Shown here: positions 1-64,000 of the stretch, in pieces | Position numbering within the stretch: position 1 is the stretch's first letter | How the letters are laid out: the number at the start of each line of letters is the position of its first letter | NCBI GenBank assembly: GCA_017449495.1 | Contig: JAFTFO010000038.1 | Location: 1-64,000, forward strand | Length of the DNA: 64,000 nucleotides | Direction: 5' to 3' | Origin: Prevotella sp. | GTDB lineage: Bacteria > Bacteroidota > Bacteroidia > Bacteroidales > Bacteroidaceae | The notes under the pieces: generated by a model | Databases searched by the model: none | Seen by the model: the letters and a program-made list of their open reading frames with translations, nothing else | Told to the model about the DNA's origin: nothing | Translations under genes and position numbers: made by a program

Positions 1-135
1 GAGGTTCCATAGGGCAAGCAGCCCTTGGTGGGTTCTTAGGGCAAAGCCCTGAGTCCCTCGGAAGAGCCCACAACTACGAAAGCGAAGCTCGTAGTTATAG
101 TGGGCTATATCAAGGGCAAGCCCTTCATCTCCCTG
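1..135. other. Hairpin-rich noncoding stretch, possible oriT or element-internal junction
   Basis: No gene is supported here. Two stem-loops are visible: 35-42 pairs with 46-53 around a 3-base loop, and 65-79 pairs with 89-106 (15 pairs with a 3-base bulge at 97-99). Short GGGCAAG and GCCC words recur. In Bacteroidales mobilizable elements the primase/RepA-like genes are usually followed by the transfer origin and mob genes, so this could be an oriT; that is inference because no relaxase is in the window. Confidence 0.3.
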
Positions 136-143
136 CACGCATG

Positions 144-824
144 TTACGGCACTTGCCGGCTATGGATAGAGTCTATCAGATACTGGTTAATGTCGCAATG
201 GGTGAAGCTGTCATCCACCTTGAACTTGCCACCGAAATGCTCCGACCAGAAGTCAATGCAGAAGTCATCAGGGTAGAGAACGATTTGTCTCCCTGTGAGC
301 TTCTTCATCATTTCGTCTGTCAGATTATTTCCAACGCCTACTGCCAACCAGTCGATATCAGGATAGGCCAACGAACCAAGCAGGGCAGTCTTCTCTTCTT
401 GGACAACGACAGCCAGTCTGCCATACAACAGGTGTTCACCAAAGAACACGTTAGGGTCAACATAATAGTCGAAAGCGTACCAAGAATAGAGATGATTGAC
501 AAGTGCATCATGATTGAGGATTGATCCGTCATCTACATTGAAGTGTATGACATTACCTCCAACAATCATCCCCTTGCGGTTAATCCGAGGCAGCACAGTG
601 CCATAATGCTCTCCCTTCACTTCATCAGTCGCTCCCAACCGATAACGCATGACAAGATGATCAATCCTGTTTAGCATCTTCGGACTGTCCCCTAACACAC
701 TGTCCAGATAATCTGTCAAAGAGGAATAGCGAAGGACAAAGCTGTCTTTAGGAATCTCTATGAGAGACCGTTGATAGGCTGGAGCCTTGGTTGCGAGTAT
801 CTGTTTCAATTCTTGTTCGTCCAT
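144..824 (-). CDS. Toprim-like DUF6371-type protein of a mobilizable element
   Basis: A 226-residue protein starting at the ATG at 824. Its C-terminal half has the pattern of the toprim-like domain of Bacteroidetes mobile elements: a V-x-x-E-K-T-A-L stretch (near residue 145), a W-L-A-V-G stretch and a G-R-x-I-V-L-Y-P-D stretch near residue 183, the place of the acidic metal-binding residue in toprim folds. The N-terminal CHC2-like zinc finger of full DnaG-type primases is not present, so it is more likely a partial or accessory replication protein than a complete primase. It lies 69 bases downstream of the RepA-like ATPase on the same strand and probably belongs to the same replication/mobilization module. 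The family name is recalled from the motif pattern, not from a search. Confidence 0.6.
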   Translation of the reverse strand: MDEQELKQILATKAPAYQRSLIEIPKDSFVLRYSSLTDYLDSVLGDSPKMLNRIDHLVMRYRLGATDEVKGEHYGTVLPRINRKGMIVGGNVIHFNVDDGSILNHDALVNHLYSWYAFDYYVDPNVFFGEHLLYGRLAVVVQEEKTALLGSLAYPDIDWLAVGVGNNLTDEMMKKLTGRQIVLYPDDFCIDFWSEHFGGKFKVDDSFTHCDINQYLIDSIHSRQVP

Positions 825-893
825 GTCTTATTCAGTTTATGCAGATTATGCAATTATGCAGCATGAATAATGTGAATAATGAATAATCTTGGA

Positions 894-1838
894 TTACTCT
901 TTTAGGAGTCTTGACACCTTACTTTGGGAGATTCTGAGCTGTTCGGCAATGGCTGTCTGCGTCATTCCCTTGGCAGAGAGTTCTCTGACACGGGACTTCA
1001 CCTCATCCCTATCGTTGCCGCTTTCTATACTCAGATGCTCCTGCTCAGTTCCAAAGCCACGACTGATAAAGCCCAGATTACCACATTCATCCTTACGACG
1101 CTCATAGATTGCCACATGGTCAGCGCCCATCGTCAACTCACCATTTCGCCACTTGCACTGTTTGACATAAACAAGGTTTGGGTCAATGCTGGATTGTGCT
1201 ATTCCTATAGCGTCATCAATCAGCTGGTTTATCTTGGCTGAGCCCTGCATGGCCGAAAGGGAAAGAGGGACATTACCAGAGTACATCTTGGGAACATGAT
1301 TGAGAACCACTAACGTCCAGTTGTATTTCTTCTTCAAGGTATTTAGTGAAGCCATCAGAGTTCCCGCATCAGCACTTCTGTCAAGCGACTGTCCAAAGGC
1401 TGTGATATTGTCAATAAACACGACATCCACATAATTGGCAACTGCCACTTCCTCTATCCCTTTAAGTACATCCTCTGCAGGATGCTCTTTATCCATCTCA
1501 GCACGAAGAAAGGTGGAAGGGAAATTGGGACTCTCATAGCGGTTGCCAAGTTGACGGGGTGTCATTTCGCAGTCCACATATAACACCCGCTTGCTTTGTT
1601 CGGCAATATATCTTGCTATCTGCATAGCAAAGATTGTCTTGCCAATACCAGACTGTCCGAAGATGATACTGAGATCACCTTCGAGCACAATGTCTGGGTA
1701 GAGTGAGACCAATGGTGGCAACATATGTGCATCTTCAATGCACTTGTTCATCGGCTCAACTATAAATCCACCTCCATTCACAGGCTCAGCATCTTGGAGT
1801 GCCTTGAATGATTGTTTGATGATGTCCTTTCCCATCAT
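894..1838 (-). CDS. RepA-like RecA-fold ATPase with C-terminal HTH
   Basis: A 314-residue AAA/RecA-fold protein. The Walker A motif GQSGIGKT is at residues 61-68, a V-D-C-E motif follows at about 88-91, and the Walker B strand VDVVFID is near 137-143. These are the features of RepA/DnaB-like helicase ATPases carried by Bacteroidetes mobilizable transposons. The last 30 residues form a resolvase-type helix-turn-helix (S-A-K-G-M-T-Q-T-A-I-A-E-Q-L then S-Q-S-K-V-S-R-L-L), so the protein may also bind DNA. The start is at 1838 or the adjacent ATG at 1835; the upstream HTH gene stops inside these codons, so the two are translationally coupled. Role inferred: replication or mobilization of the excised element. 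Confidence 0.75.
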   Translation of the reverse strand: MMGKDIIKQSFKALQDAEPVNGGGFIVEPMNKCIEDAHMLPPLVSLYPDIVLEGDLSIIFGQSGIGKTIFAMQIARYIAEQSKRVLYVDCEMTPRQLGNRYESPNFPSTFLRAEMDKEHPAEDVLKGIEEVAVANYVDVVFIDNITAFGQSLDRSADAGTLMASLNTLKKKYNWTLVVLNHVPKMYSGNVPLSLSAMQGSAKINQLIDDAIGIAQSSIDPNLVYVKQCKWRNGELTMGADHVAIYERRKDECGNLGFISRGFGTEQEHLSIESGNDRDEVKSRVRELSAKGMTQTAIAEQLRISQSKVSRLLKE

Positions 1839-2125
1839 TTCAATCCTTTCTCTATCCGTTCAACATCCGATTGCTTGTACTGATTCTTGCCACCCAGTTT
1901 ATAACAGGGCAGATAGCCACTGGCATTCCAACGCCAGAGTGTTGCTCTGCTCTTTCGCAGACGCTTAATCACTACAGCCTCGTCAATCATCACGTCATTC
2001 TCAGCTTCTTTTCGGGACTGAGCAAGTTCGTCAGCCCATTCAAGAAAGGCAGACTTCAGGACACCAACAGTTGTTATCACCACAGTATTTGACTGTGAAT
2101 CGTCTAACATTGCAATAGACTTCAT
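1835..2125 (-). CDS. Excisionase-like HTH protein
   Basis: A 96-residue protein whose C-terminal 50 residues are a MerR/excisionase-like winged helix: R-L-R-K-S-R-A-T-L-W-R-W, then G-Y-L-P-C-Y-K-L-G-G-K-N-Q-Y and V-E-R-I. This is the HTH_17-type pattern of the small DNA-binding proteins that sit between the integrase and RepA-like genes in Bacteroides mobilizable elements. Its stop codon overlaps the start of the ATPase gene, so they form one transcription unit. Likely role: excision or control of the element genes. No nuclease or integrase motif is present. Confidence 0.7.
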   Translation of the reverse strand: MKSIAMLDDSQSNTVVITTVGVLKSAFLEWADELAQSRKEAENDVMIDEAVVIKRLRKSRATLWRWNASGYLPCYKLGGKNQYKQSDVERIEKGLK

Positions 2126-2335
2126 TATGTATATTTAGCAGGTTCTTTTGGCGATCCTCACGGTCAGACATTGACCTCGCACCTGCCGGGATCCATCCTC
2201 TGCAATGAGGCTTGCAGCGATTTCACGGTGCGAAGGTACAAATTTTTGAAATACGCTTGATTCATTCTGAGTAGCCTGCGGTAGCCGACTACCAAAAGCT
2301 ACTTCTGTTAATCGGATTTAACGCAAAAAGGCACT

Positions 2336-2369
2336 AAAAAAGGCCTGTAAACATGAGATTACAGACCTT
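2336..2369 (-). terminator. Intrinsic terminator after the integrase/ORF260 pair
   Basis: On the minus strand an 11-base stem (2359-2369 with 2340-2350, one G-U pair) closes an 8-base loop and is followed by a run of six T. It lies 28 bases beyond the stop of the 260-residue gene. The rest of 2126-2397 holds no gene; it is AT-rich and shows only short dyads. Confidence 0.7.
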
Positions 2370-2397
2370 GTCGCTAACACTCTGAGGAAATCTTTTC

Positions 2398-3180
2398 TTA
2401 GACAAAAGACCAGAGCCAACGAAAAAATTGATAGAGCATATTCTTGGGCGACATAGAGGTCTTAACAAATTCTATTCGACCATCGTCATGCTTAGTGTAG
2501 CCTATCCTTGACCTCAATACTGTTCTAATAGGTCGGAAGAATGTTTCACGGTCACCCCTATCTAATTGTGCAAGTTCCTTGTTATAAGCCTTCTGATGAA
2601 TAGAAGGGAATTCATCTTTTATATTTTCGTATTTACAGCTGCTTAACAAACCCTCATCGCGTGCAACAAACATGACAGTAGCAGCACCCTTTCCGACTTC
2701 TCCATCGGTCATGAAGTGTAGTGTATCTATTATTTCCTTGGCTCTTTCTGGGAATTGTACAACCTTCAGAAAAGACGACGGCCTACTTTCTTTATTCATT
2801 TGTCTCCACATTTTGAGAAAGGCCAAAACTATCTTCGGGGTCAATCCTTTAAAAGATTTCCCTAAAAGTTGTTTTATAAGCCCTTCGACCTCATCATAAT
2901 GATTCTTTGCCCGAATAAACAGATATTCTATCACCCGCTTGTGACTTCTATCTTTCTCACAGAACTGCTTAAAAGTCAAATTAGGCCTCTCGGTCATTAT
3001 CAACATAACCTCTGCAACAGACTCCAACGATGGGACTGGAATATTGTCATCCACCTTCCCATCTGGTTGTAAACGTTGTTTGATCAAAGACATTACATAC
3101 TCAACATTCTTATCTGTATTGGACTTCCCATATTCTCTGTCCAGATTCTCACAAAACTCGTCAAATTTATCTTTTGCCAT
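2398..3180 (-). CDS. Hypothetical protein co-transcribed with the integrase
   Basis: A 260-residue protein I do not recognise with confidence. It is charged, mostly helical in appearance, without signal peptide or membrane segment until a short Trp/Phe-rich end (F-F-R-W-L-W-S-F-V). No enzymatic motif is visible. Its start lies 3 bases after the integrase stop, so the two genes share a transcript, and the gene is visibly AT-richer than the host genes further right, in keeping with an accessory element. A role in integration, excision or element maintenance is inferred from position only. Confidence 0.55.
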   Translation of the reverse strand: MAKDKFDEFCENLDREYGKSNTDKNVEYVMSLIKQRLQPDGKVDDNIPVPSLESVAEVMLIMTERPNLTFKQFCEKDRSHKRVIEYLFIRAKNHYDEVEGLIKQLLGKSFKGLTPKIVLAFLKMWRQMNKESRPSSFLKVVQFPERAKEIIDTLHFMTDGEVGKGAATVMFVARDEGLLSSCKYENIKDEFPSIHQKAYNKELAQLDRGDRETFFRPIRTVLRSRIGYTKHDDGRIEFVKTSMSPKNMLYQFFRWLWSFV

Positions 3181-3183
3181 ACC

Positions 3184-4578
3184 TTACTCTAAAATCTTCA
3201 AATCTTTGTTTACATAATACAACGGCTGCTTATACGCATAGCACATCAACACGAAACGGTCTTTCATATCCATGTGAGTATAGTGATTCACCGCGTCACT
3301 ACCCTCATGATGCAATCCAGCAGCATACATGTTTATCTGGGCCTTAGTCAGAATATCAACATGCGTCTTTCGACAAGTTTTGCTGCTGGCCAGCTCGTAA
3401 AGGGGCTGATATTTATTATTACCAAGTTCCTCATCAAAGACTGCACACTTACGGTCAATGCCACAATATTTCATCAATTCTTTGATTTTTACATTATAAC
3501 CACTTTTGCCACTGACATATTTCAAGATATGGAAGTTAAATTTATACTTCATAATGATATCATAGGCAAAGCGCATCACAGGAGTCTCAATTTCTTTACG
3601 GCTCACATTTTCTCTGAGTGTTTTCTCTGGCAAATAATGAATATACATGATACCATCATCAGATACTGCAATATTGTCCATCGACAATCTTTTGAACTCG
3701 CTGATGCGGCATCCAAAGGCACATTGCAGGACAAAAGCATCTTTTGTTTCCTGTAGAGGCTCTGGCACTTCAGTATCCCTAACTTTTAGGAACTCTTCTT
3801 GCAAAAGGAAAATAGGTGGATCATAAGACTCGCGCATCATGGTTCGTTTCTTGTTCTTTCCCAAATAGATGAATGGCGAAGCACTCAACTCGCCTTTCTC
3901 TATCAACTCATTGAAGAATGCCTGAATCTTTTTCATCTTTGTTGCAACTGTATTCTGGTCACGGCGTTCTGCAGGTATATTCCTTGGCTTGACCATATCA
4001 TACAGGCTCTTATGTTTATCCACGTATTTGTATTCATCAAACAGGAACTGTCGAAAATCCATCAGATCATCCGCATCAAATTCTGACGGAGTGACCTTCA
4101 GCCGATGTTGGATAGTAAGAAATCTGGTGAGTTCACCTAATGACACCTTATAATGTCTCTGCCTGCCTTCGCCAAAATTACCGTCACGCAAGCCATCATC
4201 GATGTATTTTGAAAACCTATCAACTAGCGTCATCTCAGTCAGAGCTTTCACATTCTTTTGGGGATGTAATACGTCTGAAATAGCCTTTTCAAAGTCTTCA
4301 GCCGTAATACGAGTTTTGTCTTTAACCTCGCATAACTGCCGATAAGCTGTTTCCATAGCATCTATTTCCGTGTCTATATCAAGTTTCAGTTGCTTGTTAT
4401 ATACACTCACGCGGGGTTTTAACTCACCATTATCAGTAAACTTATCCAGATCCTTTAGTTCTGCGTCAATTTCACTCTTATGGTACAGGTCAACACCTCT
4501 TCCATCGCGCAAACGGAAACGGAGCCTTATGGTTCCTTCCTGCTTGCTTGTCCTCTTTACTATTGTAAGTCCTTTCAT
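3184..4578 (-). CDS. Tyrosine recombinase/integrase
   Basis: A 464-residue phage-type integrase that cuts and rejoins att sites through a phosphotyrosine intermediate. An N-terminal arm-binding region (about 1-70) is followed by a SAM-like core-binding domain (about 115-230) and the catalytic domain (about 260-450). Visible catalytic residues: Arg291 in G-C-R-I-S-E-F, Arg403 in K-T-C-R-K-T-H, His424 in G-L-H-H-E-G, and the nucleophile Tyr433 in V-N-H-Y-T-H. The usual first His of the H-x-x-R box is Lys400, a known kind of variation. The gene points away from the host chromosome on its right, so the element end should lie within 4,579-4,830. It heads the transcript that includes the 260-residue gene. 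Confidence 0.9.
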   Translation of the reverse strand: MKGLTIVKRTSKQEGTIRLRFRLRDGRGVDLYHKSEIDAELKDLDKFTDNGELKPRVSVYNKQLKLDIDTEIDAMETAYRQLCEVKDKTRITAEDFEKAISDVLHPQKNVKALTEMTLVDRFSKYIDDGLRDGNFGEGRQRHYKVSLGELTRFLTIQHRLKVTPSEFDADDLMDFRQFLFDEYKYVDKHKSLYDMVKPRNIPAERRDQNTVATKMKKIQAFFNELIEKGELSASPFIYLGKNKKRTMMRESYDPPIFLLQEEFLKVRDTEVPEPLQETKDAFVLQCAFGCRISEFKRLSMDNIAVSDDGIMYIHYLPEKTLRENVSRKEIETPVMRFAYDIIMKYKFNFHILKYVSGKSGYNVKIKELMKYCGIDRKCAVFDEELGNNKYQPLYELASSKTCRKTHVDILTKAQINMYAAGLHHEGSDAVNHYTHMDMKDRFVLMCYAYKQPLYYVNKDLKILE

Positions 4579-4609
4579 ACCTATTATATTATTAAAGCGT
4601 GTTTAAAAC

Positions 4610-4659
4610 GTGGTGCAAAGGTACTCTTTTTGCACCACCGAACCAAATTATTGCACCAC
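4610..4659. repeat. Three copies of TTGCACCAC over the integrase promoter
   Basis: TTGCACCAC occurs at 4630-4638 and 4651-4659, and its complement GTGGTGCAA at 4610-4618. The first copy overlaps the -7 box, the second lies in the spacer and the third just upstream of the -33 box. An outer imperfect inverted repeat (ATTAAAGCG at 4591-4599 against CGCTTTAAT at 4670-4678) encloses all three. The layout suggests an operator or recombinase arm-site array; this is inference. Confidence 0.55.
4616..4647 (-). promoter_or_regulatory. Promoter of the integrase gene
   Basis: Minus-strand Bacteroidetes promoter: -33 TTTG at 4647-4644, 20 bases, then -7 TACCTTTG at 4623-4616. Transcription would start about 30 bases before the integrase ATG at 4578. 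Confidence 0.75.
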
Positions 4660-4770
4660 ATTTTTGAAACGCTTTAATATATTTAACCTCGTAAACACCT
4701 GATTTACAATACAAATCGTCTCAAAATTATTTCACGGTATTTCAATTTTTGAATCCCAAACGGATCACAG

Positions 4771-4801
4771 AAAGAGAGAAGTTTTTCGCTTCTCTCTTTT
4801 T
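4771..4801. terminator. Stem-loop with T tail near the element boundary
   Basis: A perfect 11-base stem (4771-4781 with 4789-4799) with a 7-base loop; the plus strand continues in T. It lies just beyond the stop of the GH2 gene and could end that minus-strand transcript, although the T run on that side is only three bases. Confidence 0.5.
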
Positions 4802-4834
4802 GTTATTGATACTTTCATGTAATACCCTCTGCTG

Positions 4835-7711
4835 TTACTGGCCTATGAGCTTTGGCTTGAGCTCGTCGGGTGATTCTTTGGTGAACATATTAACCTGAGG
4901 ACCGTCTTTCGTAAAGAAGTCCGTGATGGTCTTGATGTCGAGCGTCAGTGTCGGATTGAAGTCGTCACTCGACATGTAGTCGAGGATGGCATGGCGCATC
5001 TGACGGGCTACCACTCGGTGTTCCAAGTCACTGTCGATGTCCATCGTCGTCATGAGGAGTTTGCCTTTCAATACATTCGCCTCAATGAGCATACCTAACT
5101 TACGACTGACATGCCAGGTGTCTATCGGTTGGATGGGTGGCTGGTAATCGGCTGGCAGTTCCATCAGGTTCATCACCTGAGCCTTGTTCAGTAGCTCCCA
5201 CCAGTTCAGGTTGCTCCAGTCGTCGGTGGGGAAGTCGTGCTTGAAGAGTGGATGCTTTGTGTCGATATAGGCACCCGTGGTGTGGGGCGGCCGCATCTTG
5301 AACCACGAGGTGTTCCAGAATACAGGCAGATAGTGCTGTACGACATCACTGCCCAGACGCACCTTCCCTGCTGCCGTCAATAGCACATTTCCGCCCTTCT
5401 TCAGCACTGCAAGAGCCTGTTCATCGAATGAATCGGTCACCAAGAACTTCTCACTCATCACTTCTTCACTTTTGACTTCTTCGGGGTACACCCAGAAGTC
5501 CCAGTGGTTCGACACTTGTTTGCCAATTCTGACGGTGAGGGTAAGCTTGCAAGGCTTGCTGATGCTGTCGAGCGGATAGACGACTGTTCCTATCCCGCAG
5601 TTCTTGCCCATCGGGATGCTGTCGGACAAGAGGCCGCCCCCCGCGACAACACGCTCACCCTCTGTGATGAAAAAGTGCTTCCGGATGGGAGAGATGTCAC
5701 CGTAAAGAGCGTTATAGACCTCAATGGGAACCCTCAGCGTGTCGGCAGTGGTGTAGACGAACTTTGGGAAGCGTGCCAGTGGCACTATTGGCGAACAGAA
5801 CTCCCTCCACTCTTTGGCATTGACATAACCTTTCTCTCGCCAATGCACGTTCAGAGGACCGACGAGGGCCGTCCCCTGGCCGCTATAGTCGTTAAGCGAG
5901 AGCAGCTGGAAACCGGCATAGTCCTTCGTCCGCAGATTACGCTCGATCTCATGCTTATAGCAAAGCGTCTGTAGTCTGCCGCTGGCCATCAGGAACTTCT
6001 CCGCCTGCTGCTCCATGCCGTTTTCTCGGAGTAGGTCGCGGAAGATCTCGAAGTTGCGCGGTTTATAGACTCCCGTGTATTCGGATATCTCACGGAAGTT
6101 AGGGAAGGCGCACCACTGGCCTTTTTCGTGGGTAATGATCGGACTGTGGTTAGGCACAGTGTCCCGATAGTTCCTTGGGAACTCTATCTGACTATAGTAA
6201 TCATCGTCGGAATGGGGGGCGGACTTATCCCAGTCAAGACCCCTGGCACCGCCCTTGACATGATACTCCGAACCGTCGTCCCAAGCCCAGCCACCCCCAA
6301 CGGAGGCGCCGCAATAGATTTTCGACGGGTCGTAGCGCTTCATCTCCTTCACCCAGTCGTTACAATAGGGAACCCAGTCGCCTGCGGGCTCATTGCCTGC
6401 TGCCATCATGATAAACGAGGGGTGATGACCGTAAGTGTCTATAATCCGCTTCGACTCATTCAGCAGATACTCATCGATCTTCTGTCCACGACGGAGTCTT
6501 ACACCATGGTTAGGCCACGAGGGACCCTCGGGCTGTAGATAGATACCCACCTTGTCGGCAGCTGCAAAGGCAGCCTCTGGCGGACAATAGGAATGGAAGC
6601 GCACGTGGTTCAGGCCATATTCCTTCATCTTGGTGAAGATATTGATCCACGATGTTTCATCCGTAGGAGGATAGCCCGTCTCTGGGAAGCAGCAGTTCTC
6701 CACAGTACCTCGCAGCCACAACGGCCGGTCGTTGATATACAGTTGCCGGTCCTGTGTCCTCACCTTTCTGAGGCCGAAGGTCGTCTCGTAATAGTCGTCG
6801 CCAACGCCGATACCTATCTGATATAGCTGGGGACTGAACTCCTCCCATAAGCCGAAGGTCGGTCCGAGGGGGATGTGCAGGTTCATCGTATTACCAATGA
6901 CAACCTCCCTGACCATATAGACGATGTCATTTCCTCCCATAGGCATAATCGTGACCAACATTTCCTCATCGTAATAAAGAGGATTAAACTCACTGTCCAG
7001 TTGCACGGTTACTCGTAACTCTCCATTGACTGGCTCGGGGTTGATCTTCACCTGTTTGATGCTCATTCGCTGTGACTGGGCACAGAGTTCCATCCGTCCG
7101 ACGATACCGTTCCAGTTGCCTTGAGTCTGGTCTGTGATGCTGTGGGAGTCCTGTCCGACGCAGACATTCTCGATGCCGTTATACACACAAATGGCAATGG
7201 TGTTCCGCTGGCCGGGCACAAGAAACGGTGTCACGTCATACTGATGAGGTGTGGAGAGTGACATCTGGTGACCCACTTCATGGCCGTTGATATAGGCGGT
7301 TGTCTCGATATGAGGGCGTTCTAAGAAAAGCGTCACACGGTGCTTCTTCCAGTCTCTGGGGACATAGATACTCTTCCGATACCAGGCCTTTCCAACAAAA
7401 GTCTTCTCCGGGGTGAGGAAGAAAGGGAATTTTACGTTGCCTTCCTGACGATACTGTTCCATCCAGGGGTTGAAATAGTATGACGAGTCATAGATCGAAC
7501 AGGTCCAGCGGGTATCGGCGGTCACGGGATACCCCTTCCCGTTGGTCAGCAGCGACCCCGGTAGCATCACGTAGTCGTCGTAATGCGTCGAGTCATTGAG
7601 AGACAGATCCCAAGAGCCTTCCAAACTGATGACCTCTTGAGCTGCAACGGTGGCACCTGATAATAGGCAGGCTGTCAGTGCCAGAAGAACAAAGAAACGC
7701 CGTATTCTCAT
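4835..7711 (-). CDS. Exported glycoside hydrolase family 2 protein
   Basis: A 958-residue GH2 enzyme. A Sec signal peptide (M-R-I-R-R-F-F-V-L-L-A-L-T...A-A-Q, about 25 residues) is followed by a sugar-binding jelly roll, an immunoglobulin-like sandwich and a TIM barrel. The acid/base Glu is in G-N-E-P (about residue 440) and the nucleophile Glu in T-H-E-K-G-Q-W (about 527). The C-terminal third carries a further domain, so it is longer than a minimal GH2. Substrate cannot be read from sequence; beta-galactosidase, beta-glucuronidase and galacturonidase activities all occur in the family, and pectin genes lie elsewhere in the window. It starts 22 bases after the radical SAM gene, so they share a transcript. 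Residues near 745-755 are encoded by a short repeat array (5448-5484). Confidence 0.85.
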   Translation of the reverse strand: MRIRRFFVLLALTACLLSGATVAAQEVISLEGSWDLSLNDSTHYDDYVMLPGSLLTNGKGYPVTADTRWTCSIYDSSYYFNPWMEQYRQEGNVKFPFFLTPEKTFVGKAWYRKSIYVPRDWKKHRVTLFLERPHIETTAYINGHEVGHQMSLSTPHQYDVTPFLVPGQRNTIAICVYNGIENVCVGQDSHSITDQTQGNWNGIVGRMELCAQSQRMSIKQVKINPEPVNGELRVTVQLDSEFNPLYYDEEMLVTIMPMGGNDIVYMVREVVIGNTMNLHIPLGPTFGLWEEFSPQLYQIGIGVGDDYYETTFGLRKVRTQDRQLYINDRPLWLRGTVENCCFPETGYPPTDETSWINIFTKMKEYGLNHVRFHSYCPPEAAFAAADKVGIYLQPEGPSWPNHGVRLRRGQKIDEYLLNESKRIIDTYGHHPSFIMMAAGNEPAGDWVPYCNDWVKEMKRYDPSKIYCGASVGGGWAWDDGSEYHVKGGARGLDWDKSAPHSDDDYYSQIEFPRNYRDTVPNHSPIITHEKGQWCAFPNFREISEYTGVYKPRNFEIFRDLLRENGMEQQAEKFLMASGRLQTLCYKHEIERNLRTKDYAGFQLLSLNDYSGQGTALVGPLNVHWREKGYVNAKEWREFCSPIVPLARFPKFVYTTADTLRVPIEVYNALYGDISPIRKHFFITEGERVVAGGGLLSDSIPMGKNCGIGTVVYPLDSISKPCKLTLTVRIGKQVSNHWDFWVYPEEVKSEEVMSEKFLVTDSFDEQALAVLKKGGNVLLTAAGKVRLGSDVVQHYLPVFWNTSWFKMRPPHTTGAYIDTKHPLFKHDFPTDDWSNLNWWELLNKAQVMNLMELPADYQPPIQPIDTWHVSRKLGMLIEANVLKGKLLMTTMDIDSDLEHRVVARQMRHAILDYMSSDDFNPTLTLDIKTITDFFTKDGPQVNMFTKESPDELKPKLIGQ
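5448..5484. repeat. In-frame micro-tandem array in the GH2 gene
   Basis: On the coding strand four to five units of the AAGTGAA/GAAGTGA type, spaced 7-8 bases apart, encode E-E-V-K-S-E-E-V-M-S-E-K. The same words occur at gene junctions in this window (for example 9548-9568). Confidence 0.6.
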
Positions 7712-7733
7712 GGGACGATATTCCTTTTATAGT

Positions 7734-8522
7734 TTAATATGAGGCAGTGCAGGGGATGCCGGCGGCAATGACACGGTCGCGGATGGCATCGAGTTGTTCG
7801 TGGGTGGCCTTGAGGAGACCTTGTGTGGGAGTCTCACGGTCGATGGTATAGATCATCACCTGCTGGGGCTTGATCGCCTTGACGGCTTCCAGCCAGGGAC
7901 CTACGTAGGCCTCTCCCGTGTTATCTACCGATTCCATCTCTCCTTCATTCCGGATGTCCCCCCTCATGAACATCGTCTGGATGATGACATGTCCCTGGAA
8001 GGCCTTCAGACGCTCGATGATCAGTTGGACGTCATAGGTGCCATTCGGATGGTCCACCTTATTGATATAGACAGGGTCAACGGTGTCGAGCTTGAGAATA
8101 TTGTTGTCCACTTGCATTAGGGCATCGTGTACCTGAGGACGGTGGATCATCGTCGCATTGCTGAGCACAGACACTTTAGCGTAAGGGCAGTACTGGTCAC
8201 GCAGAAGGATGGTGTCGGCAATGATTTCTGCGAAGTGAGGATGGCAGGTGGGCTCACCATTGCCGGCAAAAGTCAGTACGTCGGGCAACTGACCGTCGGC
8301 AACCATTTCCTTCAGTTTGGCTTCCAGTTTCGTGGCGACCTCTTCACGGGTAGGGAGGGGTAGGGACGGCCGGTGGTCTTCGTTAAACCCACACTCACAG
8401 TAGATGCAGTCGAAGGAACAAACCTTACCGTCGGCAGGCAGTAGGTTGATGCCTAAAGAGATGCCCAGCCGGCGGCTGTGGACAGGGCCGAAGATAGGCG
8501 ATGGATAGATAATTGTACTCAT
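7734..8522 (-). CDS. Radical SAM protein
   Basis: A 262-residue radical SAM enzyme from the ATG at 8522. The cluster-binding motif is C-S-F-D-C-I-Y-C, a CxxxCxxC arrangement that holds a 4Fe-4S cluster, followed by an A-G-N-G-E-P-T motif of the SAM-binding region. The N-terminal block F-G-P-V-H-S-R-R-L-G is shared by a broad family of uncharacterised bacterial radical SAM proteins. The substrate is unknown. A longer upstream reading would run through the -7 box and the repeat element and is unlikely. It is the first gene of a unit with the GH2 gene and is divergent from ftsX. Confidence 0.8.
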   Translation of the reverse strand: MSTIIYPSPIFGPVHSRRLGISLGINLLPADGKVCSFDCIYCECGFNEDHRPSLPLPTREEVATKLEAKLKEMVADGQLPDVLTFAGNGEPTCHPHFAEIIADTILLRDQYCPYAKVSVLSNATMIHRPQVHDALMQVDNNILKLDTVDPVYINKVDHPNGTYDVQLIIERLKAFQGHVIIQTMFMRGDIRNEGEMESVDNTGEAYVGPWLEAVKAIKPQQVMIYTIDRETPTQGLLKATHEQLDAIRDRVIAAGIPCTASY

Positions 8523-8530
8523 AACGGGTG

Positions 8531-8632
8531 CAAAATTACACAATTTCAGCCACAGATTCCACAGATTAACACTGATTAATGGATAATTCTTCTTAAAAAT
8601 ATGTGTAATCTGTGGCTTTTTTATTAATTTTG
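8531..8632. promoter_or_regulatory. Divergent promoter region with an inverted repeat
   Basis: -7 boxes face outward: TAATTTTG on the minus strand at 8538-8531 for the radical SAM gene, and TAATTTTG on the plus strand at 8625-8632 for ftsX. Between them an inverted repeat has arms at 8549-8564 (GCCACAGATTCCACAG) and 8602-8616 (TGTGTAATCTGTGGC). Typical TTTG -33 boxes are absent; CTGTG or TGTG words of the repeat sit about where they should be. A second copy of this arrangement is at 22,557-22,657. Confidence 0.6.
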
Positions 8633-8668
8633 CACCCGAATTCAAAAGATTACGTACGTAAACCTAAC

Positions 8669-9547
8669 ATGAAAAGACGTAAGGAGAAGGCTGGCCGCCG
8701 TCAAGGTGTGCAGTTGATGACGTTGTGTATCAGTACATCGATGGTGCTGGTGCTGTTGGGACTTGTCGTGTTCTCTGTGCAGACCTCGCGCAATCTGTCG
8801 CAGTGGGTGAAGGAGAATCTGACAGTGACGGTTGTGCTCAACGACGAGATCAGTGTCGGCGATGCCAAGCAGTTCCAGAAGGACCTGACCCACAGACCTT
8901 TCTCGAAGAATGTCATGTACATCAGTCGTGAACAGGCGTTGAAGGAACAGACGGAAGCCATGGGCTCCGACCCCTCGGAGTTCTTGGGCATGAACCCGTT
9001 CCCTGCCACCCTTGAACTACAGCTACATTCCGACTATGCCAATGCCGATTCGCTGGGATGGATCAGCGACGAGTTGCGGAAGAACCCGAAGGTCACCGAT
9101 GTGGCATATCAGGTGGACCTGATGGACAGCGTGAACCGTAACCTCGCCAAGGTGAATATCCTGCTGCTGGTGCTGGCAGTATTGCTGACATTCATCTCGT
9201 TCTCGCTCATCAACAACACGGTTCGCCTGAGTGTCTACTCGCGCCGGTTCCTCATCCACACGATGAAACTGGTGGGCGCCTCGTGGGGCTTTATCCGCCG
9301 GCCTTTCATGCGACAGGGGGCGATTGTGGGCATCATCGCAGCGCTGATAGCCATCGCTGTGCTGGGCGGCGGGGTCTATGCGCTCTATTATTACGAGCCG
9401 AACATCCTGACGATCATTTCTTGGCGAGAGCTTGTGATTACGGCATTGGCTGTGATTGCCTTTGGACTGGTCATCACGCTGACGTGTTCCTACATCTCCG
9501 TGAACAGGTTCCTCCGTATGCCGGCAGGAGAACTGTATAAAATTTAA
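8669..9547 (+). CDS. ftsX: Cell division protein FtsX
   Basis: A 292-residue ABC-transporter-like permease that with FtsE links the divisome to peptidoglycan hydrolases. Four membrane segments are visible: one after the basic N-terminus (about residues 20-40), then three in the C-terminal half flanking the FtsX permease core. The extracellular loop between the first and second segments (about 40-165) is the hydrolase-contact domain. The ATG at 8669 is chosen because it directly precedes the basic K-R-R-K-E-K segment; an earlier reading starts inside the promoter. First gene of an operon with DUF3098, uppP, truB, queA and folK, a synteny common in Bacteroidetes. ftsE is not in the window. Confidence 0.92.
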   Translation: MKRRKEKAGRRQGVQLMTLCISTSMVLVLLGLVVFSVQTSRNLSQWVKENLTVTVVLNDEISVGDAKQFQKDLTHRPFSKNVMYISREQALKEQTEAMGSDPSEFLGMNPFPATLELQLHSDYANADSLGWISDELRKNPKVTDVAYQVDLMDSVNRNLAKVNILLLVLAVLLTFISFSLINNTVRLSVYSRRFLIHTMKLVGASWGFIRRPFMRQGAIVGIIAALIAIAVLGGGVYALYYYEPNILTIISWRELVITALAVIAFGLVITLTCSYISVNRFLRMPAGELYKI

Positions 9548-9568
9548 TGAAAAGTGAATAGTGAAAAG
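9548..9568. repeat. 7-base tandem array at the ftsX/DUF3098 junction
   Basis: Three units TGAAAAG, TGAATAG, TGAAAAG with exact 7-base period fill the gap between the ftsX stop and the next ATG. Confidence 0.7.
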
Positions 9569-9571
9569 AAT

Positions 9572-9796
9572 ATGGATAGAAAGAATTTTGCATTTGACAA
9601 GACGAACTTCATTCTGCTGGCCATCGGCATGGCAGTCGTGGTCGTCGGTTTCCTGCTGATGACGGGACCGGCTTCTTCGGATACGGTCTATGAACCGGAT
9701 ATCTTCAGCGCTCGTCGTATCAAGGTGGCTCCGGTGGTATGCTTGCTGGGCTTTGTGTCAATGATCTATGCGGTGGTCCGCAAACCTAAAGATTAG
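9572..9796 (+). CDS. DUF3098 small membrane protein
   Basis: A 74-residue inner-membrane protein with two hydrophobic segments (about residues 13-32 and 52-68) separated by a short polar loop containing D-I-F-S-A-R-R-I-K-V-A-P. This is the pattern of DUF3098 proteins, almost always found between ftsX and uppP in Bacteroidetes. Function unknown; the context suggests the cell envelope or division. The start at 9572 is preferred over an upstream GTG because that would read through the tandem array. Confidence 0.85.
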   Translation: MDRKNFAFDKTNFILLAIGMAVVVVGFLLMTGPASSDTVYEPDIFSARRIKVAPVVCLLGFVSMIYAVVRKPKD

Positions 9797-9804
9797 AATA
9801 AGGG

Positions 9805-10662
9805 ATGGATTGGATTCAGACAATTATTATATCGGTAATAGAGGGACTGACCGAGTTCCTGCCTGTTTCGTCAACAGGACACATGATCATAGCCCAGAAT
9901 CTGATGAATGTGCCTCAGGGCGATCCTTTTGTGCATGCATTCACATTTATCATACAGTTTGGTGCCATCCTGTCGGTGGTGTGCCTCTATTGGAACCGCT
10001 TCTTCCAGTTCGATAATACGCCGGCACCTGAGGGTAGTGGCCTGTGGGCGCGGCTAAAGCACAAGTTCTACTTCTACTGGCTGCTGATTGTGGGTGTGTT
10101 GCCTGCAGTGGTCATCGGTCTGTTGGCTAAGAAGTCGGGACTGCTGGACTGGCTGCTGGACAGCGTAGAGGTAGTGGCTATCATGCTTGTGGCCGGAGGT
10201 GTGTTCATGCTTTACTGCGACAAACTGTTTAACAAGGGCAGCGAGAAAAACAAGGTAGACGAGCACCGTGCGTTTATGATAGGACTCTTCCAGTGTATCT
10301 CGGTGATTCCTGGTGTATCGCGTTCGATGGCTACCATCGTAGGAGGTATGACCCAGGGACTAACCCGCAGAAGGGCTGCAAAGTTCTCGTTCTTCCTGGC
10401 CGTGCCGACTATGGCAGGAGCTACACTGCTGGACCTGCTGGACCTGATGAAGGAGGATACGGTATGGGCTACCAGTCATAACATCACGATGCTGGTGCTG
10501 GGGTGCGTGATAGCCTTTGGGGTGGCCCTGCTGGCTATGAAGTGGTTTGTAGGATATATCACAAAATACGGATTTAAGGCTTTCGGTATTTATCGTATTG
10601 TGGTGGGCACTATTATCATCGTGTTGTTGCTCACAGGTCATTCGTTAGCAATGGTTGACTGA
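9805..10662 (+). CDS. uppP: Undecaprenyl-diphosphatase UppP/BacA
   Basis: A 285-residue integral membrane phosphatase that removes a phosphate from undecaprenyl diphosphate to recycle the lipid carrier of peptidoglycan and other glycans; overproduction gives bacitracin resistance. The two signature motifs are present: E-G-L-T-E-F-L-P-V-S-S-T-G-H near the N-terminus and P-G-V-S-R-S-M-A-T near residue 170, each in a re-entrant segment, among about eight hydrophobic segments. Starts 8 bases after DUF3098; its stop shares one base with the truB start. Confidence 0.96.
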   Translation: MDWIQTIIISVIEGLTEFLPVSSTGHMIIAQNLMNVPQGDPFVHAFTFIIQFGAILSVVCLYWNRFFQFDNTPAPEGSGLWARLKHKFYFYWLLIVGVLPAVVIGLLAKKSGLLDWLLDSVEVVAIMLVAGGVFMLYCDKLFNKGSEKNKVDEHRAFMIGLFQCISVIPGVSRSMATIVGGMTQGLTRRRAAKFSFFLAVPTMAGATLLDLLDLMKEDTVWATSHNITMLVLGCVIAFGVALLAMKWFVGYITKYGFKAFGIYRIVVGTIIIVLLLTGHSLAMVD

Positions 10663-11360
10663 TGAATTTTCAGGAGGGAGCTTATATCTATATCAACAAG
10701 CCCTATCGCATGACGAGCTTCGGGGCCCTGGCGCACATCCGCTATGTGGTGTCGAAGCGACTCCACGTGAAGCGTGTGAAGATGGGACATGCCGGCACCC
10801 TCGACCCATTGGCAACAGGGGTGTTGATCCTCTGTACGGGGAAGACCACCAAACAGATTGAGACACTACAGAACCATACGAAGGAATACACGGTCACCCT
10901 GCAGTTGGGCGCCACGACGCCCAGCTACGACATGGAGCACGACGTGGATAACACCTATCCGACGGCACACATCACCCGGGAACTGATCCTCGAGACCCTG
11001 CCCCGCTTTGTGGGTGATATCATGCAGGTGCCCCCAGTGTTCTCTGCCTGTATGGTGGCTGGTGACAGGGCTTACGACCTTGCCCGAAAGGGACAGGAGG
11101 TCAAACTCGCGGCAAAGCCTGTGCGTATTGATGAGCTTGAGCTCACAGCTTTCGACCCCTCGACAATGCAGATGTCTATCCGTGTGGTCTGTGGCAAAGG
11201 CACTTATATCCGCTCGCTGGCCCGTGATATCGGCGAGGCGCTGGGTAGTGGAGCCTATCTGACTGCCCTCTGCCGAACCCGTGTCGGGGATGTCCGCATC
11301 GAGGATTGCCTGACGTTTGATGAGTTCCCCGCTTGGCTGGAAGAGAACCTCGAAGAGTAA
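10662..11360 (+). CDS. truB: tRNA pseudouridine(55) synthase TruB
   Basis: A 232-residue enzyme that converts U55 of tRNA to pseudouridine. The catalytic Asp is in G-H-A-G-T-L-D-P-L-A-T-G, the family signature, preceded by the K-P lead motif (N-K-P-Y-R-M-T-S). The C-terminal part has G-K-G-T-Y-I-R-S-L-A-R-D-I-G. Shorter than E. coli TruB because the C-terminal PUA-like extension is reduced, as usual in Bacteroidetes. The ATG overlaps the uppP stop (TGATG), indicating translational coupling. Confidence 0.96.
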   Translation: MNFQEGAYIYINKPYRMTSFGALAHIRYVVSKRLHVKRVKMGHAGTLDPLATGVLILCTGKTTKQIETLQNHTKEYTVTLQLGATTPSYDMEHDVDNTYPTAHITRELILETLPRFVGDIMQVPPVFSACMVAGDRAYDLARKGQEVKLAAKPVRIDELELTAFDPSTMQMSIRVVCGKGTYIRSLARDIGEALGSGAYLTALCRTRVGDVRIEDCLTFDEFPAWLEENLEE

Positions 11361-11392
11361 AAAGGTAAAAGAGTAAGAAGGTAAAATAGTAA
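11354..11392. repeat. 8-base tandem array between truB and queA
   Basis: Units AGAGTAA, AAAGGTAA, AAGAGTAA, GAAGGTAA, AATAGTAA follow each other with an 8-base period, begin in the last truB codons and fill nearly the whole junction. Confidence 0.7.
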
Positions 11393-11400
11393 ATTAATAT

Positions 11401-12519
11401 ATGAAGTTATCACAGTTTAAGTTTAAGCTCCCTGAGGAGTTGGTTGCCCTGGAGCCTACAGCCCACCGCGACGAGTGTCGGCTGATGGTGCTCCACCGCA
11501 AGAGTGGCAAGATCGAGACGACGAAGCAGGATGAGAACGGTAAAGACCTGAAAGACAAAGACGGTAATCCTGTCTATCTTGATTTCCGTAATATCCTTGA
11601 CTACTTCGACGAGGACGACACCTTTATCTTCAACGATACGAAGGTGTTCCCGGCCCGTCTCTACGGCACGAAGGAGAAGACCGATGCCAAGATCGAGGTG
11701 TTCCTGTTGCGCGAACTGAACCGCGACCTCCGGCTTTGGGACGTGCTCGTGGAGCCTGCCCGTAAGATCCGTATCGGCAATAAGCTTTTCTTCGAGGACG
11801 ATGGCCCGATGGTGGCCGAGGTCATCGACAACACCACGAGCCGCGGACGCACGCTGCGATTCCTCTATGACTGCCCCCATGATGAGTTCAAGCAGGAACT
11901 CTTCGCTTTAGGTGCTGCCCCGCTGCCCCGCTATATCATCGACCGCCGCCCGGCTACTCCTGAGGATATGGAACTCTTCCAGACCATCTATGCCAAGAAC
12001 GAGGGTGCCGTCACTGCCCCTGCTACGGGCCTGCACTTCAGTCGTGAGCTGTTGAAGCGCATGGAGATCCGGGGTATAAACTTCGCCTATATCACCCTGC
12101 ACTGCGGACTGGGTAACTTCGACGCCATCGAGGTGGAGGACCTGACGAAACACAAGATGTCATCGGAGCAGATGTTCGTCGACAAGGAGGCCTGTGATAT
12201 CGTGAACCGTACGAAGGAGTCCGGCCACCGTGTGTGTGTCGTCGGTGTCAGCACCGCCCGTGCCACAGAGACGGCTGTGGGTACCGACGGCTTGCTGAAG
12301 GAGTTCGAGGGCTGGACCAATAAGTTCATCTTCCCGCCTTACGAGTTCGGCATGTCCAATGCCCTTGTGGCCAACTTCTATCACCCCGAGTCGCCGATGA
12401 TGATGATTCAGGCTTCGTTCGGCGGCTACGACAATGTCTATAAGTGCTACACGCAGGCCGTGAAGCACGGCTATAAGTTCGGCTGCTTCGGCGATGCGCT
12501 CTTGATCGTCGACGATTGA
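11401..12519 (+). CDS. queA: SAM:tRNA ribosyltransferase-isomerase QueA
   Basis: A 372-residue enzyme that transfers and isomerises the ribose of S-adenosylmethionine onto preQ1-tRNA to give epoxyqueuosine. Family blocks are clear: L-P-E-E-L-V-A, F-N-D-T-K-V-F-P-A-R-L-Y-G near residue 80, E-G-A-V-T-A-P-A-T-G-L-H-F near 200, and N-F-H-H/Y-P-E-S-P-M-M-M near 325. It is about 20 residues longer than E. coli QueA owing to a charged insert at residues 38-60 (D-E-N-G-K-D-L-K-D-K-D-G-N-P), which is common in Bacteroidetes. Part of the ftsX operon. Confidence 0.95.
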   Translation: MKLSQFKFKLPEELVALEPTAHRDECRLMVLHRKSGKIETTKQDENGKDLKDKDGNPVYLDFRNILDYFDEDDTFIFNDTKVFPARLYGTKEKTDAKIEVFLLRELNRDLRLWDVLVEPARKIRIGNKLFFEDDGPMVAEVIDNTTSRGRTLRFLYDCPHDEFKQELFALGAAPLPRYIIDRRPATPEDMELFQTIYAKNEGAVTAPATGLHFSRELLKRMEIRGINFAYITLHCGLGNFDAIEVEDLTKHKMSSEQMFVDKEACDIVNRTKESGHRVCVVGVSTARATETAVGTDGLLKEFEGWTNKFIFPPYEFGMSNALVANFYHPESPMMMIQASFGGYDNVYKCYTQAVKHGYKFGCFGDALLIVDD

Positions 12520-12526
12520 TCCTTAT

Positions 12527-12973
12527 ATGCATCAGGTGTATCTCGGGCTGGGGAGCAATCTCGGCGACAGGGAGGCGAATATCCGTGAAGCCATCCGCCT
12601 GATTGGCGAGCGAGTGGGGGAGGTCATCCGCCAGTCGTCGCTCATCGAGACAGAGCCCTGGGGCTTCGAGTCGGAGAACAAGTTCCTCAACGGCGTTATC
12701 CTCTGCTCGACCACCCTCAGCCCCCGCCAACTCCTGAAGGCTACACAGAAGATAGAGCGAGAACTCGGAAAGAAAAAGGTCCATGCTACAAAGCGTAGCA
12801 ATGATTCATCACTTTCCACGCTTCATTCTACACTTTATAAAGACAGGCCCATCGACGTCGACATCCTTCTCTATGATGACTTGACCGTCGATGAGCCCGA
12901 CTTGAAGATTCCTCATCCTCTGATGCAAGAGCGACCGTTTGTGATGGTGCCCTTAAAGGAAATTATTCTATGA
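12527..12973 (+). CDS. folK: 6-hydroxymethyl-7,8-dihydropterin pyrophosphokinase FolK
   Basis: A 148-residue folate-pathway kinase that pyrophosphorylates the pterin before condensation with p-aminobenzoate. Signature parts: Y-L-G-L-G-S-N-L-G-D-R at the N-terminus, E-T-E-P-W-G, and D-R-P-I-D-V-D-I-L-L-Y-D with the metal-binding Asp pair. Between residues 88 and 105, where relatives have a short Gly/Arg loop before D-R-x-I-D, the sequence is replaced by S-N-D-S-S-L-S-T-L-H-S-T-L-Y encoded by a 7-base array. Last gene of the ftsX operon; its end overlaps the convergent lipoprotein gene by 11 bases. folB lies apart at 41,339. Confidence 0.93.
   Translation: MHQVYLGLGSNLGDREANIREAIRLIGERVGEVIRQSSLIETEPWGFESENKFLNGVILCSTTLSPRQLLKATQKIERELGKKKVHATKRSNDSSLSTLHSTLYKDRPIDVDILLYDDLTVDEPDLKIPHPLMQERPFVMVPLKEIIL
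12810..12837. repeat. In-frame 7-base array inside folK
   Basis: Four units CACTTTC, CACGCTT, CATTCTA, CACTTTA with exact 7-base period, 28 bases, inside the folK reading frame just before the D-R-P-I-D-V-D motif. Confidence 0.7.
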
Positions 12974-13418
12974 CCTCAATCTGTTTCACTACCACGTCGT
13001 AGTATTCATAACCTGCATAGGTCATAGTATTTCCGTCACCGTTCTTGTCGAGTTCCTTACAAGTATAGGCATCGCCGGTGAACTTCACTTTCAGCCCCTC
13101 TTTCTTGAACTCGTCAGGCAGGTTGTACATAAAGTAGCAAATACCGCCATCGAAGTAAACCACTCCCGGCTCCGGCTCTGGTAAGGGCGCGTTTACAAAC
13201 CAGAAACCCTCGTTGTCATAGGGACGGATATAGCCCGTAGCGGTGATTTCCTTAATAAAGTCGGCAGCGTCAGGCAACTGCATGTCACTTCCCCTTGCAG
13301 CCGTTTCCAATCCAGGGACTTGCTGTTCAGGTACATTCACATCATCGTCGTTGCTGCAAGCACTAAACATTCCAAACGAGAGCAACAAGCTCATCATCAT
13401 AACTACATTTCTTTTCAT
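12963..13418 (-). CDS. Small lipoprotein of unknown function
   Basis: A 151-residue protein with a lipoprotein signal (M-K-R-N-V-V-M-M-M-S-L-L-L-S-F-G-M-F-S-A-C) and Cys21 as the acylation site; S-N-D-D-D follows, the acidic pattern of Bacteroidetes surface lipoproteins. The rest is small, acidic and likely beta-rich; no family is recognised. It sits alone on the minus strand, convergent with folK and divergent from the next lipoprotein. Confidence 0.75.
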   Translation of the reverse strand: MKRNVVMMMSLLLSFGMFSACSNDDDVNVPEQQVPGLETAARGSDMQLPDAADFIKEITATGYIRPYDNEGFWFVNAPLPEPEPGVVYFDGGICYFMYNLPDEFKKEGLKVKFTGDAYTCKELDKNGDGNTMTYAGYEYYDVVVKQIEVIE

Positions 13419-13646
13419 AACACTTAATTTTACTTGTTAAACAATCGTGATCTACTTATAGAACTTGGAAAAACCAAAATGCTACACATTAAAGAGTTAA
13501 AGAATGTTATTCGGATTCCTTTTTAACATTTCTATTCTTCTTATGTTACAAGACTCTTGTACTGTACTCTTCGGTCTGTATAACATTATTTAACCCTTTT
13601 CCATACAATCTTTTTGCTTTTTCGGAATTATATATATAGAAATGTA

Positions 13647-13654
13647 TAACTTTG
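13647..13654 (+). promoter_or_regulatory. -7 box for the 165-residue lipoprotein gene
   Basis: TAACTTTG, 27 bases before the ATG. No TTTG is found at the usual 19-21 base distance. The 262-base gap 13,419-13,680 is AT-rich and otherwise holds only a 13-base palindrome at 13,548-13,560. Confidence 0.5.
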
Positions 13655-13680
13655 CATAGGATTAAAAGAATAGAGAAAGT

Positions 13681-14178
13681 ATGAAAAAGTATTTATGGGT
13701 GTTTGGAGCGCTGATGATGGTGCTCGGGCTATGTGGTTGCAGTGACGGTGATGGATCAGAATTGGATTCCGGGAATCTGATCTTCGAGAGTAACCCGACG
13801 ACTCTTGATGGTACGTGGTGCATGGTAAGTGCCAGTTTTGCAGAGAATGGTATTAAAGAGTATCAGCCGGATGATGTCGTTGTCACTTTCAATGCGGCAA
13901 CGGGCACCATGCGTGTTGAAAACAAACGGGTTAACATCTTCCTCAAAACTGGTACCTATTTCTACACGACCACAACCAAAAAGGACCCGAACTTCGACAC
14001 CGAGTCTCGGGTATTAGTCATACGCTGGTCTGACGAGGCGTTTGATGATATGGAAGCCAGATGCACTTATTACTTCCACGACGGGATGCTATGCCTCGAC
14101 TGGGGAGTGGCTGTTGACGGTCCGGGCTATTATTTCAGAAAGCCTATACAGAATCAGAACTGGCCACGACTGCTGTAG
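13681..14178 (+). CDS. Lipocalin-like small lipoprotein
   Basis: A 165-residue protein with signal peptide and lipobox (L-G-L-C-G-C, Cys20) followed by S-D-G-D-G. The mature part has L-D-G-T-W-C-M-V, then alternating short strands with T-F-N-A-A-T-G-T-M, the layout of Bacteroidetes lipocalin-like lipoproteins. It resembles in plan the lipoprotein at 33,767-34,216 (L-x-G-x-W start, strands, C-terminal Y-F). Function unknown; no operon partner is clear. Confidence 0.75.
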   Translation: MKKYLWVFGALMMVLGLCGCSDGDGSELDSGNLIFESNPTTLDGTWCMVSASFAENGIKEYQPDDVVVTFNAATGTMRVENKRVNIFLKTGTYFYTTTTKKDPNFDTESRVLVIRWSDEAFDDMEARCTYYFHDGMLCLDWGVAVDGPGYYFRKPIQNQNWPRLL

Positions 14179-14224
14179 TCTAAACACGCCGCAAAGGGCG
14201 TCGGCGTCGATTTTCATCTAAAAA

Positions 14225-14256
14225 TTTGCTGGTTCCGAAATATATTCGTATCTTTG
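14225..14256 (+). promoter_or_regulatory. Promoter of the GH28 gene
   Basis: TTTG at 14225-14228, 20 bases, TATCTTTG at 14249-14256; a full match to the Bacteroidetes consensus, 42 bases before the ATG at 14298. Confidence 0.8.
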
Positions 14257-14297
14257 CAACTGATTTATTTCGAAACGTACAAAAGCTATCAGCAACT

Positions 14298-15803
14298 ATG
14301 ATGAAAGAAAAACTATTGACTACAGTGGCAGCACTGATGCTCTTGACTAGTACCCATGCCCAGTCGGCTTGCTGTGGCAAGGACGACAACCCCTACAAGA
14401 AGTACACGGCCGACCTGCCGTTTGAGATGCCTGAAGTGAAGGCACCTGTCATCCCTGACAACTCCGTCACCCTGAGTGACTATGGGGCTGATCCCACAGG
14501 CGTCAGCCTTTGTACTGATGCCTTTGCCCAGGCTGTCGATGCGCTGACGGCAAAGGGTGGGGGACATCTCATAGTGCCTCGCGGTGTGTGGCTCACAGGC
14601 CCCATCGTTCTCAAGAGCGACATAGACCTGCATCTCGAGATGGGCGCCGTCATCCGTTTTGCGGCCAACGAGACTCTCTATCCTATCATCAAGACCTCGT
14701 TCGAGGGTCTTGAGACGCGCCGCTGTCAGTCGCCTCTTTCAGCCGTAGGAGCCACGAACATCTCTATCACCGGTGAAGGTGTCATCGACGGCAATGGCCA
14801 GTACTGGCGACCCGTGAAGCGTTCGAAGGTGTCGGAAGGCATGTGGAAGAATATCCTTCAGCGGCCCGGTGGCTTGGCACTCAGACCAGACTACTGGGTA
14901 CCTTCGGAGAGCTATGCCCAAGGTGAGAAGGGGGCCGACCTCAACGTGCCTACGGCTAAGACCGACGAGGAGTGGGAGGCCATCCATCGTTTCCTCCGTC
15001 CTGTGATGATCAGCCTCGTGAGTTGCAAGAACGTGCTGCTCAAGGGCGTTATCTTCCAGAACTCTCCCGCCTGGAACATCCATCCGTTGATGTGTGAGAA
15101 TATTATTATAGATAATGTACTCGCACGAAACCCCAGTTATGCTCAGAATGGCGATGCTCTCGACCTGGAATCGTGTAAGAATGCGCTCATCGTCAACTCT
15201 AAGTTTGATGCGGGCGACGATGGCATTTGTATCAAGAGCGGCAAGGATGCCGACGGCCGTAAGCGGGGTGTTGCCTGTGAGAATGTCGTCGTCGATGGCT
15301 GTACCGTCTTCGCAGGCCATGGCGGCTTCGTCGTAGGTTCGGAGATGAGTGGTGGCGTGCGTAACTTCAAGGTGTCGAACTGTCAGTTCCTGGGCACCGA
15401 CGTGGGCTTGCGCTTTAAGTCGAAGCGTGGGCGTGGCGGTATCGTGGAGAATATCTATATCGACCGTATCTCGATGATGGATATCACCACCGACGCTATT
15501 ACGTTCAACATGTACTATGGCGGGCTGTCAGTCTCCGAGATGAAGGCTGCCGGCATTCAGCCTGACAACATAACAAAAGTGGCTGTCGACGAGACGACCC
15601 CCATCTTCCGCAATATCTTTATTCAGGATGTGGTCTGCAATGGTGCCGGCCGTGCTATGGAGTTCAACGGACTGCCCGAGATGCCTATCGACAATATCCA
15701 CCTGAAGGATATTACGATCCGAGCCAAAGAGGATGCGGTGTTCCAGAACGTGACGGAGAATGTGTCACAGGAGAATGTGAAAATAATAAAGGTCCGCGAT
15801 TAG
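14298..15803 (+). CDS. Glycoside hydrolase family 28 (polygalacturonase-type)
   Basis: A 501-residue secreted pectinase-type enzyme. Signal peptide M-M-K-E-K-L-L-T-T-V-A-A-L-M-L-L-T-S-T-H-A ends before Q-S-A. The right-handed beta-helix has the GH28 catalytic set: N-G-D-A-L-D-L, then F-D-A-G-D-D-G-I-C-I-K-S-G (the paired Asp), G-H-G-G-F-V-V-G-S, and R-F-K-S-K. It hydrolyses polygalacturonan, rhamnogalacturonan or oligouronide ends; exo or endo mode cannot be told. A start upstream of 14298 would lie inside the promoter, so it is rejected. It feeds logically into the KduI/ExuT module at 35,780-39,646. Confidence 0.9.
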   Translation: MMKEKLLTTVAALMLLTSTHAQSACCGKDDNPYKKYTADLPFEMPEVKAPVIPDNSVTLSDYGADPTGVSLCTDAFAQAVDALTAKGGGHLIVPRGVWLTGPIVLKSDIDLHLEMGAVIRFAANETLYPIIKTSFEGLETRRCQSPLSAVGATNISITGEGVIDGNGQYWRPVKRSKVSEGMWKNILQRPGGLALRPDYWVPSESYAQGEKGADLNVPTAKTDEEWEAIHRFLRPVMISLVSCKNVLLKGVIFQNSPAWNIHPLMCENIIIDNVLARNPSYAQNGDALDLESCKNALIVNSKFDAGDDGICIKSGKDADGRKRGVACENVVVDGCTVFAGHGGFVVGSEMSGGVRNFKVSNCQFLGTDVGLRFKSKRGRGGIVENIYIDRISMMDITTDAITFNMYYGGLSVSEMKAAGIQPDNITKVAVDETTPIFRNIFIQDVVCNGAGRAMEFNGLPEMPIDNIHLKDITIRAKEDAVFQNVTENVSQENVKIIKVRD

Positions 15804-15813
15804 CGGACCTTTG
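15788..15813. terminator. Bidirectional terminator between GH28 and rpsO
   Basis: Perfect 10-base stem (15788-15797 with 15803-15812) and a 5-base loop. It overlaps the last GH28 codons and stop and lies 10 bases past the rpsO stop; T-rich sequence follows on the plus strand and a TTTATTATTTT run on the minus strand. Confidence 0.8.
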
Positions 15814-15822
15814 TTGTTTTGC

Positions 15823-16092
15823 TTACTTACGAAGACCGAGGGCCTTGATAATAGCACGATAACGATTGATGTCGTTTTTGTAGAGATACTTCAGCAACTT
15901 GCGGCGCTTACCGACGAGCATGGTCAGTGAACGGGCTGTGTTGTGATCCTTGTGGTTCTGCTTCAGGTGCTCTGTCAGGTGAGAGATGCGATAGCTGAAG
16001 AGGGCGATCTGAGCCTCTGCTGAACCAGTGTCCGTGGCGCTCTTGCCATACTGACCGAAGATCTCCTGCTTTTTGGCTTTGTCTAAATACAT
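15823..16092 (-). CDS. rpsO: 30S ribosomal protein S15
   Basis: An 89-residue protein that binds the central domain of 16S rRNA early in 30S assembly. Standard S15 blocks are present: G-S-A-E-A-Q-I-A, I-S-H-L-T-E-H-L-K, H-N-T-A-R-S-L-T-M-L-V-G-K-R-R-K-L-L-K-Y-L, full length. It is monocistronic with its own promoter and terminator. The 105-base leader has several short dyads, and S15 in other bacteria represses its own translation through leader structure; whether that holds here is untested. Confidence 0.98.
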   Translation of the reverse strand: MYLDKAKKQEIFGQYGKSATDTGSAEAQIALFSYRISHLTEHLKQNHKDHNTARSLTMLVGKRRKLLKYLYKNDINRYRAIIKALGLRK

Positions 16093-16203
16093 AATTGAAT
16101 GTGATTAAATGTTGTTTGCATAAACATCTTTCGGACGCCATTCTTGCCTAATCACAGACGAGTTTACGTCGTCAGATGCATCGGATTTTCCGAAATGCGG
16201 GTG

Positions 16204-16235
16204 CAAAGGTACGAATATTTTGAATAAAAACCAAA
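16204..16235 (-). promoter_or_regulatory. Promoter of rpsO
   Basis: Minus-strand TTTG at 16235-16232, 20 bases, TACCTTTG at 16211-16204. Perfect consensus; predicts a leader of roughly 105 bases. Confidence 0.8.
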
Positions 16236-16253
16236 TATTTCCCAAAAAAGTTG

Positions 16254-16261
16254 TACCTTTG
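16254..16261 (+). promoter_or_regulatory. -7 box of typA
   Basis: TACCTTTG 47 bases before the typA ATG. A clear -33 box at normal spacing is not seen. The leader contains one arm of the CAGATTACACAG repeat (16278-16289). Confidence 0.55.
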
Positions 16262-16307
16262 CAGCCGTTTTTAGCAACAGATTACACAGATTTATATAAA
16301 ACTAGGT

Positions 16308-18116
16308 ATGCAGGATATCAGGAACATAGCAATTATAGCCCACGTAGACCATGGTAAGACGACCCTCGTGGACAAGATGATGCTGGCTGGCAATCTCTTC
16401 CGTGAGGGACAGAACCTCAGCAATCAGGTGTTGGATGCTAACGACCTCGAACGTGAGCGAGGCATCACCATCCTATCGAAAAACGTCAGCATCAATTGGA
16501 AAGGTGTGAAGATTAATATCATCGACACCCCAGGACACTCTGACTTCGGCGGTGAGGTGGAGCGTGTGCTCAACATGGCCGACGGCTGTCTATTGCTCGT
16601 CGATGCCTTCGAGGGACCGATGCCCCAGACTCGCTTCGTGCTGCAGAAGGCCCTCCAGATCGGCCTGAAGCCCATTGTGGTGGTGAACAAGGTGGACAAG
16701 CCCAACTGTCGCCCGGAAGAAGTCTACGAGATGGTGTTCGACCTGATGTTCTCGCTGAATGCTACAGAAGATCAGTTGGACTTCCCCGTAGTCTATGGCT
16801 CGGCCAAGAACGGTTGGATGGGTGAGGACTGGAAGACACCCACTGACAATATCACCTATCTGCTCGACAAGATCGTGGAGGTGATTCCTGCGCCGCAGCA
16901 GCTTGAAGGCACGCCACAGATGCTCATTACGAGTCTTGACTATTCAAGCTATCAAGGTCGTATCGCCGTGGGCCGTGTGCATCGTGGACGGCTGAAGGAC
17001 GGTATGCAGGTGACGATAGCCCATCGCGACGGTTCGATGGAGAAGACGAAGATCAAGGAACTGCACACTTTTGAGGGCATGGGACATGTCCGCACTGAGT
17101 CGGTGGACTGTGGTGATATCTGTGCTGTGATTGGCCTGGAGAAGTTTGAAATTGGCGACACTATCTGCGACTTGGAGAACCCGGAGCCACTGGCACCTAT
17201 CGCCATTGACGAGCCGACTATGTCGATGTTGTTCACCATCAACGATTCGCCTTTCTTCGGAAAAGATGGTAAGTTTGTGACCTCGCGCCACATCAATGAC
17301 CGTCTCGAGAAAGAGCTGGAGAAGAACCTGGCGTTGCGCGTGGAGCCTTTCGAGGACTCTACGGATAAGTGGATTGTCTCTGGCCGTGGCGTGCTCCATC
17401 TCTCGGTGCTCGTCGAGACCATGCGCCGTGAAGGCTATGAGCTGCAGGTGGGTCAGCCGCAGGTTATCTATAAAGAGATTGACGGCAAAAAGTGTGAGCC
17501 TATAGAGGAACTGACCATCAATGTGCCGGAGGAGTTCTCGTCGAAGATGATTGATATGGTGACGCGCCGTAAGGGTGAGATGACCTCGATGGAGAATCAG
17601 GGTGAGCGTGTGAACATTGAGTTCGATATCCCCTCTCGTGGCATCATCGGCCTGCGTACCAATGTGCTGACAGCTTCTCAGGGTGAGGCCATCATGGCCC
17701 ACCGCTTCAAGGAGTATCAGCCTTACAAGGGTGAGATCGAGCGTCGTGTGAACGGTTCGATGATCTCCATGGATACGGGCAATGCCTTTGCCTATGCTAT
17801 CGATAAATTGCAGGATCGCGGCAAGTTCTTCATTGACCCAGGTGAGGATGTGTATGCCGGACAGGTTGTGGGCGAACATGTCCACGACAACGACCTCGTG
17901 GTCAATGTCTGTAAGGCCAAGCAACTGACCAACGTCCGTGCCTCAGGAACCGACGAGAAGGCCCGCATCATCCCGAAGACTGTGATGAGTCTTGAGGAGT
18001 GCCTGGAGTATATTAAGCAGGACGAGCTGGTGGAGGTGACTCCGAAATCGATGCGTATGCGTAAGACGATCCTCGACCACGATCAGCGCAAAAAGGCTGC
18101 GATTCAGCGAGGGTAG
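16308..18116 (+). CDS. typA: Ribosome-associated GTPase TypA/BipA
   Basis: A 602-residue translational GTPase related to EF-G that assists 50S assembly and stress or low-temperature growth. G motifs: A-H-V-D-H-G-K-T-T at residue 9, [19 protein letters not shown], and N-K-V-D. Domains II, III and V and the BipA-specific C-terminal domain are present; length is standard. The last 25 bases of the gene, including the TAG stop, are repeated 75 bases downstream. Confidence 0.97.
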
Positions 18117-18192
18117 ATCGAAGCTTGTTTCAGCTCTACCGAGCGTTAGCAGGCTCGACCGCAGGTCAAGGCTGCGATTCAGCGAGGGTAGA
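18093..18192 (+). repeat. 25-base direct repeat of the typA 3' end
   Basis: The 25 bases 18093-18117 recur at 18168-18192, exactly 75 bases on. Between them lies a 9-base inverted repeat (18132-18140 with 18187-18195). Looks like a partial duplication behind the typA stop. Confidence 0.75.
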
Positions 18193-18193
18193 G

Positions 18194-18517
18194 CTATCTT
18201 ACAACTTTCTTTGTCTTTCCGTCACTCATGCGGATGATGTTTACACCGCGTTGAGGCTGACTCAGTTGTCTGCCGTCGAGGCGGTAGTATTCCATCTCTT
18301 GGCTCTCCTCCATAGGTATCGTATGGATAGCCGTAGTACCAATCACTGCATGAATGTTCACGTGGCGATCAAAAGGCATGGGGAAACTATAGGCGGCACC
18401 GTCGATGTGGATATGTGCGATGTTACCCAGAGGTGATTCGGTGGTGATGTCCCATCCCGTCACCTGTTTGCCGTCAGTAGGAGTGGCGTTCAAACGAACA
18501 ATGCGATTACTAAAGAA
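18194..18517 (-). pseudogene. C-terminal tail of the CotH-type protein beyond an in-frame TAG
   Basis: Directly after the TAG at 18520-18518 the same frame stays open for 107 codons to another TAG at 18196-18194. The tail continues the domain without a gap (F-F-S-N-R...L-N-A-T-P-T-D-G-K-Q-V-T-G-W) and ends in Y-R-L-D-G-R-Q-L...G-V-N-I-I-R...K-V-V-R, the terminal motif of many secreted Prevotella proteins. The simplest reading is one nonsense substitution (AAG or CAG to TAG) that cuts off the tail; a sequencing error is the alternative. Confidence 0.75.
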
Positions 18518-20569
18518 CTAGCCGTCGAAAGTGCCTTCACTCAGCGGAATGTCGTTGACGGTAAACTTAATGTCCTCCAAACCTGTCGCATCTTTGTTGA
18601 TTGTCAGGGGAGTGGGGGCACCAAGATGATAAAAGTCTGCAAGTTGTTGATAGAAGATGTCTGTGCGCTGCCTGATCCAGGTACGGGCATCGTCGAGCTC
18701 GGTATCATAGTTGGGCCACCAGGCGTTGATCAATTTCCGGTGATTAGGATATTCGTATTTGATGAGGTCGTACATCGGGTCCCAGATGGCACGCACGCCT
18801 TTCTCATTGAGGAAATCTCCCATGTAGACCGCACAACGGTCGATGAACAGATTATAGAAGTCCTGATCTTCCATCAGGTGACGGAACAGGCGACTGTACT
18901 CTGGTTGGTTGGCCCAGTTGCGCTCACTGTCATAGTCAGGATCATAAAGCCATTCGATAGTCTTATATGTGACAGGGTGACCATAGAGCCCCAGCCCGAA
19001 ATCGGTATCCTTGGCAATAAAGCGCCATCTGCCACCTTCTGTCCTGGGGCGCCATAAGACGATATTATTGCCAGGAAAGTCCTGGTTGCTATAAAAGAGG
19101 TTCATGATCATCAGGTTGGCGAACTCCCCGCAGTCCATCCATTGCTCGTATTCTGCGAGGGTATGCCCGTGCTCTGCGTAGAATTCTTTGAAGGCGTTAT
19201 AGTTTTTCCAGTCACCTTCTTTCAGATTCCACCAGTTCTCAAACATGTCAATATCCTCCAGTCCGTCGTAATAGGTATAGATGTTATCCTCATTAGAGCG
19301 GTCACGGATATTCAGTATGCCTTTATACTTGCCGTTCATGTAAATAATGACAGGTCGCCATGACTGCCAGTCGAGGTCTGCATGTTCTGCTATAGAGCGC
19401 TGGATGACGGCATCCCGCATATACAGGTAGTCAAAGTCATTACCTGCGTTGCGTAATACAATCGACTTGAAGTCGGTGATGCCTGGTCGTTGGTCTGGGA
19501 AGAACTCATATTTCAGACGGTTGTTGCCGAAACGCTTGTTGGCATAGACGACAAGTGACTTCAGCTTATGTTCACGGCTCGCATTTCCCATGATGCGGGT
19601 CTCGCAGAGCTGGTTTAACCTGCTGGCTTCGTTGGCGTTCTCAAAATACTCAAAGTTGATGGGCCGGCGCCAGTCGAAACTGTAGTTGTTCTTCCCGCTC
19701 TGATAGGTGCCTTTTACATAAATGCCGATCTTCGGGTCGTTCAGGTATTTGTTGTCTGTCACGATAGAGACGACGGGTAGGGTCAGCTGTCGTTGGGTAA
19801 AGAAGATAAACGAATGAACGGTAGAGGGCGGCGACATATAACCGTCGCAGAAGATCTTTGCACGGATGACGACACTGGTGCTGATGGTGATGGGGGCCGT
19901 ATATTTGTCGCTTGTCCGCGTTGGCTCAGAGCCGTTGGTGGTATAGCGGATCTCCGCTCCCTCTGGTGTTCCTTCTGGTAGGGAGAGCGTCAGGCTACGG
20001 GCATCAGACGAGGTGAAGACACAGCCTTCCTCACTGAACACCGGCTCTCCAAGGATGTCACTAACCGTCTTCCCACAGTTTGTCTTTCCGGGAGTCGGTT
20101 CTGCCTGATAGCCCCATGTGTCACTGCCGTCTGTCTCTCGCCCATAGGCGATGTTGGGGGCTGGCTGTTTCTTCAGGTCCGTCACTTGGTCAATGACAGC
20201 ACCTCCTTTAAACAAGTATACATCCCCTCCCTTTCCCGACTCCAGACGGAAGTCGGTGTGCAACCCTTTTTCTTCTTTGTCACAGTAGACGACGACATAC
20301 TGTTTGGATTTTATCACCTGACTGGGTAGCTTCCATGCCGTCGCCTCATGGCTGTCTTTCCCTATCTTATAGTCACGGAGGTTGACGGAAACGGAGTCGG
20401 CGTTATAGAGTTCCACCCACGAGTCTGGGAACTCGTTGAGGTTGTCCATGATACAATCGATGTTCGATTGCATCAGCTCATTGATAACCAGTTGTGCATG
20501 GGCTGTCGTGACGGCAACCAGCAGGTTCAATACTGTTAAGACTAGTTTTGTAGTGTTGTATTTATGCAT
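18518..20569 (-). CDS. CotH kinase family protein with lamin-tail domain, truncated by TAG
   Basis: A 683-residue secreted protein from the ATG at 20569, with signal peptide M-H-K-Y-N-T-T-K-L-V-L-T...T-A-H-A. Order: lamin-tail domain (about 20-130; I-N-E-L-M-Q-S-N...W-V-E-L-Y-N), a chitobiase-C-like domain (about 185-245; I-R-Y-T-T-N-G-S-E-P-T), then the CotH kinase-like fold (about 265-590) with G-N-A-S-R-E-H-K and D-T-D-F-G-L-G. CotH-type proteins phosphorylate protein or act on spore coats in Bacillus; the role in Bacteroidetes is unknown. The start lies inside the last codons of luxS. Without the tail after the TAG, sorting may be altered. Confidence 0.8.
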   Translation of the reverse strand: MHKYNTTKLVLTVLNLLVAVTTAHAQLVINELMQSNIDCIMDNLNEFPDSWVELYNADSVSVNLRDYKIGKDSHEATAWKLPSQVIKSKQYVVVYCDKEEKGLHTDFRLESGKGGDVYLFKGGAVIDQVTDLKKQPAPNIAYGRETDGSDTWGYQAEPTPGKTNCGKTVSDILGEPVFSEEGCVFTSSDARSLTLSLPEGTPEGAEIRYTTNGSEPTRTSDKYTAPITISTSVVIRAKIFCDGYMSPPSTVHSFIFFTQRQLTLPVVSIVTDNKYLNDPKIGIYVKGTYQSGKNNYSFDWRRPINFEYFENANEASRLNQLCETRIMGNASREHKLKSLVVYANKRFGNNRLKYEFFPDQRPGITDFKSIVLRNAGNDFDYLYMRDAVIQRSIAEHADLDWQSWRPVIIYMNGKYKGILNIRDRSNEDNIYTYYDGLEDIDMFENWWNLKEGDWKNYNAFKEFYAEHGHTLAEYEQWMDCGEFANLMIMNLFYSNQDFPGNNIVLWRPRTEGGRWRFIAKDTDFGLGLYGHPVTYKTIEWLYDPDYDSERNWANQPEYSRLFRHLMEDQDFYNLFIDRCAVYMGDFLNEKGVRAIWDPMYDLIKYEYPNHRKLINAWWPNYDTELDDARTWIRQRTDIFYQQLADFYHLGAPTPLTINKDATGLEDIKFTVNDIPLSEGTFDG

Positions 20570-21056
20570 CGGCGAATATTTTGCCGTCATCGAGGACAAT
20601 CTGAAGTTGGGTATATTCACTATGGAAATCATGCTCTAAGCGATCAAGATAGCGGGCACTCTCCCATTTGCACATCGGCAGGTCGTGGAGTAAGTAGTTG
20701 CCACAGGTCTGTGGTTCCGTGGCAGGCACTTCTGTCTGTGTGAGGATCCAGCGGAGACACTCGATGGTCAGACGGCGCATGTCCTCTACGGTGTAGGAAC
20801 CGGTCATGATGATATACATGCCAGTGAGGCAACCCATAGGACCGACATATACTACATCCTCCTTCACCTCGCTGTTACGGAACCAGGTGGCCATCAGATG
20901 CTCCAGACTGTGTATGGCAGCAGGAGCCATGGCTGGCTCATGGTTAGGTTCCGTGATGCGCATGTCGAACGTGGTAAAGCCTTTATCTTCGCGGGATACG
21001 TAGATGCCGGGCTTCAGGTGGGTATGGTCAATGGTAAAACTCTGTATGACTTCCAT
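20562..21056 (-). CDS. luxS: S-ribosylhomocysteine lyase LuxS
   Basis: A 164-residue metalloenzyme that splits S-ribosylhomocysteine into homocysteine and 4,5-dihydroxypentane-2,3-dione, the precursor of autoinducer AI-2. Metal ligands His49 and His53 (H-S-L-E-H) and Cys118 (Q-T-C-G-N), and the catalytic Cys76 (G-P-M-G-C-L-T-G), are all present; length is normal. It follows mtnN, which makes its substrate, and overlaps the CotH gene start by 8 bases. Confidence 0.97.
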   Translation of the reverse strand: MEVIQSFTIDHTHLKPGIYVSREDKGFTTFDMRITEPNHEPAMAPAAIHSLEHLMATWFRNSEVKEDVVYVGPMGCLTGMYIIMTGSYTVEDMRRLTIECLRWILTQTEVPATEPQTCGNYLLHDLPMCKWESARYLDRLEHDFHSEYTQLQIVLDDGKIFADA

Positions 21057-21063
21057 GTGATTA

Positions 21064-21094
21064 ATTGATAATTGACAATTGATGATTGATAATT
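21064..21094. repeat. 7-base array at the mtnN/luxS junction
   Basis: ATTGATA, ATTGACA, ATTGATG, ATTGATA, ATT: 4.4 units with exact 7-base period, running into the mtnN stop codon. Same unit as the array inside mtnN at 21,367. Confidence 0.75.
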
Positions 21095-21743
21095 AGAGAG
21101 ACTCGATGAAAGTCTTGGTGACATGGAACGAGTTCTCGGCAATGGTGTCCCAGAAGTTATGATACTGCGAGGCATCGGTGTCGCGCAGAGGAATGTCGCT
21201 GATGACACGGAAGGAGATAAACGGCACCTTATAAATATAGCATACCTGTGCGATGGCGCAGCTCTCCATATCGACAGCCTTCGCCTCAGGGAAGTGACCG
21301 ACAATCTCCCGCATCTTATCCTTTGAGTCGACAAACCAGTCGCCAGTGACGATGAGGCCTTGATGAATTGACAATTGACAATTGACAATTGACAATTGCT
21401 GTGCCTTTTCAAGCAGATAGGGGTCGGCCTGATAGCGGACCGGAAGACCTTGTACCTGCCCATATACGGTGGTGTCGTCAATCGCTTTGCCACAATAGAC
21501 GTCGTGATAGGTAAGTTCAGAACTCACCACCACGTCTTGTAGGTTGATGTCATCACCATTTCCACCGGCACAACCTGACGAGATGATAACATCGGGCTTA
21601 TACTGGCGAATCATTTCTACTGCCTGTATGGCAGCATTTACGGTGGCTATCCCGCTCTTCTGCAGGATCACCTTGTCTTCGGGAAATAGCGGGCGGAGTT
21701 GCTTCAACTCCTTTTCCATCGCTACGATCATTCCTATTTTCAT
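21093..21743 (-). CDS. mtnN: 5'-methylthioadenosine/S-adenosylhomocysteine nucleosidase
   Basis: A 216-residue nucleosidase that removes adenine from S-adenosylhomocysteine and methylthioadenosine. Family blocks: M-K-I-G-M-I-V-A-M-E-K-E-L at the N-terminus (catalytic Glu), S-S-G-C-A-G-G, V-D-M-E-S-C-A-I-A-Q-V (ribose-binding Met-Glu) and S-F-R-V-I-S-D (the catalytic Asp). Where relatives have a short loop, residues 116-126 read Q-L-S-I-V-N-C-Q-L-S-I and are encoded by an ATTGACA array. Second gene of the minus-strand unit; luxS follows, so together they complete SAH breakdown. Confidence 0.95.
   Translation of the reverse strand: MKIGMIVAMEKELKQLRPLFPEDKVILQKSGIATVNAAIQAVEMIRQYKPDVIISSGCAGGNGDDINLQDVVVSSELTYHDVYCGKAIDDTTVYGQVQGLPVRYQADPYLLEKAQQLSIVNCQLSIHQGLIVTGDWFVDSKDKMREIVGHFPEAKAVDMESCAIAQVCYIYKVPFISFRVISDIPLRDTDASQYHNFWDTIAENSFHVTKTFIESL
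21367..21398. repeat. In-frame ATTGACA array inside mtnN
   Basis: 4.6 perfect units of ATTGACA over 32 bases; they encode the Q-L-S-I-V-N-C-Q-L-S-I insert. The gene stays open on both sides. Confidence 0.85.
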
Positions 21744-21748
21744 ATATA

Positions 21749-22546
21749 TTACTTTTTAATCCTTCTCTGTCGCACAGCCTCGTACATGAGGATGGCCGCG
21801 CTGACGCTGACATTGAGTGAGTCGAGACGACCTAACATCGGGATGCGGATATGGGCATCGGCGGCCTCGCGCCACTGAGGGGTGAGGCCTGTCGACTCCG
21901 TACCCATCACGATGGCCGTAGCCTGGCGCATGTTATAGTCGTAGTATTCGTAAGAATCTTGTAGTTGTGCCGTCAGGATGTGGATACCGTGCGCCTTCAG
22001 AAAGCTGATACACTCCTGTGAGGTGCTGGTGACTGTGGGCACACTGAATACACCACCGATGCTGGCGCGGATGAGGTTGGGATTATAGAGGTCGGTCAGC
22101 GGATCGCACACGATGACGGCATCCACCCCCGCAGCCTCGGCCGTCCGCAGGATGGCTCCTAAGTTTCCGGGTTTCTCGACACGCTCGAGGATGACAATCA
22201 GCGGCGTCGCTTTCTCGAGGAGTGTGGAGTGAGGTGTGAGGAGTGAGGAGAGTGAGTGATCCTTGCACTTGACGACAGCGATGAGTCCTTCGGTGCTCTC
22301 GCGGTAGGCCATCTTTCCATAGACTTGAGGAGATACGATGGTGGTTATCTCATCCATCACTCCACACTCCTCACTTCTCGAAAACATCTCCACGACCTCA
22401 TAGCCGCAGGCGATACAGTGCTCTATCTCACGCTGTCCTTCTACCACGAAGAGACCTTCCTCGCGACGGAGCGACGACTTCTGCTGCAGAGCCACGACGT
22501 GCTTGATGCGGGCATTCTGAACACTGGTGATGATTCTTTCTTCCAT
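21749..22546 (-). CDS. TrmH/SpoU family RNA 2'-O-methyltransferase
   Basis: A 265-residue SPOUT methyltransferase. The N-terminal substrate-binding domain (I-T-S-V-Q-N-A-R-I-K-H, then G-L-F-V-V-E-G-Q-R-E) is followed by the knotted catalytic domain with E-R-V-E-K-P-G-N-L-G-A-I-L-R-T, I-V-M-G-T-E-S-T-G-L and L-D-S-L-N-V-S-V-S-A-A-I. Target RNA is not clear (23S rRNA or tRNA). Two tandem arrays lie in the reading frame, at 22,218 (14 residues in the linker between domains) and 22,358. First gene of the trmH-mtnN-luxS-CotH unit; the next start is 5 bases away. Confidence 0.92.
   Translation of the reverse strand: MEERIITSVQNARIKHVVALQQKSSLRREEGLFVVEGQREIEHCIACGYEVVEMFSRSEECGVMDEITTIVSPQVYGKMAYRESTEGLIAVVKCKDHSLSSLLTPHSTLLEKATPLIVILERVEKPGNLGAILRTAEAAGVDAVIVCDPLTDLYNPNLIRASIGGVFSVPTVTSTSQECISFLKAHGIHILTAQLQDSYEYYDYNMRQATAIVMGTESTGLTPQWREAADAHIRIPMLGRLDSLNVSVSAAILMYEAVRQRRIKK
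22218..22259. repeat. In-frame six-unit 7-base array in the methyltransferase gene
   Basis: AGGAGTG, TGGAGTG, AGGTGTG, AGGAGTG, AGGAGAG, TGAGTGA: 42 bases, six units, 14 codons, frame kept. It codes for H-S-L-S-S-L-L-T-P-H-S-T-L-L between the two domains. Confidence 0.8.
22358..22378. repeat. Second 7-base array in the methyltransferase gene
   Basis: CACTCCA, CACTCCT, CACTTCT: 21 bases, three units, seven codons, in a surface loop region. Confidence 0.6.
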
Positions 22547-22556
22547 AAATCTGCTG

Positions 22557-22657
22557 CAAAATTATAAAAAAAGCCACAGATTACACAGTTTTTCTTTGAA
22601 TTTAATCAATAATCTGTGTTAATCTGTGTAATCTGTGGCTGAAAATTTGTATCTTTG
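22557..22657. promoter_or_regulatory. Second divergent promoter region with the same inverted repeat
   Basis: Minus-strand -7 TAATTTTG at 22564-22557 faces the methyltransferase gene; plus-strand -7 TATCTTTG at 22650-22657 faces the YfhO gene. Between them lies an inverted repeat with perfect 16-base arms, GCCACAGATTACACAG at 22573-22588 and its complement at 22624-22639, plus an extra AATCTGTGTT at 22611-22620. The layout copies that at 8,531-8,632. Confidence 0.65.
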
Positions 22658-22685
22658 CATCCAAATTAGTAAAAACTTGCAAGTT

Positions 22686-25172
22686 ATGAGTATGTTGAAG
22701 AAGTGCCTCCCCGATGTGTTGGCAGTGCTTTTATTTGCCGTTTTGGCCTTTGCCTATTTCTTCCCGGCTGATATCGAGGGACGTATCCTTTATCGGCACG
22801 ACGCCTCCGCAGGTCGTGGAGCCGGACAGGAGGGTGTAGAGTATCGTGCGAAGACAGGAGAACGAACCCGATGGACAAATGCCTTGTTCAGTGGTATGCC
22901 GACGTATCAGATGTCACCCTCGTATGGCTCGACAGAGTTGTTGTCAAAGGCTGCCGACGCCTATCACCTCTGGTTGCCGGAGAACGTGTGGTATGTGTTC
23001 GCCTATCTTTTGGGCTTCTATATCCTGCTTCGAGCCTTTGACTTCCGTCAGCACCTGGCTGCTTTAGGTTCGATCCTATGGGCCTTCTCCACCTATTTCC
23101 TGATCATCATTGCCGCCGGACATATCTGGAAGGTGTGGGCCCTGGCCTATCTGCCACCGATGATTGCGGGAATCGTACTTGCCTATCGGGGGAAATACCT
23201 GTGGGGACTGTTACTGACAGCCGTGTTCTCGGCCTTCGAGATTAACGCGAACCATGTGCAGATGACCTATTATTATCTGTTCATCATCTTCTTCCTCATC
23301 ATCGCCTGGCTGGTGGAAGCCATCCGCAAGCATGAGATGGCTCACTTCCTGAAGGCGACAGGCGTCTGTGTGGCTGGTGCAGCCATCGGAGTGTGCATCA
23401 ATCTGTCGAACCTCTACCACACCTGGCAGTACAGTCAGGAGTCGATGCGTGGCAAGAGTGAACTGGTGAAGCCGAACAGTGAGAACCAGACGAACAGCGG
23501 ACTGGAACGCGACTATATCACGCAGTGGAGCTACGGCATTGGTGAGACGTGGACGTTATTAATCCCGAATACGAAGGGTGGTGCGTCAGTGCCGTTGAGT
23601 ATGAACGAAACTGCGATGGCCAAGGCCGATCCAAACTATGCGAGTGTCTATCAGCAGATTGGTCAGTATTGGGGTGAACAGCCCGGTACGTCAGGTCCCG
23701 TTTATGTGGGTGCCTTTGTGATGATGCTGTTTATCCTTGGATTGTTCATCGTGAAGGGACCTGTGAAGTGGGCGCTGTTGGCTGCCACTATCCTCTCAAT
23801 CATGCTCTCGTGGGGAAAGAACTTCATGGGATTGACCGATTTCTTCATCGACTACATGCCGATGTATGCGAAGTTCCGTACAGTCGCCAGCATCCTCGTC
23901 ATCGCCGAGTTCACCATACCTTTACTCGCCATGCTGGCACTCAAGGAGGTAATGTGTGGAGGAGTGAAAAGTGAGAAGCTCAGGGTCCCGCTGATTGTGA
24001 GTTTTGTCCTCACGGCTGGCATCGCCTTGCTGTTCTCCCTGTTCCCGTCGCTGTTCTTCGACAGTTTCATCTCGACCAGTGAGATGCAGGCACTGCAGAG
24101 TCTGCCCCCGGAGCATGTGTCACCGCTGCTGGCGAACCTGACAGAGATGCGCCAGGCTATGTTCACCAGCGATGCCCTGCGCTCGTTCTATGTCATCCTG
24201 ATAGGTACGGGTATCCTCTTGCTCTTCTACTATGGTAAGCTGAAGCAGACCTATGCCGTCGGCGCCATCCTCATACTCTGCCTCTTCGACCTCTGGCAGG
24301 TGAACAAGCGTTATCTGAACGACGAGATGTTCGTGCCGAAGTCGGAACGTGAGGCCCCGCAGCAGAAGACACAGACAGACGAGTTGATCCTGCGCGACCA
24401 GAGTCTTGACTACCGTGTGCTGAACCTCGCCTCTAACACCTTCAATGAGAACGAGACCAGCTACTATCATAAGAGTATCGGCGGCTACCATGCTGCCAAA
24501 CTACGCCGTTACCAGGAACTGATAGAGCGCCATATCAACCCAGAGATGCAGCGTATGTATCGTACCGTCTCTGAGGTGGGAGGTGACATGACGAAGGTGA
24601 ATGGTGACAGCATCTTCCCCGTGCTGAACATGCTCAATGCGAAGTACTTCATCTTCCCCTTGGAAGGTGGACAGACCGTACCCATCCAGAATCCGTATGT
24701 CTATGGAAATGCTTGGTTCGTCGACCAGCTTAATTATGTAGATAATGCTAACCAAGAGATGGATGCTTTAGGGCGCTTGGACCTGCGTCATCAGGCTGTG
24801 GCCGATGCTAAGTTCAAGGCACAGTTGGGTGAGGCCATCGAACAAGACACCGCCAGCGTGGCAGTTATCACCAGCTATGAACCCAACCGTCTGACCTATG
24901 ACGTGAACTCTGGGAAGGGTGGTGTGCTGGTGTTCTCGGAGATCTATTATCCGGGATGGACGGCCACCGTCGACGGCGAACCCGCAGAACTTGGACGTGT
25001 GGACTATGTGCTCCGTGCTATGAATATGAAACCGGGTCGCCATGAGGTGATACTGAGCTTCTTCCCGAAGTCGGTGAACACGACGGAAACGATTGCTTAT
25101 ATCTCGTATGTCATCCTGCTGCTGGTGTTGATGGGTGCCGGGTTCATGGTTTGGAGACGGAGGCGCGTATGA
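22686..25172 (+). CDS. YfhO family polytopic membrane protein
   Basis: An 828-residue inner-membrane protein from the ATG at 22686 (22692 is possible). About a dozen hydrophobic segments fill residues 8-520, then comes a periplasmic domain of some 250 residues and a last membrane segment before W-R-R-R-R-V. Family members (YfhO) look like GT-C glycosyltransferases; the N-terminal periplasmic loop has the acidic/Arg mix usual there. Exact sugar transfer is unknown. Its stop overlaps the fkp start (ATGA), and fkp makes GDP-fucose, so a role in fucosylated surface glycan is possible but unproven. Confidence 0.85.
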   Translation: MSMLKKCLPDVLAVLLFAVLAFAYFFPADIEGRILYRHDASAGRGAGQEGVEYRAKTGERTRWTNALFSGMPTYQMSPSYGSTELLSKAADAYHLWLPENVWYVFAYLLGFYILLRAFDFRQHLAALGSILWAFSTYFLIIIAAGHIWKVWALAYLPPMIAGIVLAYRGKYLWGLLLTAVFSAFEINANHVQMTYYYLFIIFFLIIAWLVEAIRKHEMAHFLKATGVCVAGAAIGVCINLSNLYHTWQYSQESMRGKSELVKPNSENQTNSGLERDYITQWSYGIGETWTLLIPNTKGGASVPLSMNETAMAKADPNYASVYQQIGQYWGEQPGTSGPVYVGAFVMMLFILGLFIVKGPVKWALLAATILSIMLSWGKNFMGLTDFFIDYMPMYAKFRTVASILVIAEFTIPLLAMLALKEVMCGGVKSEKLRVPLIVSFVLTAGIALLFSLFPSLFFDSFISTSEMQALQSLPPEHVSPLLANLTEMRQAMFTSDALRSFYVILIGTGILLLFYYGKLKQTYAVGAILILCLFDLWQVNKRYLNDEMFVPKSEREAPQQKTQTDELILRDQSLDYRVLNLASNTFNENETSYYHKSIGGYHAAKLRRYQELIERHINPEMQRMYRTVSEVGGDMTKVNGDSIFPVLNMLNAKYFIFPLEGGQTVPIQNPYVYGNAWFVDQLNYVDNANQEMDALGRLDLRHQAVADAKFKAQLGEAIEQDTASVAVITSYEPNRLTYDVNSGKGGVLVFSEIYYPGWTATVDGEPAELGRVDYVLRAMNMKPGRHEVILSFFPKSVNTTETIAYISYVILLLVLMGAGFMVWRRRRV
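23955..23975. repeat. In-frame 7-base array in the YfhO gene
   Basis: TGTGGAG, GAGTGAA, AAGTGAG: three units, 21 bases, seven codons, coding for C-G-G-V-K-S-E in a loop between membrane segments. Confidence 0.6.
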
Positions 25173-27769
25173 AGAAACTACTGTCGTTGCCACCGAATCT
25201 GGTGGAGGTGTTTCATCAGGTGACAGGACTCTCAAAAGAGGAATATTTCTGTACTTGTGATCCTGTGGGTCATCGTCTGGGGAGTGGTGGCGGTACTGCG
25301 TGGCTGTTACAAGAATCGTGGAGTGCGGAGTGTGGATCCTCATTCTATGAATGGCTCTCGAAAGAAAAGCGCATCCTGATCCATGCCGGTGGACAGAGCA
25401 AACGACTCCCCAGCTACGCGGTGTCGGGGAAGGTGTTGATGCCGCTGCCAGTGTTCCGTTGGGAACGGGGACAGCGACTCTCTCAGGACCTGTTGAGTGT
25501 GCAGTTGCCATTGTACGAGAAGATGATGGCGATGGCCCCCGACAATATCCACACGATGGTGGTCAGCGGTGATGTGCTGATCCGTGCCAAGCAACCCTTA
25601 CAGCCCATCCCCGAGGTGGATGTCGTCTGTTATGGGCTGTGGCTCGATGCCTCTGTGGCGAAGAATCATGGCGTGTTTGTCAGTAGCAGGCGTACACCGG
25701 CCGTGTTGAAGCAGATGCTCCAGAAACCGTCTGTACAGACACTCGGCGAACTACAGAAAGATCACTTCTATCTGACGGATATCGGCGTGTGGCTTCTTAG
25801 CGATAAGGCCGTCGCGCTGCTCATGCAGCGCAGCGCGACGAGTCAAAATAGTTCTACTAGTCATACTAGTGAAACTAGTCTCAAAGAGTATGATCTCTAT
25901 GGGGAGTTTGGTTGTTGTCTGGGTACAGACCCCACCATCGTCGACGAAGAACTGCGTCAACTGAAAGTGGCTATCGTTCCCCTGGCAGGCGGTGAGTTCT
26001 ACCACTTCGGCACGTCCCGGGAGATGATATCCTCGACGTTGAGGCTCCAGAATCTGGTCAACGACCAGCGGGAGATCATGCACCTCGACCGGAAACCTCA
26101 TCCGAGCATCTTTGTGCAGAATGCTGTGACGGAGATTCCGTTCACCGAGGAGAATAGTAATATTTGGATTGAGAATAGCTATGTGGGGCGCCGTTGGCAT
26201 CTCACTCATGACCATGTCATCACAGGTGTGCCCGAGAATGACTGGGAGATCAGTTTAGAGCCGGGAGAGTGCATCGACGTGGTGCCAGTGGGAGAGAAAG
26301 ACTACGAGGTGCGCCGTTACCGTATCGACGAACCTCAGAATAGCAATGAGCTGGCAGAACGAGCGAACCTGCAGCGGCTCTTCGACCAGCGCCGTGCCTT
26401 CCGTAAGCAGAACTGGAGTGCGTTGGCGAAGAACTGGAACCACAGCGTGTTCTATCAACTCGATCTGGCCGATGCGGCAGAGCAGTTCAAGCGTCTGCAG
26501 ATTCCCCTGCCGCCACCATTGCCTGCCGATGCACCGTTGATGACTCGCATCCACGATGCCATGTTCAGGGGGGAGCGTGAAAAGGCTTTTGCCCTCCTTC
26601 GTGAGGGCTTGATACAGAGGGACGGTTCTTTCGTTACATCGCACGATGTGACGAAAGAACCGCATCTTTGTGTGGCTGACGATCAGATTGTGTGGGGTCG
26701 TAGCCCCGTACGTATTGATATTGCCGGGGGCTGGACCGACACACCGCCCTACTGCTTGATGGAGGGTGGCAATGTCATCAACCTGGCCATCGAACTGAAT
26801 GGACAGCCCCCGTTACAGACTTATGTCAAACCGTCTAAGGACTACCATATTGTGCTCCGCAGTATCGACCTCGGAGCCATGGAGGTGGTGGAGACCACCG
26901 AACAGTTGATGGACTTTATGCATGTCGGTTCCCCCTTCTCCATTCCCAAGGCAGCCCTTGTGTTGGCTGGCTTTGGTCATGGACCGTCGCTTCGTGAAGA
27001 GTTGGAGGCTTTCGGCTCAGGCATTGAACTGACACTCCTCTCCGCAATTCCAGCCGGCAGTGGGTTAGGCACAAGCAGCATTCTGGCGGCGACCGTCTTG
27101 GGAGCGCTCAACGACTTCTGCGGCCTGGGCTGGGATAAGAATGAAATCGGTCATCGTACCCTAATGCTGGAACAGATGCTCACCACGGGTGGTGGTTGGC
27201 AGGATCAGTTCGGTGGGGTGCTGGGTGGTGTCAAACTCCTGCAGACGGGTAGGGGATTTGAACAGAACCCGCAGGTACGCTGGTTACCCAACGATCTGTG
27301 GACACAGCCTGAGTATCGGGCCTGCCACCTTTTATATTATACAGGCATCACCAGGATGGCGAAACATATCTTGGCAGAGATAGTCCGACGGATGTTCCTG
27401 AACGACAACGGCGAACTGCGCCTGTTGCGGGAGATGAAAGAGCATACGATGGAGATGTACGAGGCTATCCAGCAGAACGACTTCCGTAGGACGGGGCTGC
27501 TCATGCGGAAGACCTGGCAACAGAACCAAGCCCTCGACAGCGGCACGAACCCGTCGGCAGTGGCAGCACAGACAGCCCTCATCGATGACCTCTGCTTAGG
27601 CTATAAGCTCCCCGGGGCCGGCGGTGGTGGCTATCTCTATATGATCGCCAAGGACCCTGAGGCTGCTGGACGGATCAAACAACTGCTGACGGAGCACCGT
27701 CTGAACAAGAACGCCCGTTTCGTGGAGATGTCGCTCTCGACGACAGGACTCCAGATCAGTAGAAGCTGA
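25169..27769 (+). CDS. fkp: Bifunctional fucokinase/L-fucose-1-phosphate guanylyltransferase
   Basis: An 866-residue fusion enzyme that salvages L-fucose: kinase to fucose-1-phosphate, then GTP-dependent formation of GDP-fucose for capsule and glycoprotein fucosylation. The N-terminal pyrophosphorylase half has A-G-G-Q-S-K-R-L-P near residue 72; the C-terminal GHMP kinase half has G-R-S-P-V-R-I-D-I-A-G-G-W-T-D-T (about 510) and P-A-G-S-G-L-G-T-S-S (about 627) and G-A-G-G-G-G at the end. It is shorter than Bacteroides Fkp (about 950). A 45-base ACTAGT array adds 15 Ser/Thr-rich residues near position 225. A TTG start 18 bases upstream is possible but the ATG overlaps the upstream stop in the usual way. 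Confidence 0.92.
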   Translation: MKKLLSLPPNLVEVFHQVTGLSKEEYFCTCDPVGHRLGSGGGTAWLLQESWSAECGSSFYEWLSKEKRILIHAGGQSKRLPSYAVSGKVLMPLPVFRWERGQRLSQDLLSVQLPLYEKMMAMAPDNIHTMVVSGDVLIRAKQPLQPIPEVDVVCYGLWLDASVAKNHGVFVSSRRTPAVLKQMLQKPSVQTLGELQKDHFYLTDIGVWLLSDKAVALLMQRSATSQNSSTSHTSETSLKEYDLYGEFGCCLGTDPTIVDEELRQLKVAIVPLAGGEFYHFGTSREMISSTLRLQNLVNDQREIMHLDRKPHPSIFVQNAVTEIPFTEENSNIWIENSYVGRRWHLTHDHVITGVPENDWEISLEPGECIDVVPVGEKDYEVRRYRIDEPQNSNELAERANLQRLFDQRRAFRKQNWSALAKNWNHSVFYQLDLADAAEQFKRLQIPLPPPLPADAPLMTRIHDAMFRGEREKAFALLREGLIQRDGSFVTSHDVTKEPHLCVADDQIVWGRSPVRIDIAGGWTDTPPYCLMEGGNVINLAIELNGQPPLQTYVKPSKDYHIVLRSIDLGAMEVVETTEQLMDFMHVGSPFSIPKAALVLAGFGHGPSLREELEAFGSGIELTLLSAIPAGSGLGTSSILAATVLGALNDFCGLGWDKNEIGHRTLMLEQMLTTGGGWQDQFGGVLGGVKLLQTGRGFEQNPQVRWLPNDLWTQPEYRACHLLYYTGITRMAKHILAEIVRRMFLNDNGELRLLREMKEHTMEMYEAIQQNDFRRTGLLMRKTWQQNQALDSGTNPSAVAAQTALIDDLCLGYKLPGAGGGGYLYMIAKDPEAAGRIKQLLTEHRLNKNARFVEMSLSTTGLQISRS
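25841..25885. repeat. In-frame 9-base ACTAGT array in fkp
   Basis: Five units AGTCAAAAT, AGTTCTACT, AGTCATACT, AGTGAAACT, AGTCTCAAA with exact 9-base period; each unit is one S-x-x/S-x-T triplet (S-Q-N, S-S-T, S-H-T, S-E-T, S-L-K). Confidence 0.85.
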
Positions 27770-28521
27770 CCAGTTTTACTAGTCATACTAGTCTTACTAG
27801 TTAAAACTAGTCTGAAGTCTTGCCTTTGATAAGCTTCCTTTAAGTATTTAAGCTCGCCTTGAAGGCGGGTAATCTCTGATTTGAGTTGGGCGATCTCACG
27901 ATCTTTGGCTTCTATGGTGGCCTTTTGAATGTTACGGTATCCCAGTCGGGCTGCCGTCATACGTTCGCGGATACCGCCATTCTCTTTGAAGTCTTGCTCC
28001 AGCCATGACTCGTAACTCTTCATCATCTTGTCGACATAGTGGCAAAGTGATAGGGCGGTGTTAGCCATTTCCTCATCATCCCACCGGTTAAAGAAGGGCT
28101 GATATTCCTCAAGCTTGTTATGCTGCTGACAGAATTTGAGCAGGTTGCCGTAGCGGATGTGCCCTTTTTGCCAACGGGTTAATCTGTGAGATAGCAGATA
28201 GTCCTCATAGTCCTCGCGGAGCTCTTTTAATGAAGCACGTGCCACATTGATGAGTTTCATTTCCAATTCCATTGATGTGACACCATCAGCCATTCCTTCC
28301 ACAATATTTTGTTTTCCGGATCGTGCCGCTTGTATCATTTGGTCTACGGTGCGATCTCCATATTTAGGTAGGAAACGCGATGTGAAAGTATAAGTTAATT
28401 GGTAGAGTACGACAGTCTTCTGGTAGAACCATAACTCTTCCCAGTTCTTCTCCCGGCGGAGTACGACGTCAATCATGGCAGCCGCCTCTGTGGGGTTCTT
28501 GTGTTCATTTGAAGGTGTCAT
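27637..28521 (-). CDS. Four-helix-bundle (23S rRNA intervening-sequence-like) protein
   Basis: A 294-residue protein from the ATG at 28521. Residues about 20-150 match the plan of the IVS/four-helix-bundle family (W-E-E-L-W-F-Y-Q-K, then I-Q-A-A-R-S-G-K-Q-N-I-V-E-G, and S-L-K-E-L-R-E-D-Y-E-D-Y-L); a coiled coil follows at about 195-235 (I-A-Q-L-K-S-E-I-T-R-L-Q-G-E-L). Related proteins include the Avd accessory of diversity-generating retroelements, but no reverse transcriptase is nearby. The last 55 residues are read through an ACTAGT array and antisense to the fkp end and look like an added tail. It starts inside the end of the GSCFA gene, so both are co-transcribed. Function unknown. Confidence 0.7.
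   Translation of the reverse strand: MTPSNEHKNPTEAAAMIDVVLRREKNWEELWFYQKTVVLYQLTYTFTSRFLPKYGDRTVDQMIQAARSGKQNIVEGMADGVTSMELEMKLINVARASLKELREDYEDYLLSHRLTRWQKGHIRYGNLLKFCQQHNKLEEYQPFFNRWDDEEMANTALSLCHYVDKMMKSYESWLEQDFKENGGIRERMTAARLGYRNIQKATIEAKDREIAQLKSEITRLQGELKYLKEAYQRQDFRLVLTSKTSMTSKTGQLLLIWSPVVESDISTKRAFLFRRCSVSSCLIRPAASGSLAII
27772..27817. repeat. 9-base ACTAGT array at the fkp/four-helix junction
   Basis: Five units AGTTTTACT, AGTCATACT, AGTCTTACT, AGTTAAAACT (one base longer), AGTCTGAAG. It starts 3 bases after the fkp stop and lies in the frame of the opposite gene (L-T-S-K-T-S-M-T-S-K-T). Confidence 0.85.
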
Positions 28522-29362
28522 ATATAGTAGATTTAAAGTTGGGGTATTTCTCTTGAAGGGCTTGAAGTCGGGCTTGAGTCTGGGCTTTGAAACGTTGGTA
28601 TTCTTCAGACTCAGGATGAAAAGGACGGTGCGACAACGCTTGTCTGATGGGATGCCACTCCTCCATGAATGATTTGGCTTCACGGCTGAAACACCATTCA
28701 TTCAGCCGCTCCCAGATATAGTCGACTGCCTGTCCTGAAGGATGCAGCATATCAGCGGCATAGAAACGATAGTCGCGAAGTTCGTCCATCAGAAGCTCAT
28801 AGGCGGGGAAGTAACTAGTATTACTAGTCGTGCTAGTCATACTAGCCTCACTAGTTGCCAGGAGCAGGGTTGCCTTGGAGAGCTGACTCTCATGATAGCC
28901 GTATTTGCGGTAGCGGATGGGGCTGACTGTTAGGATTGTCTGCACCTCGGGATTGTTGGACTTTAACAGCTCGACAGTTTTCCTCAGATAATTTGTACAT
29001 TCGCAGACGGTCAGTTCTTCTTCCTGAAAGAGAGAGGCAGGGCGCTTTTCACAGTTGTCGACGATTTCGCCCGTTTCTTTCAGACGATAGACATGGTTCG
29101 TCCCCAATGTCAGGAACACAATCCGGGGAATGGCTTGAAGAGTTTTTTCTGAAGATTCGGAGCACAGCAGACGCTCGAAGGTATGCAGGATACTGGCAGG
29201 GTTATACATTGTGCCGAATGGATTGACGATGGCAGGAAACCCATTATCATTGAATTTCCGTCCAATCCCGTCGGCAAAGCACGAACCAACCAATAGTACC
29301 TCCTCACAGGGCATGATCTCAAATGAGGCATGAGGTATTTCTACAATCGTTCTGAACTCCAT
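28505..29362 (-). CDS. GSCFA domain protein
   Basis: A 285-residue protein with the founding motif V-G-S-C-F-A-D-G-I-G near residue 26, then N-P-F-G-T-M-Y-N-P and L-T-L-G-T-N-H-V-Y. The GSCFA family is related to SGNH/GDSL hydrolases: the Ser of G-S-C-F-A would be the nucleophile and H-P-S-G (about 208) near the C-terminal catalytic His. Substrate unknown. No signal peptide, so cytoplasmic. An ACTAGT array adds S-M-T-S-T-T-S-N-T-S near residue 175. First gene of a unit with the four-helix-bundle gene. Confidence 0.85.
   Translation of the reverse strand: MEFRTIVEIPHASFEIMPCEEVLLVGSCFADGIGRKFNDNGFPAIVNPFGTMYNPASILHTFERLLCSESSEKTLQAIPRIVFLTLGTNHVYRLKETGEIVDNCEKRPASLFQEEELTVCECTNYLRKTVELLKSNNPEVQTILTVSPIRYRKYGYHESQLSKATLLLATSEASMTSTTSNTSYFPAYELLMDELRDYRFYAADMLHPSGQAVDYIWERLNEWCFSREAKSFMEEWHPIRQALSHRPFHPESEEYQRFKAQTQARLQALQEKYPNFKSTIYDTFK
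28817..28852. repeat. In-frame 9-base ACTAGT array in the GSCFA gene
   Basis: AGTATTACT, AGTCGTGCT, AGTCATACT, AGCCTCACT: four units of exact 9-base period, flanked by partial units on both sides, frame preserved. Confidence 0.85.
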
Positions 29363-29379
29363 CTTGACAAAATATACTG

Positions 29380-29410
29380 CAAAGATAGTGTAAAAAAAGG
29401 TAAATACAAA
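29380..29410 (-). promoter_or_regulatory. Promoter of the GSCFA gene
   Basis: Minus-strand TTTG at 29410-29407, 19 bases, TATCTTTG at 29387-29380. Confidence 0.75.
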
Positions 29411-29450
29411 GAAAAAAGATAAATATGTGTCTTAATTCAGTCTTTTTTAC

Positions 29451-29489
29451 TAATTTTGCACTATGAAAAGTAAAAAGGTAAAAAAGTAA
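29451..29489 (+). promoter_or_regulatory. -7 box and 8-base array ahead of murF-alr
   Basis: TAATTTTG at 29451-29458, then three 8-base units AAAAGTAA, AAAGGTAA, AAAAGTAA at 29466-29489 that end exactly at the start codon at 29490. The leader is thus almost entirely repeat. Confidence 0.6.
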
Positions 29490-31961
29490 ATGAAATACAG
29501 TATAGAAAAGGTGACGACACTGATTGGTGCGCGTCGATATGGAAATAGTGAAGGACAAATCCGTTGGCTGCTGACCGACAGTCGCAGTCTATGCTTCCCA
29601 GAAGAGACACTTTTCTTTGCATTGAAGACACAGCGTAACGATGGTCACCGTTACATCAGCGACCTCTATCGTCGTGGTGTGCGTCATTTCGTGGTCGAAC
29701 AGGTGCCGGAGCATGCCGACACCATTTACCCCGAGGCCAATTTCCTGCGTGTCCCCTCACCCCTGGCAGCCTTGCAGCGCCTGGCAGAGCGTCATCGTGA
29801 TGAGTTCGACATCCCCATCGTCGGCATTACCGGCTCTAACGGAAAGACCATGGTCAAGGAGTGGCTCTATCAGCTTTTGCTGCCCTCGCAGAAGATCGTT
29901 CGCTCACCCCGCAGCTATAACTCTCAGATTGGTGTGCCCCTCTCCGTGTGGCTGCTGAACGAACAGACGGAGGTGGGTATCTTCGAGGCCGGCATCAGTC
30001 AGCCCGGCGAGATGTTCGCCCTGCGTGACATCATCCAGCCCACCGTCGGCGTGCTCACCAGTCTCGGTGCCGCCCATCAGGAGAACTTCCGCTCGATGGA
30101 GGAAAAGTGTATGGAGAAGCTGGAACTGATGCACGACACCGAGGCGATGGTCTACTGTTCGGATAACGACATCGTGAGCCGTTGCATCCGTCGAATGCAG
30201 TACAAGGGTGAGAAGATTGCCTGGTCGCAGTGCGATGAGCAGGCGGCATTCTTCGTGAAGAGTGTCGAGCTCAAGCCGGCCGCCTCTTCGCTCATCACCT
30301 ATATCTATCAGGGCGAAGAGAACTGCTATACCATCCCCTTCATCGATGAGGCCAGTATCGAGAACTCCTTCACCTGTGCCGCTGTGGCCCTCCACTTAGG
30401 ACTGACGCCAGCGCAACTTGCTGAGCGGATGCCACGCCTCCAGCCGGTGGCCATGCGTCTGGAGGTCAAGCAGGGCCAACGCGGCTGTATCCTCATCAAC
30501 GACTCCTACAACAGCGATATCAACTCACTCGATATAGCCCTTGACTTCATGCAGCGCCGTCAGGCTTCTCTGAGAAAGACTCTGATTCTCAGCGACATGT
30601 TCCAGACCGGCACCTCCCCTGAGGCGCTCTATGCCCAGGTGTCCGACCTCTGTTTGAAGCGTGGTGTCGACAAGTTCATCGGTATCGGTCCTGAACTCAC
30701 GGCCCAGTCCGACCGTATCCGTGTGGCCGACAAGCAGTTCTTTGCCGACGTGAACCATTTCATATCCTCCGACGCCTTTAACAGTCTCGACCACGAGCTG
30801 ATCTTGCTGAAGGGTGCCCGACAGTTCGGCTTCGACCAGATCACGGAACAGCTGGAGCAGAAGGTGCATGAGACCATCCTCGAGGTAAACCTTAATGCCG
30901 TGGTGGAGAACCTGAACTATTACCGTTCGTTCCTGAAGCCCGAGACGAAGATGGTGTGTATGATTAAGGCCGATGCCTATGGGGCAGGGGCTGTGGAGAT
31001 TGCCAAGACATTGCAGGACCATCGTGTCGACTACCTCGCTGTGGCCGTCGCCGACGAGGGTGTCACCCTCCGCAAGGCAGGCATCACCGCCAATATCATG
31101 ATCATGAATCCCGAGATGACCGCCTTCAAGACCATGTTCGACTACGACCTGGAGCCTGAGGTCTACAGCTTCCGCCTGATGGATGCGCTGATCAAGGCGG
31201 CCCGTAAGGAGGGCATCACCGGCTGGCCCGTGCATATCAAACTCGACACAGGCATGCACCGCCTCGGCTTCGATCCCATCCACGACATCGACGAGGTCAT
31301 CGACCGTCTGCACCACCAGAACGCCATCATCCCCCGTTCGGTGTTCAGCCACTTCGTGGGCTCCGACAGCGACGACTTCGATGCATTCTCCGCCCAGCAG
31401 TTTGAACTCTTCGAGCAGGGCAGCCAGAAACTCCAGTCGGCCTTTACACATAAGATCCTGCGCCACATGGACAACTCCGCTGGCATCGAGCATTTCCCCG
31501 AGCGTCAGATGGATATGTGCCGTCTCGGCCTCGGCCTCTACGGCGTCGATCCTCGGGATAATCGGATGCTGCACACCGTTTCCACCCTCAAGACCACCAT
31601 CCTCCAACTCCGCCATGTTCCTGCCGGTGATACCGTAGGCTACAGCCGTAAGGGCCGGATAGAGCGCGACTCCGTGATTGCCGCCATCCCCATCGGCTAT
31701 GCCGACGGCCTGAACCGTCACCTCGGCAATCGTCACGGCTATTGTTTGGTACACGGTCAGAAAGCCGAATATGTGGGTAATATCTGCATGGATGTGGCGA
31801 TGATCGACGTGACCGACATCCCCTGTCAGGAGGGCGACCAGGTGGAAATCTTCGGAGAGCATTTGCCCGTCACCGTGCTCAGCGACATCATCGACACCAT
31901 CCCCTACGAGGTGCTGACGGCTGTCTCCAACCGTGTGAAGCGTGTCTACTTCCAAGATTAG
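29490..31961 (+). CDS. murF: MurF-Alr fusion: UDP-MurNAc-tripeptide D-Ala-D-Ala ligase/alanine racemase
   Basis: An 823-residue fusion typical of Bacteroidetes. Residues 1-450 are MurF, which adds D-Ala-D-Ala to the muramyl tripeptide; the ATP loop is G-I-T-G-S-N-G-K-T at 112-120. Residues 455-823 are the PLP-dependent alanine racemase, with the PLP Lys in M-I-K-A-D-A-Y-G-A-G (about 492), D-N-S-A-G-I and C-R-L-G-L-G-L-Y-G, and the V-G-Y-S-R region with the second catalytic Tyr nearby. Both active sites look intact, so one protein makes and uses D-alanine in peptidoglycan synthesis. Its stop overlaps the end of the serpin relic. Confidence 0.95.
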   Translation: MKYSIEKVTTLIGARRYGNSEGQIRWLLTDSRSLCFPEETLFFALKTQRNDGHRYISDLYRRGVRHFVVEQVPEHADTIYPEANFLRVPSPLAALQRLAERHRDEFDIPIVGITGSNGKTMVKEWLYQLLLPSQKIVRSPRSYNSQIGVPLSVWLLNEQTEVGIFEAGISQPGEMFALRDIIQPTVGVLTSLGAAHQENFRSMEEKCMEKLELMHDTEAMVYCSDNDIVSRCIRRMQYKGEKIAWSQCDEQAAFFVKSVELKPAASSLITYIYQGEENCYTIPFIDEASIENSFTCAAVALHLGLTPAQLAERMPRLQPVAMRLEVKQGQRGCILINDSYNSDINSLDIALDFMQRRQASLRKTLILSDMFQTGTSPEALYAQVSDLCLKRGVDKFIGIGPELTAQSDRIRVADKQFFADVNHFISSDAFNSLDHELILLKGARQFGFDQITEQLEQKVHETILEVNLNAVVENLNYYRSFLKPETKMVCMIKADAYGAGAVEIAKTLQDHRVDYLAVAVADEGVTLRKAGITANIMIMNPEMTAFKTMFDYDLEPEVYSFRLMDALIKAARKEGITGWPVHIKLDTGMHRLGFDPIHDIDEVIDRLHHQNAIIPRSVFSHFVGSDSDDFDAFSAQQFELFEQGSQKLQSAFTHKILRHMDNSAGIEHFPERQMDMCRLGLGLYGVDPRDNRMLHTVSTLKTTILQLRHVPAGDTVGYSRKGRIERDSVIAAIPIGYADGLNRHLGNRHGYCLVHGQKAEYVGNICMDVAMIDVTDIPCQEGDQVEIFGEHLPVTVLSDIIDTIPYEVLTAVSNRVKRVYFQD

Positions 31962-32185
31962 TCGCCTGTATAACTGCCGATGAAGAAGATGGCATCCGCC
32001 TCAGTCCCTTCTTTATCCACCTTGATGTGGCTGGCTTGCTTGAATTGGCCAATAAATGTGGGGACGGAACAGAAGTCTGGAAATTCCGCATCGTTGGTGA
32101 AAGCCTTCGGCATACCCAGGTCTGCCAACACGTCATTAAGGCATATTTCCGTGGCGGTCTCAAACTTAGGAAGTTTCACGTCCAC
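31958..32185 (-). pseudogene. Serpin C-terminal relic
   Basis: 75 codons matching the last part of serpins: D-V-K-L-P-K-F-E, then L-N-D-V-L-A-D-L-G-M-P-K-A-F and I-K-V-D-K-E-G-T-E-A. In a working serpin the reactive-centre loop and a P-F-x-F strand follow E-G-T-E-A; here it jumps straight to I-F-F-I-G-S-Y-T-G-D, the usual last strand, so about 25-30 residues including the scissile bond are deleted. In the same frame a TGA lies 10 codons upstream of the D-V-K block and nothing serpin-like is seen before it. Not functional as an inhibitor. Confidence 0.75.
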
Positions 32186-32593
32186 CAGTGCCTCGCTGAG
32201 TGCTCCGTAAGTTCAGCCCATTCCTAATTTCTTCCTTTCAGCCGAGGCGTAATTGGCTGAGAATCAGAGGATACTGCTGAAGGAGAACTCGAAATCAGAA
32301 TGGTAGAGGCAACCTGCGACTAACCCAGACGCAGAATAGCTGATGCGCAACTAATCGGTGGATAAAGCAAGACGAAACATCAAGTAACGGATTGTTTGAC
32401 CTTGGTCAAACAATTGACTGACGGCCGTCAAACGATCGTTTGACCAAGGTCAAACAAGTAAAACCTTGGCGTTAAAGACCTTTCAGAAGGCTTTAAAATC
32501 TGGGAAAACGAATCGTTGTGTGCAAGTCGGGATTCTTCATGAGTCGGGAGAAGCCTTGTGTAGCTCTGATACTCACCGCCGCAGTCGATGGTT
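32186..32593. other. 408-base noncoding stretch with decayed sequence
   Basis: No open frame is convincing on either strand. The left part probably held the 5' end of the serpin gene. A palindrome cluster is at 32,392-32,455; the remainder shows nothing else. Confidence 0.5.
32392..32455. repeat. Cluster of GTTTGACC/GGTCAAAC dyads
   Basis: Four dyads abut: 32392-32413 (10-base arms TTGTTTGACC/GGTCAAACAA around TT), 32420-32429 (GACGGCCGTC), 32428-32443 (TCAAACGATCGTTTGA) and 32438-32455 (GTTTGACC-AA-GGTCAAAC). Six to seven copies of the half-site GTTTGAC alternate in orientation over 64 bases. Confidence 0.7.
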
Positions 32594-33709
32594 TTACTTC
32601 CCCATTAGCAAGTCAACCTGTTGCTTGTCCTTGAAGCAGTCGTGCTGCTGGTCCCAGAAGCCGAAGTCAGCATCGTAGCACCAGGTAGTCCAGGCGATGT
32701 TGTTTTCATTAAACACGGTGAGCATGTCCTTCATCCACTCCAGTCCCATCTCACGTGGCGTCTTCTCGTAGAAACCCCACTCGCCGCAGAACAGTTGCAG
32801 GCCGTACTTCTTGGCCACGCTGATGGCATCGGCGAAGTCGGCACGGATCTTATTGATGTCCCACACTTGCTTGATGTACTGTTCCAGTTCTGGTTTGATG
32901 TCATCGGGGGCGGCATCGTAGTCCTCCTTCGACACAAGGATGCCGGGATAGTGCACCTTGCCCGTGTATTTGCCAATGGGTGTCCACCAGGCATTATAGT
33001 GAGTGAGAATCATCGGGTTGTAGTAGTGGAAGGAGAGCACGATGTTCTTGTCGCCTGTCGGCACCTTCAGATACTTCATCGTCTCGTAGCCCTGCCAACG
33101 GTTGGAGCCAACGACGAGGGTACGCTGCGGCTCACGGCTACGGAGGGCCTTGTGGACCTTTGCCACCAACTGGTTCCACTGTTCATGTTCATCGGCCACG
33201 GGCTCGTTCATAAACTCGTAGGCCACCATGTCGGTACTGTAGCCCTTCAGCACGTCCGACAGTTGGTACCAGAGGTTGATCAGATCCTGCTGGGCCTTCT
33301 CCGAAGTGAAGAGTGTGTTGGCGGAGCCATTGCCCTCGTTGACGGCATTGAAATAGTGCGAACGGATGATGTGCAGATCGACGATGGCACGCAGATGGTG
33401 CTTGCCAGCCCAGTCAAGGGCGTTTGTGAGCAGTGTCCAGGCCTCAGGCAGTTTGTTGCCCTGCTCGTCCCAGAACTGCACCTCGTCGATGGGGATGCGC
33501 ACGAAGTCGAAGCCCAGACGTTCCAGGCGGGCGAAGTCCTCCTCCTGAATGTGTAGACGGCGCATCTCGCCACGTGCCTCCGACTGCGACAGCCAGTGGC
33601 TCACGTTCGTACCGCGGTGGATCTTGAAGTTATTGACTGTCCCTGTCTGTGCCAGACTGGGAGTGCTTGCAAAAGCCACGAGGGCCAATAGTAATACCAG
33701 TTTTTTCAT
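32594..33709 (-). CDS. Secreted glycoside hydrolase family 5 endoglucanase
   Basis: A 371-residue GH5 enzyme with a signal peptide (M-K-K-L-V-L-L-L-A-L-V...S-L-A before Q-T-G). It hydrolyses beta-1,4-glucan or a related hemicellulose. Acid/base Glu169 is in F-M-N-E-P and nucleophile Glu310 in L-F-C-G-E-W-G-F; supporting residues R-I-P near 71 and H-Y-Y near 228 are present. Specificity (cellulase, licheninase, mannanase) cannot be told. Follows the GH8 gene and a lipoprotein on the same strand but has its own -7 box. Confidence 0.9.
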   Translation of the reverse strand: MKKLVLLLALVAFASTPSLAQTGTVNNFKIHRGTNVSHWLSQSEARGEMRRLHIQEEDFARLERLGFDFVRIPIDEVQFWDEQGNKLPEAWTLLTNALDWAGKHHLRAIVDLHIIRSHYFNAVNEGNGSANTLFTSEKAQQDLINLWYQLSDVLKGYSTDMVAYEFMNEPVADEHEQWNQLVAKVHKALRSREPQRTLVVGSNRWQGYETMKYLKVPTGDKNIVLSFHYYNPMILTHYNAWWTPIGKYTGKVHYPGILVSKEDYDAAPDDIKPELEQYIKQVWDINKIRADFADAISVAKKYGLQLFCGEWGFYEKTPREMGLEWMKDMLTVFNENNIAWTTWCYDADFGFWDQQHDCFKDKQQVDLLMGK

Positions 33710-33731
33710 ATCAATATAAGTTTATACGGTG

Positions 33732-33755
33732 CAAAGATACACAATAAATTATTGT
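33732..33755 (-). promoter_or_regulatory. -7 box and 15-base palindrome upstream of GH5
   Basis: Minus-strand TATCTTTG at 33739-33732, and immediately upstream a perfect palindrome ACAATAA-A-TTATTGT at 33741-33755 in the spacer where a regulator could sit. No -33 TTTG at normal distance. Confidence 0.5.
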
Positions 33756-33766
33756 TTGATTATAGG

Positions 33767-34216
33767 TTATCTTTCAAAATACCAGATGAGTTTCTCTTCC
33801 TTATTATAATTAAAAAACGGAGATACAATATAGAGCCGTCCATCTGAAATGCTGTATGGATAAGGCACCATTTCCTTGCCCGCCCCATCTGATTCCATAT
33901 AGAGCATGCCCGCCTCTTTGTCGCAGATATAATGATAATCCCCTGACCCAGGCATCAAGGTAATTGGATAGGGACCCTTTCCTTCGTCTTTGGAAAAATG
34001 CACTTGAAGAGTACCATCCTTCTTGAAATAGAACTTGCTTCCTGCCACGTCCCTATTGTGATCGTCAGAGTCAGAATAATGCAGAAATCCCTGTAGATAC
34101 CAGACTCCATATAACTCATTTGGGTCCGACGGCTCTGAATCGTCATCGCCACAACTGCTTATACTAAAAGCCACTATCAGTAGAGCTGTCAACAAATACC
34201 AAATACCTTTTTTCAT
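33767..34216 (-). CDS. Lipocalin-like lipoprotein in the GH8/GH5 cluster
   Basis: A 149-residue protein with a lipoprotein signal (M-K-K-G-I-W-Y-L-L-T-A-L-L-I-V-A-F-S-I-S) and acylated Cys22 followed by G-D-D-D-S-E. The mature part has the L-Y-G-V-W-Y-L start and short strands of lipocalin-like Bacteroidetes lipoproteins. It starts one base after the GH8 stop, so it is co-transcribed with GH8. It could bind a saccharide or a lipid; not known. Confidence 0.75.
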   Translation of the reverse strand: MKKGIWYLLTALLIVAFSISSCGDDDSEPSDPNELYGVWYLQGFLHYSDSDDHNRDVAGSKFYFKKDGTLQVHFSKDEGKGPYPITLMPGSGDYHYICDKEAGMLYMESDGAGKEMVPYPYSISDGRLYIVSPFFNYNKEEKLIWYFER

Positions 34217-34217
34217 A

Positions 34218-35573
34218 TCAAATATCTGTATCAGACATGATGATCCGGTAGTTGCCGCTGAGGTGCATGAAGGCGAAAAGACGCAGCAGACCGTCGTAGT
34301 AGGCATCGAAGTAGCCATCCTCGAAGGGCTCGTGCTTGGCGTTCCAGAGGGCATCGACAAACTCTTTGCTCTTGTCGTGGCTGCAGAGCATCGAGGAGGC
34401 GGCTACGGTACCCACCAGTCCGATGCTGTGGCGCAGTTTGCGGAAGCCCCCGGCCTGCAGGATCTCATCGCCCTCGGGCAGGGTGCCGTCAGTACGGTAC
34501 TGATCGACGAAGGTGTCGACACCCTGCGAGTAGAAGAAGTTCTGGATGGTCTCACCATACTGGCGCTGCCACTCGCCGTCGGCACAACTCCACTCGTAGT
34601 CGAGGGTGATGTTCATCGGCACGCGCCAGGAGTCATAGCGGAAGTTGTTGCTACCGTTGCGTCGCGGGGCTCCTTGGGGGCGCTGCGGCATGCCAGGGAA
34701 GCGGGGCATCTGCATCTCGCTGCCGTCGTACTGGCTCATGTCGGGGTTCAGGCCTGTCTGCGGGTTGATGGCCTTGTGCAGATATTCGCGGCTCTTCTGG
34801 GCACAGGCCAGCCAGTAGTCGCTGCGACCGTCGTCGGCCCAGCGGGCCCAGACTTCATAGAAGGCGGGGATATGGTAGCTGGGGTCGGTGAAGCGCTGTC
34901 CGAAGCCGTCGGGGGTGAAGGTGATGAGTTGTGTCTCAGGGTCGATGAGGTACATCTGCTGTGGTCCCGTCTGCTGGGACCCGAATCCGGGGAATCCTGC
35001 GGGGCGGGGTTCTGGCTCGTACTCCTTCGGCTGGATGCAGTCGAGGATGTGCTGTGCCTCGGCCTTGTAGTTGATGCCTGTGTCGTTGCCCCAGCGGTTG
35101 GAGGCGAAGATGAGGGCTGTGATGAAGTAGAGTTCTCCGTCGGAGGCGGCTCCCTGGGCGTTGCGGGTGCCGTCGGTCTTACAGCTCCAGGCGAAATAGC
35201 CTTCGCGGATGCCGTCCTGGTGCTGCATGTATCTCTTGCTCCACCGCCACAGACGGTCGAAGATATCCTTCTCGCCGAACTGCACGGCAATCATCATGCC
35301 GTAAGACATACCCTCGGTGCGGGCATCGTCGTTCTTCACGTCGGAGACGTAGCCCATGGAGTCGCCTACCTCGAAGTAGACCTTGTTGGGGCCGCGGAAC
35401 ACGTCGTTGAACACTTCCTTCAGCTTGGCGTCGACATCGGCTTGCTGATAGCCCATCTCGACAAAGAGGTTACGGTACTGTCCTGTCTCAAAAGCGCCCT
35501 TCTTCCAGGGGGTGAGGGCAAAGGCACTGGCTGACATCATCATCAGGAATGCAATAATAGTTGATTTCTTCAT
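34218..35573 (-). CDS. Glycoside hydrolase family 8 (xylanase-type)
   Basis: A 451-residue GH8 enzyme with signal peptide (M-K-K-S-T-I-I-A-F-L-M-M-M-S-A-S-A-F-A). The (alpha/alpha)6-barrel landmarks are present: general acid Glu87 in A-R-T-E-G-M-S-Y-G-M, and D145 in A-A-S-D-G-E-L-Y-F with the aromatic repeats. Overall layout is closest to the reducing-end xylose-releasing exo-oligoxylanases and Bacteroidetes xylanases. A Pro/Gly-rich insert (P-R-F-P-G-M-P-Q-R-P-Q-G-A-P-R-R) lies near residue 300. First gene of the unit; own consensus promoter. Confidence 0.88.
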   Translation of the reverse strand: MKKSTIIAFLMMMSASAFALTPWKKGAFETGQYRNLFVEMGYQQADVDAKLKEVFNDVFRGPNKVYFEVGDSMGYVSDVKNDDARTEGMSYGMMIAVQFGEKDIFDRLWRWSKRYMQHQDGIREGYFAWSCKTDGTRNAQGAASDGELYFITALIFASNRWGNDTGINYKAEAQHILDCIQPKEYEPEPRPAGFPGFGSQQTGPQQMYLIDPETQLITFTPDGFGQRFTDPSYHIPAFYEVWARWADDGRSDYWLACAQKSREYLHKAINPQTGLNPDMSQYDGSEMQMPRFPGMPQRPQGAPRRNGSNNFRYDSWRVPMNITLDYEWSCADGEWQRQYGETIQNFFYSQGVDTFVDQYRTDGTLPEGDEILQAGGFRKLRHSIGLVGTVAASSMLCSHDKSKEFVDALWNAKHEPFEDGYFDAYYDGLLRLFAFMHLSGNYRIIMSDTDI

Positions 35574-35594
35574 ATAATAAGTTTAGTACGTGGG

Positions 35595-35626
35595 CAAAGG
35601 TAGTAATTTCCCCTGTAATGGCCAAA
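35595..35626 (-). promoter_or_regulatory. Promoter of the GH8 unit
   Basis: Minus-strand TTTG at 35626-35623, 20 bases, TACCTTTG at 35602-35595. Confidence 0.8.
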
Positions 35627-35720
35627 CATTTTGCGGATATTTATCTTTCGTTCTTTCTATTTTGCAAACGATAACGTAAAAAAAGACAGACAAAAGCAAT
35701 GCAGTTCGCTAATTTATTTG

Positions 35721-35728
35721 TAACTTTG
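35721..35728 (+). promoter_or_regulatory. -7 box of the IIC-kduI-exuT unit
   Basis: TAACTTTG, 52 bases before the start codon. The leader right after it holds a CCACAGATGACTCAGATTAA version (35,732-35,751) of the CAGATTA repeat. No clear -33 box. Confidence 0.5.
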
Positions 35729-35779
35729 CAGCCACAGATGACTCAGATTAACTCAGAACAATAATAAAGTAAGAAATAA

Positions 35780-37150
35780 ATGGAACAGGTATTCAGTTAC
35801 ATTATCAGTTTAGGAGCATCGGTGATGATGCCCATTCTCTTTACGATTATCGGCCTGTGCATCGGCATGAAGTTCGGCAAGGCCCTGAAGAGTGGTCTCT
35901 ATGTTGGCGTGGGTTTTGTGGGCTTAGGCATCGTGACGGCGCTGCTGACGAACAACTTCGGCAACCCGCTGAGTGAGATCTCGCGGCTCTATGACCTACA
36001 ACTTGGTGTGTTCGACATGGGCTGGCCCGCCGCCGCTGCCGTGGCCTACAATACGGCCGTGGGTGCGCTGATTATCCCCATCTGCTTAGGCGTGAACTTC
36101 CTGTTGCTCATCACGAAATGTACCCGCACGGTGAACATCGACCTGTGGAACTATTGGCACTTCGCCTTCATTGGCGCCGTGGCCTACTTCGTGATGGACC
36201 AGAGTCTGGCCTGGGGCTACTTCGCCGCCATTGTCTGCTACATTATCACGCTGGTGATGGCCGACCTGACCGCCGATAAGTTCCAGGGCTACTACGACGA
36301 CATGGAGGGTATCTCCATCCCGCAGCCTTTCTGCCAGAGCTTTACGGCCTTCGCCATCGGCATCAACTGGCTGCTCGACAAGATCCCCGGCTTCTCAAAA
36401 CTCGACATCGACGCTGAGGGACTGAAACGCAAGTTCGGTGTACTCGGCGAGCCGATCGTGCTGGGTGTCATCGTCGGTGCGCTGATCGGTGCTGTGGCCC
36501 AGATGGACATCAAGAAGGTGCTGTTCCTCGGCGTGACGATGGGTGCCGTGATGGAGTTGATACCGCGCATCACCAAGCTCTTCATCGACGGTCTGAAGCC
36601 GATCGCCGAGAAGACGCAGGAGGTGGTTCAGAAGAAATGGGCTGGCAAGAAGGTGTATATCGGCATGTCGCCCGCCCTCGTCATCGGCCATCCGACGACG
36701 CTCGTGGCCTCGCTCATCCTGATCCCGCTGGCCCTGCTGATGGCTGTGGCACTGCCGGGCAATGAGTTCCTGCCGTTAGCCTCGCTGGCTGGTATGTTCT
36801 ATGTGTTCGTGATGGTGCTGCCTTACACGAAGGGTAATGTGGTGAAGACGCTTATAGTGGGTCTCATCGCGGTAGGTATCGGCCTCTGGTTCGTTACCGA
36901 CATGGCTCCCGCCTTCACGCAGGCTGCCCAGACCGTCTATGCCCAGACGCAGGACCCTGCCGCCAAGATCCCAGAGGGCTTCCAGGCTGGTGCACTCGAC
37001 TTTGCCTCAAGTCTCTTCGGCTGGGTCATCTATAAGTGTGTCAACAGCTTGGCCTATATCGGCGCCGCCGTGCTCACGCTGATCACCCTCGCCATGATGT
37101 GGTGGAACCGCCGCCGCATCGTCGCCGAGGAGAAAGCCGCTAAGGCGTAA
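35780..37150 (+). CDS. PTS galactitol-type IIC membrane protein, orphan
   Basis: A 456-residue membrane protein with 10-11 hydrophobic segments and the EIIC-GAT (galactitol) family pattern: N-N-F-G-N-P-L near residue 57, M-G-W-P-A-A-A-A-V-A-Y-N near 77, and H-P-T-T-L-V-A near 308. In Enterobacteria such proteins work with phosphorylated IIA and IIB and HPr. Bacteroidetes lack a general sugar PTS and no IIA, IIB, HPr or EI is in the window, so this IIC probably acts as a plain transporter. Followed 39 bases later by kduI and then an ExuT-like permease, so a uronate or keto-deoxyuronate substrate is the best inference. Confidence 0.85.
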   Translation: MEQVFSYIISLGASVMMPILFTIIGLCIGMKFGKALKSGLYVGVGFVGLGIVTALLTNNFGNPLSEISRLYDLQLGVFDMGWPAAAAVAYNTAVGALIIPICLGVNFLLLITKCTRTVNIDLWNYWHFAFIGAVAYFVMDQSLAWGYFAAIVCYIITLVMADLTADKFQGYYDDMEGISIPQPFCQSFTAFAIGINWLLDKIPGFSKLDIDAEGLKRKFGVLGEPIVLGVIVGALIGAVAQMDIKKVLFLGVTMGAVMELIPRITKLFIDGLKPIAEKTQEVVQKKWAGKKVYIGMSPALVIGHPTTLVASLILIPLALLMAVALPGNEFLPLASLAGMFYVFVMVLPYTKGNVVKTLIVGLIAVGIGLWFVTDMAPAFTQAAQTVYAQTQDPAAKIPEGFQAGALDFASSLFGWVIYKCVNSLAYIGAAVLTLITLAMMWWNRRRIVAEEKAAKA

Positions 37151-37189
37151 GTTAATAGTTTATGGAATTAGAATAAAAAAGTATATATT

Positions 37190-38179
37190 ATGAACAAGAA
37201 AACAATTTTGACTTTATTGCTTATGAGTAGCTTGACCAATGGCTTCGGCCAGCAGAACGTGAACTTCCAGACGGCTTGTCATCCCGAGGACGTGAAGCAC
37301 TACGACACGAAGACCCTTCGTGAGCGCTTTGTGATGGAGAAGGTGATGGTGGCCGACGAGATTAACCTGACCTATTCGATGTACGACCGCTTCATCTACG
37401 GTGGCGCCATGCCTGTGACCAAGGACCTGAAGCTGGAGACCCACCCCCAGTTGCGTGCCGACTATTTTATGCGTAACCGTGAGTTAGGCATCATCAATAC
37501 CGGTGGCGACGGCGTGGTGATCGTCGACGGACAGGAGTATCCGTTAGGCTACAGCGAGGCACTCTATGTAGGCCGCGGATGGCTGGGTAAGGACAAGAAG
37601 GGCGCTGATATCGACTCCAACAAGGAAGTGATCTTCCGCTCGAAGGACCCGAAGAACCCTGCTAAGTTCTACCTGAACTCGGCTACCGCCCACCAGCACT
37701 ATAAGACACAGTGGGTGACGCTCGACGGACGTAAGAACGGTAATGTCCAGAGTCTGAAGGCTACTATCGTGGGAACCAAGGACAAGCCCTTAGGCACACT
37801 GGCCGAGAGCAACCAGCGCACCATCAACCAACTGATCGTGAACACGTCGTTGGAGGAGGGGCCCTGCCAGCTGCAGATGGGACTCACACAGTTGCAGGCA
37901 GGTAGTGTGTGGAACACCATGCCCGCCCACACCCATGGCCGCCGCATCGAGGCCTACTACTATTTCAATGTGCCCGAGGGACAGCAGGTGAGCCATTTCA
38001 TGGGTGAGCCTCAGGAGACCCGTGTCGTCTGGCTGAAGAATGAGCAGGCCATCATGTCTCCGGAGTGGAGCATCCACTGCGCCGCAGCCACCTATTACTA
38101 TACCTTTATCTGGGGTATGGCCGGTGAGAACCTGAACTACAACGATAAGGACAATATCCCCGTGATCGACCTCAAGTAA
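37190..38179 (+). CDS. kduI: 5-keto-4-deoxyuronate isomerase KduI with signal peptide
   Basis: A 329-residue KduI. The enzyme converts 4-deoxy-L-threo-5-hexosulose uronate, from unsaturated oligouronides, to 3-deoxy-D-glycero-2,5-hexodiulosonate. Zinc ligands are intact: His247 and His249 (A-H-T-H-G), Glu254, and His296 (W-S-I-H). Known KduI are about 280 residues and cytoplasmic. This one begins [20 protein letters not shown] before Q-Q-N, a typical Sec signal, and the conserved part starts at about residue 30, so it should be exported. It also carries insertions at about 130-147 and 183-205. Middle gene of the IIC-kduI-MFS unit. Confidence 0.9.
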
Positions 38180-38200
38180 TATCAATTTTCAATTATAAAT

Positions 38201-39646
38201 ATGACTCCCGTACAAACAACAAAGATGTCCAACTTCCGCTGGGTCATCTGTGCGCTGCTCTTCTTGGCAACCACCGTTAACTATCTGGACCGTCAGGTCT
38301 TGTCATTAACCTGGAAAGACTTCATCGCGCCCGAGTTCCACTGGACCGACGCCACCTACGGTAAGATCACGGCCTTCTTCTCTGTGTTCTATGCCATCGC
38401 CAACCTCTTCGCCGGAAAGTTCATCGACTGGATGGGGACGAAGAAGGGTTATCTGATAGCCATCTTCGTATGGTCGCTCGGTGCCTGCCTCCATGCAGGC
38501 TGCGGATGGGTGGCCATGCAGATTGAGGGCTACAGTACCATCGCCGAACTGGGACAACTCACGGGTGATGCCGCCGTCGCTCTGGCCACGATCTCTATGT
38601 ACCTCTTCCTGGCCTGCCGCATGGTGCTCGCCCTTGGTGAGGCCGGAAACTTCCCCGCCGCCATCAAGGTGACGGCCGAGTACTTCCCCAAGAAGGACCG
38701 TGCCTTCTCTACCTCGATCTTCAACAGCGGTGCATCGGTAGGTGCGCTGGTGGCTCCTCTGTCCATTCCCCTGCTGGCTCGTGCCTGGGGCTGGGAGATG
38801 GCCTTCATCGTGATCGGTGTGCTGGGCTTCATCTGGATGGGTCTGTGGGTATGGCTCTATGAGAAGCCCCACAAGAGCAGGTTCGTGAATCAGGCAGAGT
38901 TGAACTACATCGAGCAGGATAACGATATCGCCGAGGTGCAGGAGAAGGCTGAGCCGAAGGATGAGAAGACGATCCCGTTCTTCAAGTGTTTCACCTATAA
39001 GCAGACGTGGTCGTTTATCGTGGGCAAGCTGATGACCGACGGTGTGTGGTGGTTCTTCCTGTTCTGGGCGCCCGCCTATTTCAGTGAGCAGGGCTATCGT
39101 TCCGACTCGGGCATGGGTATCGCCCTTATCTTCACGCTCTACTTCATCGTGACGGTGATCTCGATCGGTGGTGGCTATCTGCCTACCTACTTTGTGGAGA
39201 AGCGCGGCATGAATCCCTATCTGGGCCGTATGCGTGCCATGCTGATCTTCGCCTGCTTCCCCCTGCTGGGACTGCTGGCACAGCCTATGAGCACCATCAG
39301 TCCTTGGTGGCCTGCCATCTTGATCGGTCTGTTAGGTGCCGGACACCAGGCTTGGAGTGCTAACCTCTTCTCGACCATCGGCGACATGTTCCCGAAGTCG
39401 ACCATCGGTACTATCACGGGTATCGGCTCAATGGCCGGTGGTCTGGGCTCGTTTGCCATCAACTATTGTTCTGGTGAGTTCTTCGACTGGGCAGCCGCTC
39501 AGGGTGCAGCCTATACATTCTTCGGATTCGAGGGCAAACCTGCCGCCTACATGGTGGTGTTCTGCATCTGCTCCGTGGCCTACCTCATCGGCTGGTGCAT
39601 CATGAAGACGCTCGTGCCGAAGTACAAGCCCATCGTGGTCGAATAA
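38201..39646 (+). CDS. MFS hexuronate transporter (ExuT-like)
   Basis: A 481-residue MFS permease of the anion:cation symporter family, with 12 hydrophobic segments. N-Y-L-D-R-Q near residue 26 and F-A-G-K-F-I-D-W-x-G-T-K-K-G between segments 2 and 3 are ExuT-like signatures; G-E-A-G-N-F-P-A-A-I in segment 4/5 matches hexuronate/gluconate members. It takes up galacturonate or glucuronate by proton symport. Cytoplasmic loop at about 235-260 is charged. Last gene of the unit and ended by the long hairpin at 39,661. Confidence 0.88.
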   Translation: MTPVQTTKMSNFRWVICALLFLATTVNYLDRQVLSLTWKDFIAPEFHWTDATYGKITAFFSVFYAIANLFAGKFIDWMGTKKGYLIAIFVWSLGACLHAGCGWVAMQIEGYSTIAELGQLTGDAAVALATISMYLFLACRMVLALGEAGNFPAAIKVTAEYFPKKDRAFSTSIFNSGASVGALVAPLSIPLLARAWGWEMAFIVIGVLGFIWMGLWVWLYEKPHKSRFVNQAELNYIEQDNDIAEVQEKAEPKDEKTIPFFKCFTYKQTWSFIVGKLMTDGVWWFFLFWAPAYFSEQGYRSDSGMGIALIFTLYFIVTVISIGGGYLPTYFVEKRGMNPYLGRMRAMLIFACFPLLGLLAQPMSTISPWWPAILIGLLGAGHQAWSANLFSTIGDMFPKSTIGTITGIGSMAGGLGSFAINYCSGEFFDWAAAQGAAYTFFGFEGKPAAYMVVFCICSVAYLIGWCIMKTLVPKYKPIVVE

Positions 39647-39660
39647 ACAAGTGTAATTGG

Positions 39661-39728
39661 AAACGAATTCCCGTAATTGATCATAATCCTGCCACGGAAT
39701 TATGATCAATTACGGGAATTCGTTTTAG
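39661..39728. terminator. Long perfect hairpin between convergent genes
   Basis: 27-base arms at 39661-39687 and 39699-39725 pair without mismatch around an 11-base loop, with T runs outside on both strands. It can end transcription of exuT-like and nitroreductase genes from both sides. The stem is much longer than needed and contains GAATTC and TGATCA palindromes. Confidence 0.8.
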
Positions 39729-39742
39729 TTTTATATCAGGTG

Positions 39743-40504
39743 TCAGATTCCAATCTCTTCCGTATAAGGCAAAAATCCTTGTCTTTTTAAAGTGCCGAGG
39801 AGTTCCTTCGACATGGCCTCATTATCTTTTCTCGTATAACGGATGTCGGTAAAGATCTGGGCGAGCGTCTCCTTGTGGTTGATCTCCACGAAGTGGCGAT
39901 TCTCTTCCAGTTCTTCCTTATATTTATAATAGGTGTCGATGTCCTTGCCTAAATAGTCGTGGTAAGTCTCCTGATGGACGAAACTCTCTAACGGCAGACG
40001 GTCGGAGAGGGAAGGCTCCTCAGCGGGCCAGCCGACGGTGAGGGTGGCGACGGGCATGACGAGCTTAGGTAGTTGCAGGATGTCGATGATCTGCTGGGGC
40101 TGATAGACCGTGGTGCCGAGGTAGCAGTAGCCCAGACCTTCCTCGTCCATCAGGTTGCAGAGTGTCTGCGTGTAGAGCAGGGCATCGGTAGCCGCATTGA
40201 TGAACGAGAGAAAGTTGTCGTAGCCCGGCTCTGCATTCCGGCATTTAGCCCAGAAACTGGTGCGGTTGAAGTCAGCACAGATGGTGAGCACAATGGGAGC
40301 CTCCTTCACCATCGGCTGGTTGAAGTGGGCGGGAGCCAACTTCTCTTTCATCTCCTTGGAACGGGTGACGACGACGCTGTAGAGCTGTAGGTTACCCATC
40401 GTCTGGGTACGGGCAGCCTCGGTCATCAGACGGTTGAGCAGTTCCTCGCTCACGTCTTTGTCCGCATACTTGCGGATGGTTTTTCTTGTCAGTAAAGTCT
40501 TCAT
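39743..40504 (-). CDS. Nitroreductase family protein
   Basis: A 253-residue FMN-dependent NAD(P)H oxidoreductase of the nitroreductase fold from the ATG at 40504. The FMN site start R-K-T-I-R-K-Y (residues 7-13) is present, then A-R-T-Q-T-M-G-N-L-Q-L-Y-S and C-Y-L-G-T-T-V near 135. It resembles NfsA-type enzymes. Physiological substrate unknown. Monocistronic; a -7 box TACCTTTG lies at 40531-40524 on the minus strand. A longer start would run into the promoter of the next gene. Confidence 0.88.
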   Translation of the reverse strand: MKTLLTRKTIRKYADKDVSEELLNRLMTEAARTQTMGNLQLYSVVVTRSKEMKEKLAPAHFNQPMVKEAPIVLTICADFNRTSFWAKCRNAEPGYDNFLSFINAATDALLYTQTLCNLMDEEGLGYCYLGTTVYQPQQIIDILQLPKLVMPVATLTVGWPAEEPSLSDRLPLESFVHQETYHDYLGKDIDTYYKYKEELEENRHFVEINHKETLAQIFTDIRYTRKDNEAMSKELLGTLKRQGFLPYTEEIGI

Positions 40505-40605
40505 ATTTATACAGATTATGGCGCAAAGGTAGTGAAAGTTTTCCAAAACGGGACACTTTTCTTCAAAAAACCTTGTAAAGTTTCCCAAAATAGAAAAGTT
40601 ATTTG

Positions 40606-40613
40606 TAACTTTG
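40606..40613 (+). promoter_or_regulatory. -7 box ahead of the RNR-tail-like/folB/amidase/MCE unit
   Basis: TAACTTTG. It rules out a start at or before 40611; the ATG at 40635 or 40623 is used. Confidence 0.55.
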
Positions 40614-40634
40614 CGGCGGCTAATGACGCTTGTT

Positions 40635-41342
40635 ATGCAAACAGAATCGAAAAAAGAAATGCTCAGACACATCGCCAGTGCGCTCGTGTCTGTAGCTGCC
40701 AAGACAGGGAGTGACCTCACAGAGGAAAAGATTGTCGGCCTGTTGGAGCAGGCCCTGAAGGCCTTGGTACCGGAGGATGCCGAGAAACTGGCCGTGCTGA
40801 CTGACCATGCACTGACCGATACCATCTTGTACCGTCGTCCGGATGTGACGGAGGTCCGTCCGCAACAGCTGGAGTGCGATGTGGTGCGTTTCCAGAACAA
40901 CAAGGAGAAGTGGGTGGCCCTCGTGGGACTGCTCGACGGTTATCCATACGAAATCTTCACTGGTCTTCAAGACGACGAGGAGGGTATCATACTGCCCAAG
41001 ACGGTGACGAAAGGAAAGATCATCAAGCAGGTGAACCCCGACGGCACGAAGCGTTATGACTTCCAGTTTGAGAACAAACGTGGCTATAAGACCACCGTAG
41101 AAGGACTCTCGGAGAAGTTCAATCCCGAATACTGGAACTACGCGAAGCTGATTTCCGGTGTGCTGCGATACCGTATGCCGTTAGAGCATGTCGTGCGGCT
41201 GGTGGGCTCACTCTCGCTGAAGGACGAGAGTATCAACACCTGGAAGACCGGTGTGGAACGTGCCTTGAAGAAGTATATCCCCGGCGTGCATGACGAGGAC
41301 GATTCAGATGCCTCAGTGAATGATAACACTGCCGACGAATGA
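40635..41342 (+). CDS. Protein resembling the C-terminal domain of Bacteroidetes B12-dependent ribonucleotide reductase
   Basis: A 235-residue protein. From memory of the family, the block D-A-L/H-A-L-T-D...R-P-x-x-L-E-C-D-V-V-R-F, then K-W-V-A-L-V-G-L-L-D-G-Y-P-Y-E-I-F-T-G and Y-W-N-Y-A-K-L-I-S-G-V-L-R-Y-R-M-P resembles the region after the barrel in Bacteroidetes adenosylcobalamin-dependent RNR. Here it stands alone: no catalytic Cys triad and no glycyl or barrel domain is seen. The N-terminal 60 residues are helical and the end is acidic. It could be a stand-alone regulatory or substrate-binding subunit. Its stop overlaps the folB start (ATGA). Confidence 0.6.
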   Translation: MQTESKKEMLRHIASALVSVAAKTGSDLTEEKIVGLLEQALKALVPEDAEKLAVLTDHALTDTILYRRPDVTEVRPQQLECDVVRFQNNKEKWVALVGLLDGYPYEIFTGLQDDEEGIILPKTVTKGKIIKQVNPDGTKRYDFQFENKRGYKTTVEGLSEKFNPEYWNYAKLISGVLRYRMPLEHVVRLVGSLSLKDESINTWKTGVERALKKYIPGVHDEDDSDASVNDNTADE

Positions 41343-41710
41343 CGCTGACTGCTGGCTATATCACATTAAGGAACGTCCGTTTCCATGCCTTCCATGGGGT
41401 GATGCCCCAAGAACGGCAGGTGGGTGGTGACTTCCTGCTCAGTCTGCGGGTAGGCTACCCGTTGGATCGGGCTTTAGAGTGTGATGAGGTGGGGGAGACC
41501 CTTAGCTATGCGACACTCTTCGAGCTTGCCAAACGGGAAATGGCTATCCCATCGCAGTTACTGGAGCATGTCGCCGGACGTATCGCAAAAGCCATCATGG
41601 CTACCTTCCCGGCAGCGACATCCATCGACTTGGAACTGACGAAACAGAATCCCCCGATGGGAGCCGACAGTGAGGGCGCAGGGGTCGAGCTACATTGGGA
41701 GAAGGAATGA
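41339..41710 (+). CDS. folB: Dihydroneopterin aldolase FolB
   Basis: A 123-residue enzyme that converts 7,8-dihydroneopterin to 6-hydroxymethyl-dihydropterin in folate synthesis. Family pattern: L-R-N-V-R-F-H-A-F-H-G-V-x-P-Q-E-R near the start, then D-E-V-G-E-T-L-S-Y, the S-Q-L-L-E-H-V motif with the catalytic Glu, and K-x-N-P-P-M at the C-terminus. Overlaps both neighbours by 4 bases, so the unit is translated together. Confidence 0.93.
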   Translation: MTLTAGYITLRNVRFHAFHGVMPQERQVGGDFLLSLRVGYPLDRALECDEVGETLSYATLFELAKREMAIPSQLLEHVAGRIAKAIMATFPAATSIDLELTKQNPPMGADSEGAGVELHWEKE

Positions 41711-43044
41711 GAAGGAAAGTGAGTTATATATATATTATAAATAAGGTGAAGATGGGGGTGAAGGGTGTTTTGCTTTTTTGCCTTCTTACTTTTTTGTCTT
41801 TACCGGTTGGCGCTGCCAATAAGAACTTTACGGTGGTGATTGACGCTGGGCATGGCGGTCGTGACACTGGTGCCATCGGCCTGGGAAAGGTAAAGGAGAA
41901 GGACTTGACACTGAAATTTGCCTTGGCCTTCGGACGGCTTATAGAGCAGAATTGTCCTGATGTGAAGGTGATCTACACCCGCAAAACCGACACCTTCGTC
42001 GAACTCTACCGTCGTGCGGAGATTGCTAATAAGAATAAGGCCGACCTGTTTATATCCATCCACATCAACTCCCTGCCGAGGGGAAAAGTGGCTCATGGCT
42101 TCCAGACTTATACGCTGGGCACGAGCAAGCGGACTGGTAAGAAGACGGGTGTCTTAGAGAACCTGGAGGTCGCTAAGCGTGAGAATGCCGTGATCTTCTT
42201 GGAGAAAGACTATCAACAGACCTATCATGGGTATGATCCGAACTCGCCAGAGAGTGACATCATGTTTGAGTATATTCAGGACAAGAACATGGAGAACAGT
42301 GTGGAACTGGCGAAGTATATGCAGAAGTATGTCTGTCAGGCAACAGGCCGTCAGAATATGGGTGCCCAGCAGGATAATCTGGCAGTACTCCGTCTGTCGT
42401 CGATGCCTGGCTGTCTGGTGGAGTGTGGCTTCATCTCTACACGCGATGAGGAGAGTTTCATGAACTCCAAGTCTGCCGAGGGAATGTATGCCCGTGGCCT
42501 GTTCAACGCCTTCCTGGCCTACCACAAGCACCACGGGGGCAGCAAGTCCATTTCATTCCAGCCCGTGTCTAAGCCGGAGGTCGTGCCTGAGGTAAAACCT
42601 GAGCCCAAACAGGAAATGAAACCCGAAGTCCAGCCTGAAGTTAAAACCGAAGTCCAGCCTGAAGTGAAACCTGAGGCCAAGTCCGAGGTTAAATCCGAGG
42701 TCCAGCCAGAGAGGCAACCTGAGGTCGTGCCGACAACCCAGCCGGTGGTTACCTCGGAGTCTCTGGGGCCAGTCTTTAAGGTACAGATCCTCGCAGGCTC
42801 TGTCTTGATAAAAGCTGGTGATGCACGGTTTAAGGGACTCACCAACGTTGGATATTATAAGGATGGTGGCCTGTACAAGTACACGGTCGGGGAATCTGCC
42901 AATTATAATGAGATCAATCGTCTGCGCCGTGAGATCTCCGACAAGTTCCCGCAGGCGTTTGTCATCGCTTTCAAGGATGGTGTGCGGATGGATATCAATG
43001 AGGCCATCAGAGAGTTTAAGGGAGGAAAAAAGATAAAAAGGTAA
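41707..43044 (+). CDS. N-acetylmuramoyl-L-alanine amidase with SPOR-like domain
   Basis: A secreted zinc amidase (445 residues from 41707, or 430 from the ATG at 41752) that cuts between MurNAc and L-Ala of peptidoglycan. A hydrophobic signal (G-V-L-L-F-C-L-L-T-F-L-S-L-P-V-G-A-A) is followed by an Amidase_3 domain with zinc ligands in D-A-G-H-G-G, T-D-x-F-V-E and S-I-H-I-N-S and the catalytic Glu in V-E-C-G-F. A Pro-Glu-Val/Lys linker of about 55 residues (units like P-E-V-K and P-E-V-Q) joins a C-terminal SPOR-like domain that would target the septum. Start at 41707 overlaps folB. Confidence 0.9.
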   Translation: MRRKVSYIYIINKVKMGVKGVLLFCLLTFLSLPVGAANKNFTVVIDAGHGGRDTGAIGLGKVKEKDLTLKFALAFGRLIEQNCPDVKVIYTRKTDTFVELYRRAEIANKNKADLFISIHINSLPRGKVAHGFQTYTLGTSKRTGKKTGVLENLEVAKRENAVIFLEKDYQQTYHGYDPNSPESDIMFEYIQDKNMENSVELAKYMQKYVCQATGRQNMGAQQDNLAVLRLSSMPGCLVECGFISTRDEESFMNSKSAEGMYARGLFNAFLAYHKHHGGSKSISFQPVSKPEVVPEVKPEPKQEMKPEVQPEVKTEVQPEVKPEAKSEVKSEVQPERQPEVVPTTQPVVTSESLGPVFKVQILAGSVLIKAGDARFKGLTNVGYYKDGGLYKYTVGESANYNEINRLRREISDKFPQAFVIAFKDGVRMDINEAIREFKGGKKIKR

Positions 43045-43074
43045 AAAAGTAAGAAGAAAGTAAGAAGGTAAAAG
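43033..43074. repeat. 8-base array between amidase and MCE genes
   Basis: Units AAAAGGTAA, AAAAGTAA, GAAGAAAGTAA, GAAGGTAA: imperfect 8-base period covering the amidase end and most of the 39-base junction. Confidence 0.65.
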
Positions 43075-43083
43075 TGACGAGAT

Positions 43084-43983
43084 ATGAAGAAGTTCAGTAA
43101 GGAAATACAGATAGCGCTGGTGGCAATCGTAGGTGTCATCGTACTTTACTATGGTATGCAGTTCCTCAAAGGATTGTCGTTATCTACTGACACCAACTAC
43201 TATGTGAAGTTCAAGGACATCAGCGGCCTGTCCGCCTCCAGCCCCGTCTATGCCAACGGCTACCGGGTGGGCGTGGTCGAGGATATCATCTACGACTACG
43301 ATGGACAGAGTGACATTGTTGCCGTCGTGGGCATTAACAATGAGATGCGTATGCCGCAGGGTACCACAGCCGATATCGTCAGCGACCTCTTGGGAAACAT
43401 CAAACTGGAACTGAGACTCGGCGACAGGGCAGCTGGTATCCTTGCGGCAGGCGACACGATCACCGGCGGTCAGGAACAGGGCGCCATGGCCAAGGCTGCT
43501 GAGATTATCCCACAGGTGCAGTCTTTGTTACCCAAGCTTGACTCCATCCTCGTGAGTGTCAACGCCTTGCTGGCAGACCCCGCCATCGCTAACTCCCTGC
43601 ATAACATCGATCAGATTACAAGTAGTTTGACCAGTACGTCGCATGAGTTGAACCGTCTGTCTGCCAGCCTAAACCACCAGATGCCGCAGATGTTGGAGAA
43701 TGCGGACGGCCTGTTGGCAAACACCAATAGTCTGACGCGGAACCTGAATGAACTGGACCTCGCCGGCACGATGCAGAAGGTGGATAATACCCTGCGGAAT
43801 GTGGAGCAGATGACGGCTAAGTTAAACAGCAATGAGGGCACCCTCGGACTTCTGATGCGTGACCCAGGACTCTATAACAATCTGAATGCGACGATGGTAC
43901 ATGCCGACTCGTTGATGATTGATTTAAAACAGCACCCAAAACGTTACGTCCATTTTTCAGTTTTCGGGAAAAAAGATAAGTAA
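43084..43983 (+). CDS. MlaD/MCE family lipid-transport protein
   Basis: A 299-residue inner-membrane anchored MCE protein: N-terminal membrane segment (about 8-28), then the MCE domain (Y-V-K-F-K-D-I-S-G-L-S-A-S-S-P-V-Y-A-N-G-Y-R-V-G-V-V), then a long alpha-helical region rich in N/L/S heptads (150-270). MCE proteins form rings or tunnels that carry phospholipid between membranes. The C-terminus F-S-V-F-G-K-K is found in many Bacteroidetes relatives. MlaE and MlaF are not adjacent here. Confidence 0.88.
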   Translation: MKKFSKEIQIALVAIVGVIVLYYGMQFLKGLSLSTDTNYYVKFKDISGLSASSPVYANGYRVGVVEDIIYDYDGQSDIVAVVGINNEMRMPQGTTADIVSDLLGNIKLELRLGDRAAGILAAGDTITGGQEQGAMAKAAEIIPQVQSLLPKLDSILVSVNALLADPAIANSLHNIDQITSSLTSTSHELNRLSASLNHQMPQMLENADGLLANTNSLTRNLNELDLAGTMQKVDNTLRNVEQMTAKLNSNEGTLGLLMRDPGLYNNLNATMVHADSLMIDLKQHPKRYVHFSVFGKKDK

Positions 43984-44349
43984 AATAGATTTAGTCTAAA
44001 TAATAAAACCTCTCGGACTCTATAAATGAAGTTGGCTGAAATCCCTTTGTCTCCAAAGGTCTCAGAGGGTTTGAAAGGGATGTGATATTTATGCAGGTTT
44101 TATTTTGCTGTCTTTGCAAGATGTTGATAATCAGTCGGTTGCTAATTTGCAAATTCTTTCTTTGAATGGTTGACGCGTGAAACATCCTAACCCCTCAATT
44201 TATAAGGAGTTACGCGTTTTTGTACACACGACAGCTCCTTTTGGACATTTGCATAATTCAAAAAAAAATACGACCTTTGCATCGCAATTATAAATCACAA
44301 GCCTAAGTCTTGTAATAAAAAAGAATTTAATAAATAAGCTTAACGCCGG
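43984..44349. other. Intergenic region upstream of dnaA
   Basis: 366 bases without a gene. It contains stem-loops: AAAACCT at 44026-44032 against AGGTTTT at 44095-44101, and inside it ATCCCTTT at 44041-44048 against AAAGGGAT at 44074-44081. A further dyad is at 44188-44212. CTTTG words near 44271-44279 may belong to the dnaA promoter. No convincing DnaA-box cluster. Confidence 0.5.
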
Positions 44350-45753
44350 ATGAATAATAGTCACAAGGCGCTTTGGGGAGAATGCCTCCGTCTGATTGAG
44401 GCCAATGTCTCTGAGCAGCAGTATAAAACGTGGTTCGCACCAATCGTCTTCGAGTCGTACTCGGAGACGGAGCATAAACTTCTGGTGCAGGTCCCAAGCC
44501 CGTACGTGTACGAGTACTTGGAGCAGTACTACGTAGGACTGTTAAGTAAGGTCCTTGTGCGTGTCTTCGGCACAGAGGTGAAACTGAGCTATCGTATTGT
44601 GACGGTCAAGGCTCAGCATAACGTGACGACCGATGTGGAGAGTGAAGGGCCTTCGGAAATTCAGCAACCCAAGGGTACCAATAAGGCTCCGACGACGCTC
44701 GACGCTGCTACCCCGCAACAGCTGAATCCTCAACTCGATGCTAAGAAAACCTTTCAGAACTTCATCGAGGGGGATTCCAATAAGTTGCCCCGCACCGTCG
44801 GCATATCCATTGCCGAGCACCCGGGTAAGACGACTTTCAACCCCTTCTTCATCTACGGTCCCTCCGGTTGTGGTAAGACCCACCTGATCAACGCCATTGG
44901 TGTGCGATGCAAGGAGACCTATCCCCAGAAGCGAGTGCTTTATGTCTCGGCCCGCCTCTTCCAGGTGCAGTTCACCGACTCCGTGCGTCATAATACGACC
45001 AACGACTTCATTAACTTCTATCAGTCGATTGATGTGCTGATCGTCGACGACATCCAGGAGTGGATGAACTCCCCCAAGACGCTTGACACGTTCTTCCATA
45101 TTTTCAACCATTTGTTCCGCATGGGGCGCCAGATTATTCTGGCCTCAGACCGTCCACCCGTGGATCTACAGGGCATGAAGGACCGTCTGCTCACCCGTTT
45201 TGCATGTGGTCTGATCGCTGAGTTAGAGAAGCCCAATGTGCAGCTATGTATTGATATCCTCAATGCCAAGTGCAGTCGCGATGGTCTGAAGATTCCTGCC
45301 GATGTCATCAAGTACATCGCCGAGACGGCTAATGGTAGTGTGCGTGACCTGGAGGGTGTGGTCAATTCGCTGATGGCTTATTCTATTGTCTACAATTCGA
45401 ATGTCGATATGCGACTGGCCGAGCGTATCATCAAGCGCGCCGTGAAGGTCGACAACCATCCGCTGACCGTAGACGATATTCTTGAAAAGGTGTGCAGCCA
45501 TTATCATGTCGAACAGCGTCAGGTGTTCAGCAAGAGTCGTAAGCGCAGCTATGTGCAAGTGCGTCAGGTGTCAATGTATCTGGCTCAGAAATACACGAAG
45601 ATGCCTGCCGGCCGTATTGGCCAGCTCATCGGTAACCGTGATCATTCGACGGTCATCCATAGTTGTAATGCTATTGAGGAGCGCCTGAAGGTCGACAAAG
45701 CATTCTCTGCTGAACTTTCCAGCATTGAAAATTCCTTCAAACTCAAGAAATAA
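44350..45753 (+). CDS. dnaA: Chromosomal replication initiator DnaA
   Basis: A 467-residue AAA+ initiator that binds oriC boxes and opens the origin. Domain I (about 1-90, K-A-L-W-G-E-C-L) is followed by a Gln/Pro-rich linker; the AAA+ domain has Walker A G-P-S-G-C-G-K-T at 170-177 and Walker B V-L-I-V-D-D-I-Q near 229-236; domain IV ends with R-D-H-S-T-V-I-H-S-C-N, the DNA-contact signature. Full length. Monocistronic, closed by its own terminator. Confidence 0.97.
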   Translation: MNNSHKALWGECLRLIEANVSEQQYKTWFAPIVFESYSETEHKLLVQVPSPYVYEYLEQYYVGLLSKVLVRVFGTEVKLSYRIVTVKAQHNVTTDVESEGPSEIQQPKGTNKAPTTLDAATPQQLNPQLDAKKTFQNFIEGDSNKLPRTVGISIAEHPGKTTFNPFFIYGPSGCGKTHLINAIGVRCKETYPQKRVLYVSARLFQVQFTDSVRHNTTNDFINFYQSIDVLIVDDIQEWMNSPKTLDTFFHIFNHLFRMGRQIILASDRPPVDLQGMKDRLLTRFACGLIAELEKPNVQLCIDILNAKCSRDGLKIPADVIKYIAETANGSVRDLEGVVNSLMAYSIVYNSNVDMRLAERIIKRAVKVDNHPLTVDDILEKVCSHYHVEQRQVFSKSRKRSYVQVRQVSMYLAQKYTKMPAGRIGQLIGNRDHSTVIHSCNAIEERLKVDKAFSAELSSIENSFKLKK

Positions 45754-45756
45754 AAG

Positions 45757-45784
45757 AAACGTCCGCCATTTGGCGGACGTTTTT
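45757..45784. terminator. Intrinsic terminator of dnaA
   Basis: 11-base stem (45757-45767 with 45772-45782) and 4-base loop followed by T; the stem abuts the stop codon of the convergent TonB receptor gene, so it may serve both. Confidence 0.85.
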
Positions 45785-47850
45785 CATAGATTCACGTTTA
45801 TGCCTGCTATGAGCCATCGGCCAGGCTGCTCCACTAAGCCATAGTCGCGGTAACTGGTGTCGAACAAGTTGTTGGCTTCGACATACGCCTTCCATCTGTT
45901 CTGTTGCCAGGTGAGCCGTGCATCGGCTACGAAATAGGGCTTGTAGTCTTGTATGTTACCATTGAAATCCGTATATGAACCCACGCGATCCTGCCACCGT
46001 CCGTTGACGTTGAGACGGAGGTGCTGCCAGATAGGTAGTTGCAAGTTGGCCACCAACTTGTGACGGAGGTATTCCAAGGCATACTGTGACACGATGTGTG
46101 CCTCCTGGTCCTTACTCTGGTCGATGTAACTGTAACCAATTTTCATAAGAGGCAGATGGGGCTCCACCTGTGACAGGTCGATGGTGGCGGATACTTCCAT
46201 GCCGGTGCTGTTAATGGTCGTATGGTTCACACTCTCCCAGACGGCCTCGTCACCTTTGCTGGTGTCCATGATCCAGTCGATCATGTTCTTGCCGTGGTGA
46301 TGCCAGAAGGTGGAGTTGAGCGTGATGAGTGAAGACTGAAAGGTGATGCCAGCCTCTAAAGCCTGCATCTCTTCTGGCTTCAGGTGCGGGTCGGCACTGT
46401 AGCCCTGAAGTTTGTAGTACATCTCTGTGAACGAGGGCATGCGCAGGGAGGTGTTGTAGCTGGCATGTAGGCGCCAGTGACTGCCTGGCCGATAGCTGAT
46501 GTCTACGCCGGGATATACGGTCATGTTCATCGAACTCCAGGTATTTTTGACAGCTACAAGACCCGCTGAGAGTGTAAAGTTATTTAATAGGATATTCTGT
46601 TCCAGATATGCACTGATATTAGTGCGGTTGACACCCAGCGTGTAGTCACGGTCCGTGTTGCGGATATGGTGTGTCTGTGACAATGGCTCACCCAGATTCC
46701 CACTGACGAGGTCTTCATTTCTCAGTTCTGCACCGAAAGCCGTACGGCCGATGGCCCAGTCAAAGTAACTACTCAGGCTGACACCATAGACATCTGTTCT
46801 GTTGTAATTGAATTTCATCTTGTCTGGCTGTCCGCGATAACCTTCGTAACGGTCACGGTTCTGGTTCCAATAGATATTCCCGCTTAAACGGAGGATACCC
46901 CGTTTGCTCTCTCCCTGTATAGCACTGTAGACCTTGGTGGTGTGCTCATACTGGTCATCGGCCTGCCATTTCGGAGAGGCGTAAGATGTCGACGAGCCCC
47001 ATCCCTTGTCGGCGATGCCGAGATGCCAGTGTAACCGTACGGTCTCGTCATCATACTGACCCTGGTAGAAGGCTTTCGAGCCACTGAAGTCAGAGTTCTT
47101 GTGCCCGGCAGCGTTTTCACTATAACCGTCGCTTCGACTATAGCCTGCACTCAACTGGTTGTTCCAGTGTCCGCTTTTTTGGTTTGCTCTCCCGCTGACT
47201 TTGGCATAGCCATAGCTGCCACCTTCCAGAAGGATGTCGGCACTGGTGTCGGAAGCCGGTCGTGTGACGATGTTAATGGCACCTACCATTGACGAGGTAC
47301 CGTAGATTCTGCCTGCGGGACCTTCGAGCACTTCAATGCGTACCACCTCACTTAGGTCGACGGGCAGGTCCATGGCATTGTGTCCCGTCTGCGGGTCACA
47401 GATGTTAATGCCGTTGAGCAACAGGATGATCTGCTCCGACGTGCCACCGCGGATCGAGATGTCGGTCTGGGCACCGATGGGCCCTCGCTGCCTGACATCG
47501 ACGCCCAAGGCGTACTTCAGTAAATCGTTAATACTTTGTACTGGAGCCTGCGCAATATCTGCACGGTCCAGTACAGTGACCATTCTCGCTGCCTGACTCT
47601 TGGTCAGGGGCGCCCTCGAGCCGGTCACGCTGACCTCCTCGAGCATCATCTCGCGGGCTGTCGTGGTGGCGGTGGAGTCTGTCACGACGGGATCCGTCGA
47701 GACACTCTCCGCCGAGGCGTAGGTCAGTGTAGCTACAGAGAGCACACTGCACACCACCTCTCTGCCGAGACAGGCAAACAGCGAGTAGCCCTTGTTTCCA
47801 AAACGATGGAACACAAGTACTTGGCGCTTGTTGAATGTTGGTTTGTACAT
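45784..47850 (-). CDS. BtuB-like TonB-dependent receptor
   Basis: A 688-residue outer-membrane receptor from the ATG at 47850. Plug domain about 50-170 (E-E-V-S-V-T-G-S-R-A, then I-S-I-R-G-G-T-S-E-Q-I-I-L-L-L-N-G-I, and E-V-L-E-G-P-A-G-R-I-Y-G-T), then a beta-barrel to the C-terminal aromatic strand (W-L-I-A-G-I-N-V-N-L). Length and plug resemble BtuB rather than the 1,000-residue SusC type, so cobalamin or a small chelate is likelier than a glycan; no partner gene confirms it. The N-terminus Y-K-P-T-F-N-K-R-Q-V-L-V-F-H-R-F-G-N-K-G is unusually long and basic before the hydrophobic core. Confidence 0.87.
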   Translation of the reverse strand: MYKPTFNKRQVLVFHRFGNKGYSLFACLGREVVCSVLSVATLTYASAESVSTDPVVTDSTATTTAREMMLEEVSVTGSRAPLTKSQAARMVTVLDRADIAQAPVQSINDLLKYALGVDVRQRGPIGAQTDISIRGGTSEQIILLLNGINICDPQTGHNAMDLPVDLSEVVRIEVLEGPAGRIYGTSSMVGAINIVTRPASDTSADILLEGGSYGYAKVSGRANQKSGHWNNQLSAGYSRSDGYSENAAGHKNSDFSGSKAFYQGQYDDETVRLHWHLGIADKGWGSSTSYASPKWQADDQYEHTTKVYSAIQGESKRGILRLSGNIYWNQNRDRYEGYRGQPDKMKFNYNRTDVYGVSLSSYFDWAIGRTAFGAELRNEDLVSGNLGEPLSQTHHIRNTDRDYTLGVNRTNISAYLEQNILLNNFTLSAGLVAVKNTWSSMNMTVYPGVDISYRPGSHWRLHASYNTSLRMPSFTEMYYKLQGYSADPHLKPEEMQALEAGITFQSSLITLNSTFWHHHGKNMIDWIMDTSKGDEAVWESVNHTTINSTGMEVSATIDLSQVEPHLPLMKIGYSYIDQSKDQEAHIVSQYALEYLRHKLVANLQLPIWQHLRLNVNGRWQDRVGSYTDFNGNIQDYKPYFVADARLTWQQNRWKAYVEANNLFDTSYRDYGLVEQPGRWLIAGINVNL

Positions 47851-47894
47851 GTTTTTTTTAATAATTTTAAGCTTGCCTTTTTTGAAAAGCGTTG

Positions 47895-47926
47895 CAAAGG
47901 TACAAATAATCTTCGAGATTACCAAA
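47895..47926 (-). promoter_or_regulatory. Promoter of the TonB receptor
   Basis: Minus-strand TTTG at 47926-47923, 20 bases, TACCTTTG at 47902-47895. Confidence 0.8.
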
Positions 47927-47964
47927 GCTGTGCCCTTTTTTCTTGCATGATGCCCCATTTATTA

Positions 47965-47974
47965 CCCCCCCCCC
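47965..47974. repeat. Ten-C homopolymer between two divergent promoters
   Basis: A run of ten C lies 38 bases upstream of the receptor -33 box and 61 bases upstream of the pilus-operon -33 box. Tracts of this length are prone to slippage. Confidence 0.85.
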
Positions 47975-48035
47975 GTTAAATAATATTAAATTGTTTGAAT
48001 TTTCTCAAGAAATGCGCGTGTTCTTATTTAAAAAA

Positions 48036-48067
48036 CTTGCATGTTTCGAAATTTTGCAGTAATTTTG
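48036..48067 (+). promoter_or_regulatory. Promoter of the pilus operon
   Basis: CTTG at 48036-48039, 20 bases, TAATTTTG at 48060-48067, 32 bases before the first start codon. Confidence 0.7.
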
Positions 48068-48099
48068 CCTATCGGAATTCCATAGCGGAGGTGAAAAGA

Positions 48100-48750
48100 A
48101 TGAAACGACTGAACGTAAATATTAACCATTGTCCCTTTGGGGCAGGAACGCTTATCCAGAAAAAACACCGGCTGGCTGTCTTGATGCTGGCCCTTGTGAT
48201 GGCTGTTCCTGTCATGAGCCAACGGGCGTCTCTCCGTACCAATCTGCTCTATGATGCAACACTCTCTCCTGGTATCGGTGCCGAAGTGAGGATCGACTCA
48301 GCATGGTCTGCTGGTGTTAATGTAGGCGTGAACTTCTGGGATATCGATCAGGCCAAGAACAAGAAATGGCGTCATGCACTGGTAAGTCCTTTTGCAAGAA
48401 AGTACTTTAACCTGAAGCGTGACTCTGTTGATGTCCGCCGGGCCCAGTATCTCGAGGCAAATCTGATTTATAGTCATTTCAATGTGGGAAACGTCAAGTT
48501 CCCCTTCAATCTGTATAAGTCCGTGAATGACCGTCGTCTGCAAGGTGACCTTGTCGCTCTGGGTGGTAAATACGGCTACTCCTGGATCCTTTCCCGTGAC
48601 TGGCGCATTGAAGCTGAGGCCGGTGTGGCTGTCGGTTACGCCTGGTTTAAGGAGTATGATTGTCCGCACTGCGGCACATTCCTCGGCAATGGCGACCGCA
48701 TCTTCCTCTTGCCCCAGTTGGGCATCAATATCGTGTATATCATCAACTGA
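48100..48750 (+). CDS. DUF3575 outer-membrane protein, first gene of the pilus operon
   Basis: A 216-residue protein from the ATG at 48100. A basic start and hydrophobic segment (L-A-V-L-M-L-A-L-V-M-A-V-P-V-M-S) precede the mature part, which has the DUF3575 pattern: L-R-T-N-L-L-Y-D-A-T-L-S-P, G-V-N-V-G-V-N-F-W, and a C-terminal beta-strand set with G-Y-A-W-F and L-P-Q-L-G-I-N-I-V-Y. Likely an outer-membrane beta-barrel-like protein. Members are often the first gene of FimB/Mfa2-type operons; role in pilus assembly is unclear. 21 bases upstream of the next gene. Confidence 0.8.
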   Translation: MKRLNVNINHCPFGAGTLIQKKHRLAVLMLALVMAVPVMSQRASLRTNLLYDATLSPGIGAEVRIDSAWSAGVNVGVNFWDIDQAKNKKWRHALVSPFARKYFNLKRDSVDVRRAQYLEANLIYSHFNVGNVKFPFNLYKSVNDRRLQGDLVALGGKYGYSWILSRDWRIEAEAGVAVGYAWFKEYDCPHCGTFLGNGDRIFLLPQLGINIVYIIN

Positions 48751-48771
48751 ATAAATAAAAAGAGTTAAGAT

Positions 48772-50703
48772 ATGAAGAATTGTTTCAAGTATGTCATGAT
48801 GGGTCTGACGGCCCTTGTAGGCACAGTGTCTTTCTCAGGCTGTTCCTCGAGTGATGAAGTGGACATCAACCCGGGCTACGATCCTGAGACGGGAAGAGTA
48901 AAGACGGAGTTCGTCTTTAACGTGACGCAACCTGAAGAGCGGACGCGTCAGACGGCTGAGGTTGTCGGCAATGGTGTCTTCCAAGGCATCAATGATATGT
49001 ACCTGTTCTGCTTCGACGGCACACCCGGTAGCAGCAGTACTATTGATGCCAACCACACATTTGCACTCGATGACTTCGGGAAACCGGAACCGACCCATTC
49101 CAGTGGGACGCCCAACTCCAGTAAGGTCTATACCTTATTTATCCCGACAGGAACGAAAAACTTCCTGTTCTATGGGACGGTCAACGATGCCGAGAAGAGC
49201 GGACAGCCTGGTTATTATGGCAAGTTGAGCAAGACCTATACTAATGCCGGTAGTGTGAACGACATCGCCTTCCGCCTGGTTAACCAGGTGGAGACATCTT
49301 CAGACTTCACGGCCCCCCAGACAACATTGGCGGCCATCCTTAACGGTATCGTGGGAACATCGATTACCACGCCTGCCGATGTGAAATGGGCAACCACAAG
49401 TGGTTCTTCTAATGCTAACCTGGCTGTACTTGGTCAGACCTACGAGAAGTTCGTTGGCCAAGCCAACGATGGTGATATTCGCCAGGGCTCGTCGACAGCT
49501 GTGAGGAATATGGTGGGCGATTTGTTCGAGGTTGTCAATGAGATTTATACCAAGACGACCGATGCAACGGCCAAGGCCCTGTCGGAGGCCATCTTGCAGA
49601 AGATCGGAGAGAACTTCACGGTGACGGCTTCTGGCTCACCGGCTGTGTACAAGTGGGAGGACAGCTATAAGTCCGGAACCTCGTCGTCGGTTTCCAATTA
49701 TCCGGCCTCCCTTGGTATCCCGGAAGGCTGTGCTATTTTGGAGTTTAACAAGGCGACAGGACAGTTTGCCTATAGGAATAGCGGTGCAACGGTGTCGAAG
49801 GTGTCCGTCGAATATGGTGATGTGACCTATCCGGCCGAACTGACCTATTATTGTAACTCGGGCATCTGGCAGTCATTAGTGACTAAGGAGGCTGCTTCAT
49901 ATCCGAAATCTGCTGGCGAATGGGCAAAGACCGATTCCTGGACATCTGGCGGTTGGGACGGTAATGCCGTCTCTGCCTCGACGCGTGCTGTGGCTATGAA
50001 GGAGAATATCACTTATGGCGTTTCCCAGCTGAAGGCCACCATCCAGCGTAACATCGAGAATACTTTCACCGACAACGCTGCTGTTATCAATGGTGGCACC
50101 ACGTCAGATAATGTGTTCAGTGGTACGGGTGAGAATGGCATCTCGTTCACCATTACAGGTATCCTGATCGGTGGACAGCCGGATGTTGCCCAGTATGAGT
50201 ACTTGCCCAAAAGTACTGCGTTCAATAAGGTGATCTACGATCAGTTCCCCGATTTGTCCATCAGCCAATTGCCTGCCTCGGATAATGACAAGACCGTGAC
50301 AAACTATACGCTCGTCTTGGATAACTTCACGGTTGGCGAGACTCAGTCGAAGGTGTATATCGCCTTGGAAGTAATGGCCGACCAAGACTTCTACGGTTTG
50401 AGCGGCTTCATCAAGGCAGGTCAGAAGTTCTACCTCATCGGTGAACTCGATCCGTTGTCGGCATCGCTGGATCCCGTCGACTGGTCGAAGCAGACCAGCT
50501 TTGAGAGTGGTGACACTGGCTATGGTAAGGACCGCGTGTTCATCCGCGATGCCGTCACAACGGCTAAGTTCACCATCAGCAAGGATGCTTTGAAACGTGC
50601 CTATTCCACCATCCCCGACCTGCGCTCTACGCAGATGTTCTTCGGTCTCTCGGTAGACCTGGAGTGGAAGGCTGGTCTGAACTTTAACGTGATCATCGAA
50701 TAA
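48772..50703 (+). CDS. Mfa-like fimbrillin family lipoprotein
   Basis: A 643-residue pilin candidate. Lipobox V-S-F-S-G-C with Cys24, then S-S-S-D-E. A T-R motif (E-E-R-T-R-Q, Arg57/Arg59) sits where type V pilins are cut by an Arg-specific protease to expose the acceptor groove. The body is beta-rich and ends S-T-I-P-D-L-R...V-D-L-E-W-K-A-G, the layout of Mfa1-type C-terminal domains. It is clearly related to the 607-residue protein at 51,766 (shared N-F-x-V...F-Y-L/M-I-G-E and P-D-L ends). By size and position, a candidate major or stalk subunit. Confidence 0.78.
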   Translation: MKNCFKYVMMGLTALVGTVSFSGCSSSDEVDINPGYDPETGRVKTEFVFNVTQPEERTRQTAEVVGNGVFQGINDMYLFCFDGTPGSSSTIDANHTFALDDFGKPEPTHSSGTPNSSKVYTLFIPTGTKNFLFYGTVNDAEKSGQPGYYGKLSKTYTNAGSVNDIAFRLVNQVETSSDFTAPQTTLAAILNGIVGTSITTPADVKWATTSGSSNANLAVLGQTYEKFVGQANDGDIRQGSSTAVRNMVGDLFEVVNEIYTKTTDATAKALSEAILQKIGENFTVTASGSPAVYKWEDSYKSGTSSSVSNYPASLGIPEGCAILEFNKATGQFAYRNSGATVSKVSVEYGDVTYPAELTYYCNSGIWQSLVTKEAASYPKSAGEWAKTDSWTSGGWDGNAVSASTRAVAMKENITYGVSQLKATIQRNIENTFTDNAAVINGGTTSDNVFSGTGENGISFTITGILIGGQPDVAQYEYLPKSTAFNKVIYDQFPDLSISQLPASDNDKTVTNYTLVLDNFTVGETQSKVYIALEVMADQDFYGLSGFIKAGQKFYLIGELDPLSASLDPVDWSKQTSFESGDTGYGKDRVFIRDAVTTAKFTISKDALKRAYSTIPDLRSTQMFFGLSVDLEWKAGLNFNVIIE

Positions 50704-50704
50704 T

Positions 50705-51745
50705 ATGAGACGCTGGAGCATCGTCAGCACAACCCTCTGGATGGCCATCGCGGTCGTATTTGCCGGCTGCTCAATCATCGATGATGATCTGAGTGACTGC
50801 GGCGAGGACCTGAGACTGGACTACGACCTGCATCTGGTGACCAACCTGTCAATCGAGCTACAGAAAGAACTTGATAGGACAGGTGATGCCAAACTCCAGA
50901 AGGCGCTGCGCGACTATCTTGCTCCTGTGTTCACAGACTATGCCCACGACTTAGACCTCTCGTTCTACGATGTGCAGGGCGATTTTGCCCGTCTGCATCA
51001 CGAGCAGCACATCATGGATGCTAATGAGCTGAGCTATACCATCTACCTGCCTCGTCGCAGCTATATGCATACGGCAGTCGCTAATGTGGAGCGTAATGGG
51101 GTGGCTGCTTATGAGGGCAGTGATTATTGTCGTACTGGTCAGTTGCTCCTGCAGAGTGATACCGTCGGACCTCATAAGACTGGTCTGTTCACGGCTCGCC
51201 AGGGGTTACAGATCGAGGAGGGTATCAACAAGACTTACTATGTACATCTGTATATGGCCAACTGCGCTGCAGCCTTGGTTCTCAACACCAGTAAGGCCTC
51301 ACTCAAGGACCTGAAGGTGGTGACAACAGGCTTTGCCTCGCGCTTCAATATTGCCGACAGTACATATGTGTTTGCTGGCACGACTCCGGTGGTGAAGGCC
51401 GACAAGATAGATACTGGCAGTGACGGTCGTATGTGTTTCTGCACAGTGAACTTCCCGTCTCCAGAACCATCCGTCTCGACGCGTAACATCATCAACACGG
51501 AGGATCCGTTCGTCTCTGTTGATGCCTCGGATGCCTTGTGGCAGTTCCAGGTCTTTGCGACACTGTCTGATGGTAAGGTGACGAAGAGTACGCTGGGTGT
51601 GAAGAAGCCCCTTCGGGCAGGACAACTGAAGATTATCCATGCCGATGTCTATGCTAACGGATCCCTGGAGCCCGGCGAACCAGAGGTGGCTGTGAGCATT
51701 GAACTCGACTGGAAGGAAGCTGGGAATTATAATACTCCCTTATAA
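50705..51745 (+). CDS. FimB/Mfa2 family pilus anchor lipoprotein
   Basis: A 346-residue lipoprotein (V-V-F-A-G-C, Cys22). C-S-I-I-D-D-D-L-S-D-C is the FimB/Mfa2 start, followed by the two-domain beta sandwich pattern with Y-V-H-L-Y-M...A-A-L-V-L-N. In P. gingivalis Mfa2 anchors the fibre to the outer membrane and limits its length; the same is expected here. It has no T-R cleavage site in the first 60 residues, in keeping with an anchor that stays lipidated. It starts one base after the previous stop. Confidence 0.82.
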   Translation: MRRWSIVSTTLWMAIAVVFAGCSIIDDDLSDCGEDLRLDYDLHLVTNLSIELQKELDRTGDAKLQKALRDYLAPVFTDYAHDLDLSFYDVQGDFARLHHEQHIMDANELSYTIYLPRRSYMHTAVANVERNGVAAYEGSDYCRTGQLLLQSDTVGPHKTGLFTARQGLQIEEGINKTYYVHLYMANCAAALVLNTSKASLKDLKVVTTGFASRFNIADSTYVFAGTTPVVKADKIDTGSDGRMCFCTVNFPSPEPSVSTRNIINTEDPFVSVDASDALWQFQVFATLSDGKVTKSTLGVKKPLRAGQLKIIHADVYANGSLEPGEPEVAVSIELDWKEAGNYNTPL

Positions 51746-51765
51746 TAAATAGGTGAAATACGAAG

Positions 51766-53589
51766 TTGAAGTTAGATAGAATCATAGTACTGATGTTGGG
51801 GGTGACAGTCCTGATGGGTTGCACGGACCGGGAAGAGCAGATCAGCGATGCTGATGTGCCTGTCGCCGTCAGCCTGGCTTTCTCGTTGCCGGAATTATCC
51901 GTCAACAGGACGCGTATGGCTGACAGTGTCGTACAGACATCTGCCGACCTGTACCGTGGCCTGAAAGACGTGAGGGTTATCCCCTTCAGGGTTCCGGGAA
52001 CCATCACTGCTGACCACCTGCCCTTCGTCTTTGACTATACCGCTGGCGATGAGAGAGGACGTGTGACGGGCAAACCGTCGGAGTTGACACCGTCGGCTTT
52101 CTACTACTATCAGGACTGTGCCTTCTGGTCTGGCACGACATCCCTGCTGTTCTATGCACGGGCTGCCAATACCGTCATGGTGAATGGGACTGCCATTCCG
52201 GCCACAGACAAGACTTATTACGGTGCTACCACCACTACATATTTGGAAGGGAATAGTCCAGCCCAGATACAGTTCGGTCCAGAACAGATCAGTCCGACGA
52301 CAGCTGTCAGCGACAGGGCGGAGGCGCTGGCTGAATACCTGACGTCCGTCGCCAATACGACGGGGTGGGCTACTACCGACGATCCTAAGCTGAAGGCCCT
52401 TTACCTCGATTTCATCCATCAGCATGATCAGGGTGATTTCGCTGTGATCGGCGGTTCTTCTGCCAGTGTCAGGGCTTTTGTGGAGGAGTTGTATGCCGAG
52501 GTCGGGAAAAATGAGACGGCAGCCGCCAATGCTTTGGTCACCGCCATCCGCACCGCGATTACGGCAGGTGCAAATGTTGACAACAATGGACGGGTGACCC
52601 TGACGACCTGGAACGATACGCCCCTCACTGGCTATCCTTCACATATCGGACTGCCCGACGGCGCTGCCGCCATGCAGTGGGACGGGTCGGCCTTTGTGCC
52701 ACAGACACAGACCACCGTCGAGACGGCAATCACCAGTGTAGACCGCTTCGCCTATCCGCCAGAACTCTGCTACTATGGTAACAGCACGATCCAGACATCC
52801 TCTGATGATGTGGAGAGAACCGTCTATCAGAGTGCTGCGACCTGGGATGATGTGCTTGCCCAGTATACTGCCGGTACGGTCATCACCTCCGGGACGAAGT
52901 CGGCAGCAATGGTCACGCCGGTACAGTATGGCGTGGCAAGGCTGAGTGTCAGACTGAAGAATATCGAGATTGTTCCGTTCCTCGATGCTGCCGACGAGCT
53001 CGTCGCCTTCGACGATAGCTACTATCCTCTGACGGCTGTCATCATTGGTGGACAGTACCCGGTGGGATTTGACTTCAAGCCCGAAACGGTACAGCCTTGG
53101 CCTACCACTGAAGAGGCTTCTGATGAGATGACAGACCAGATGCTCTTCATCTACGATCCGCAGGTCAGAACGAAGAAGGCTGCCGACGGCAGCGCATACG
53201 ACTATTACTGTCTGAGCAGCTCCGGTGATGTGGGCAATACGAACACCTTGGTGTTCCAGACGTATGAGAAGAAGAACGTGAAGATTGTCCTGGAGTTTGA
53301 GAACAGGAGTGGTAAGAAGTTCATGGGGTATGATGGCATCGTCTATCCCGGCACGAAGTTCTATATGATAGGTGAGGTAAACCCGTCTACGGCGACAACA
53401 ACCGTGACGGCCGAAAACAAGAACCGCGTGTTCACACAAGATTACACGACAACGTTCGACGTTCAGGTGGAGAACTTCAAAAGCGCTTATAATGTGATGC
53501 CCGACCTCCTGGCTCCGCGTATGGAGATCGGCGTCAAAGTGACTAACTGGGAGACGATACATCCCACGACGATAGAGATTACAAAATAG
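51766..53589 (+). CDS. Second Mfa-like fimbrillin lipoprotein
   Basis: A 607-residue pilin candidate, paralogue of the 643-residue protein. It appears to start at TTG 51766: no ATG fits the signal peptide K-L-D-R-I-I-V-L-M-L-G-V-T-V-L-M-G-C, with Cys19 the lipid site. S-V-N-R-T-R-M puts Arg48/Arg50 at the expected maturation point. The C-terminal domain ends N-V-M-P-D-L-L-A-P-R-M-E-I-G-V-K-V. It may be a minor or alternative stalk subunit. The TTG start predicts lower translation than its neighbours. Confidence 0.75.
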   Translation: MKLDRIIVLMLGVTVLMGCTDREEQISDADVPVAVSLAFSLPELSVNRTRMADSVVQTSADLYRGLKDVRVIPFRVPGTITADHLPFVFDYTAGDERGRVTGKPSELTPSAFYYYQDCAFWSGTTSLLFYARAANTVMVNGTAIPATDKTYYGATTTTYLEGNSPAQIQFGPEQISPTTAVSDRAEALAEYLTSVANTTGWATTDDPKLKALYLDFIHQHDQGDFAVIGGSSASVRAFVEELYAEVGKNETAAANALVTAIRTAITAGANVDNNGRVTLTTWNDTPLTGYPSHIGLPDGAAAMQWDGSAFVPQTQTTVETAITSVDRFAYPPELCYYGNSTIQTSSDDVERTVYQSAATWDDVLAQYTAGTVITSGTKSAAMVTPVQYGVARLSVRLKNIEIVPFLDAADELVAFDDSYYPLTAVIIGGQYPVGFDFKPETVQPWPTTEEASDEMTDQMLFIYDPQVRTKKAADGSAYDYYCLSSSGDVGNTNTLVFQTYEKKNVKIVLEFENRSGKKFMGYDGIVYPGTKFYMIGEVNPSTATTTVTAENKNRVFTQDYTTTFDVQVENFKSAYNVMPDLLAPRMEIGVKVTNWETIHPTTIEITK

Positions 53590-53599
53590 ACTGAGAGTG

Positions 53600-54778
53600 A
53601 TGAACAGACAAGAAAGATACAGATGGCGATGGGCTGGTGCCCTGCTCCTGCTGCCGGTGTTGCTGCTGATACTTGGTGTCGGCTGTAGCGGCGATGAGGA
53701 GGTGGATGAACCCCGCCTCAATATCTATGTCTATGCCCCGGAGCGGCCGGTGGTAACTCGTGGTGAGATCATCCCCTCTGAGGAGGAGGCTCAGATATAC
53801 AACCTTCAGATTTGGGTGTTCCGCAGTAGCGATCCCTCGAAGATGGTGGCCAGTCTCACCCTCTCCACGGAGGAAGAGTTGCGGAGCCTGAATGACAATA
53901 AGAGTGCTTCGTATAGCATCGCCCTTGCCGATCGTAGCTTTGCAGAGAAGCCCGAACCGGTGGATATATACGTGTTAGCAAATGTCCTCGACAACAACGG
54001 CACGAACTATTTCGACACGGTCAACAATAGTGAGGATCTGGAGACAGCCGTCTTCAACGGCGGCCATTTCTTCAGCTACCTGAAGGGCTCAGCCTATCAG
54101 GCAGCTACGACCGTTCCTGCGGACAAGGGCGTTCCGATGTCGGGTGTGGCACGTGGAAAGAGTGTCATCGACAGGAATAATGTCCTGCATATCAGCGACG
54201 CAAACTTGAAACTGGCACGTACAGTGTCGAAGATACGTTTTGCGTTCTCCTCATTGAATGAGCCCGGATTGAGTCAGTTGTTCATAGAGAAGATCACACT
54301 GAATAATAAGATGATGTACCAGAAGGAGCGCTTCTTCCTCGACGGTGACCATCCCAGCTACTGGGTAGAGGGCGCACCATTCGATCAGGAGGTGCTGTTG
54401 ATACAGGGCGACCGTGTGAATCCTGTGATGCAGAACAGTGATCCGGCATCTTATGCCTACAGCAGTGCGATGTCGGATGAGGAATATGAGGACTTGATTA
54501 ATAGAGGGGTGAAAGAGGGTCTGTTGACAGAGAAAGGTCCTGTCTATCTCCCTGAGAGCGACAAGCGGTTGTCGGGTACCATCTACTTCCGACTCGGTAG
54601 TGGTGGCCCCCAGATGTCTGTTCCGTTCTCGATGGCAAGTGGCAATTTCCGGCGTAACCAGACGTGGCTTGTCTATGCCTATTATATAGGGTCCTCGAAA
54701 CTCGAGGTCAATACCGTCAGCGTGGTTGACTGGGAAGATGTTGGAGATCAGCCAAATTATGAAATCCCTAATTGGTAG
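53600..54778 (+). CDS. Fimbrillin-like lipoprotein, accessory pilus subunit
   Basis: A 392-residue lipoprotein from the ATG at 53600 (a GTG precedes it by 3 bases). Lipobox I-L-G-V-G-C (Cys29), then acidic residues; V-V-T-R-G at Arg54 is a likely maturation site. The sequence L-Q-I-W-V-F-R and the end S-V-V-D-W-E-D-V-G are typical of Bacteroidetes minor pilins. Likely accessory or tip-proximal; the family is not certain. Confidence 0.7.
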   Translation: MNRQERYRWRWAGALLLLPVLLLILGVGCSGDEEVDEPRLNIYVYAPERPVVTRGEIIPSEEEAQIYNLQIWVFRSSDPSKMVASLTLSTEEELRSLNDNKSASYSIALADRSFAEKPEPVDIYVLANVLDNNGTNYFDTVNNSEDLETAVFNGGHFFSYLKGSAYQAATTVPADKGVPMSGVARGKSVIDRNNVLHISDANLKLARTVSKIRFAFSSLNEPGLSQLFIEKITLNNKMMYQKERFFLDGDHPSYWVEGAPFDQEVLLIQGDRVNPVMQNSDPASYAYSSAMSDEEYEDLINRGVKEGLLTEKGPVYLPESDKRLSGTIYFRLGSGGPQMSVPFSMASGNFRRNQTWLVYAYYIGSSKLEVNTVSVVDWEDVGDQPNYEIPNW

Positions 54779-54786
54779 AAAGAAGT

Positions 54787-55950
54787 ATGAATAGATATAA
54801 GAGTTGGAATTTGGCATTTGGCATTTGGCTGTTGGCTGTCAGCATTTTGTTGACGGTCGCCTGTTCTGGTGATTCGGGACAGTCGGAAGGTCCTGTTGTG
54901 CCAGAGCCTGCTCCCACACCGACGCCGACGCCTACTCCCACAGAGCCGGAGAGTGCGTTGAGGCTTGTGGCCGCCACCCGCGCCACGGGCATCGGTATCT
55001 CTGATGCTGCCGCAGAATATGAGACGTTCTCGCCCATACAGATATTCCTGATGTCAGGCTCTGAGGAGTCGGCCATCAACCAGCGGCGTGAGGGACAGTT
55101 CATCTACGATGATGAGACAGCACCTGCGGGGTGGAAGTCGACCATCGGTCTGAAGGATGCTTATCACTGCATCTATGGCTATTCGCCCGGATCGGCTGCC
55201 GCCTGCTCGATTAGTCCTTTGAGTGGCTCATCCTACAAGGATGGCGCTATCCTCTCCATGTCGAACCTGAGTGCTGCCTCGGGCAGTGACCTCTGTGTCA
55301 TCGTCGGCGTCAGGCACGGCTCTACGGCAGCAGCTGCTGACGTCCTCCCCGACAGAGGGAAGTTCGACTTTATGAAGACCTCGGAGAACTATGTCAGTCT
55401 GCTGCTCGACCATCTCTTCGCACGGATCGACTTCAGAATCAGGATTGGTGAGGAATATAGTAAGATGCGGTTTGTCAGGGTGAAGAAGCTGGAACTGCGG
55501 TCTGCCTATGAGCTGACGGGTGTCACCGTCAGACTGTCGGCAGCCACTACCGATGTCAGCTATACCACTGCTGCTGTGGCTGCTGACGGCAGCTCGCCGA
55601 CGGGTACGCTCTATGACTTCACCACCGATGCCGCTAACAGCATCGGCAAGGACCTCTCGGTCGAGGGGACGGTGTTCCCGGGCTTCTTTGCGCCGGATGC
55701 TAATAACTTGGTTGCTTCGGGACTGACGTTGGTTTGTACTTATGATGTATATGTTTACGATGCCCTAAATAATAAAATAGGTTCGCGTGTGCGAGAGGAC
55801 TGTGTGGCAGTCAACAGCTTGTCGGGTATTACTGGCCTGACATCGCTGGCACGAGGTCAGAAGACGTCGATCAACTTGACCGTTGAGCCTACCTACCTCT
55901 ACCAGCTCTCCGAGGATGAGATCAACAACCCGGGCATAAAGATTAATTGA
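54787..55950 (+). CDS. Fimbrillin-like lipoprotein with Pro-Thr linker
   Basis: A 387-residue lipoprotein from the ATG at 54787. The signal-peptide core W-N-L-A-F-G-I-W-L-L-A-V-S is encoded by a 7-base array (54,809-54,843); Cys26 (L-T-V-A-C) is the lipid site. A P-T repeat linker (residues about 42-52) precedes A-A-T-R-A (Arg65), the candidate cleavage site. The body is beta-rich. Position right before the giant gene makes it a candidate adaptor or tip-proximal subunit. Confidence 0.7.
   Translation: MNRYKSWNLAFGIWLLAVSILLTVACSGDSGQSEGPVVPEPAPTPTPTPTPTEPESALRLVAATRATGIGISDAAAEYETFSPIQIFLMSGSEESAINQRREGQFIYDDETAPAGWKSTIGLKDAYHCIYGYSPGSAAACSISPLSGSSYKDGAILSMSNLSAASGSDLCVIVGVRHGSTAAAADVLPDRGKFDFMKTSENYVSLLLDHLFARIDFRIRIGEEYSKMRFVRVKKLELRSAYELTGVTVRLSAATTDVSYTTAAVAADGSSPTGTLYDFTTDAANSIGKDLSVEGTVFPGFFAPDANNLVASGLTLVCTYDVYVYDALNNKIGSRVREDCVAVNSLSGITGLTSLARGQKTSINLTVEPTYLYQLSEDEINNPGIKIN
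54809..54843. repeat. 7-base array encoding a signal-peptide core
   Basis: ATTTGGC three times, then TGTTGGC and TGTCAGC: five units, 35 bases, exact 7-base period. They encode the hydrophobic core of the lipoprotein signal. Confidence 0.85.
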
Positions 55951-55960
55951 TAATAGAAAA

Positions 55961-58900
55961 GTGAAAAGGATATTGACCATAGTACTGTTGAGTTTGCTTG
56001 TATCTCTGATGCGGGCCCAGATTACCATTGCCGGCGATGTCTACGGCGGCGGTAAGGAGGGTGCTGTGGGTACAGGCAATACTGTTGGTGTCGTCACGGC
56101 AACGGATGTCGCGGCTGATCCGACGAAGACGGTGACACCGGCAGAGGAGGTGAAGTTGACTGGCGACAACCCGACGGATGTCACTTCTGTCACAATCAAC
56201 AGTGGCTTGGTGCGGACGGTCTTTGGTGGAGGTCAGAACGGGCGTACCTTCGGCAATACCAGCGTCACGGTGCGGGGCAACGACACACAGATTGGTCTCG
56301 AAGCGCTGAAGAACTCCGTTCATGGCGGTCTCTTCGGTGCTGGTGACGGTGCCCTGGCCTATGTCTTTGGTAACAGTACCGTGACCATCGAGGGTGGCCA
56401 GATCATCCAGAAAGTCTTCGGCGGCGGCAACCAGGCCGACCTGATGGGACATACGAAAGTACATCTCCTCGGTGGAAACATCCGGGCCCGTGGTGTCTTC
56501 GGAGGTGCCCGCATGGCTAATATCTATGGTCATAGTTATGTACTCGTTGACGGAGCGAACCTGAAGAGAGACCTTCTCATAAACAATGTCTATGGAGGTA
56601 ATGACGTGGCAGGTAGCATCATGTCATCTGAGACATGGGCATGGACCAAGCAGACGAGTGACAACATGGCGACACCGTTCTCGCCGAAGACGGCAGGTGT
56701 AGACCGCTCTTGGAATGCCTTCGTACACATCACCAATCCCGACAAGAAGACGACCGACGCCACGACTGGCGAGGTGACGAACACAGGAAAGAAGATCTAT
56801 ATCGGTCAGCTGTTCGGTGGTGGCGATGGCGACTATACCTATACCGCCAATGCGACCGACAATACCAAGTATGATGTAAAGATCGCCTTGAAGGAATGGG
56901 ATGATGAGGCTAATGAAGGTGTCGGCGGCTATGTGGAGAAGACGCCAGTGACCTATACTGTCAATGGTGCACCTGAGTTGGGAAAGACCTACCTGGAGAT
57001 CGACGGCGGTTCCATCGTCTATGCCTACGGTGGTGGCAATGCGGCCACGGTGACGGATCGGGTCGTGATTTGTGTGGACAACCCGAGCGATGTGGTCAAC
57101 AGCATCACTGATGCGTCCGCTATAACATCCGATAATCCGACTGGAGAACTGCTGACCAACGACCGTTTCAAGGAGATGGGTATCAACCTGGGCTTCTCTT
57201 ACCCCAGCAGTGGTGCCTTCCAGATCGGCAGCTTCTTCGGTGGTAACAACAAGGCCCCGATGGCCATCCGTCCGACTTGGAACTTACTCAGTGGCAAGAT
57301 CCGTAACCTTTACTCTGGTGGAAATGCCGGGGCTATGACAAGTCCTGACGGTCTGCTTCTTGTTATTCCACAGAATTCCACTATAAAAGTCGACAATGTC
57401 TATGGTGGATGCCGCATGGCTGATGTCAATCCCGACGATAGACCGATGCCGGCCTTTGAAGGGACAATCGCTGCTGGTGCCAATTCGACCAGTTACAAAT
57501 TCCCGGCCACTTTTGCTGCACGAATGGTTATAGCCGGTGGCGACATCAACAATGTCTATGGTGGTAACGATATCTCTGGTAAGGTCTTTGGCGGTAATGC
57601 CATCGGCATCCGTACCAGCATCCGTGGTGATGTCTACGGCGGCGGCAACGGCTCCTATCCCTATACCGACAACCCGCTGATGGAGGGTGACGAGACCTAT
57701 GGCGACTTGTTCTATAAGATCAGTGATGTGCCTGGTGCCACCACATCCGTCGAGGCACTCAATGCCATCCGACCCAATGCCGAACAGGTGTCTATCCGTC
57801 TGGTGGGAACGGAGGATAAGCCTACCATCATCCACGGTGGTGTCTTCTGTGGCGGAAACAGTGCCACCATCATGACGGACAAGAAGGATCCTATCGTCGA
57901 GCTGAAGATCGGGTCGTATGTTATTGCCGACTCGGTATTCCTGGGCAACAACGGTGCGAACATGGTGAAGTACAATGAGAAGGATGAGACGAACATGATC
58001 GGTGAGGGCGTGCTCCGAACCATGAGAAATACGCTGTCCAACGGTATACGGCACAACACCATGGACCTGACAGATGAAGCAACCTTCGCTGCCTATATGG
58101 GAGGAGCGACGATGGCCCTTATGCCCAGCGTAGTGTTCGACAGCAAGGCCTATGGTGATGCTCTCGACTATAAGGACTACACCTCTTACATCGGATCTCT
58201 CTTCTGCGGTGGTAATGTGGGTAGTATGAAGATTGATGGGAAGAAGACAACTCTTAACTTCAATAAAGAAATCATAGTATATAATAAGGTGGTGGGTGGC
58301 TGTAACAACGCTAATGTGGAGCAATCCGACTTTAACGCTGCCTACTATGGTGGACTCCTTGGTGCTGCCGACGAGTCTGGCAACAAGCTGGAGATGAACT
58401 TCAACGGCTTGAAGATCCAGCCCATGCGTTGGAAGCTGCAACAGAATGACGCAGGACAGTATGTGAAGGATGCCGAAGACAATTATGTACGATATGTCAA
58501 TCCCACCACGAATCAGGAAGAGCTGGAGTGGAACACCATCGACGGTGCCGGCAACCCGACGCCTCCTGTCATCACTGCCAAGGCTTTCGACGCAGAGACG
58601 GACATCTCCCGCCGTCTGCTGGGAGGTAACATCTATGGTGGATGTTATAATAGTGGCCACGTCGAGGGTAATGTCATCATCAATATCAACAAGACCATCG
58701 TAGAACGGGATAAGCTCTTCGACGTTACCAACGACGAGGATGATATCTTGTACGAGAATACAGAGAGAGGAACCTATGATATCAAGACCAGGAATACGGG
58801 TGTTATCCTCTCCGAACAGGGTATGGACGTATTGGGCTCTGCCCTGAATGTCTTTGGTGGCGGTTTCGGTAAAGGCTCTGAGATCTGGGGCAGTACCACC

Positions 58901-61900
58901 GTCAACCTAAACAAGGGCTATGTGTTCCAGATCTTCGGTGGCGGCGAGGCCGGTGCCATTGGTCATGAGAAAGATGCTGATGGAAACTATATCGCCAACG
59001 AGAACTACAGCACCTATATCAACCTGAACGGCGCTACCGCCCTTCCGGGCGTGGCTCGCGGTGCTACAGGCGACAGTCCTGACATGGCTGAGTGTGAGTT
59101 CATCTACGGCGGTGCCTTCGAGGGCCTGATAGCCGGAAGTACCCACGTCCGCCTTGGCAACGGCCGTATCTTCAACTCCTTTGCCGGCAGCTGTAATGCC
59201 GATATCTTAGGCCATTCTGAGACCTATGTGGGACAGTGGACGGAAGGAAATGCCACCAAGACGGGCTTCCCCTGGATCCGCGACCATATCTATGGCGGTA
59301 ACGACCTGGGTGGTAACATCCTGGGCCATGCCGATTTCAGCGGCCGCATCCGTGACGAGGTCAAGAGCATGGTGGACGGCAGCTATGGCGTCGCGTCTTA
59401 TATGGAGTACACCCAGGGTAGGGTGAGGAATATCCTTGGTGGCTGCTTCGGTGACTATGATTATACCGATGAGACTTATAGTAACCGTATCACTAACAAG
59501 CCTTATCTCCATAATGCTTTCGTCAACATCAGACCGAACGACAAGGCCAGCAATGCGATAGAGAAAGTCTTCGGTGCCGGTGAGGGATATACGGGCGACC
59601 GTGACGGCGACAAGTTGCAGGATCACAGCTACGTTCTCATCGACATCCCTGACGGCGTGAAGAATTTTGCCGACATGGAGGTGTTCGGTGCCGGTGCCTA
59701 CAATGGCTTGGGCATGCGCTATACGGCGGAAGAGACATTCGAAGCCGACTTTGACATCAATGAGGCGACCGCCGTCATCGACCTGTTGCGTGGTCGGATT
59801 GGTGCCGCCTACGGAGGCAGTCTCGATGAGGGTGTCACCCGCCGCACGATGGTGAACGTCCCGGACAAGTCGACCATCATCGTCAACAATATCTTTGGCG
59901 GTGCATTCGGTAACCATATCCTCCCGCCGTGCGATGTCTATGAGTCGAATGTGAACTACCGGAGTAGCAAGGCCTATGTGAACGGCGCCATCTATGGTGG
60001 TAATAACAATGTACGTCGTACGGTCTACGCTCATGTCAACGTCTCTGCTCCGGCTCGTAAGGAGAATGGCTATTCTGTCACTGTCTACGGCGCTGGTAAG
60101 GGTATGGAGACCTGGGCGGAATACACGGAGGTGAACCTCGAGGAGGGTGCCAACGTGTGGGAGGTCTATGGCGGTGGCGAGATGGGTAATGTGCTCAATG
60201 CCGAGAGTGTGCAGAGATATATGCAGACCTATGCCGATCGCCCTGCAGACAAGTTGTTGACCGAAGACACCGACGTGGAAGACGACAAGAACTGGAATAA
60301 TGCGGATAGATGGGTTGATGGTGTTGCCGGCGGTACGCTCACAGACGTCTGGAAGGATGAATGGAAGAAAGTCTGGAAGACAGCATGGACCATTGGTGAT
60401 TACTACAATCCTATTGGAGAAAACAAGAGATATGTTAGTAATAACTATACCAATCTTTATAATAAACTCGCCAGACCTGCTGAGATGGACGACCGTACCG
60501 ACCGACCGGAAAAGACGTATCGTTATAATACGAACGTGATCATCCACAAGGGGGCTACAGTTGGCAACTACGCCTACGGCGGCGGATATGGAAATACCTC
60601 ACAGCCCATGAGCGGCAGTGTCTATGGCACCACTTACATAGCCCTCCTCGGTGGTACGGTCAACAAGGATATGTATGCGGCAGGTACGGCCGGTAGTGTC
60701 AACGACCTCTTTGCTTGTGGTGCATACAGTGATGACAATCCTACGGGCTTCACCGCCAGTGCAAATGCCTATGTCGAGGGCGGTACGGTACGTAACGTCT
60801 ATGGTGGTGGCTGGCGTGGTGGCGTGGGCTTCCATGCCGGTCTCGTCAGCGACGTGGCCAATAACGAAAGTGACATTGAAGGTGAGACGCATGTGATCAT
60901 TGGTAAACTTGACGGCACCACCTATACCAAAGGCATCCCGGCCATTAACCGTAATGTCTATGGTGGTGGCGAGGGTGGTGCCATCTACGGCACGGCGTAT
61001 GTGAAGGTCTACAACGGACGCATCGGCTACCGTTACGAGAACAACACCTATGTGGAGCAGCTCGACGATGCCAAGGCCGGTGACAACCTGCTCGACCGTA
61101 GTGGTAACGTCTTCGGTGGCGGCTATGTGGCCAACAGCTATGTCGACGTTTCTGACTTGAAGATGTATGGTGGTATCGTTCGTGGCGGTCTTTATGGCGG
61201 CGGTGAGATCGGACCTATCGGCCGTGGTACGGTGAATGTCAATGCTCCCGCACCGGAAGGCACCTTCAGGAATGGTGTGGCGAAGATCTATAAGGGTGGT
61301 GCAACCCACGTCACCCTTTATAGCGGTCATGTCCTGCGTGATGTCTTCGGCGGTGGCCGAGGCTTCGACAACTGGGACGGCGAAGGCTATATGACCGATG
61401 ATGAGAAGAAGACCATGGACCTCAGCTCCAAGGGTTATGTCTTCGGTTCCACCGAGGTGCGTATCCTCGGCGGTGAGGTGGGTACTGCCGACGGCGTGGC
61501 TAAGAACTTCGGTAATGTGTTCGGTGGCGGTAACGTGGGCTACGTCTATAGTGCCGAGGGTACGAAGACCGAGAAGGCCGTTCCGGGCACAGACGATAAG
61601 ACCTATTATTATTATGATAGCAACGGCAGTCTGACCGAGGACTGCAGTGTGATCATCACCCCATGGTGCCTGGCCAAGGAGGATGTGTCGATTCCTAATG
61701 GCGGCGGCTCCTATGCGGCTGGTGACTATGTGCCTGCCGATGACCTCGACAGACTGCAGAATAAGTCCTCGGCGCATAGCAGCATCTGGGAGAAACTCGA
61801 CCTCTCGGGTATCACCATCCACAATGCGGTCTTTGCCGGTGGTAACGTGACGGTGGGTGGCGATGCGGTATATGCCAATGCGAAGACCGTACTCGGCAAC

Positions 61901-64000
61901 GTCAGCGCCAACGTCGTGGATGTCTATAACCGTGACCTGATCACTGTGGGAACCGAGCATGTGGGAGGTCTCTACGGTGACGGTAACCTGACGCTGGTCG
62001 ATGGCTATCGTGAGCTGAACATCTCCAACTACGGTACCGACTACTACGGCATGTCCGACAATATCAGTCTGGAGGAATATTATAAGCTGACCGACCGTGA
62101 ACGCGCCTACTTCGCCCTGGAGTACCGCTGCGTCAATCCCTATACGACCACGACCACCACAGGTTCGAAGACCTATTCTGCAGGAGACCGTATCACAGAG
62201 GAGATCTATAACGGACTGGCTGAGGCCGACAAGGCTAACTGGGAGCTGTGGGGCTTCTGCTCCATCTATGCCGGACGTCTGATGAACACCATCCAGCGTG
62301 CCGACTTCTGTGGCATCTTCGGCAGTCGACTGGTGCTGCAGGGTGCCAAGGACCGTGTGCCCAGCGTGGCCGATAAGACCGACTACACTGTGAACCGTGT
62401 GGGTGAAGTGTCGCTGAACCAGGTGAACACCATCGCCGGTGAGACCGATGCCGACGCCAAGACCCACGGCAACTACTTCGGTATCTATAGCATCGTGAAC
62501 TGCATGGGCGCCCTGACCAGCGACGTAGACTTCTATAATACCACGAGAGCCACTGATAATGCCAACTATGCTGTAGACGGCAAGACGTTCTATGAGTGGA
62601 AGGAGGCCTTCCCCAAGGAGCGTAAGCGTAACAATGGTAAGGTGGCCAACCACGTGGCACTTGCATCGGGTGTCTACCTCGAGCTGACCACGGAGAAGAG
62701 TACGCCCGATGTGAAGGACTGGGGCTACATCACCGGTGTGGCACAGCTGGAGCTCATCAACGTGAAAGCCGGTCTCGGTGGTGGTTATGTCTATGCGAAG
62801 AACGTACACGGCGTGCGGTCGGCATCCGGCAACGACCAGACCATCCTCTCGGCATACAATAAGGCTACCGACAGCCATCCGAAGGCCGTCACCAACAAGG
62901 TGTTCGTGTATAGCTCGGGCGACCTGAAGGAGGTGCAGACATCTGGCAACTTCGTGCATAACGTGAAGCAGATCATCGACGACTGCTATCCCACCAGCAA
63001 TGCCTACAGCGGTGAGAACGCCGCACCGGCACACTACTGGTTCATCCGAGGCACCAGCTATGTCTACGACCAGTATATCACGGCCTATACCGGTGTGTCT
63101 AACGCCTATAGCAAGGCCCAGAAGATACCGTTGAACATCAATGCGGCCTCCTATGGTAAGATGAGGCTCGAGGATGTGAAGGTGAACCTCTACGCCTATT
63201 ATTATTCTACCGAACCCAATGAGAGTGAGCGCACGCCGCTCCAGAATACCGATAAGGATGCGGATACCTACAGTGTGCTGGTGAACAACGACGTGACCTA
63301 CCATCTGAACGACTCCATCAGCTATTGGGACTGGCTCCAGCTGAGTGAGGTGGAGCAGCGTCACTTCGTGGCCGACACCTATGTCACCATCGCGGAGTGT
63401 AAGATCGGCAACACCACCTATCCTGAGGGATCCGTGCTGCTGCCGGCCACGTATCAGCGACTGAAGGACGCCAATCCGACAGTCTACCATGTGGCCAGAG
63501 AGGAGGATGTCGACTTCGACTTCGTCTTCCGCCGTTCTAACAACCTGACTCACGACCTGGGCTATGTGGTCACCTATGCCGTCGACAATCCTTCGGCCTG
63601 GGCGGCAACAGATCCCTATGGTACCTACTCACCCGCAACGTCGGGTGTCTACGGACAGCGCTTCTATGAGGAGGGTGAGATCATTGGCAAGACCGTCCGC
63701 GACGAATACGAGGCTATGGGCACTCATAAGCCTGCCGATACCGACGACAAGAAACAGGCCAAGATGGCAGAGGCTTATGTCGTGAAGGAGGATATCCGCT
63801 TCACCGACGGTGACGAGACCTATAACTTCATTGCCGGCACGCCGCTGTGCAAGGAGGATTACTCTGCCTCGGCATGGGCTACCATCAGCTCAAAGGTGGA
63901 GGAGGCCCGTATCTGCACCGGCACCATGGAGTTTGAAGGTGCCTATGCCAGCAAGTCGATGCTCTTCGGCGAGGTGGTGACATCGGCACGCTACAATGAG
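55961..64000 (+). CDS. Giant Gly-rich secreted repeat protein, partial at the window end
   Basis: At least 2,680 codons, open from the GTG at 55961 to the window edge. The signal K-R-I-L-T-I-V-L-L-S-L-L-V-S-L-M-R-A precedes Q-I-T-I-A-G-D-V-Y-G-G-G. From residue 25 to about 2,010 it is built of units of the form V-[YF]-G-G-G-x-x-G, then a strand with V-x-I/L-x-G-G-x-[IV]; about 35 such glycine turns were counted by eye, at uneven spacing of about 20-140 residues. This suggests a long beta-helix or beta-roll. After about residue 2,010 the Gly turns become rare and the sequence is more ordinary. No lipobox. Ten bases after the last pilin gene, so part of the pilus operon; adhesin, tip or sheath protein are possible. 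The long minus-strand frames on top of it are shadows. Confidence 0.85.
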   Translation, partial: MKRILTIVLLSLLVSLMRAQITIAGDVYGGGKEGAVGTGNTVGVVTATDVAADPTKTVTPAEEVKLTGDNPTDVTSVTINSGLVRTVFGGGQNGRTFGNTSVTVRGNDTQIGLEALKNSVHGGLFGAGDGALAYVFGNSTVTIEGGQIIQKVFGGGNQADLMGHTKVHLLGGNIRARGVFGGARMANIYGHSYVLVDGANLKRDLLINNVYGGNDVAGSIMSSETWAWTKQTSDNMATPFSPKTAGVDRSWNAFVHITNPDKKTTDATTGEVTNTGKKIYIGQLFGGGDGDYTYTANATDNTKYDVKIALKEWDDEANEGVGGYVEKTPVTYTVNGAPELGKTYLEIDGGSIVYAYGGGNAATVTDRVVICVDNPSDVVNSITDASAITSDNPTGELLTNDRFKEMGINLGFSYPSSGAFQIGSFFGGNNKAPMAIRPTWNLLSGKIRNLYSGGNAGAMTSPDGLLLVIPQNSTIKVDNVYGGCRMADVNPDDRPMPAFEGTIAAGANSTSYKFPATFAARMVIAGGDINNVYGGNDISGKVFGGNAIGIRTSIRGDVYGGGNGSYPYTDNPLMEGDETYGDLFYKISDVPGATTSVEALNAIRPNAEQVSIRLVGTEDKPTIIHGGVFCGGNSATIMTDKKDPIVELKIGSYVIADSVFLGNNGANMVKYNEKDETNMIGEGVLRTMRNTLSNGIRHNTMDLTDEATFAAYMGGATMALMPSVVFDSKAYGDALDYKDYTSYIGSLFCGGNVGSMKIDGKKTTLNFNKEIIVYNKVVGGCNNANVEQSDFNAAYYGGLLGAADESGNKLEMNFNGLKIQPMRWKLQQNDAGQYVKDAEDNYVRYVNPTTNQEELEWNTIDGAGNPTPPVITAKAFDAETDISRRLLGGNIYGGCYNSGHVEGNVIININKTIVERDKLFDVTNDEDDILYENTERGTYDIKTRNTGVILSEQGMDVLGSALNVFGGGFGKGSEIWGSTTVNLNKGYVFQIFGGGEAGAIGHEKDADGNYIANENYSTYINLNGATALPGVARGATGDSPDMAECEFIYGGAFEGLIAGSTHVRLGNGRIFNSFAGSCNADILGHSETYVGQWTEGNATKTGFPWIRDHIYGGNDLGGNILGHADFSGRIRDEVKSMVDGSYGVASYMEYTQGRVRNILGGCFGDYDYTDETYSNRITNKPYLHNAFVNIRPNDKASNAIEKVFGAGEGYTGDRDGDKLQDHSYVLIDIPDGVKNFADMEVFGAGAYNGLGMRYTAEETFEADFDINEATAVIDLLRGRIGAAYGGSLDEGVTRRTMVNVPDKSTIIVNNIFGGAFGNHILPPCDVYESNVNYRSSKAYVNGAIYGGNNNVRRTVYAHVNVSAPARKENGYSVTVYGAGKGMETWAEYTEVNLEEGANVWEVYGGGEMGNVLNAESVQRYMQTYADRPADKLLTEDTDVEDDKNWNNADRWVDGVAGGTLTDVWKDEWKKVWKTAWTIGDYYNPIGENKRYVSNNYTNLYNKLARPAEMDDRTDRPEKTYRYNTNVIIHKGATVGNYAYGGGYGNTSQPMSGSVYGTTYIALLGGTVNKDMYAAGTAGSVNDLFACGAYSDDNPTGFTASANAYVEGGTVRNVYGGGWRGGVGFHAGLVSDVANNESDIEGETHVIIGKLDGTTYTKGIPAINRNVYGGGEGGAIYGTAYVKVYNGRIGYRYENNTYVEQLDDAKAGDNLLDRSGNVFGGGYVANSYVDVSDLKMYGGIVRGGLYGGGEIGPIGRGTVNVNAPAPEGTFRNGVAKIYKGGATHVTLYSGHVLRDVFGGGRGFDNWDGEGYMTDDEKKTMDLSSKGYVFGSTEVRILGGEVGTADGVAKNFGNVFGGGNVGYVYSAEGTKTEKAVPGTDDKTYYYYDSNGSLTEDCSVIITPWCLAKEDVSIPNGGGSYAAGDYVPADDLDRLQNKSSAHSSIWEKLDLSGITIHNAVFAGGNVTVGGDAVYANAKTVLGNVSANVVDVYNRDLITVGTEHVGGLYGDGNLTLVDGYRELNISNYGTDYYGMSDNISLEEYYKLTDRERAYFALEYRCVNPYTTTTTTGSKTYSAGDRITEEIYNGLAEADKANWELWGFCSIYAGRLMNTIQRADFCGIFGSRLVLQGAKDRVPSVADKTDYTVNRVGEVSLNQVNTIAGETDADAKTHGNYFGIYSIVNCMGALTSDVDFYNTTRATDNANYAVDGKTFYEWKEAFPKERKRNNGKVANHVALASGVYLELTTEKSTPDVKDWGYITGVAQLELINVKAGLGGGYVYAKNVHGVRSASGNDQTILSAYNKATDSHPKAVTNKVFVYSSGDLKEVQTSGNFVHNVKQIIDDCYPTSNAYSGENAAPAHYWFIRGTSYVYDQYITAYTGVSNAYSKAQKIPLNINAASYGKMRLEDVKVNLYAYYYSTEPNESERTPLQNTDKDADTYSVLVNNDVTYHLNDSISYWDWLQLSEVEQRHFVADTYVTIAECKIGNTTYPEGSVLLPATYQRLKDANPTVYHVAREEDVDFDFVFRRSNNLTHDLGYVVTYAVDNPSAWAATDPYGTYSPATSGVYGQRFYEEGEIIGKTVRDEYEAMGTHKPADTDDKKQAKMAEAYVVKEDIRFTDGDETYNFIAGTPLCKEDYSASAWATISSKVEEARICTGTMEFEGAYASKSMLFGEVVTSARYNE

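Follow-up and report, generated by a model that had tools for sequence, protein, structure and literature searches.

A Predicted Exported KduI and an Orphan Galactitol-Type PTS IIC: a Conserved Gene Pair of Bacteroidaceae with a Putative Role in Keto-Deoxyuronate Entry

Genes and Features of the Locus

The window considered here, i.e., the whole stretch of DNA analyzed, comprises 64,000 nucleotides from Prevotella sp. (assembly GCA_017449495.1, contig JAFTFO010000038.1, positions 1 to 64,000 of the forward strand). As read from its open reading frames, it contains an operon of three genes on the same strand, coding for an orphan galactitol-type PTS IIC of 456 residues (35780..37150, + strand), a 5-keto-4-deoxyuronate isomerase, KduI, of 329 residues (37190..38179, + strand), and an ExuT/DgoT-like MFS permease of 481 residues (38201..39646, + strand). 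The intergenic gaps are short, with 39 bp between IIC and KduI and 21 bp between KduI and the MFS gene. A promoter-like element, TAACTTTG (35721..35728, + strand), is found 51 bases 5' of the IIC start codon, as a consensus match only to the Bacteroidota-type promoter motif. An inverted repeat of 20 pairs, also a consensus match only, lies 3' of the MFS gene (39670..39716) and likely corresponds to the end of the transcription unit. GH8 and GH5 genes that precede the operon were at first regarded as candidate members of the module and then dropped, GH8 being present near IIC in 4 of 80 relatives and GH5 in none of the 80.

Signal Peptide and Zinc Site of KduI

The KduI protein is a member of the NF002091 family (351 bits for a cut-off of 250). 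Its alignment to this model starts at residue 26, and the protein has therefore about 20 extra N-terminal residues, which precede the QQNVNF stretch. According to our own rule, distinct from SignalP, residues 1–20 (37190..37249, + strand) form a predicted signal peptide with cleavage before Gln21, which sets this protein apart from the classical cytosolic KduI, devoid of signal peptide. The zinc ligands of E. coli KduI, which we take to be His196, His198, Glu203, and His245, correspond to His247, His249, Glu254, and His296 (stretch 37928..38077, + strand). The combination of a signal peptide and four zinc ligands proposed by the first-pass annotation is thus recovered.

These features extend far beyond the window. 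With the same rule, a signal peptide is predicted in all 105 scorable IIC-side KduIs (75/75 and 30/30, of 111 loci), versus none of the 69 read among the 71 KduIs from IIC-less genomes, which are thus of the cytosolic type. An [AGSC]-Q pair occurs at residues 13–32 in each of the 122 distinct signal-peptide KduIs. The four zinc ligands are invariant in these 122 proteins as well as in the 74 distinct cytosolic ones. The best match of the exported KduI among solved structures is chain 9kd0 (E 1.5e-121); the alignment begins at residue 2 of this chain, where the mature KduI should begin, and its first aligned residues are identical to the predicted mature start of one of the related proteins (L001). 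Repeated independent gain of the signal peptide, initially suspected from the varied N-termini, found no support, since the KduI tree needs two label changes, one of which is due to a decayed copy (L214) scored as cytosolic by the script.

A Galactitol-Type IIC without Phosphotransfer Partners

The IIC protein belongs to the EIIC-GAT family PF03611 (E 2.6e-73, 247.8 bits, curated cut-off 24.2). It scores 385 bits against the galactitol-specific IIC model TIGR00827, under the 542-bit cut-off, and thus stands outside this narrower class. A relative of known structure is chain 9u82 (E 1.2e-80). Alignment with PTS-coupled relatives and UlaA shows that Ser297 (codon 36668..36670, + strand) faces Asp314 of UlaA, a residue contacting ascorbate. 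The Asp of this GLDxA motif is found in 10/10 PTS-coupled relatives and in 0/28 Bacteroidaceae IICs, where it is replaced by Ser (27) or Thr (1). The Asp314–Ser297 match provides moderate evidence, because UlaA and GatC are distant.

The genome search for phosphotransfer proteins suggested by the first-pass annotation retrieved neither HPr nor the EI N-domain from the MAG to which the window belongs, whose estimated completeness is 68%. HPr was found in none of the 78 well-assembled IIC-carrying genomes, and the EI N-domain exceeded its cut-off in 2 of the 152 IIC carriers. No IIA or IIB gene was detected within the fetched flanks of the 152 IIC loci. The initial description of a galactitol-type IIC with no PTS partner in view is confirmed. 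The accompanying statement that the phylum lacks a general PTS nearly holds within Bacteroidaceae, the family covered here, although not wholly, since the EI N-domain is above cut-off in 5 of 399 genomes.

Conservation of the Module and Its Genomic Context

IIC is present in 152 of the 399 Bacteroidaceae genomes. KduI accompanies it in 151 of these 152, compared with 71 of the 247 IIC-less genomes. Of the 148 IIC-carrying genomes with a listed IIC position, 141 have KduI no more than 3 kb away, as do 78 of the 80 loci of a named collection. The counted loci are related to one another, and the Fisher p-value of the association takes no account of this kinship. The exceptions include one locus where IIC has no KduI nearby (L100) and three genomes where both genes stand apart (G671, G639, and G475). 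From these sequence comparisons, IIC and the predicted exported KduI form a conserved module in Bacteroidaceae.

The third gene is more variable. The MFS protein matches PF07690 and reaches 166 bits with its best family model, TIGR00893, below the cut-off of 395 required for an ExuT-like assignment; its relatives share 26–29% identity with E. coli ExuT. Where 2.5 kb of sequence is available downstream of the IIC-KduI pair (87 loci, not independent genomes), the MFS gene directly follows in 68 and is not found there in the other 19. Judging from this distribution, the MFS permease is a frequent, optional partner of IIC-KduI, and it could carry the same compound as IIC when present. The galacturonate uptake attributed to this permease in the first-pass annotation is a putative role.

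Other genes of the pathway adjoin the module at some loci. A kdgK-kduD-kdgA-IIC-kduI operon, where IIC is the sole permease, is observed at three loci (L130, L215, and L216). GH88/GH105 genes adjoin IIC in 12 genomes, some of them also with a pectinesterase; in one genome with the full operon (G303), the GH88 matches are weak (best 1.5e-10). The window's genome (68% complete) has a single KduI, the exported one. Its kduD is at its usual tyrS locus, from which the cytosolic kduI is missing, and its reductase scores 201 bits against the KduD model, under the cut-off of 339.

Proposed Mechanism and Alternatives

Taken together, these features suggest that the 4-deoxy-keto-uronate pathway is probably split between two compartments. 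GH88/GH105-type hydrolases would free 5-keto-4-deoxyuronate (DKI, or DHU) in the periplasm from unsaturated pectin or glycosaminoglycan oligosaccharides. KduI, if exported in the cell as its signal peptide predicts, would convert DKI to 2,5-diketo-3-deoxygluconate (DKII) on the same side. The galactitol-type IIC, deprived of a phosphoryl relay, would then act as a secondary carrier that brings DKII, or a DKI/DKII mixture, over the inner membrane, the transported molecule being, like the coupling ion, something that we infer. A cytosolic KduD/DhuD-type reductase would turn DKII into KDG, to be further processed by KdgK and KdgA. The core of the first-pass annotation, a periplasmic KduI coupled to an IIC turned into a plain keto-deoxyuronate transporter, is well supported at the level of comparative genomics only, because of the near-strict co-occurrence, the signal peptide restricted to IIC-side KduIs, the lack of HPr/EI, the change at the ligand position, the pathway-completing operons, and the missing cytosolic kduI.

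In one alternative, the MFS protein would import the keto-deoxyuronate, and IIC would take up some other compound derived from pectin, for instance galacturonate or a polyol. In its favor, the MFS gene comes immediately 3' in most of the loci with enough sequence, the protein is assigned to the hexuronate/galactonate branch, and it adjoins a cytosolic kduI-kduD pair, seen once (L187). This division of labor looks rather unlikely, however, since KduI tracks IIC and not the MFS permease, and since the 19 MFS-less loci include kdgK-kduD-kdgA-IIC-kduI operons with IIC as their single permease.

Two other readings question the state of the proteins themselves. Given that the signal-peptide call depends on our own rule, the N-terminal stretch might be a non-working signal peptide and KduI a cytosolic enzyme; this appears very improbable, as every scorable IIC-side KduI retains the stretch, the KduIs read from IIC-less genomes lack it, the [AGSC]-Q pair is universal among the distinct signal-peptide proteins, and 9kd0 aligns from the expected mature start. 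That IIC is a still working PTS permease served by proteins encoded elsewhere could be invoked from the incompleteness of the window's genome and from two genomes having IIC together with HPr and EI (G300 and G327). In G327, however, HPr and EI stand after a fused IIC-IIB-IIA of another family and have therefore their own permease. With HPr absent from the 78 well-assembled carriers and the EI N-domain above its cut-off in 2 of the 152 IIC carriers, this possibility is close to negligible, and a PTS with distant partners is not supported by the searches (whole genomes for HPr/EI, IIC-locus flanks only for IIA/IIB).

Returning to IIC as a non-phosphorylating carrier, it is reasonably probable that a group-translocating PTS permease evolved into a secondary or facilitative DKII carrier, with KduI moved to the periplasm and the cytosolic kduI lost in some lineages. 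Many gut and rumen Bacteroides and Prevotella relatives seem to perform one pectin-sugar step outside the inner membrane before import through an ex-PTS permease. For keto-deoxyuronate entry in these genera, the module points to a specific candidate as carrier and to an enzyme that is probably relocated, and two KduI arrangements, cytosolic and exported, can be set apart although annotation uses one name. If this holds true, pectin or glycosaminoglycan breakdown would be divided across the inner membrane in many Bacteroidaceae, a reactive aldehyde would become a diketone through isomerisation ahead of import, and the IIC would exemplify a PTS permease shedding group translocation.

Comparison with Known Systems

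A non-PTS galactitol IIC in Bacteroides has already been published, as a single homologue (TC 4.A.5.1.4), without PTS phosphoryl-transfer proteins, proposed as a secondary carrier (Zafar and Saier 2018, PMC6281302). According to that paper, five out of seven surveyed species carry it, B. thetaiotaomicron being one of them by the paper's wording. The window's IIC is likewise galactitol-type and devoid of such proteins. Those genes are called monocistronic, whereas the present one sits in a row with an exported KduI; KduI, uronate, and pectin are not mentioned in that paper's text (PMC6281302). No tie between the galactitol IIC and an exported KduI was found in the literature searched.

Clusters of kduI-dhuD have been described in Bacteroidota, including Bacteroidaceae, with the same isomerase and reductase families as here (Nishimura et al. 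2025, PMC12838403). In the parts of that paper covered, cytosolic and exported KduIs, separated here, are not distinguished; "signal peptide" and "PTS" do not appear, and the sole "periplasm" refers to Dickeya. The Dickeya pathway, as presented there, involves the same enzymes and intermediates, but oligomer import precedes isomerisation (PMC12838403). Enzymes and intermediates are also shared with E. coli KduI/KduD (L119), where KduI has no signal peptide. KdgT of Erwinia/Dickeya is an importer of keto-deoxy sugar acids, and belongs to a permease family unrelated to IIC. On the structural side, 9kd0 is the best-matching solved chain for the exported KduI by alignment. UlaA, GatC, and 9u82 share with the window's IIC the permease family and, by sequence, the fold; they work, however, with IIA and IIB, and retain an Asp at the position occupied here by Ser297.

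Organization of the Operon

Three reading frames follow one another on the forward strand, where the first-pass annotation had placed them: the IIC gene (35780–37150), the KduI gene (37190–38179) and the MFS permease gene (38201–39646), separated by gaps of 39 and 21 bp. The first product is an EIIC-GAT member and a relative of the solved galactitol IIC 9u82 (E 1.2e-80). The second passes the curated KduI model, which aligns from residue 26 onward, and the third does not reach the cut-off of its best model. A predicted signal peptide of 20 residues precedes the model-aligned part of KduI and all four zinc ligands are intact, as had been proposed from the first reading. Positions 35721–35728, a consensus match only, are presumably a promoter element of Bacteroidota type; an inverted repeat of 20 pairs 3′ of the MFS gene is likewise a consensus match only.

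Linkage of IIC and KduI

Phylum-wide, IIC was detected in 3 of 296 genomes, as one weak partial match under the cut-off and two full ones, both in the family of the window, Bacteroidaceae. Within this family, an EIIC-GAT protein is present in 152 of 399 genomes (104/207 among the well-assembled ones) and KduI in 222. Both occur together in 151 genomes, IIC alone in one, KduI alone in 71 and neither in 176 (Fisher p 7e-53, a value that ignores kinship). The sole genome with IIC alone (G565) is 83% complete and its IIC is partial. The genera g1, g2 and g146 each contain both states.

The place of IIC is listed for 148 of the 152 carriers, and KduI lies at most 3 kb away in 141 of them. Among the seven exceptions, KduI has no listed place in G535 and G565, IIC sits at or near a contig end in G509 and G300, the two genes are on different contigs in G475, and about 13 kb separate them in G671 and G639. 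In the named collection, IIC is followed by KduI in 78 of 80 loci; L069 stops just after IIC and L100 is a genuine exception. Where both genes occur (151 genomes), KduI gave one match in 122 and two in 29. A small GxxExxY-like gene, named by eye, is seen between IIC and KduI or after IIC in L092, L096, L108 and L100.

Predicted Export of KduI

The signal peptide follows the neighborhood of the gene. It was found in all scorable IIC-side KduIs, both in the 80-locus set (75/75) and in a second set of 31 loci (30/30), and in none of the 69 KduIs read from the 71 genomes lacking IIC (cytosolic by script in 65 and by eye in four; the other two are fragments). Over all fetched loci, duplicates and E. 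coli included, 218 KduI records were scored: 131 have a signal peptide with IIC, 86 are cytosolic without IIC (L214, which derives from an exported KduI by decay, is counted here) and one, L141, has a signal peptide without IIC, the IIC of its genome (G300) sitting on another short contig. Thirteen further rows without the anchor motif were read by eye, giving a signal peptide with IIC in five (L157, L216, L217, L220, L222) and a cytosolic form in eight, from other families. None of the 16 KduIs of other families in a class-wide draw of 198 genomes has a signal peptide (seven by script, nine by eye).

The rule applied is our own and not SignalP. It passes 132/132 signal-peptide KduIs, which is circular as a test; on controls, it passes 0/86 cytosolic KduIs, 1/52 KduD, 0/14 TyrRS, 0/14 FolB and 1/17 nitroreductases, as well as 15/27 DUF4861 proteins, which by eye are lipoproteins or exported. 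A cruder first rule missed two clear signal-peptide cases (L032, L086), and a second early version gave wrong calls or none at eleven IIC-side loci. For the solved chain 9kd0, with no associated paper found in the literature searched, the alignment starts at residue 2; the aligned residues, QVNYKMQVAC, are those with which the mature L001 protein is predicted to begin, which suggests that the depositors of the chain also omitted a signal peptide. On sequence grounds, export of the IIC-side KduI can be considered very likely.

In a tree of 67 KduI cores, two label changes are needed, one of them due to L214, and the branch uniting the exported forms has a support of 93, not starred. The simplest reading would be that the exported form arose once. 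L214 (G303) is itself a second, decayed IIC–KduI copy, with stops at the would-be IIC end and a lost KduI start, its core being identical to that of L130. Among rumen Prevotella relatives (L034–L113) with an IIC 94–96% identical to that of the window, KduI identity is often just 65–74%, in a few 90–93%; the KduI gene of the module thus seems to have been exchanged between lineages.

A locus of the same genus, L191, has the order metK, DUF4271, hemD, tyrS, kduI, kduD, rhomboid, endo/exonuclease. The genome of the window keeps this order minus kduI, with no kduI remnant in the tyrS–kduD interval at E 10 and, by eye, a GH43-like reading frame 3′ of kduD. Its reductase, without a signal peptide at the N-terminus, shares 72–92% identity with the enzymes of six relatives that have the cytosolic pair, and does not reach the KduD cut-off (201 vs 339 bits); the L130 counterpart passes the gluconate 5-dehydrogenase model (458 vs 369). 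The Bacteroidota-type reductase has been named DhuD by Nishimura et al. (PMC12838403).

Probable Absence of a Phosphotransfer Relay

Neither HPr nor the EI N-domain was found in the genome of the window; since this MAG is rated 68% complete, relatives were tested as well. The EI N-domain exceeds the cut-off in 5 of 399 family genomes (G638 is a sixth, weak match under it), of which only G300 and G327 carry IIC. HPr was searched in 80 of the 152 IIC carriers; it is absent from all 78 well-assembled ones and present in the other two, again G300 and G327. In G327, HPr and EI come directly behind a fused IIC–IIB–IIA of another family (PF02378, PF02302, PF00359) and therefore have their own permease; the order is the same in G300. 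With these stretches (L279:4787-8381 in G327, L278:7463-10379 in G300), one genus of Bacteroidaceae has a self-contained PTS.

Four IIA and four IIB queries from real systems (E 1e-4) gave no match in the fetched flanks of the 152 Bacteroidaceae IIC loci, and each query matched at least 8 of 10 PTS control loci. From sequence, it is very likely that IIC has no function as a PTS permease.

Pathway Context

Three loci from two genomes of one genus (L130, L215, L216) show a row of KDG kinase, KduD-type reductase, KDPG aldolase, IIC and exported KduI, in which IIC is the sole permease. The aldolase passes its own model (361 vs 275 bits); the kinase belongs to the PfkB proteins and matches KDG kinase models best, at scores below their cut-offs. 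More generally, a KduD-type reductase lies near KduI in 12 of 50 sampled IIC loci vs 39 of 51 cytosolic-kduI loci, two of the latter belonging, as second copies, to genomes that carry IIC (G326, G457).

GH88/GH105 adjoins IIC in 12 genomes, and a pectinesterase is near IIC in L139, L269, L270 and L271, the last with SusC and SusD also. GH88/GH105 was found in all 40 sampled of the 152 IIC carriers (36 at E <1e-30), in all 20 of the 71 KduI-only genomes (all at E <1e-30) and in 7 of 20 of the 176 with neither (2 at E <1e-30). A source of the KduI substrate 5-keto-4-deoxyuronate therefore accompanies KduI. G303, with the full operon but no more than weak matches to GH88 (the best at 1.5e-10), speaks against this reading. 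Whether GH88/GH105 proteins are exported was assessed by eye in a few cases. On another contig of the window's genome, a GDSL acylhydrolase fused to GH88/GH105 (L268:10018-12063, contig C21) adjoins a GH35 gene, and is a likely source of keto-deoxyuronate there. A DUF4861 gene (PF16153) adjoins cytosolic kduI–kduD in 26 of 51 loci (e.g., L213, L180), and IIC in L137 and L274:12117-13391; it is a candidate pectin or uronate protein.

The Permease and Its Known Relatives

Comparison of 28 non-redundant Bacteroidaceae IICs (of 137) with ten PTS-coupled relatives, all of which have annotated IIA and IIB genes in their neighborhood, reveals six strongly conserved places that differ. The chemically sharp difference is at Ser297 of the window protein, Asp in 10/10 PTS-coupled relatives and Ser (27) or Thr (1) in the Bacteroidaceae set. 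Profile alignment (probability 96.8) places it opposite Asp314 of UlaA, described as contacting ascorbate (PMC6048161), a match that is moderate evidence because UlaA and GatC are far apart. The change would fit a pocket taking an acid, with no hydroxyl presented for phosphorylation. IIC probably carries the KduI product, 2,5-diketo-3-deoxygluconate.

In five Bacteroides, the single galactitol IIC has been described by Zafar and Saier (PMC6281302) as unable to operate by PTS and as a possible secondary carrier; KduI, uronate and pectin terms are absent from the text of that article. The present analysis extends this with the exported KduI, the arrangement of the genes, their pathway setting and the change at position 297; no prior report of these was found in the literature searched, subscription papers lying mostly outside it. 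Among the plasmid-collection matches listed, the closest IIC from beyond Bacteroidota is a Clostridioides protein with 45.5% identity, accompanied by IIA and IIB.
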